In this document: positions 1 to 21,449 of the stretch, piece after piece
How the letters are laid out: the number at the start of each line of letters is the position of its first letter
Numbering within the stretch: the first letter of the stretch is position 1
IMG/VR virus record: IMGVR_UViG_3300028572_000028
Span: 1 to 21,449 of that record
From: a virus
Strand: one strand, 5' to 3'
Length of the DNA stretch: 21,449 bases
Translations under genes and position numbers: made by a program
Notes under the pieces: generated by a model
What the model was told of the DNA's origin: nothing
Seen by the model: the letters and a program-made list of their open reading frames with translations, nothing else
Database searches by the model: none

Positions 1-463
1 CCGCCGCCAGAAGGGAATGCTCCATCAGAGTCTTCGGCCCAACGCGACAGGCTAGAAAGAAAAAACAAAGCGACGAAATGACCTCGGCGTGACTGTCTTC
101 GTCCAGAATCTCGCGCTTCAGGGCGAGTTCCAGCGGGATTTTCTCCCATCCGTTCTCGCCCGCGTAGGCAACCTGCGTCAGCCTGGAAATCTCGTTGATG
201 AGGCCGCTTTGCACGCCCGCCGCGCCATCCCATGTGCCCAGCTTGATCGCGGTCTGCTTGAGCACCGGATAGGCCAGTTGCGGGGCCGTCATGGCGACGT
301 GGCGCGGATCATATCCGCCGAAGACCTTGGAGTATGTCTCGCCCAACTCCAGGCAGAATTGCTCGAAAATGACGCGCGCCAGGGGCAGGCTGTAGACGTG
401 CGCTCGCCCGTGCTTGGCAGTATCCACGGGGAAGACCAGTTTCAGGTCACGGGTGATTTCCAT
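1..463 (-). CDS. Probable tail assembly chaperone (3' end outside window)
   Basis: The frame opens with ATG at 463 (MEITRDLKLVFPV) and stays open for 154 codons to the left edge. I do not know this protein by name. Its place directly after the tail tube gene, its size, and a run like ISSLCFFFLACRVG resemble the tail assembly chaperones that follow the tube gene in myoviruses and help load the tape measure protein. Those genes usually make a second, longer product by -1 frameshifting, and an in-phase slippery heptamer is present near codons 134-135. A GAGG sits only 4 nt before the ATG, just after the T-run of the upstream terminator. The assignment rests mainly on gene order. Alternative: another small tail protein of unknown role. 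Confidence 0.6.
   Translation of the reverse strand, partial: MEITRDLKLVFPVDTAKHGRAHVYSLPLARVIFEQFCLELGETYSKVFGGYDPRHVAMTAPQLAYPVLKQTAIKLGTWDGAAGVQSGLINEISRLTQVAYAGENGWEKIPLELALKREILDEDSHAEVISSLCFFFLACRVGPKTLMEHSLLAA
59..65 (-). promoter_or_regulatory. Candidate -1 ribosomal frameshift heptamer T TTT TTC
   Basis: The coding strand reads TTTTTTC, with zero-frame codons TTT (64-62) and TTC (61-59) preceded by T at 65, so it fits the X XXY YYZ rule in the correct phase. After a -1 slip the frame reads on through F-L-S-S-L-S-R-W-A-E-D-S-D-G with no stop up to the window edge. The zero frame is also open to the edge, so its stop cannot be seen. Confidence 0.45.
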
Positions 464-470
464 GCGGCCT

Positions 471-504
471 CAAAAAGAGAAACGCCACCGGGGCGCGGTG
501 GCGT
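471..504 (-). terminator. Rho-independent terminator after the tail tube gene
   Basis: On the minus strand a perfect 9-bp stem (ACGCCACCG / CGGTGGCGT, 504-496 and 490-482) with a 5-nt loop is followed by TTTCTCTTTTT. It lies between the tube stop at 528 and the chaperone start at 463, so it would lower chaperone expression relative to the tube. Confidence 0.85.
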
Positions 505-527
505 CATTGTAGGGCGATCAGCGCGGG

Positions 528-968
528 TTAGGCGCTATCCCACAGGGACTGGTTGATGTAGTAAATCGCCTGCATCTTGACCACGAAACTCGGGGTATTG
601 CCGTCGAACGTCAGCGCGTCCATTCCCGTGATGATCGCGCTTTCCAACTGCCAGTTGTCCAGCGCGGCCGAATCCGGGATGACGTTGATCGATCCCATGG
701 TGCAGTCCGTCTCGATTTGCTGCTTGTAGGCATCGGCGAGGTTCTGCGAGCGCACGAGGTGCATCGTGATTTCGGCCATGACGTAGGGTTCCGGGCTGCC
801 CACGCCGCCCGTCATCGTCGGCAGAAGCTGGCTCATGGCCCCCTGGAACGAAAGCGTTACCGCCTCCTTTGTCATGTAGGGGCTCGTGACCGTCAACTCC
901 GGGAAGTCCGCGAAGACTACGGAACAGCGGAGCCGGTTTACGACGCCTTGGGCGACAGGTGCAACCAT
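528..968 (-). CDS. Phage tail tube-like structural protein
   Basis: This 146-residue protein begins MVAPVAQGVVNRLRCSVVF. It follows the sheath gene by 9 nt and precedes a terminator and the chaperone, which is the usual myovirus order sheath-tube-chaperone. The size and the mix of short beta-prone segments (for example LTVTSPYMTKEAVTLSF and SFVVKMQAIYYI) suit a tube protein that forms the inner conduit of the tail. I identify it by position and general character, not by a signature motif. No signal peptide or membrane segment is visible. Alternative: another virion structural protein made in quantity. Confidence 0.65.
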   Translation of the reverse strand: MVAPVAQGVVNRLRCSVVFADFPELTVTSPYMTKEAVTLSFQGAMSQLLPTMTGGVGSPEPYVMAEITMHLVRSQNLADAYKQQIETDCTMGSINVIPDSAALDNWQLESAIITGMDALTFDGNTPSFVVKMQAIYYINQSLWDSA

Positions 969-977
969 GCTGATTCC

Positions 978-2288
978 TTATGCCGTGGGCAGGTTCGAGG
1001 CCACGATGGTGAAGACGATCTTCTTGAAGCCGCGCTTCGGGACGATGGTCACGGCGTAGCCGGCATATCGACCGATTGCGTAGTCCCCGGGGTTTTGCGC
1101 GACGTAGGTCGAGAACGGCACGGCAGTCACCGTCGCGCCCGCATTGATCATCCCGAAACTCACACCATTGTTCACCGTCTGCTGGAGCTTCTTTTGGCCG
1201 CCATTGATGCCGGGCTGGTCAAAATAGACGGGGTTCGTCGGGTTGTTCGAACCGTTGATGATGTAGTTCGACAGGTTCAGGTCGCATTGGATTTGCGTCC
1301 AATCCACGCCGTACCAGTAATTCCACGGGTTCAGGTCGCCCATCTGCCCGTTGATGATGAGCGTATTGCTGATCCCGCCCTCCGCGCCCGTGCCGATCCA
1401 GTTCAGGCCGGCGGCCGTGAACGTGGTGATCTGCGGGCCGGTGAGCGTGCTGTACGGCGTGACGCCCGACACAAAGCGGAAGGACAGCGGGGCAACCAGC
1501 GAGGTCGAGCCCGGCGAGGTTGCCAGTTGGACGTAGAAGTCGGCCGCGCCGCTGAACTCGGCGCTGGGTGCGCTCGGGCTCTCCAGCGTCAGGTACATGG
1601 ACTTGATCGGAACCGACGTCCAGTTGGTGTACGTGGCCGGCGTGGTCTGCTGGTGGAAATAGACCCTGCTCGTGGTGCTTTCGTACTGTTTGGCGAGCGT
1701 GGGGGCGGTGGGTTCGGTGTCCCACTCCATCGGCCACAGGTAGCGGTAGAACCGCAGCGACGGGCTTGCCAGGTAGGCGCTCAGCGCAGTGACGCCCTGG
1801 GCTGCCGTGCCGGTGCCAAGCTCGTAGACGTAGACCGCCTGAATCGCGCCCTGGCCGAAAAACGTGTTGCCCATCGAGGCAAGTTCGTTGACGGCGTTGA
1901 GCGTGAAGAAGCCGGCGACGGTTTCGGTGCCCGGGTTCGTGGTCAGCGGGTAGGTAAAGCTGGTCGTGCTGACGTAGGTGCACGCAAACGTGCCATCGTA
2001 GCCCGTGGGCGTGGCACCGGAAATCGTGCCCAGCACGGTATCGCCGGCCGGGATCGTGTGCGCCGCCGCCGTGGTCACCGTGACGACGTTCGAGGCCCAC
2101 ACGATGGACGTGATCGTCAGCGGCGTCTTCAGGAGCGAAGTCAGGTCGGATAACTGCGTGAGCAGCGAATACGTGCCCGCCGTCAGCGTGGTGCCGCCCT
2201 GGGAGACGAATGCGCCAGTCTGCTGCAGGAGGTTCGGCGCGGGCGCAACCTGCTGGTAGACCGTGCAGTCAACGATGTTATTCGACAT
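978..2288 (-). CDS. Tail sheath-like protein (DUF3383 type)
   Basis: This protein has 436 residues. The C-terminal part (IINGQMGDLNPWNYWYGVDWTQ, then YAIGRYAGYAV and a closing KKIVFTIVAS) looks like the sheath-like DUF3383 proteins of myoviruses, which surround the tail tube and contract on infection. Residues about 59-130 look like a separate beta module inserted in the N-terminal half: VVTVTTAAAHTIPAGDT...ISGATPTGYDGTF, a pattern widespread in phage structural proteins. The gene sits 9 nt upstream of the tube gene and 16 nt downstream of a small structural gene, with no terminator between them. This makes a contractile tail likely. The main doubt is the family name, not the structural role. 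Confidence 0.75.
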   Translation of the reverse strand: MSNNIVDCTVYQQVAPAPNLLQQTGAFVSQGGTTLTAGTYSLLTQLSDLTSLLKTPLTITSIVWASNVVTVTTAAAHTIPAGDTVLGTISGATPTGYDGTFACTYVSTTSFTYPLTTNPGTETVAGFFTLNAVNELASMGNTFFGQGAIQAVYVYELGTGTAAQGVTALSAYLASPSLRFYRYLWPMEWDTEPTAPTLAKQYESTTSRVYFHQQTTPATYTNWTSVPIKSMYLTLESPSAPSAEFSGAADFYVQLATSPGSTSLVAPLSFRFVSGVTPYSTLTGPQITTFTAAGLNWIGTGAEGGISNTLIINGQMGDLNPWNYWYGVDWTQIQCDLNLSNYIINGSNNPTNPVYFDQPGINGGQKKLQQTVNNGVSFGMINAGATVTAVPFSTYVAQNPGDYAIGRYAGYAVTIVPKRGFKKIVFTIVASNLPTA

Positions 2289-2304
2289 GGGCTAGGCCCC
2301 TCGC

Positions 2305-2676
2305 TTAGTCGTAGCTGACAGAAACCACGCCGCCCGTGCCGACCGTCAGGACGATGCCCGTCGCGCAAGGGAAGTCCACCGGGTAGATGCCCACGGTCTC
2401 AGGGATGGCGAACACCAGATTCGAGGCGGCTACCGCGCCAGTCGTGGCGCAGTCGCTGACGCTGCCAATCGTGGATGCCGCCGTGTTGACGATGACCTTC
2501 GAAATTCGACCGGCCGTCGCCTTGATGATGCTGGCGCCTGCGGTCTTGTTGAGGACGCTGGTAGAGCCGGCGCCCGTCAGCAGGTTACCGGTCTTGTCCA
2601 TTTGCAGCGGGGCCTGCGAAAAGCCGGCGCCGTTCGGAATGGTTGCGACGGTTACGGGAATCGGGCCTTGGGGCAT
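2305..2676 (-). CDS. Small phage structural protein of unknown role
   Basis: The product is a 123-residue protein, rich in Ala, Gly, Thr and Val, without charged clusters. The C-terminal half (VIVNTAAS...VSDCATTGAVAASN...VGIYPVDFPCATGIVLTVGTG) is a pattern I associate with small beta-sandwich phage proteins of unknown function encoded near tail genes. Two Cys residues, in SDCATTG and FPCATG, are spaced so that they could pair, but that is inference. An AGAAGGA ribosome binding site lies about 6 nt before the ATG, and a candidate promoter lies just upstream, so this may be the first gene of a tail transcript with the sheath and tube genes. Confidence 0.65.
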   Translation of the reverse strand: MPQGPIPVTVATIPNGAGFSQAPLQMDKTGNLLTGAGSTSVLNKTAGASIIKATAGRISKVIVNTAASTIGSVSDCATTGAVAASNLVFAIPETVGIYPVDFPCATGIVLTVGTGGVVSVSYD

Positions 2677-2715
2677 GGTCTATCCTTCTGAAGTCGTACT
2701 TCGGGGTGTTGTGGC

Positions 2716-2744
2716 ATTCTAGGCGGAGTGCGCTTTCGCAGCAA
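2716..2744 (-). promoter_or_regulatory. Candidate sigma70 promoter for the tail genes
   Basis: Minus-strand TTGCTG (2744-2739) and TAGAAT (2721-2716) are separated by 17 nt. The -10 box matches the consensus at 5 of 6 positions and the -35 box at only 3. It lies in the one clear gap (2677-2749) among the tail genes. Confidence 0.35.
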
Positions 2745-2749
2745 TTCGA

Positions 2750-3694
2750 CTAGCCTTCGGAAACTGTGATGAACGCTTCCAGGATCAATTGGCGGGCAAT
2801 ATCTCGCGTGCGGGATTGGAGATAGTTCACGTCCACGGTCATGGATTTCTGCTGCGCGATGATCGCGAATTCAGGCTGGGGCTTTTTCAAGTCAACCGGC
2901 ACGAGCGGCGTCATCGTCCCATAGGGCGCATCGTCCGGCATCGAGTTCGCCAGGATGGCCGACTGAAAATCGAGCGCGTCATTGTTTCGGCAGCCCCACA
3001 GGGTGAAGACCACGGTTTCTTTGCAAAGCTGCGCCTGGCCGGACAGAGAATCCACCAGCGGGGCCATCGTCAGTGCCTGCGTGCCCTGAATATCCGCCGT
3101 GATGTAGGGCGGAATGAGATTCATTGGGGACAGGTCGGACGGGTAGATTGGCAGGGCTGTCGTGCTCATCGCCATCCAAATAGGCAGCGAGTTTGAGACG
3201 ATGGTGCCGTTGGTCAGAACGTCGGCCGGCGTGGCGACGATCTGGCTGGCCTCGTAGGGCAGCACAGCCACCCCGGCGTAGTGCCAGAGGTCGGATGTGT
3301 CGTACCTCATGTTCTGCGACGAGAACGCGGCCAGCGAGCCATTTGGCAGCGTCATGAAGAACAACTCGGTGTCCGCCATGTCGGAGAATTCGAGAATCTG
3401 CTGCTCGGCCGTGAAGATGACCGTCTGCCGCGATACCGTGCTGTCGAGGTTCTGCTCCGTGCGCTGGGACAGGTGCAGGCTGCCGGGCGCGGTGAACGTC
3501 AGCGAGGGATCGATCACGTTCGGGTTCAGGCTCGCGGTGGGCGCCCAGAACACATAGCCATCCGCAGGCAGGATCAGCCGAGAATACTTCGTGAACGTGA
3601 ATTGCTGCTGCTCCGAAATCTGATCGACGCCAGCTTGCAGTACGGCGCCCTTGCCGGCACCCGCCATGGCTGCGCCTTGTTGGAGCGTGGTCAT
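2750..3694 (-). CDS. Conserved phage structural protein, neck or tail region
   Basis: The protein has 314 residues, starting MTTLQQGAAMAGAGKGAV. It shares a 4-nt ATGA overlap with the connector gene before it and is the last gene before the gap carrying a candidate tail promoter. Visible blocks are FTKYSRLILPADGYVFW near residue 34, SNSLPIWMAM near 167 and a C-terminal SRTRDIARQLILEAF. I recognise the general look of a protein found between head-tail connectors and sheath in DUF3383-type phages, but I know of no proven function. A role in the neck, tail terminator or tail completion is inferred from position only. No signal peptide or membrane helix is visible. Confidence 0.6.
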   Translation of the reverse strand: MTTLQQGAAMAGAGKGAVLQAGVDQISEQQQFTFTKYSRLILPADGYVFWAPTASLNPNVIDPSLTFTAPGSLHLSQRTEQNLDSTVSRQTVIFTAEQQILEFSDMADTELFFMTLPNGSLAAFSSQNMRYDTSDLWHYAGVAVLPYEASQIVATPADVLTNGTIVSNSLPIWMAMSTTALPIYPSDLSPMNLIPPYITADIQGTQALTMAPLVDSLSGQAQLCKETVVFTLWGCRNNDALDFQSAILANSMPDDAPYGTMTPLVPVDLKKPQPEFAIIAQQKSMTVDVNYLQSRTRDIARQLILEAFITVSEG

Positions 3695-4113
3695 TTCTCG
3701 ACCCAGGCCGATAGGGAGTCACGTAGGATCATGGTGTCCTCGAAAGACGGCCTGCGCGCGCCCCGCTGGAATTTGCTCTTGCGGTGGTTGATGCCCTTCA
3801 GTGCGGCCTGGGTGGGCACGCCGATTAGCCCGGCACTCTCCACTTCGCCAGTGTCCAGCCACTTCTGGAACATTTCCCGGATGCGCTCGCACCCTTCGTA
3901 GTAGGGGTCTTCTGGCACATGCCCGGCTCCCGTCAGGTCTTCAAGCGCACCCTCCAGGCTTTCCGCGAGCACGTTCGAAATCTCTTCGGCGTGAATCTCG
4001 TAGAAGCCCCGGAAAAGGTCATACTTGGCCTCCAGAATCTCCGCGAGGTCGCCAGTGGTGATCCTGTCGTCCAGGTGCGGTACGTCAATGACACCCAGGG
4101 CCAGCTCAGTCAT
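3691..4113 (-). CDS. Probable head-tail connector / tail completion protein
   Basis: The ATG at 4113 is chosen because it gives an ATGA overlap with the stop of the preceding gene; a longer form starting at 4140 would overlap that gene by 31 nt. The product has 140 residues, starts MTELALGVIDVPHLDDRI and is acidic in the N-terminal half. The C-terminus (GARRPSFEDTMILRDSLSAWVEK) has the arrangement seen at the end of HK97 gp10-like tail completion proteins, where an Arg-Asp-Ser helix precedes a final beta strand. That similarity is weak and read by eye. Position between head and tail genes supports a joining role. Confidence 0.55.
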   Translation of the reverse strand: MTELALGVIDVPHLDDRITTGDLAEILEAKYDLFRGFYEIHAEEISNVLAESLEGALEDLTGAGHVPEDPYYEGCERIREMFQKWLDTGEVESAGLIGVPTQAALKGINHRKSKFQRGARRPSFEDTMILRDSLSAWVEK

Positions 4114-4562
4114 GACAGTCCATACACTCCGGGGCCGCACTCACCCAAGATGGCAATCGCGCGCCGGCCAAACGGGTCAGCCATCGTCTGCAAATCCCAC
4201 AGGCTCAGATTCGCCAGTTGCGTGCCCACGGTGAGCGTGGTTGAAGTCGCCTGATCGGAGGTGGCCGACACTACGCCCGGGACGAAGTTTCCGATCTTGT
4301 AGGCGGTGCGCAGGCCGCCAAAGAAGCAACTCCCCGGCTGGTCGGGCTGGTAATTGAGCAACAGCGAGACGCCGAGGTTATAGACGCAGGCCGTGTACAG
4401 CAGCCCGCTCATGCATTGCATTTCACACGGCACCCACGCCAGCGCATACGTCAGTGCGTCCTGAAACCCGGGATCATCGGCCGGCATCGCGTCCGTGGTG
4501 ATCCCCGCGACGTTCTGGCAGAAGGTCGTGAAGCCGGAAAGGGTGGGCGCGAGGTCGGGCAT
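4110..4562 (-). CDS. Putative head-tail joining protein
   Basis: The product has 150 residues, starting MPDLAPTLSGFTTFCQNVAG. The middle is hydrophobic (MSGLLYTACVYNLGVSLLL), which could be a buried helix; I do not claim a membrane protein because the neighbours are all virion parts. The C-terminal half (GVVSATSDQATSTTLTVGTQLANLSLWDLQTMADPFGRRAIAI) resembles a conserved protein in the same slot of related phages. Six Cys residues are present, including a CEMQC pair, unusual for a virion connector. The gene starts 2 nt after the preceding stop and overlaps the next gene by 4 nt. The function is inferred from place in the order head-connector-tail. Confidence 0.55.
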   Translation of the reverse strand: MPDLAPTLSGFTTFCQNVAGITTDAMPADDPGFQDALTYALAWVPCEMQCMSGLLYTACVYNLGVSLLLNYQPDQPGSCFFGGLRTAYKIGNFVPGVVSATSDQATSTTLTVGTQLANLSLWDLQTMADPFGRRAIAILGECGPGVYGLS

Positions 4563-4564
4563 AC

Positions 4565-5068
4565 TCAGTTACGGCGCGAGTTCTTGCGCGGCTTCATGCC
4601 TTCGCGGTTGACCTGGATGGTGCTCTTTTGAAGGTCTTGCGTATCGACGCCAGGGCGCGGCTGCTCGACCACTGCGACCTCGAAATTGCTGGCCGTGGCG
4701 CCGGCTGCCTGCGCCTCTTTGGCGGCGACAGCATCGCCGCCCAGGGCCGCCGCCGTGCGATGCTCCAGGGCGCGCGCAATGGCGTTGGAGTCAATCTCCG
4801 ACAGGCCGGCGCGGATCGCGTCCAGCGGGATGACCTTCTCCGAGAAGATCAGGCCCGAGAAATGGCGGTCGCCATTGACCTTGGAGGGCTTGACTGCCCC
4901 GTAGGACTCGAGCTGCTTGATGATCGCGGACTCCTGCTGAGGTTCCTCGTGAGGAACCTTGTACTGCGTTCCCGGCGAAATGATGCGTTCGTAGACGCGC
5001 TCGTCGCCAGGAATGCGGTAGTTCAGGTGGTGCGGGCGCGGCGTTGCGTTGCAGACGTACAGGCTCAT
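4565..5068 (-). CDS. Conserved phage head-region protein
   Basis: The product has 167 residues, starting MSLYVCNATPRPHHLNYRIPG. The N-terminal 75 residues form a compact block, with LNYRIPGDERVYERIISPGTQYKVP and the segment IIKQLESYGAV, that I recognise as recurring in phages just after the capsid gene. The C-terminal half is Ala- and Glu-rich, probably helical, and ends in a basic tail (MKPRKNSRRN). No enzymatic motif is visible. It is the first gene after the capsid terminator and is followed 2 nt later by a connector gene, so a minor head or neck role fits. The exact function is unknown. Confidence 0.55.
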   Translation of the reverse strand: MSLYVCNATPRPHHLNYRIPGDERVYERIISPGTQYKVPHEEPQQESAIIKQLESYGAVKPSKVNGDRHFSGLIFSEKVIPLDAIRAGLSEIDSNAIARALEHRTAAALGGDAVAAKEAQAAGATASNFEVAVVEQPRPGVDTQDLQKSTIQVNREGMKPRKNSRRN

Positions 5069-5120
5069 GGCGTTGTCTCACTCATGGTTGCGGGCCTCAA
5101 TATTACCGCACAGCGGATGG

Positions 5121-5148
5121 AAAAACGCCCCGGTTTGTGGCCGAGGCG
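5121..5148 (-). terminator. Rho-independent terminator after the major capsid gene
   Basis: Minus-strand stem CGCCTCGG / CCGGGGCG (8 bp, one G-U pair) with a 7-nt loop is followed by TTTTT. It lies 33-60 nt downstream of the capsid stop and would reduce read-through from the abundant capsid transcript into connector genes. Confidence 0.85.
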
Positions 5149-5180
5149 AACTCACGGAGAGTGAGGGAGACAACCAAGAA

Positions 5181-6203
5181 TCAGAAGCCAGCCGAGAGGA
5201 TCGTGACAACTTCCGGGCGAATCGCCCATGCCGGCGTCACGCGGATTTCGGACAGCACGTCCACGGCGCCACCAGGCAGCGGAACCGTGATTTCCTTCGG
5301 AGCAACCATGTCGCACAGTTGAACGACCGCCGAGGTCATGCCAGGCGACAGGTCGGCGAACACGTTGGTATTGATGCGCGAGCGGCCAACCGGCTTCTTC
5401 AACTCGGGCATGTTGATGATGATCGCGTCCGTGGTGCCGCCGCTGCCGGCGTTGATGAGGGTGTCATCCACCGTGAACGTGATCGTGTCGCCGTTGCGCT
5501 CCAGGATGTTCTCGACCACGCCAGCCGTGGTCTCGACGCCCGCGCCGTTGCGCTGGAACTGCGTCAGTTGCACGATGCTCTGGTATTGCCACGTAGCAAT
5601 CACGCGCTGCGGAGCCATGATGTTGATGCGAACATTCATGCCGATCTGATTGGTGCGCACCTTCAGCGCCGAAATCAGCGAAACCAGGTACAGCGCCATC
5701 TGGCCGTTGTCGTAGGTCGAAACCGTCGTGTTGCCGTTCGAGTCGGCCGGCAGGTTCGCGGTCGTCGCGCCCACGGTGTTCAGCAGGCCCTCGCCTGCGC
5801 CGCCCATGCCGAACAGAGCCGCCGTGCGGATTTGCTGGAAGATGGCTTGGCGCATCGCCAGGCGCTGGGCATCGGCCAGGGACACGCCCCATTCGCCGGC
5901 CTGCTGGATGTCGTGGTGGTCGTACTCGGCGCGCGCACGCATCAGGTACGTAGGCGTCGAAATCATCTTCGCCTCGACAACCTGACTCGGAAGCTGGTTG
6001 TATGCCGTCTGACCGGCCGCGATCTGCGTGCGAACCTCGATGGCCTTTGCATAGACCTGAAGATCGCCCACGCCCAGGCGCGGCATCACTTCGCCGCCCG
6101 CGAGAGCTTCGGTGAAGCCGGACACTTGCTGGTACTGAAGGATCAGTTCCGGCATCGTGTAGGAAGGATGCGCCTGGATGTAGGCCGGGAAGATGCTTGC
6201 CAT
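5181..6203 (-). CDS. Major capsid protein (DUF2184 type)
   Basis: The product has 340 residues, starting MASIFPAYIQAHPSYTMPEL. The segments EYDHHDIQQAGEWGVSLADA (about residue 93), AQRLAMRQAIFQQIRTAALFG, and a C-terminal VPLPGGAVDVLSEIRVTPAWAIRPE are typical of DUF2184 capsid proteins, which I take to adopt the HK97 fold and form the icosahedral shell. The gene lies 12 nt after a small decoration-like gene and is followed by a strong terminator, as expected for the most abundant virion protein. The length suits the family. There is no N-terminal scaffold segment in this protein; a separate scaffold is encoded two genes upstream. Confidence 0.85.
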   Translation of the reverse strand: MASIFPAYIQAHPSYTMPELILQYQQVSGFTEALAGGEVMPRLGVGDLQVYAKAIEVRTQIAAGQTAYNQLPSQVVEAKMISTPTYLMRARAEYDHHDIQQAGEWGVSLADAQRLAMRQAIFQQIRTAALFGMGGAGEGLLNTVGATTANLPADSNGNTTVSTYDNGQMALYLVSLISALKVRTNQIGMNVRINIMAPQRVIATWQYQSIVQLTQFQRNGAGVETTAGVVENILERNGDTITFTVDDTLINAGSGGTTDAIIINMPELKKPVGRSRINTNVFADLSPGMTSAVVQLCDMVAPKEITVPLPGGAVDVLSEIRVTPAWAIRPEVVTILSAGF

Positions 6204-6215
6204 GGTGGCTTGTCC

Positions 6216-6830
6216 TTACAGTTGAACGATGGCGCAGGCGTTGCCCGACGTGACCCAGGTTGCGACACTGGTGGCGCTGGTGTAGCTCACCGTCTTGCAC
6301 TGGCCGGTCTGCACGCTGAGGATTTTGATCGGCAGGGCGGCAACCGAGTCATAGGCCACAATCTTCTGGTTCGTGTAGTCCCAGGAGACTTGCTGCGTGA
6401 TGAGGCCGCCGTCCAGAGAAATCAGCGCAGGATCGATGGCGAGGACGAGGCGCGCGCCGGCCGAGACGCCCAGGCGGTAGAAGTTGACCTGGCCACCCAC
6501 CAGCGACACCGGAACCGGCGACTGCGGCGAGCTGATCGCGGCGCCGTTCTGGTCGAAGACCGCGAAGCCCGTCAGGTTGGTTTGTGCCGTTGCGCGACCC
6601 ACCGGGTTGCCCAGGGCGTTGAAGCCACCGGCCGCGATGTTCTCCTGGATGCCAACGCCGCCGAACATGGCGAGCGTTTCGGTCGATGCCAGCGTGCCGC
6701 CAGCGAGGCGGAAGCGAGAAACCGGGTCATCGAACGCGGTGCCCTGGATCAGGCCGGTAGCCGTGACCGAGAACAGGCCCGCTGCGTTGGTAGTCGCAGC
6801 GGGGTTGAATGCGACAGAGGTGGCAGACAT
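6216..6830 (-). CDS. Probable capsid decoration or head structural protein
   Basis: The product has 204 residues, starting MSATSVAFNPAATTNAAGLFSVTATG. It is low in charged residues and rich in Ala, Gly, Thr and Val with many beta-prone runs. The sequence contains VSRFRLAGGTLASTETLAMFGGVGI and TQQVSWDYTNQKIVAYDS, similar in feel to proteins encoded between the protease/scaffold and capsid genes of DUF2184 phages. Position is the main evidence: the ATG directly abuts the previous stop (no spacer) and the capsid start follows 12 nt after its stop. A decoration or cement role on the capsid surface is inference. Alternative: a minor head protein of other function. Confidence 0.6.
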   Translation of the reverse strand: MSATSVAFNPAATTNAAGLFSVTATGLIQGTAFDDPVSRFRLAGGTLASTETLAMFGGVGIQENIAAGGFNALGNPVGRATAQTNLTGFAVFDQNGAAISSPQSPVPVSLVGGQVNFYRLGVSAGARLVLAIDPALISLDGGLITQQVSWDYTNQKIVAYDSVAALPIKILSVQTGQCKTVSYTSATSVATWVTSGNACAIVQL

Positions 6831-7586
6831 TTAGATGGTTCCCTTTTGCTTCGCCTTGAGGATGATTCCGCCATCTGCGAGTTGGGCAGGCGCCTTGAAA
6901 TCAGCGCACCATGCGCCGGCGCGCCCGGCGTAGGTGGTCACGTTGTGGCCGGTGTCCGGGTCGACGCGGCGGATCGCGCGCAGGCCGTCGCCGGACGCGG
7001 CGCCAATGAAGTTCGAGGCGGTTGCAGCGTCAGCGTAGATCGCGGCCTCGGCCATGCTGAACGCGACCTCGTCCTTGATCGCCGCGAGGTCAGCCTTCGC
7101 CCAGGTCTTGGAGTGCGGCTGCATCTTGCGCGCGAGGCGAATGCGGTAAGGCCTCGGAGTTTCGCCATCCATCGGGCGCGGGGCCGAGAGGGAGTGAAGC
7201 TGGTAGACCGAATCGGCGCGAGCCTGACTGTCGGCCATGGCTTCCGGGTCGGCGTCGGCCTTGCAGTCTTCCTTGTCCATGGCGTCCTTCTTTGCCTTCT
7301 CTTCGGCTTCCTTGTCGTCGGCGTCCTTCTTCGCGTCCGCCTTGACCTTTTCCTCTTCGGCGTCCTTGCGGGCCTTGTCGGCCTTTTCCTTCTCTTCGGC
7401 CTCTTCCGCATCCTTCTTCGCGTCGGACGCGGAGTTCAGCGTCGGGGCCGGCATGTTCTTCTCGACCGAATCGAGGCGGGCGTGCAGCTTGCTCGTCGAA
7501 TCGGCCATGGCGGAAATCGCCGTCATGATGTCGTTGAGCGACAGTTCGGTCTTACCCGTCTTGTCGTCGCTGGTTTCGCCTGCCAT
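6831..7586 (-). CDS. Nested in-frame scaffold product (internal start)
   Basis: Inside the fusion gene, residue M315 (MAGETSDDKTGKTELS) is preceded by AAAGAGG with an 8-nt spacer, the best ribosome binding site visible near this gene. Initiation here would give a 251-residue protein containing only the coiled coil and C-terminal domain. This is the same design as lambda C and Nu3, where the scaffold is translated from a start nested in the protease gene. The start falls at the junction between the DUF2213-like part and the charged coiled coil, as this model expects. Seen: the site and the junction. Inferred: that it is used. If not, the coiled coil is made only as part of the fusion. Confidence 0.5.
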   Translation of the reverse strand: MAGETSDDKTGKTELSLNDIMTAISAMADSTSKLHARLDSVEKNMPAPTLNSASDAKKDAEEAEEKEKADKARKDAEEEKVKADAKKDADDKEAEEKAKKDAMDKEDCKADADPEAMADSQARADSVYQLHSLSAPRPMDGETPRPYRIRLARKMQPHSKTWAKADLAAIKDEVAFSMAEAAIYADAATASNFIGAASGDGLRAIRRVDPDTGHNVTTYAGRAGAWCADFKAPAQLADGGIILKAKQKGTI

Positions 7587-8528
7587 GGATTGAACCTCTT
7601 TCAGTTGATCGACTTGAACGCCCATTGGCGGGCCACCTTTGTCCCAAACTCCCAATTCGCATACTGCGAGGTGGTCAATCAGAACAGGATTGCCCTCGAT
7701 CAGGAGGGGCGAATCATCTTTGAGCGGTACTTTAACATTCCCGCTAGATTCAGCAAATACAGCGTTCGGGGACGTGCTCAATTGGACGCTCGCCATATGC
7801 TTGGCGGCGTCCATATCGATGATGCGCGCAATACCCCAAACCTCATCGCCCTGAATATAGGGCAGCATGATGGTGCCCACGATCTGCTTTGACAGCGATT
7901 CGCCGTCCAGCATCGGGCCTTCCGTATGCAGCCAAATGACCGGCAGGCCATTGCAGCGCGCCAGAAAATCCGGGGTGAGGTAGATCGAGGGGTCGCGCCA
8001 TGCGTGCTCATCGTGGGCGCTGCGGTAGCTGTGCCCGGTGCCCGTGATCCGCAGAGCGAAGTAAACCGATCCGGAGAACGGCTGCGGGCTGGGCAAATCC
8101 CCGTCGCGGACTAGGGTAGCAACGTCGAGTTCGGTATGAGCGGCAGCGATTCGGAAGATTCGGGGGATTCCGGGATGGAGCGGGAGCGGGGCTTCTTCTG
8201 GCTTGCACCAGGCGTATCCGGTGCTTTCTTCGCAGAGCGTGACCTCAAACTTTTCCACTCCCCGGGCCAGGAACGTAGCAAATCCTTGATCTTCGTGAAT
8301 GCGTGTGAGGGGGCCTTCGTAGGAATACCCTGATTCTTCGCGGGTTTCGCGGCGGGCTGCTTCTTCCGGGCTTTCTCCGGGTTCGATTTTTCCGGCCGGG
8401 AATGCCCAGGTTCCTGCATGGTCTCCACCTTCACCCCTTCGCAGTAGCAGCGTTTCCCCGTCCGGGGTAATGAACATGATCCCGGACGCATGCGCGCCGG
8501 TCGGGTTCGGGTTAGTCTGCTCGGCCAT
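6831..8528 (-). CDS. Nudix hydrolase - DUF2213 protease-like - scaffold fusion
   Basis: The product has 565 residues in three parts. Residues about 12-130 are a Nudix domain with a complete Nudix box: G46, E52, R60-E61, E64-E65 and G67, plus the upstream LLLRRG...AGTWAFPAGK typical of nucleoside diphosphate-X hydrolases. Residues about 150-325 match the DUF2213 pattern (ITGTGHSYR...WRDPSIYLTPDFLARCNGLPVIW...PVLIDHLAVCELGVWDKGGP), found in phage prohead protease-like proteins. From about residue 355 to 425 follows a Lys/Glu/Asp/Ala-rich coiled coil like a scaffold, then an Ala-rich C-terminal domain. Known: DUF2213 proteins sit before DUF2184 capsids. Inferred: maturation protease plus scaffold. 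The role of the Nudix part in a virion assembly protein is not explained. It lies 15 nt downstream of the head morphogenesis gene. Confidence 0.8.
   Translation of the reverse strand: MAEQTNPNPTGAHASGIMFITPDGETLLLRRGEGGDHAGTWAFPAGKIEPGESPEEAARRETREESGYSYEGPLTRIHEDQGFATFLARGVEKFEVTLCEESTGYAWCKPEEAPLPLHPGIPRIFRIAAAHTELDVATLVRDGDLPSPQPFSGSVYFALRITGTGHSYRSAHDEHAWRDPSIYLTPDFLARCNGLPVIWLHTEGPMLDGESLSKQIVGTIMLPYIQGDEVWGIARIIDMDAAKHMASVQLSTSPNAVFAESSGNVKVPLKDDSPLLIEGNPVLIDHLAVCELGVWDKGGPPMGVQVDQLKEVQSMAGETSDDKTGKTELSLNDIMTAISAMADSTSKLHARLDSVEKNMPAPTLNSASDAKKDAEEAEEKEKADKARKDAEEEKVKADAKKDADDKEAEEKAKKDAMDKEDCKADADPEAMADSQARADSVYQLHSLSAPRPMDGETPRPYRIRLARKMQPHSKTWAKADLAAIKDEVAFSMAEAAIYADAATASNFIGAASGDGLRAIRRVDPDTGHNVTTYAGRAGAWCADFKAPAQLADGGIILKAKQKGTI
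7595..7601 (-). promoter_or_regulatory. Internal ribosome binding site for nested scaffold
   Basis: AAAGAGG on the minus strand, 8 nt before the ATG at 7586, within the fusion gene. The coding it imposes is K-E-V, so it could also arise by chance. Confidence 0.5.
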
Positions 8529-8543
8529 CCGCTCAATTGTGCC

Positions 8544-9377
8544 TTACGCGGCCTTGGCAGTCGATTTCACGGGCAGGGCGTACATGCCGGCCTTTGTCAG
8601 AAACTCCGGGGGCAGGCGACTCAGGGAGAAGAGATACTGCGCGCTGCACGAACAGTAGACCTCCTCCCCCACCGCCGTGATTTCGTCGTAATACCCGTTC
8701 GGCCCGGCTTTCATCAAGCCCTTCTCGATGGCCCAATTTCCCCGGATGGCGTAGATTTTCTCATCCCGAGCCTTGTGGGTGTCCCGATAGTCGTAACCGG
8801 GGCGCCGCCAGGGTGAGTGCCAAATCAGCGCGATGGCGCCCGCATCGGTGGCCGTGATGTCGCGGATGGCTCCAATCAGTTTGTGGGTCTGGTCGATCAC
8901 TACCCGGCGCTCGATGAACGTCATCTGAGACAGCGGCTTGCGAATGGCATCCTTCTCAGCCTGCTTGTCCACCGCGCGCGAGCCACCGACGGGGATTGAG
9001 GTCGCCCACCCCTGAAACCGCCGCAGTGTCGTGCTCACCGCCTCCTGGCGGTTCAGGCTGATGAGGTTCGCGCTCGCCATGATTCGGCGGTCGAGTTCCT
9101 TGCGCAGCTTCGGCTTGACCTTCTCCAGCGTATAGCGCGACACCTCAGGCATGGAGTTCAGGATGCCGGCCTTCGTGACCAGGTGCTTGTAGCGGTCGCC
9201 CAGGACGCGCTTGAGTTCGCGCTCCGTCTCGGCCGGGGGCTTGAGTTGCAGCAGAGCGGCGCGGCGGATTCGGCCCACCCATTGGTCAAGTTGAGCCTGC
9301 GAGGTGAAGCCGAACGCCTGGAAGTGCGAAATTGCTGCGCTCACCTCCTGGTAGAAGGTCGGCGCCTTAGTCGCCAT
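8544..9377 (-). CDS. Phage head morphogenesis protein (MuF-like position)
   Basis: The product has 277 residues from the ATG at 9377 (MATKAPTFYQEVSAAISHF). A start 12 nt upstream is also possible. The C-terminal half has the block WRRPGYDYRDTHKARDEKIYAIRGNWA, then GYYDEITAVGEEVYCSCSAQYLFSLSRLP, which I recognise from minor head proteins encoded next to DUF1073 portals. His and paired Cys residues in that block could bind a metal or play a catalytic role; that is not established. Known: such proteins follow the portal and take part in head assembly or DNA ejection. Here an HNH endonuclease gene separates it from the portal, overlapping its start by 11 nt. Confidence 0.7.
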   Translation of the reverse strand: MATKAPTFYQEVSAAISHFQAFGFTSQAQLDQWVGRIRRAALLQLKPPAETERELKRVLGDRYKHLVTKAGILNSMPEVSRYTLEKVKPKLRKELDRRIMASANLISLNRQEAVSTTLRRFQGWATSIPVGGSRAVDKQAEKDAIRKPLSQMTFIERRVVIDQTHKLIGAIRDITATDAGAIALIWHSPWRRPGYDYRDTHKARDEKIYAIRGNWAIEKGLMKAGPNGYYDEITAVGEEVYCSCSAQYLFSLSRLPPEFLTKAGMYALPVKSTAKAA

Positions 9378-9966
9378 GAAGCGCCTCATCCATGCGATTC
9401 CTCTTGCTGCGGTTCTCGGATCGTGTGATCACCCGAAGATTGTCTTGGACGTGAAGGCCGCGAACACTGGCGCCATTGATCGGAACGATGTGATCCACCT
9501 CGTGACGAACCCCTGTTTCCTGGGTGAGTCGAGCTGCCTCCTTGTAGTATTCAAGCATCTTCTTTGGGTCAGCCCATGCCGGTGTCTGCTGCAGAACCAT
9601 CCCGCGACGCATGGCATTTGACGCCAGCACCCATATTTTCCCGCCTCCGTCATACCAGCGCATATGCGATTCTTTCTGCATCGCGGCACCCCTTGGTGTC
9701 ATCCGGTACTCACGCTGCCTTTCGCGTACTGCCGCTGGGTCTTTATCCCATTGAATCTTCGCCCTTGTTCGCCAGCGCTCCCTGTTGGCATCCACCCTTT
9801 CAGGGTCATGATTTCGCGCATACTGCCGCTCGCTTGAGCACTGTCGACAATGGCTGTGGTGACCATCCTTTAGCTCGGCCCTCTTGCGAAACTCGGAAAA
9901 TAGCTTGAGGATTCCGCAACTACTGCATGTTTTACCCGCCTTTGTCTGAGGAATCGCCGTCTTCAT
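9367..9966 (-). CDS. HNH endonuclease with N-terminal zinc-binding motif
   Basis: I take the ATG at 9966 (MKTAIPQTKAGKTCSSCG), giving 199 residues; an upstream start at 10020 would lengthen it to 217. Two Cys pairs near the N-terminus (CSSC and CRQC, about 32 residues apart) can bind zinc. A basic linker follows (YARNHDPERVDANRERWRTRAK), and the C-terminal HNH core is HEVDHIVPINGASVRGLHVQDNL with RSENRSKRN behind it. The gene overlaps the end of the portal gene by 35 nt and the next gene by 11 nt. Two 60-nt samples I counted inside it are 50 and 53 percent GC, against 65 percent in a sample from the portal, consistent with a mobile free-standing homing-type gene wedged between two head genes. 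Confidence 0.8.
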   Translation of the reverse strand: MKTAIPQTKAGKTCSSCGILKLFSEFRKRAELKDGHHSHCRQCSSERQYARNHDPERVDANRERWRTRAKIQWDKDPAAVRERQREYRMTPRGAAMQKESHMRWYDGGGKIWVLASNAMRRGMVLQQTPAWADPKKMLEYYKEAARLTQETGVRHEVDHIVPINGASVRGLHVQDNLRVITRSENRSKRNRMDEALHGD

Positions 9967-11362
9967 CACCGGGGGCTGCGGGAGTTGGTGGGACGTATTC
10001 TGCGAGCGCGTCATAGTCAATGATCAATGAGTTTGTGAATAGCTCATCCATGCCGGATAGAGCTTCTGCAAACCATTGTACGACGTTTGCCCGATTGACG
10101 GGGTCGACGACGGGAGCGAGCGCATTCAGAACATCAGTCATCGCCTTGAGTTTCTTCGCATTGCGCTCGGTCTTGACCGATTCCTCTTCTTTGATGAGGT
10201 CGGGCCACTCGCTGGCGAACAGGTCGCATGTCGCGAAGAACCACGTTTTGTAGTCTTTGCCGGCCAGTTCTTCCGGGTAGGCGTTTTGCAGCGCAGCAAA
10301 GAATTCCGGGTTCCACGCCCGGTGCATGGTGATCTTGTCGAAGAACTCGTAGAGCGGGTTCGTCTGCGTGCGGATGGCACTGATCGTCTGCACCACGGCC
10401 ATCATGTCTTGATCGCCGCTGGCGAGGCCCTTGGCGAAGCTCTCATCCTTGATGAGGATCGCTGGCACGTCCGTGGCCGCCGCAATGTCGGCGATGATGT
10501 TGTCCCGCGCCATGGTCAGCGCGCCATCGATGTTCTGTAGGTTCAGCGACTCGATGGCGTCATTCTGGCCGATGGACAGAACCTGATTGTTGCCGCCCTC
10601 CTTGAGCAGGTTGCGCTTGCGGCCGGTCGCCTTGTCCATGAGATTTGAGACGATGCTGCCGTTTTGCTGCACCTTCTCGATGAGCAGGCCCGCCTTGGAC
10701 GCCACCATGTCGTTCTGGATCATGGTGTTGATGTACGACTTCATCGGGTACAGCGCGCGCAGGAAAATCGAGCGGCCCGAGAAGCTGAAGCTGGACGACT
10801 GGTAGTCGAGGTAGACCGGGGTGCCGTGGAACACCGTGCGCGTGCGGCTCGAATGGTACGGCTGCCCGGCCGCCGTAATGTCCTGATTCGGCTTCTGGAA
10901 GTCCGGCGCGTTCGGGTTCTGGTTCGTGACGATGGAGCCCGACAGGTTCAGCGGGTCGAACGTGTTGAAATACAGATCGGGCTGGCTCGCCAGACTGAAC
11001 AGGTCAATCGGCTTGTCCGTGGGCACGTCCGGCAGGCCAAAGGCCACGGCACCGGCCCCATAGGCGCGCGACAGGTGCATGACGTCGCGGACGTGGTTGT
11101 CTACGCCCAGGCGCTCGTGCTCGTCGGTGAACGCCTTCACCAGAACCTCTTCTAGCGCGCCCGGGACATTGATCTTTCGGGGTTCGCCGATGGCAAGGGC
11201 CACCGGTTTTTCGACCACCTTGCCGCCAAGAATGTGGCAAGTCCACAACAGCTTGCAGGTGGAGTATCCGGGGATCGAACCCGGCACAATTTCGTCCGCG
11301 CACAGAATATCCATCAGCCCGGAGGTAACGCTAGTTGCGCTGGAAATCGAAATCATGCTCAT
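9932..11362 (-). CDS. Phage portal protein (DUF1073 type)
   Basis: The product has 476 residues, starting MSMISISSATSVTSGLMDILC. Recognisable blocks of DUF1073 portals include CHILGGKVVEKPV near residue 45, RDVMHLSRAYGAGAV near 92, ALYPMKSYINTMIQNDMV, and DVPAILIKDESFAKGLASGDQDM with the following helix. The C-terminus is acidic (PAAPGDEDGDSSDKGG). The portal forms the dodecameric ring through which DNA is packaged and to which the connectors bind. It lies 28 nt after the large terminase stop, the usual order. The length is ordinary for the family. A second ATG two codons in is equally possible as start. Codons 27-35 spell a near-perfect tRNA 3' end (see separate entry). Confidence 0.85.
   Translation of the reverse strand: MSMISISSATSVTSGLMDILCADEIVPGSIPGYSTCKLLWTCHILGGKVVEKPVALAIGEPRKINVPGALEEVLVKAFTDEHERLGVDNHVRDVMHLSRAYGAGAVAFGLPDVPTDKPIDLFSLASQPDLYFNTFDPLNLSGSIVTNQNPNAPDFQKPNQDITAAGQPYHSSRTRTVFHGTPVYLDYQSSSFSFSGRSIFLRALYPMKSYINTMIQNDMVASKAGLLIEKVQQNGSIVSNLMDKATGRKRNLLKEGGNNQVLSIGQNDAIESLNLQNIDGALTMARDNIIADIAAATDVPAILIKDESFAKGLASGDQDMMAVVQTISAIRTQTNPLYEFFDKITMHRAWNPEFFAALQNAYPEELAGKDYKTWFFATCDLFASEWPDLIKEEESVKTERNAKKLKAMTDVLNALAPVVDPVNRANVVQWFAEALSGMDELFTNSLIIDYDALAEYVPPTPAAPGDEDGDSSDKGG
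11258..11284 (-). other. tRNA 3'-end mimic inside the portal gene
   Basis: The minus strand reads CCGGG-TTCGATC-CCCGG (a perfect 5-bp T-stem with a 7-nt loop) and then ATACTCC-A-CC, the layout of T-arm, acceptor 3' strand, discriminator and CC. No matching GGAGTAT acceptor strand, D-arm or anticodon arm lies upstream, so it is not a tRNA gene. Confidence 0.4.
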
Positions 11363-11390
11363 GGCGTGGATTCTCGCAGGAATGGCTGGG

Positions 11391-12680
11391 CTAGCCTAGG
11401 GCGGAGGATTCTGCCAGCGCCAGGGCAATTGAATACGTCGCACAGTCAAGTAAGTCATCCTCGCGCTTGTAGGCGTCCTTGTCGCCGATGCGGAAGCGGG
11501 TTATCTGGTTCATGAGGTGATTCTCGGTGCGGCCCTTCCACTCCACCAGCTTTTCCAGGGCATGGCGGCTGATCTTCGCCTCACCGCGGTAGGCTGGGCC
11601 GCCCGCGATCAGCGCGCGCTCATCCTTGCCCTTCATCATGAGGTCGGAGGGGATCGCCTGGATAGGCCAGCCCTTGGACTTGGCCTGCTGGATCAGGACG
11701 ATGCCCCCAGCCGCGTCCTCAGCGAAGATGCCCAGCGATCCACTACGGGCGCCGCATTGCTTTGCAAGCTCCTCGCAGCGGGCCAGAACCTTCGGCGCCA
11801 GGCTCTCCAGCATGGCTGCGTCGATGCTGTGCATTTCATAGTCGAGCCACACCATTTTGTGGCCGTGGTATCGGCTGACGGAGCAATACAGGACGCCCGT
11901 CGCATCGTTGTTCGTGCCCGACTTCGCGGCGCAATCCATGATGGCGAATACGGCATCGCACTTCGTGGGATAGCCCACCGGCATCTTGTCTTCGTCAAGG
12001 AAGTATTCAGCTTTGAAGAATGTAGCTGAATCCCAGCTCACAAACTCGGCGGCGAACTCCTGTTTCCAGACGAGCGGATGCACCTTCATGCGCTCGGCCT
12101 CCAACTCGTCGGGTGGGACGTAGGGATTGGTCGAGGTCGGGGCGTGGAATTGCTTGAACCCTAGTTCGGGGTCGTGCCACGCCTGATAGAAGAAGTTATC
12201 CGGGTTCACCCCGTTCGGCGTCGAGAACAGCCAGAATGTCCCGCGCGTGGTCAGGAGGGTAGGCTTGATCGAACGGCGCCAGATTTCCAGCATCTGGCCG
12301 TCCTTGGAGAACGCGGCCTCATCCATCAGGCCCATGTGATACTCGCGCCCCCGGCCGGCCAGGTGGTTGTCCGTGGTCGCCCAGAAGTCCAGGAAACCGC
12401 CCGTCGTGGTGCGCATCTTGGCGTCATTCTTCGCCGCGATCCGCTTGATGGGCAGGAGCATTTCGTACAGCTCATCCCAGGGTTCGGCCCACTGCTTGTG
12501 CTCAGGCGTGAAGATTCCGACCTTGCGACCCTTGGCTGCAGCGTTGCCTGCGAGACAGGTCAGGAGCTTGGTTTTGCCCCATCATATTCGTCGGCCGCAA
12601 CATACTATGTTGAGCCGACTCCTCCTTTCAAAAATGTCCACCTGGCCGGCGTGGAGCGTGGGAAGAACGACGGTAGGCAT
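11391..12680 (-). pseudogene. terL: Terminase large subunit, broken in the Walker A motif
   Basis: The ATG at 12680 overlaps the upstream HNH stop (TAATG) and starts MPTVVLPTLHAGQVDIFERR. At codon 33 there is an in-frame TGA (12584-12582). The frame then resumes with WGKTKLLTCLAGNAA and is open for nearly 400 codons. Without the six bases ATATGA the motif would read CGRRWGKT, a normal terminase Walker A. Walker B is LMDEAA (D120, E121), and the C-terminal nuclease region has AIMDCAAKSGTNNDATG and DDLLDCATYS. The enzyme would cut and pump DNA into the capsid through the portal encoded next. The next ATG in frame (12461) lies beyond the P-loop, so as read no functional ATPase can be made. Sequencing error cannot be excluded. 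Confidence 0.8.
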
Positions 12681-13210
12681 TAGATGGTGCACCCTTCGTG
12701 GAGAAGCCGCTTCGCTTCAATGTAGGCCTCGTGCGCCTGGATGGCGGTCTCGAATCGGCCAAGGAACTTCCGCGTTCCGTTCGGTAGTTTGATTTCCGAC
12801 TTGAACCCACCGCGCTCGATATCAACGCCGGCACCAAGCAGGCCTGTCGAGTTCTTAGGCATGGCGCGCCGCATGTTCTGAGAGTTCATTCGCCGGGTAG
12901 CTGGGCGCAGATTGTCCAGTCGGTTGTTCAGCGGGTCGCCGTCTCGATGATCCACTAGGGGCGGCCATTCTCCGTAGGTCATGAACCACGCCAATCGGTG
13001 GCCCCGATATAGGCGGTAGTTGATGCCGATCAGGTAGAGCCATACATCCACCGCGCTACCGCCCGTGCCGGCCCTGGTATGGATGAATGCGCCCCCGGCT
13101 TTTGAACCTGCCGCCTCACCTCCGCGCGACTCTCGCCAGGTAAACAACCCCTCGTCGGGATCGTATGTAAGAAGTCGATGCGCTTGATCGAATGTGATTA
13201 GTTCGGCCAT
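12680..13210 (-). CDS. HNH endonuclease with AP2-like DNA-binding domain
   Basis: The product has 176 residues, starting MAELITFDQAHRLLTYDPDEG. The middle carries the HNH_3-type core: HRLAWFMTYGEWPPLVDHRDGDPLNNRLDNLRPATRR. The C-terminal 50 residues (STGLLGAGVDIERGGFKSEIKL...KFLGRFETAIQAHEAY) are an AP2-like domain, which binds DNA through a three-stranded sheet. This pairing is typical of phage free-standing homing endonucleases. The gene sits 24 nt after the small terminase stop, and its own stop overlaps the large terminase start, so it lies exactly between two genes that are normally adjacent. It may cut terminase alleles lacking it; that is inference. There is no room for a group I intron around it. 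Confidence 0.85.
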   Translation of the reverse strand: MAELITFDQAHRLLTYDPDEGLFTWRESRGGEAAGSKAGGAFIHTRAGTGGSAVDVWLYLIGINYRLYRGHRLAWFMTYGEWPPLVDHRDGDPLNNRLDNLRPATRRMNSQNMRRAMPKNSTGLLGAGVDIERGGFKSEIKLPNGTRKFLGRFETAIQAHEAYIEAKRLLHEGCTI

Positions 13211-13234
13211 GCGCCAGTATAGCGCAGTCTTTCC

Positions 13235-13753
13235 CTAGTCTGGCATCCCGCCGCGAATATCAACGCCTTCGCGCTCGCCGGATTCACCCATGGATTCGAT
13301 GGCGGATGCCATTCTCATGGGGGCCTCTACAGAATCATTTGCCATCCGGGTAAGTCTAGAAACCGACTTCAACCGCTCGATGGTCTTTTCCTCAAGCATC
13401 GCCGTCTCGTCAACCTTTGAAAGCTCAGTCTGGGACATGGATGCAAGGCGCATGAAGTTTCCAGACAGCATTTCAAACCCGGTCGCGAGGTTTGCGCGCA
13501 TCCTTTGAATCCGCGCAGCATGGTCTTGAGCAGCGACCTGCGAAGAAATCGGGAGGGCTTTCAACGCGATATCTGTTGCAACTATTTGATTTGCAACAGC
13601 TTTTATTTGTCGGGCGGAATTTCCGATGTTTCCGCGCAGGGTTACTTCCGAAACTTTCGCCTCTTTGGCGAGCGAGCGGATGGACTCCCCTGCGAGGTGT
13701 CGATCCTGGTAGTGCTTGATCTGCTGCGGAGTCAGCTTTGCTTTGCGGCCCAT
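13235..13753 (-). CDS. terS: Probable terminase small subunit (DNA-binding)
   Basis: The product has 172 residues, starting MGRKAKLTPQQIKHYQDRH. Residues 8-40 form a helix-turn-helix of resolvase style (AGESIRSLAKEAKVSEVTLRGNI), suitable for recognising the packaging site. The rest is predicted helical with IKAVANQIVATDIALKALPIS and the C-terminal LKSVSRLTRMANDS block, which I recognise from small terminase-like proteins beside terminases of this type. It would bind phage DNA at pac or cos and hand it to the large subunit. The gene is separated from the large subunit only by the inserted HNH gene. A 9-bp inverted repeat lies inside it. Function is inferred from family resemblance and position. 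Confidence 0.7.
   Translation of the reverse strand: MGRKAKLTPQQIKHYQDRHLAGESIRSLAKEAKVSEVTLRGNIGNSARQIKAVANQIVATDIALKALPISSQVAAQDHAARIQRMRANLATGFEMLSGNFMRLASMSQTELSKVDETAMLEEKTIERLKSVSRLTRMANDSVEAPMRMASAIESMGESGEREGVDIRGGMPD
13573..13599 (-). repeat. 9-bp inverted repeat inside the small terminase gene
   Basis: CTGTTGCAA (13573-13581) and TTGCAACAG (13591-13599) are exact reverse complements, 9 nt apart, in a visibly AT-rich part of the gene. It is a possible protein binding site. Confidence 0.5.
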
Positions 13754-13784
13754 GGCCTATTCTATGGCTGAGTGGCCTGGGAGC

Positions 13785-13973
13785 CTAGATGCGGCTGCGG
13801 GTGATGCTGCATGCGCTCCAACGGGTGGCGCCTGTGAAGCGATCAACTGAGCGCTGCCATCCCACCCAAACGCGCAGTCCGGGGCGCTTGCGCATCCCGT
13901 AGATTGCGAGGTCGATCCTGCGAGTCATCCCGGCGCAGGCCCGGCGCTTGTGGGTGCGGAGGCTGATGCTCAT
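13785..13973 (-). CDS. Small basic phage protein of unknown function
   Basis: The product has 62 residues, very rich in Arg (SLRTHKRRACAGMTRRIDLAIYGMRKRPGLRVWVGW). It starts with an ATGA overlap on the stop of the preceding gene, which supports it being translated. Its N-terminus resembles that of the preceding protein: both have LR, then HKRR, then A-x-M and RR at similar spacing, so the two may derive from one ancestral gene. No known domain is visible; a nucleic-acid-binding role is only suggested by charge. It ends 31 nt before the small terminase gene. Spurious ORF remains possible because GC-rich DNA gives Arg-rich readings. Confidence 0.45.
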   Translation of the reverse strand: MSISLRTHKRRACAGMTRRIDLAIYGMRKRPGLRVWVGWQRSVDRFTGATRWSACSITRSRI

Positions 13974-14254
13974 AGTTCGTAGTACGCTTGGAGTGCCTTG
14001 ACGGCTGCGCGCTCGAATGCGGGGCCGCTGAAGGCTTGGTGCAGGAGATCGCCCATGACACCGTTATCGTAGGCGGTGAAAGGCTCGGCCTTAGTGATTC
14101 CGAGCGGCCATAGTTGATCGACCGGCGGGACAGATGGGAACTTCTCGATTTCTCGGATCATCATGCGCCTGGTGGCGCGGCGGCACTGCCGCAGTGCGAA
14201 TTCGCGGCGAAGCATGGCTGCGAGCGTGCGGCGCTTGTGCTGGCGGAGGTTCAT
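13970..14254 (-). CDS. Small phage protein of unknown function
   Basis: The product has 94 residues, starting MNLRQHKRRTLAAMLRREFALRQ. The first 35 residues are strongly basic and helical; the rest is more ordinary (FPSVPPVDQLWPLGITKAEPF...) and ends in an aromatic AYYEL. It overlaps the preceding and following genes by 4 nt (ATGA) each, typical of coupled translation in a phage accessory block. The start has a GGAGG-like stretch immediately before it. I do not recognise a family. Its basic N-terminus is similar to that of the next protein. Confidence 0.6.
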   Translation of the reverse strand: MNLRQHKRRTLAAMLRREFALRQCRRATRRMMIREIEKFPSVPPVDQLWPLGITKAEPFTAYDNGVMGDLLHQAFSGPAFERAAVKALQAYYEL

Positions 14255-14463
14255 GACAGACGCCCGAACGGGCCTTCGATGGACAGGATGGCGTCAATAT
14301 TCCAGCCGCCCGCCCGGAGTTCGCCATCGCGGGCGTAGGTTCCGCTGGCGAGTTCCAGTTGGAAGCACTTGCCGGCGGCGTCAACCTCAACGAATCCGAG
14401 GACGTGAGGCGTTACCACGGCGTAGATGCCGGGGCGCGACAGGACTACGTCGAGGCTTTTCAT
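14251..14463 (-). CDS. Small phage protein of unknown function
   Basis: The product has 70 residues, starting MKSLDVVLSRPGIYAVVTPHVLGFVEV. I chose the ATG at 14463 because it overlaps the previous stop as ATGA; the open frame continues further upstream but only inside the neighbouring gene. The sequence alternates hydrophobic and polar residues and looks like a small beta-rich protein (VLGFVEVDAAGKCFQLELASG). It has no basic cluster, unlike the next two proteins. I do not recognise it. Translational coupling on both sides supports it as a real gene. Confidence 0.6.
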   Translation of the reverse strand: MKSLDVVLSRPGIYAVVTPHVLGFVEVDAAGKCFQLELASGTYARDGELRAGGWNIDAILSIEGPFGRLS

Positions 14464-14813
14464 GGCAGTTCTACGGTATCGCCGAGCCTGCTGGCGACGT
14501 AGGCTCGCATAGCTGCGATGAGGGGCGTAGGGCCGGCCATGGGGCGACATCCGCTGATGGAGGCATCCACCGAATGCTCGATTCGTCCTGATAGGCTGAA
14601 TGAGTGGTGCTGGAGTCCGATCCGAGCTTTTTGAAGGATGGGGCCGCCGAGTTCCCAATCCTGAGAAGGCTCGTAGACGCGCATCTCGTCATCCGCCTCA
14701 TCCAGGGCGAGGCACCATTTCCCGTGGATGTTGTCGAAGGTTAGCCCTTCCGCCATGGCTACAGCCCCGTCCAGCAAGGGGCCCGTGAGTTCAGCGACTT
14801 TGTACGTTGCCAT
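14460..14813 (-). CDS. DUF2591-like (NinX-type) phage accessory protein
   Basis: I take the ATG at 14813, giving 117 residues (MATYKVAELTGPLLDGAVAMAEG); an in-frame ATG at 14825 would overlap the upstream gene. The opening KVAELTGPLLDGAVAMAEGL, the central YEPSQDWELGGPILQKARIGL and the C-terminal GPTPLIAAMRAYVASRLGD are the hallmarks of the DUF2591 family of small phage proteins, which occur in the nin-like accessory region of lambdoid and related phages. Their function is not established. Here the gene lies at the end of the early region, before the terminase genes. It shares a 4-nt overlap with the following gene. Confidence 0.75.
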   Translation of the reverse strand: MATYKVAELTGPLLDGAVAMAEGLTFDNIHGKWCLALDEADDEMRVYEPSQDWELGGPILQKARIGLQHHSFSLSGRIEHSVDASISGCRPMAGPTPLIAAMRAYVASRLGDTVELP

Positions 14814-14814
14814 G

Positions 14815-15045
14815 TCAGCCCACATGATGCGGTTCGCCGCTTTCGTCCTCGGCGTCGAGGTTGACGGCCTCCAGGGCTTGCGCAACATGGCTTTCGGAAT
14901 CTTTCAGGCCGGCGATGATTCTCTCCGCCTCAGGCGAGCCGACGTGAGCAGTTTGGGCATTCTGCTCGGCGGTGGCCCGTGTGTGCCAGTAGTCCACCAC
15001 GCGACACAGGACGGATGCGAAGGCTTGGGATTGTTGCTTGTTCAT
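14815..15045 (-). CDS. Small phage protein of unknown function
   Basis: The product has 76 residues, starting MNKQQSQAFASVLCRVVDYWHTRAT. It is helical and polar, with Gln, Glu and Ala dominating, and ends in an acidic stretch (NLDAEDESGEPHHVG). No domain recognised. It is the first gene after the 433-nt noncoding stretch and is followed 1 nt later by the DUF2591-like gene. No clear Shine-Dalgarno is visible: the bases before the ATG read CGACAACCACC. Confidence 0.55.
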   Translation of the reverse strand: MNKQQSQAFASVLCRVVDYWHTRATAEQNAQTAHVGSPEAERIIAGLKDSESHVAQALEAVNLDAEDESGEPHHVG

Positions 15046-15153
15046 GGTGGTTGTCGTTGGTTGAATGTTGCCGCCTCAGTCGTTCAGGGGAGTCTTTCCT
15101 CCCTGCCATGCCTCTCTGCCCGTCAGAGAACTACCGAAGGGCTTGCGCCCAGT

Positions 15154-15170
15154 CGAGGGATCGAACCTCG
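15154..15170 (-). other. tRNA T-arm-like hairpin 1
   Basis: CGAGG-TTCGATC-CCTCG on the minus strand: a 5-bp stem and 7-nt loop with the T-loop consensus. No acceptor or anticodon arm can be built around it. Confidence 0.5.
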
Positions 15171-15195
15171 TCCTTCACCAAATCTCGGCAAGCGA

Positions 15196-15212
15196 GCGGG
15201 AATCGAACCCGC
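15196..15212 (-). other. tRNA T-arm-like hairpin 2
   Basis: GCGGG-TTCGATT-CCCGC on the minus strand, 25 nt from the other T-arm-like hairpin; too close for two complete tRNAs, and no cloverleaf can be folded. Confidence 0.5.
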
Positions 15213-15342
15213 CTGATCGAAGAGGGGCCGGTGCTGATGCCCGGCATTTTCACGGTCTACCTGCGGCCGGTTGAAATACCGAACCGCCATCGGGTGGCTC
15301 CGAAGAGGCCCTGGACTGCATCGCATCAGCCTGCGCATTCCC

Positions 15343-15451
15343 TCAAGTCTTGAACCCATGTCGTACCGTCAGGTGAGCTGCTCGGCCGGTGCATTTGTCT
15401 CGGCATTTGCAGCACGTCTGCCGCTTTCGCCGTCTAGAGTTCAAGACTTGA
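15343..15451. repeat. Pair of inverted 13-bp sites, each a TCAAG-N-CTTGA palindrome
   Basis: GTTCAAGACTTGA occurs at 15439-15451 on the plus strand and at 15355-15343 on the minus strand, 83 bp apart. Each copy contains a 5-1-5 palindrome. This fits a pair of binding sites for a dimeric protein or the ends of a stem. Confidence 0.5.
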
Positions 15452-15474
15452 AGGCCCGGCTTGCGCCGGACTTC
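15450..15474 (-). other. Stable GNRA-loop hairpin after the dipeptide-repeat gene
   Basis: The minus strand folds GAAG-TCCGGC-GCAA-GCCGGG-C-CTTC just 5 nt after the stop. A GCAA tetraloop closes a GC-rich stem, but no T-run follows, so it may protect or pause the transcript instead of terminating it. Confidence 0.45.
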
Positions 15475-15478
15475 GATC

Positions 15479-16231
15479 TTATGCCGCCGCCAGCGAGCAC
15501 AGCGTGGCCGCACGCTCCATGATGGCGCTGGTCGGCGCATCCGCTTGCGGCAGTACGTCATCGAGGTAGCGGAGGCCGGCGTCGAACAGCTTTGCCTTCA
15601 ACTCGTCGCACTTCGGGCCGATGAATTCCATCGCCTTCTTCTTGGCGTAGGCGTAGGGGTCGGCGTAGGCGTAGGCGTCGGCGTCGGCGTAGGCGTCGGC
15701 GTAGGCGTCGGCGATGGCGTCGGCGTCGGCGTAGGCGTCGGCGATGGCGTCGGCGATGGCGTCGGCGTCGGCGTCGGGGATGGCGTAGGCGTAGGCGTCG
15801 GCGATGGCGATGGAGATGGAGATGGAGATGGAGATGGAGATGGCGATGGCGATGGCGTCGGCGTCGGCGTCGGCGTCGGCGTTCTTCAGTTCGGTGCGCC
15901 ATGCGTTGATGATTTCCTGACATTCGGTGCCGTGCTGGCGAAGGCGTGCCCGGTCGCGGTTCAGCACTTCCTTGTTCATCGTCGCACTGCCCATGGCGCG
16001 CATGACAAAAGGAAGCAGGCGCTGTCGCTGCTCGTCGTTGCCAAAGTCATTGAGTTTGATCGCCATCGGCCGCACGGTGATGCGCACGCACGGCGAATGA
16101 TCGGTGATCTGCGATTCGCCGTTCAGGTAGGCGATGACATCCATAAAGCATCCCCGCCCCGTGGCACCGATGTCGCCGTGATGACCCGAGAGAAGGCGGA
16201 TGGGGGCGATGTAATCGGGGACGATGTTCAT
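15479..16231 (-). CDS. Phage protein with long Ala-Asp/Ile/Tyr dipeptide tract
   Basis: The product has 250 residues. Residues 1-117 are an ordinary folded-looking domain with VIAYLNGESQITDHSPCVRI, then KLNDFGNDEQRQRLLPFVMRAMGS, a pattern (L-x-GE...D-x-PxCV...ND...R-x-x-LLP) I loosely recall from uncharacterised phage proteins. Residues 118-195 are 39 dipeptides: Ala or Ser (Pro twice) alternating with Asp, Ile or Tyr. The last 55 residues are helical (KKKAMEFIGPKCDELKAKLFDAGLRYLDDVL). A CGGAGA site precedes the ATG, and the gene has its own strong promoter and long leader. The strict small/large alternation favours an extended or beta arrangement, as in silk-like repeats. Function unknown; I see no signal peptide or catalytic motif. 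Confidence 0.75.
   Translation of the reverse strand: MNIVPDYIAPIRLLSGHHGDIGATGRGCFMDVIAYLNGESQITDHSPCVRITVRPMAIKLNDFGNDEQRQRLLPFVMRAMGSATMNKEVLNRDRARLRQHGTECQEIINAWRTELKNADADADADAIAIAISISISISISIAIADAYAYAIPDADADAIADAIADAYADADAIADAYADAYADADAYAYADPYAYAKKKAMEFIGPKCDELKAKLFDAGLRYLDDVLPQADAPTSAIMERAATLCSLAAA
15647..15880 (-). repeat. 234-bp hexanucleotide repeat tract
   Basis: Thirty-nine six-base units, written on the plus strand as GCGTCG, GCGTAG, GCGATG or GAGATG variants. Runs occur, such as five consecutive Ser-Ile units. Because the unit is a multiple of three, gain or loss of units changes protein length without breaking the frame. Confidence 0.9.
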
Positions 16232-16408
16232 GGTTTCTCCGGTGGTTGTTCGTGATCCCCTTATCGATGGGATCAGTGTCGCCGGCTAGTCTCGCTCGCC
16301 GGCCGCGCACGTTCTGTTCTCGTGAGCTATTACTGACGCTAGTTAGGATGGCGAGTTCTCCGGCAGCCCTATCTCACTTTTCAGTCTGCCGGCCCCTTCG
16401 CGCTCAGT
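16232..16408 (-). promoter_or_regulatory. Structured 5' leader of the dipeptide-repeat gene
   Basis: About 177 nt of untranslated RNA are expected between the promoter and the ATG. Three hairpins can be drawn: CCGGCAG / CTGCCGG (16392-16386 with 16366-16360, 19-nt loop), GCCGGC / GCCGGC (16303-16298 with 16286-16281, 11-nt loop), and GATCCC / GGGATC (16274-16269 with 16259-16254, 9-nt loop). I recognise no known riboswitch. Confidence 0.45.
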
Positions 16409-16414
16409 GATTAC

Positions 16415-16444
16415 AGTATCGTCGTGGCGATCCCGTCTTGTCAA
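16415..16444 (-). promoter_or_regulatory. Sigma70-type promoter, TTGACA-18-GATACT
   Basis: Minus-strand TTGACA (16444-16439) and GATACT (16420-16415) with an 18-nt spacer, starting 10 nt after the stop of the YbcO-like gene. It should drive the dipeptide-repeat gene and perhaps the late region beyond it. Confidence 0.7.
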
Positions 16445-16454
16445 GCGGTTTTCG

Positions 16455-16943
16455 CTAAATCAGTCCCTTTGTGTGCAGCTTGACCAGCGAGCGCAAGTGC
16501 GCTTCGTGCCAGCGGATCATGATGTCCTGTCGCGTCATACCTTCCGGCGGAGGCGACCTGAAATCAACGCAGTCATGGCACGCGGAACAGGTATAGCACC
16601 CCGCAAAATCGAGACTCTTCAGCCCCATCCCGCGCCCGCCCGCCAAGCCCGGGTAATGGCTCCAGACGGTTGTCTCGCGGTTGAAGTTGCAGACGCCCTC
16701 AATACGGATATCGCAGTCCTCGTTGCGGGCGCTCTGCCGAATCTTGTGGCCGCGAGCGTCCTCGGCGTGCGGCGAGTTCGGAGTGCGGGCAGGCAGACTC
16801 ACGCGGAACACGTCCGGGAGTTCGGCCATCGCCTCCAGAATCGCGGTCGGCGTGGCCGTGGGCCTAGGCGTGATTTCACCCTCGATTTGCTTCGCCTCTT
16901 TTGGCTGCCATTGGCCGGCGAATCCGCTGCGCTTGCCGTTCAT
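16455..16943 (-). CDS. YbcO-like (DUF1364) phage nuclease
   Basis: The product has 162 residues from the ATG at 16943 (MNGKRSGFAGQWQPKEAKQIE), chosen because it overlaps the previous stop as ATGA. The C-terminal 95 residues match the DUF1364/YbcO pattern: IRQSARNEDCDIRIEGVCNFNRETTVWSHY, then GMGLKSLDFAGCYTCSACHDCVDFR and a closing RWHEAHLRSLVKL helix. YbcO folds like an HNH/beta-beta-alpha metal nuclease; the Cys pairs and the His in SHY and SACHD are the likely metal ligands. The first 65 residues are an extra Pro/Thr-rich extension not usual for the short family members. It ends the early operon, next to NinB, as YbcO-type genes do in lambdoid nin regions. Confidence 0.8.
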   Translation of the reverse strand: MNGKRSGFAGQWQPKEAKQIEGEITPRPTATPTAILEAMAELPDVFRVSLPARTPNSPHAEDARGHKIRQSARNEDCDIRIEGVCNFNRETTVWSHYPGLAGGRGMGLKSLDFAGCYTCSACHDCVDFRSPPPEGMTRQDIMIRWHEAHLRSLVKLHTKGLI

Positions 16944-17095
16944 GGCATATCCCTCGCGTGGAGCACGAGCGCGATGCGCCTGGCGCGCTCCATGAGCCGG
17001 TTGCGGCGGATGAATGCCCACCAGGGCAGCTTGTCGCGCGCCCTCAGGATCGCCACAGCCGTGCGGGCCATTTCCATGTCTTTGATCGTCATCAT
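16940..17095 (-). CDS. 51-residue basic phage protein
   Basis: Reading the minus strand from ATG at 17095 gives MMTIKDMEMARTAVAILRARD, then KLPWWAFIRRNRLMERARRI and a stop at 16940-16942. The start overlaps the NinB stop and the stop overlaps the next start, each as ATGA, so the frame exactly fills the gap between two recognised genes. An ATG three bases in is an alternative start. The protein is helical and Arg-rich with a WW pair in the middle. No family recognised; too short for most gene callers. Confidence 0.65.
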   Translation of the reverse strand: MMTIKDMEMARTAVAILRARDKLPWWAFIRRNRLMERARRIALVLHARDMP

Positions 17096-17481
17096 GCCGA
17101 TACTCCCTGTTCGAAGTCTACGCCCTGTTGAGCACCGAACGCTTCCACGAACTCCTGCAATTCCGCCATTTCACCCACCGTCATGCGGCTGGTGCGCTGG
17201 CCCAGGACAACGAATCCGCCATCGATTCCGGGGATCACGCGCTGGCGCTTCAGGGCTGCGGTGCATGCATCCTTCCATTCTTCGGATGTGAGCGTCTGCC
17301 CATGCCAAACGACTTGCCTGGACAGGGCCTCCAGCAGCACCCATAGGCGCGCGTTTTGCGCCAGATTCCGGGTAGGCTGGCTGATGACCACAACGCGGCC
17401 ATCCGGCGCCGTCCTGATCGCCTCAATGGCGCGCGCTCGGGCCGTCTGGTGAGCGAGGATGAATGTCTGCTTCTCGCTCAC
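17092..17481 (-). CDS. ninB: NinB-like recombination protein
   Basis: I take a GTG start at 17481, giving 129 residues (MSEKQTFILAHQTARARAIEA): it makes a GTGA overlap with the previous stop and has AAGGGGA 7 nt upstream. A GTG 21 nt earlier is possible. The sequence follows NinB closely: RAIEAIRTAPDGRVVVISQPTRNLAQNARLWVLLEALS, then WHGQTLTSEEWKDACTAALKRQ and PGIDGGFVVLGQRTSRMTVGEMAELQEFVEAFGA. Lambda NinB (Orf) binds single-stranded DNA and SSB and substitutes for RecFOR in phage recombination. The length is typical. It is linked with other nin-like small genes. Confidence 0.9.
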   Translation of the reverse strand: MSEKQTFILAHQTARARAIEAIRTAPDGRVVVISQPTRNLAQNARLWVLLEALSRQVVWHGQTLTSEEWKDACTAALKRQRVIPGIDGGFVVLGQRTSRMTVGEMAELQEFVEAFGAQQGVDFEQGVSA

Positions 17482-17723
17482 TTGTCCATCCCCTTCGGCC
17501 ACACAGCCCGCACGCGCTCGCGCAGCCTGCGTTCAGCTTCGGCGCCCTCGCGCATGCCGACGTTCGCGCAGTACGCCTCACGAGCGCCCCGGTATTGCCG
17601 CCCGACCATGCGAAGGATGGCCTGGACGTGCTTATCGCGAGCAAGGCACTCGCTGCGCCATTCCTTCGAATCGGACGGCACCTCGCGGCCATCGATCAGT
17701 TTTACGGTCTTCGGTTCAGGCAT
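17478..17723 (-). CDS. Small phage protein with IDGREVPSDSKEWR motif
   Basis: I take the ATG at 17723, giving 81 residues (MPEPKTVKLIDGREVPSDSKE). An in-frame ATG at 17738 with GAGG about 12 nt upstream is an alternative; the frame extends further, but only through the neighbouring gene. The opening IDGR-x-V-x-SDS-x-EWR and the charged helices after it (RGAREAYCANVGMREGAEAERRLRERV) resemble a small phage family of unknown function often seen in early regions. It overlaps the previous gene by 8 nt and the NinB gene by 4 nt, which supports coupled translation. Confidence 0.6.
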   Translation of the reverse strand: MPEPKTVKLIDGREVPSDSKEWRSECLARDKHVQAILRMVGRQYRGAREAYCANVGMREGAEAERRLRERVRAVWPKGMDK

Positions 17724-17934
17724 ATGCTGGCCCCACATATTTGTTTTGCGCCTCGTCCCACTGCATCTTCGACTTTGGCCGCTGGATTGCCCATGTCGGA
17801 TTTCTCGGAATTCGGGCGTCCCAGTAGCCGCGCATACGGTCACCGATGATCTCCGGGGCCTTCGGGAGCGCATTCCCTCGGCCTCTCCATGCATCGATTT
17901 CTCCAGCCATGAATCCTCGCTCGTATTCGCTCAT
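17716..17934 (-). CDS. Small phage protein of unknown function
   Basis: The product has 72 residues, starting MSEYERGFMAGEIDAWRGRGNALPK. It is rich in aromatic and basic residues: RMRGYWDARIPRNPTWAIQRPKSKMQW. The pattern of an ERG-x-x-AG helix and a later RGYWDA helix recalls ribosome-modulation-factor-like small proteins, but the match is too weak to name it. It overlaps the preceding gene by ATGA and the next by 8 nt. Confidence 0.6.
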   Translation of the reverse strand: MSEYERGFMAGEIDAWRGRGNALPKAPEIIGDRMRGYWDARIPRNPTWAIQRPKSKMQWDEAQNKYVGPAYA

Positions 17935-18200
17935 GGCGCAAAGTCATCCAATTCGAACGGCACCCGCTGCCATGACCAAACGATGGGGAACGCACCCTTG
18001 ATTCCCTCGCCTACCTTGCGCAGTGACGCGCGCCGAACCAGGCCGGCATCATGCATTGCGTCCAGCCAGGGCCGGATGTTCTGCGGCCGCATGCTCACCA
18101 TCCCCTCAAGCTCAAGTGTCGTTCGGTCGCCCTTCATGAGTGCGGCAACAAGTTCGCATGCCTTCTCGCGGGTGGTTCCGCTAGTTCGGGTAGCCATCAT
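17931..18200 (-). CDS. Small winged-helix-like phage protein
   Basis: The product has 89 residues, starting MMATRTSGTTREKACELVAALMKGD. The central part, TTLELEGMVSMRPQNIRPWLDAMHDAGLVRRAS, has the spacing of a helix-turn-helix followed by a wing (KVGEGIKGAFPIVWSW), so DNA binding is a fair guess. It could be a regulator of the early region or an accessory replication factor. It is joined to both neighbours by ATGA overlaps. Confidence 0.6.
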   Translation of the reverse strand: MMATRTSGTTREKACELVAALMKGDRTTLELEGMVSMRPQNIRPWLDAMHDAGLVRRASLRKVGEGIKGAFPIVWSWQRVPFELDDFAP

Positions 18201-18385
18201 TCATCCTTTTCGGTTTCGCACCAGGGCTTGACTGGCGGGGTCATCGGCACCGGGATTGATGGCGCAGGCGGGTTGTTGTGCAGAGCGCATAACCGGCCGT
18301 TGAAGGTCGAGGCCCAGGGCCTGGTGCAGCCCGGTATGCTGCACTGGCGGCCTCGCTCGATTTCTTCTTTGGTGCGGCGCGGCAT
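18197..18385 (-). CDS. Small zinc-binding phage protein
   Basis: The product has 62 residues, starting MPRRTKEEIERGRQCSIPGC. Four likely metal ligands are arranged as C-x4-C-x12-C-x2-H: CSIPGC, then GRLCALH. The pattern CSIPGCTRPW...LCALH recurs in small phage and bacterial proteins of unknown role. The C-terminal half is Pro-rich and probably unstructured. It begins 7 nt after the stop of the replication gene and overlaps the next gene by ATGA. Confidence 0.65.
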   Translation of the reverse strand: MPRRTKEEIERGRQCSIPGCTRPWASTFNGRLCALHNNPPAPSIPVPMTPPVKPWCETEKDE

Positions 18386-18392
18386 GATCGTT

Positions 18393-19169
18393 TCAGTGCG
18401 TCAATCCGCTATCACGCTCTAGGAATTGCTCAACCTGAGTTGTCACGACACTCTTCGCAAGCATCGTCTCGACCTTGGCGCTGAAGTCCGGCGAGATTTC
18501 CTCTGTGGTCTTTGCCGTCAGCCAATCGCGCAGGGCGAGAAGACCAGCTCGCGCCTCGGCCGGAATTTCGTAGTCCGCCGCATTTCCAAGCAGCCGAACC
18601 GACTCGCGCGGGGCGGGGAGAGGAATAGCATCGGATCGGGCGAGTAGGCCAGCCGCTGCGGCGGCAGCTAAGGCTTTCTGACGCCGCTCCTGGTCATGCC
18701 CTAGGCTCGGGCTCCACCGAGGGGGCTTGCGTTCGTTCCTGGAGACATCCACGAGGCGCGCATAGGCTTCCTTGAATGCCATCCTGGCGCCAACCTCGTC
18801 ACCGGCCGACAGGATCGGCAAGCAGATGCCCAGAGCCGTGGCAATTTCCTCCGTCCAAACGACCGTCTCGCCCTCATCGGTCGAGCGCATAGCGAGCGCC
18901 CAGGCCTCCTCTGAACCGAGGCGACCATCGTCCGCCGCGATGCCGTCGAGTTGCGCTAGGATGTCCGCCGGAACGGGGACGAACCGGCCGCGCTGATGAT
19001 CTGCGACGTGGGCATCGAATGCGGCTCGAACTTCGGCCAGCGAGTGGCGCGCCAGCGAGCGAAAAAATAGCGCGGTGTTCGTCGGGTTCGGTTGATAGGC
19101 GCCGCGGCTCAGGAGCGAGCAGACGGCGTCGAGTATCTCGCCGAACGCGTTGAGGTCATTGCTGTGCAT
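18393..19169 (-). CDS. Putative replication protein, helicase-loader type
   Basis: The ATG at 19169 (MHSNDLNAFGEILDAVCSLLS) gives 258 residues and a 14-nt overlap with the initiator gene; the longer frame from 19319 lies inside that gene. The N-terminal part (SRGAYQPNPTNTALFFRSLARHSLAEVRAAFDAHVADHQRGRFVPVPADILAQL) looks like proteins that act with a phage initiator to load the host replicative helicase, as lambda P does. The middle is Ala-rich and the C-terminus helical (EEISPDFSAKVETMLAKSV). No Walker motif is present, so it is not an AAA+ DnaC type. The role is inferred from this resemblance and from the gene following the initiator. Confidence 0.6.
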   Translation of the reverse strand: MHSNDLNAFGEILDAVCSLLSRGAYQPNPTNTALFFRSLARHSLAEVRAAFDAHVADHQRGRFVPVPADILAQLDGIAADDGRLGSEEAWALAMRSTDEGETVVWTEEIATALGICLPILSAGDEVGARMAFKEAYARLVDVSRNERKPPRWSPSLGHDQERRQKALAAAAAAGLLARSDAIPLPAPRESVRLLGNAADYEIPAEARAGLLALRDWLTAKTTEEISPDFSAKVETMLAKSVVTTQVEQFLERDSGLTH

Positions 19170-19977
19170 CGAGGATCTCCAGATTGGTATCGAAACCGAG
19201 AAGCCGAGCGGCCTCGGCGTTGCGTGTTGCGGTGTCCATGGGCGCAGAGGCGTGGCGACGACCGCCCTGCGATTCGGCGGCGACCCAGGAAGCCTCGAAT
19301 GCCGTCCAATTACGTGCAATGGCCTTCAGCGCCGCCGCCTCATTCGTCCAGCCCGGAGCCTTGAGTACCTCGCGCTTGAAGCCCTCCCAAGCTGCGCGCG
19401 TGAGCTTGGCGCGCTTGGCGCGTCGGTGCTCGATGAAATCGACGGCGGTTGTTGCTGACAGCCCATCAGAGATCAGGTCGTCCGCGATGAGCCACGGCGC
19501 AGCCGGGGGTTTCCTTGATCCTTGATCCTGATCCATTCCTTGATCCTTGATCCTTGATCCTTGATCCCCCAACGAGGATTCGCGAGCTTTCGAGAGGATT
19601 ATCGAAGACCCATCAAATGACGTCTTGGCGGTGGACTCGAAATCGGCCGGGATTGGGGGGATCTTCGAGGGGGAAGGCTTGTCGATCTTCTGGTGTTTCG
19701 TCCACTCGATAACCTGAACATAGTTCGTTCCGTCGATCTGATAGCGACGAATCGAAGCTTGCTCCTCAAGCTCCGCCAGCCACCCGTCAATCAGCGACGG
19801 AGCGTCATCGTCGTAGGGGAAAAGAAGGCTCGCGAGCATTCGCGAATTTCCTCGAAGCCTCCCCTCATCGTCGGCGAGCGTCCAAAGCTGGATGAAACAC
19901 AGTCGAGCATCGCGACTTACGCGGCCCATGCTTTCCGACTGAGGAAACTCTGGCTTGATCGTCCTGATTCGGGCCAT
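19156..19977 (-). CDS. Phage replication initiator (winged-helix, lambda O-like role)
   Basis: The ATG at 19977 overlaps the previous stop (TAATG) and gives 273 residues (MARIRTIKPEFPQSESMGRVS). This opening, with the following DARLCFIQLWTLADDEGRLRGNSRMLASLLFPYDDD, is the well-known N-terminus of phage replication/replisome-organiser proteins with a winged-helix DNA-binding domain. Residues about 137-155 are a repetitive linker (DQGSRIKDQG-like) encoded by tandem heptamers. The C-terminal part (SATTAVDFIEHRRAKRAKLTRAAWEGF) and the KAIARNWTAFEASWV helix would contact partners. It probably melts the origin, with the next gene helping to bring in the helicase. Confidence 0.8.
   Translation of the reverse strand: MARIRTIKPEFPQSESMGRVSRDARLCFIQLWTLADDEGRLRGNSRMLASLLFPYDDDAPSLIDGWLAELEEQASIRRYQIDGTNYVQVIEWTKHQKIDKPSPSKIPPIPADFESTAKTSFDGSSIILSKARESSLGDQGSRIKDQGMDQDQGSRKPPAAPWLIADDLISDGLSATTAVDFIEHRRAKRAKLTRAAWEGFKREVLKAPGWTNEAAALKAIARNWTAFEASWVAAESQGGRRHASAPMDTATRNAEAARLLGFDTNLEILDAQQ
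19513..19565 (-). repeat. Heptamer repeats in the replication gene: candidate origin iterons
   Basis: On the plus strand CCTTGAT occurs six times exactly: twice in tandem (19513-19526), then one shortened CCTGAT, then four in tandem (19538-19565). It lies between the DNA-binding and C-terminal parts of the initiator, as lambda ori lies within gene O. Confidence 0.6.
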
Positions 19978-20513
19978 TACTTGCTCGCCTCGCGGAGCTT
20001 GCTCCAGCACACGCCACAGAAGTATCGAAACAGCCTGTACGACGGTGCGCGGGACGCACGCGCGGTATCGGCGGCCTCCAAAGTTGGGTAGAGCCCCAAG
20101 CGCTCCACGAACACCCGCACGGACTTGTAATCCGACGACGACACGTTGTCGCTGCCGGGCCACAGGGTTTGAATGACGCGCCATGTCTCGTCCTCGATCC
20201 TCTCTCGCTTCGCGTTCAGGATGGCTTGATATCCGAGGAGCTGAGCTTCGCGCTCCGCCGTCTCGCGGGCCTTGCTGGCGAGGCTCTGGGGAACGCTGGA
20301 AAGAAGCCGGCCACCCTTCCCAAGGTTGCATGGCTCGCAGGCCGTCACTAGGTTGTCCTGGTCGTTCTCTCCGCCCTCGACTACCGGGTGGACGTGATCG
20401 ACATGAAGCAGGACTGCAGGCGGAACGGCGCCGCAATATTGGCAAGTGAACTTGTCCCGCTTGAACACGTCGAAGCGGGTTTTCTTGCTGAGCGCTTTGC
20501 GCTTTGTTGCCAC
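19977..20513 (-). CDS. HNH endonuclease
   Basis: The GTG at 20513 is preceded by GGAGG with a 7-nt spacer, and gives 178 residues (MATKRKALSKKTRFDVFKRD). The core is a standard HNH with structural zinc: CQYCG, then HVDHVHPVVEGGENDQDN and CEPCNLGKGG. Such compact HNH proteins at the start of a phage early operon are common and can be homing enzymes or DNA-processing nucleases. The long C-terminal region (residues about 70-178) has no domain I recognise and contains SDYKSVRVFVERLGLYPTLEAA. It overlaps the replication initiator by 1 nt, and is the first gene after the promoter at 20607-20637. Confidence 0.85.
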   Translation of the reverse strand: MATKRKALSKKTRFDVFKRDKFTCQYCGAVPPAVLLHVDHVHPVVEGGENDQDNLVTACEPCNLGKGGRLLSSVPQSLASKARETAEREAQLLGYQAILNAKRERIEDETWRVIQTLWPGSDNVSSSDYKSVRVFVERLGLYPTLEAADTARASRAPSYRLFRYFCGVCWSKLREASK

Positions 20514-20606
20514 TCGGGCACCTCCATCGGCAGGTCATCGTTTAGGAGCGCGGCATGAACGGGCGATGAACCCCGATCAGGGGTGCCCCCCTTGCCGCGC
20601 GACCTA

Positions 20607-20637
20607 AGTGTAACGTCTGCTCTGCGGGGCATGTCAA
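20607..20637 (-). promoter_or_regulatory. Early promoter, TTGACA-19-TACACT
   Basis: Minus-strand TTGACA (20637-20632) is a perfect -35 box; TACACT (20612-20607) matches the -10 consensus at 4 of 6 with a slightly long 19-nt spacer. A hairpin ACCCC-TGATC-GGGGT lies in the leader within 20561-20587. It would drive the HNH-to-YbcO operon. Confidence 0.55.
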
Positions 20638-20649
20638 TTGCTAAATTGA
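20634..20649. promoter_or_regulatory. Candidate operator overlapping the early promoter
   Basis: TCAATT-4 nt-AATTGA is a perfect dyad that overlaps four bases of the TTGACA box. An outer pair, CATGT and ACATG, widens the symmetry into an AT-rich stretch that stands out from the GC-rich surroundings. Confidence 0.4.
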
Positions 20650-20728
20650 TGAAATTACATGTATTTTCTTCCATCGGCGAGTGAACTTTTCCGTGCGGTA
20701 GCCCACACAAGGAATCGGCGCGGACGTG

Positions 20729-20751
20729 AAAAAGGCCGCGCGGGGCGGCCT
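20729..20751 (-). terminator. Rho-independent terminator after the pentapeptide gene
   Basis: Minus strand: AGGCCGC / GCGGCCT, a perfect 7-bp stem with a 5-nt loop, running directly into T residues. It lies 34 nt after the stop of the pentapeptide gene and isolates it from the early operon. Confidence 0.85.
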
Positions 20752-20784
20752 GGCTGGGGTTGGATGGCTTCGGCCTGGATCGGC

Positions 20785-21449
20785 TCAGGATTGCCCCCCT
20801 GCGGCCTTCCTCGCCTTGCGTTCAGCCGAGCGGCGCTCCTGCTCTGCAATGTCCTCGACGTACTGGCGCGATTCCAGCCACTTGAAGGCCGTCTCGCCAT
20901 CGCGGAAGAACATCTTGGTGGCGACCGGCGCAGCCAGAACGCCAGCAGTCAGCGTATCCATCCCGCGAATCTCCGGGTCGGTCGAGCAGACTTGCAGCCA
21001 ACCGGCCATGCAATGAGTCGTGCCACAGAGCGTTTCTTCAGCGCAGGTGCGAGCCTTCCATGCATCATCGCCATGCCAGTGACGCATTTCAAGGCGTGCG
21101 CGGTCGTCCATGACGATGGCGCGTACTTTGTCCAGGCTTTCGATGGATTGCTCGTTGGTTGCCCGCTTGGCGGCGTCAGCGCCCCTGAGGTCAGCGTCCG
21201 TGAGGACAGCGCCCCTGAGGTCAGCGTCCGTGAGGTCAGCGTCCCTGAGTTCAGCGTCCGTGAGGTCAGCGCCCCAGAGGACGGCGTCCGTGAGGTCAGC
21301 GTCCCTGAGGTCAGCGTCCGTGAGGTCAGCGTCCCTGAGTTCAGCGTCCGTGAGGTCAGCGCCCGTGAGGACAGCGCCCCTGAGGTCAGCGTCCGTGAGG
21401 TCAGCGCCCCTGAGGTCAGCGACCGTGAGGACAGCGCCCCTGAGGTCAG
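20785..21449 (-). CDS. Pentapeptide-repeat protein (5' end outside window)
   Basis: The frame is open from the right edge to the stop at 20785, so the N-terminus is missing. The visible part has 17 full and one partial pentapeptide of the A-(D/V/E)-L-x-x type (mostly ADLTD and ADLRG in alternation), then a linker (ADAAKRATNQESIESLDKV) and a C-terminal domain with CAEETLCGTTHCMAGWLQV, a Cys/His motif I have seen in pentapeptide-type phage proteins. Pentapeptide repeats form a four-sided right-handed beta helix; some mimic DNA and inhibit gyrase, but that is not shown here. The last 25 residues are a charged helix. The gene has its own terminator. Confidence 0.85.
   Translation of the reverse strand, partial: DLRGAVLTVADLRGADLTDADLRGAVLTGADLTDAELRDADLTDADLRDADLTDAVLWGADLTDAELRDADLTDADLRGAVLTDADLRGADAAKRATNEQSIESLDKVRAIVMDDRARLEMRHWHGDDAWKARTCAEETLCGTTHCMAGWLQVCSTDPEIRGMDTLTAGVLAAPVATKMFFRDGETAFKWLESRQYVEDIAEQERRSAERKARKAAGGQS
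21181..21449 (-). repeat. 15-bp tandem repeat encoding the pentapeptides
   Basis: Seventeen complete 15-bp units and one of 14 bp at the edge, differing at only a few positions. Several units are identical (GCTGACCTCACGGAC occurs seven times in the coding sense), so length change by slippage or recombination is likely. Confidence 0.9.

Follow-up and report, generated by a model that had tools for sequence, protein, structure and literature searches.

Most recoding sites known in phages belong to structural genes or to gene 60 of phage T4. The HNH endonuclease gene mobA of T4 adjoins gene 60, and the bypassed 50-nt insert of that gene has been proposed to protect it from the nuclease (PMC5009743; PMC2988022). 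A putative bypass has also been described in the terminase of Streptomyces phage phiHau3, where it was proposed to exploit the UUA codon, which is rare in Streptomyces (PMC5009743), and natural hopping over an in-frame stop was not known at the time of that review (Atkins et al. 2016; PMC5009743). UUU_CGN is a published motif for +1 frameshifting in influenza A virus (PA-X) and in plant amalgaviruses (PMC5052127).

We analysed a viral DNA of 21,449 nt (IMG/VR record IMGVR_UViG_3300028572_000028; hereafter the window), in which the gene of the terminase large subunit (terL; protein TerL) carries six extra bases with an in-frame stop within its Walker A codons. As in T4, the interrupted gene adjoins a free-standing nuclease gene (here HNH_3), the insert lies in a conserved part of the gene, and relatives without the nuclease lack the insert. 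Unlike in T4, the gene encodes a terminase and not a topoisomerase, the insert has 6 nt and stays in frame, take-off and landing codons are not fully matched, the bypass itself is putative, and TerL interruptions recur in many lineages with several families of nucleases. The terL of phiHau3 (L327 2329-3995) has a 10-nt insert between KGWG and KDP when compared with phage R4 (L369), which places its interruption, like that of the window, in the Walker A region; however, this TerL belongs to a different family and its HNH gene is nearby, not directly adjacent. The phiHau3 neighbourhood contains a tRNA-Trp gene besides the HNH gene. TerL inteins likewise mark the P-loop as a target of mobile elements, and one relative (L036, about 700-1750) has K and T of Walker A separated by an intein-like insert (CGRRWGK, then ALHVDTPLP...PTHN, then T). 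The window insert consists of two codons with nothing to splice, and an intein or intron was rejected because 6 nt are too short for splicing. Eight interrupted relatives (L106, L146, L316, L113, L124, L160, L154 and L164) contain UUU_CGG followed by a +1 frame, as in the UUU_CGN systems, but the window has CGA ATA TGA TGG without UUU_C, and the phages have bacterial hosts, their +1 frameshifting being predicted from sequence.

The six-base insert in terL of the window

The coding strand reads TGC GGC CGA CGA ATA TGA TGG GGC AAA ACC (translated C G R R I stop W G K T; 12599..12570), exactly as an earlier note on this DNA had read it, and the note was also right about the frame and the two extra codons. 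The extra bases, ATATGA, occupy 12587..12582; GAATAT and AATATG are equivalent, so their exact position is uncertain by a few bases. From the ATG the frame runs open to the insert, and from WGKT it is open once more as far as the stop (395 residues counted from GKT). The insert, said by the earlier note to lie less than 100 nt from the end of the HNH gene, is 93 nt from its stop (Table 1).

Table 1. Features of the terminase locus in the window
Feature	Position	Strand	Basis or remark
terL, whole gene	12680..11391	minus	start ATG 12680
Walker A / P-loop codons, CGRR-(I-stop)-WGKT	12570..12599	minus	translation and TerL alignment
In-frame insert ATATGA (codons ATA, TGA), within Walker A codons	12582..12587	minus	alignment; identical in L002, L003, L004
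terL 5' part, MPTVVLPTLHAGQVDIFERRSRLNIVCCGRR, ATG at 12680	12588..12680	minus	
terL 3' part, WGKT to stop; terminase large subunit phrog_2	11391..12581	minus	PHROGs
Candidate take-off codon CGA; candidate landing codon TGA	12590-12588; 12584-12582	minus	putative hop
Free-standing HNH_3 endonuclease gene, immediately 5' of terL; its stop overlaps the terL start (TAATG)	12680..13210	minus	Pfam, PHROGs
Small DNA-binding protein, terminase small subunit position	13235..13753	minus	position; weak phrog_125 match; synteny with TerS of relatives
Portal protein gene, intact, downstream of terL	9932..11362	minus	

The similarity of the window TerL to other terminases covers both the ATPase and the nuclease domain, and in an alignment with eight TerLs (42-51% identity over the full length) two extra columns appear in the window only, the others having CGRR-(W/F)GKT without extra codons; the P-loop without ATATGA is thus the usual terminase motif, as had been proposed. 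As read, the Walker A motif is interrupted, unlike what a functional large subunit requires. The earlier view that, as read, packaging depends on some way past the stop was fair, and bypass or readthrough is the leading interpretation. Of the frames that can follow the six bases, only the 0 frame yields WGKT; a simple +1 or -1 shift is therefore no explanation for the window. At the site this phage uses two infrequent or rare codons, AUA (2.8% of Ile) and CGA (12.7% of Arg). UGA serves as an ordinary stop, ending 13 of the 27 genes, and neither the window nor any of eleven related loci gave a tRNA gene; on these two grounds an altered genetic code was rejected.

The insert is real. A scan of IMG/VR with the terL 3' part recovered three more contigs, from the metagenomes 3300028867, 3300029954 and 3300028552, which are 99.98-100% identical to the window over 5.8-7.3 kb and carry the same six bases; variation within this population is almost absent. 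The window being a metagenome contig, a sequencing or assembly artefact could have been suspected, as the earlier note did, but four assemblies, each from another metagenome, share the insert exactly, so it is not a sequencing error, and five other interrupted lineages also have replicate contigs; we therefore reject an artefact as extremely improbable.

P-loop interruptions across phage terminases

The window belongs to a wider pattern of TerL interruptions, which is apparently undescribed; literature searches on terminases combining a programmed frameshift with Walker A turned up no such case. Within the Walker A codons, no fewer than 14 IMG/VR lineages of TerL, from several TerL families, are interrupted by +1 (mostly CGA_UUU_CGG), by +6 with one or more stops, by +8 or by +11; those outside the 80 closest TerLs came from pattern scans and were verified by HMM or PHROGs together with open frames on either side. 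Among the 80 TerLs of IMG/VR closest to the window, the P-loop is uninterrupted in 70 contigs, and frame disruptions occur in three lineages, at the P-loop only, the chance that two further disruptions coincide there being about 3e-4. The sister of the window on the tree (L014-L016; support 100/100) reads CGC AGG TTT C GGA AAA ACA (+1), and the HNH gene of L014 and L016 is that of the window, at 88% identity. L040/L041 have TGG GGG G AAG (+1), UUU_CGG with +1 is found in L108 (completed as L316), L113, L146, L164, L124, L160 and L154/L169, and further interruptions are a +1 G in L346/L347, +8 in L355 (stop directly after CGC) and +11 in L348. The tree of the window family requires at least five changes between interrupted and uninterrupted.

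A second six-nt stop insert, CGA-TGATGA-TGG, is present in L309/L310, whose TerL is unrelated to that of the window. In these two, about the first 150 TerL residues and TGATGA are common and the nuclease domain differs, as in a mosaic gene. Two lineages of a TerL family other than that of the window (L340, 4108-4136; L345, 8682-8710) have six sense bases, AAACGC (K-R), at the same point of the P-loop with the frame open, and TGATGA of L310 aligns with K-R of L345. The earlier note had held that functional terminases naturally carrying two extra residues here would speak against its reading; CGRR-KR-WGKT in two lineages bears this out in part, but the stop of the window still needs decoding. 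The inserts of four lineages end in bases that repeat the preceding ones (GA in the window and in L310, GC in L355, G in L346).

The link between insert and HNH gene, suggested earlier, is supported by association, cutting itself being a conjecture. Four lineages (window, L106/L139, L146 and L346/L347) have the HNH subfamily of the window immediately 5' of terL, and the P-loop is interrupted in all four, by +6 with stop, +1 T, +1 T and +1 G, respectively; their HNH proteins end in ...HEGCTI, and the gene end is near or overlaps the terL start. The gene called HNH-AP2 before is indeed of HNH type (Pfam HNH_3; phrog_99, HNH endonuclease), whereas the AP2 part was seen in the C-terminus by eye and had no Pfam match. 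An HNH gene directly 5' of terL was found in 4/7 interrupted versus 0/38 uninterrupted lineages of the window's family (p = 2e-4), and an HNH-type gene in about 7/13 versus 0/38 overall (p ~3e-5, the unknown case counted as negative). The 38 are the unique uninterrupted lineages with enough upstream sequence, and in all of them the gene directly 5' of terL appears to encode a TerS-like or a small helix-turn-helix protein (19 assigned by profile search, the rest by translations and an HNH search). Nucleases of other kinds occupy this place in L160 (another HNH_3), L154 (endonuclease VII-like with a NUMOD-like domain) and L310 (HNH); L124 has a methylase, the L113 contig ends too near terL for its 5' gene to be read, and L164, L316, L127, L355 and L348 are without HNH; overall, about half of the interrupted lineages have no HNH gene beside terL. 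A counter-case is Vibrio phage 1.157.O, whose TerL has an uninterrupted P-loop despite a related HNH gene upstream. The +1 site is kept and the HNH gene is absent in L015/L134; L015 and L016 differ chiefly over the first 48 nt of terL and the sequence 5' of it (recombination border at about nt 48), as expected if one recombination event separated the pair. Sliding identity between the window and L139 gave no sharp border of a homing tract, the similarity of the HNH gene being slightly above that of terS and terL.

The +1 class shows a preference of sequence. CGA precedes UUU in 7/8 interrupted versus 13/58 uninterrupted lineages (p = 6e-4), and Phe-type loops are over-represented relative to Trp-type loops among the +1 cases (p = 0.006), W-type loops being commoner overall but rarely +1. 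In uninterrupted loops, TTT is commoner than TTC (7:3). Scans for UUU_T, the sequence that a T placed before TTT would create, and for UUU_A and UUU_G as +1 sites found no TerL, although TTT is the more frequent codon. These figures come from targeted scans, and the notion that UUUC is the sole kind of +1 site was dropped as partly a product of the search pattern, which among insertions before TTC covered only T. RNA structures flanking the interruption sites gave no consistent signal.

The downstream frame of pairs sharing a broken P-loop is under strong purifying selection (dN/dS 0.03-0.07), which is hard to square with dead genes. L122/L127, with the same break, differ by 34.2 synonymous versus 4.8 non-synonymous changes (dN/dS 0.035), and L316/L113, sisters on the tree and again with the same break, have dN/dS 0.07 at dS about 2.4; the proteins of L124/L160 are 69% identical with synonymous sites saturated, and L106/L134 show 3 synonymous versus 0 non-synonymous differences. 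Recombination with uninterrupted strains could contribute to this signal or mimic it. A scan of 84,980 species genomes in GTDB, covering the CGA_UUU_CGG form only, gave 112 matches and no TerL, a mild argument against a decayed prophage. Ordinary decay of this kind, which the earlier note had listed, would account for an essential motif that is broken as read. It is, however, disfavoured and very unlikely, because there is only one break site, which recurs site-specifically, because selection persists in the broken pairs and because the scanned form had no TerL in GTDB; the same break in four assemblies and the open state of every other recognised gene of the window also stand against it.

Proposed decoding of the interrupted terminase

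The explanation that we prefer, and to which we give about an even chance, is that the P-loop is a target of HNH homing endonucleases, that the inserts are marks of immunity or repair, and that TerL is still made by recoding. The recurrent site would be the Walker A codons between R-R and W/F-G-K-T. The HNH protein of the window would be a free-standing homing endonuclease, its likely target the P-loop sequence as found uninterrupted in related phages, and the insert (or the +1, +8 or +11 change in relatives) would mark an allele that carries, or has met, such an enzyme and that the changed P-loop sequence has made uncleavable. The interruption probably forces the ribosome into a non-standard decoding of TerL; small amounts of the protein might suffice, some ribosomes decoding across the interruption so that TerL is still produced. 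In most relatives this would be a +1 slip at UUU_CGG. In the window phage we infer one of two modes, either a hop over six bases from CGA to UGA, resuming at TGG, or decoding of UGA as an amino acid, with two extra residues in the loop. CGA and UGA match at positions 2 and 3, and at position 1 a G-U wobble may form; L310 has the same pair. The explanation draws on the insert common to four assemblies, the recurrence at the P-loop in several TerL families, the HNH association, purifying selection in pairs with a broken P-loop, the UUU_C and CGA preference of +1 sites, and the precedents of T4 and phiHau3. Several observations stand against this explanation: UGA is a normal stop in the window phage, the window has no tRNA, no consistent RNA structure flanks the sites, insert sizes vary as expected of scars, about half of the interrupted lineages have no adjacent HNH gene, and Vibrio phage 1.157.O is uninterrupted despite its HNH gene.

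Readthrough of UGA is one of the two modes within the preferred explanation but is weighed apart, since its protein would differ: the stop would be read as an amino acid and I-x added to the loop. Judging from the K-R lineages, two extra loop residues may be tolerated, and the alignment of TGATGA with K-R points in the same direction; readthrough nevertheless has to contend with the normal use of UGA as a stop and with a window without suppressor tRNA, and it fails to explain the +1, +8 and +11 relatives, which makes it a doubtful possibility. If instead the P-loop was cut by the HNH enzyme or another nuclease and end joining inserted the bases, the insert would be a repair scar only, terL would be dead, and such genomes would persist as prophages or be packaged by the TerL of a co-infecting relative. 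The sizes 1, 6, 8 and 11 at one point, the HNH association and the insert ends that repeat preceding bases in four lineages, as fill-in of a staggered cut could give, would all suit a scar; low dN/dS in pairs with a broken P-loop, persistence of the insert in several samples, the GTDB result for one interrupted-site form and the clear preference of +1 sites for UUU_C and CGA do not, and we consider a mere scar unlikely, though by no means negligible.

Interruptions recur at one point of the ATP-binding loop of the packaging motor, in several TerL families and beside HNH nucleases of several families. In a speculative and rather unlikely extension of the preferred explanation, the Walker A codons of phage terminases might be a general battleground of free-standing homing endonucleases, with immunity inserts that are variously recoded (+1 at CGA_UUU_CGG, hops, readthrough), and the window might be the first natural hop over an in-frame stop. 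If the preferred explanation is confirmed, it would show how homing endonucleases bring about new recoding signals in an essential gene, provide short hops and +1 sites that can be tested in bacteria, and account for the cutting or loss of TerL by gene callers in some phages.

Other genes of the window

Between the portal and head-morphogenesis genes lies another free-standing endonuclease gene (9367-10020, minus strand; endonuclease VII/HNH-like, phrog_1035), and the contigs L002 and L003 both stop near it, at window position 9298, which suggests strain variation. An ORF at 15479-16231 (minus strand) has a long Ala-Asp / Ala-Ile dipeptide repeat and is open on both strands, mirrored, and the ORF at the contig end (20785-21447, minus strand) has a pentapeptide-repeat-like N-terminal region. 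In the relative Rac-SA53 (L010 246-1386), annotated enterotoxin genes flank the terminase.
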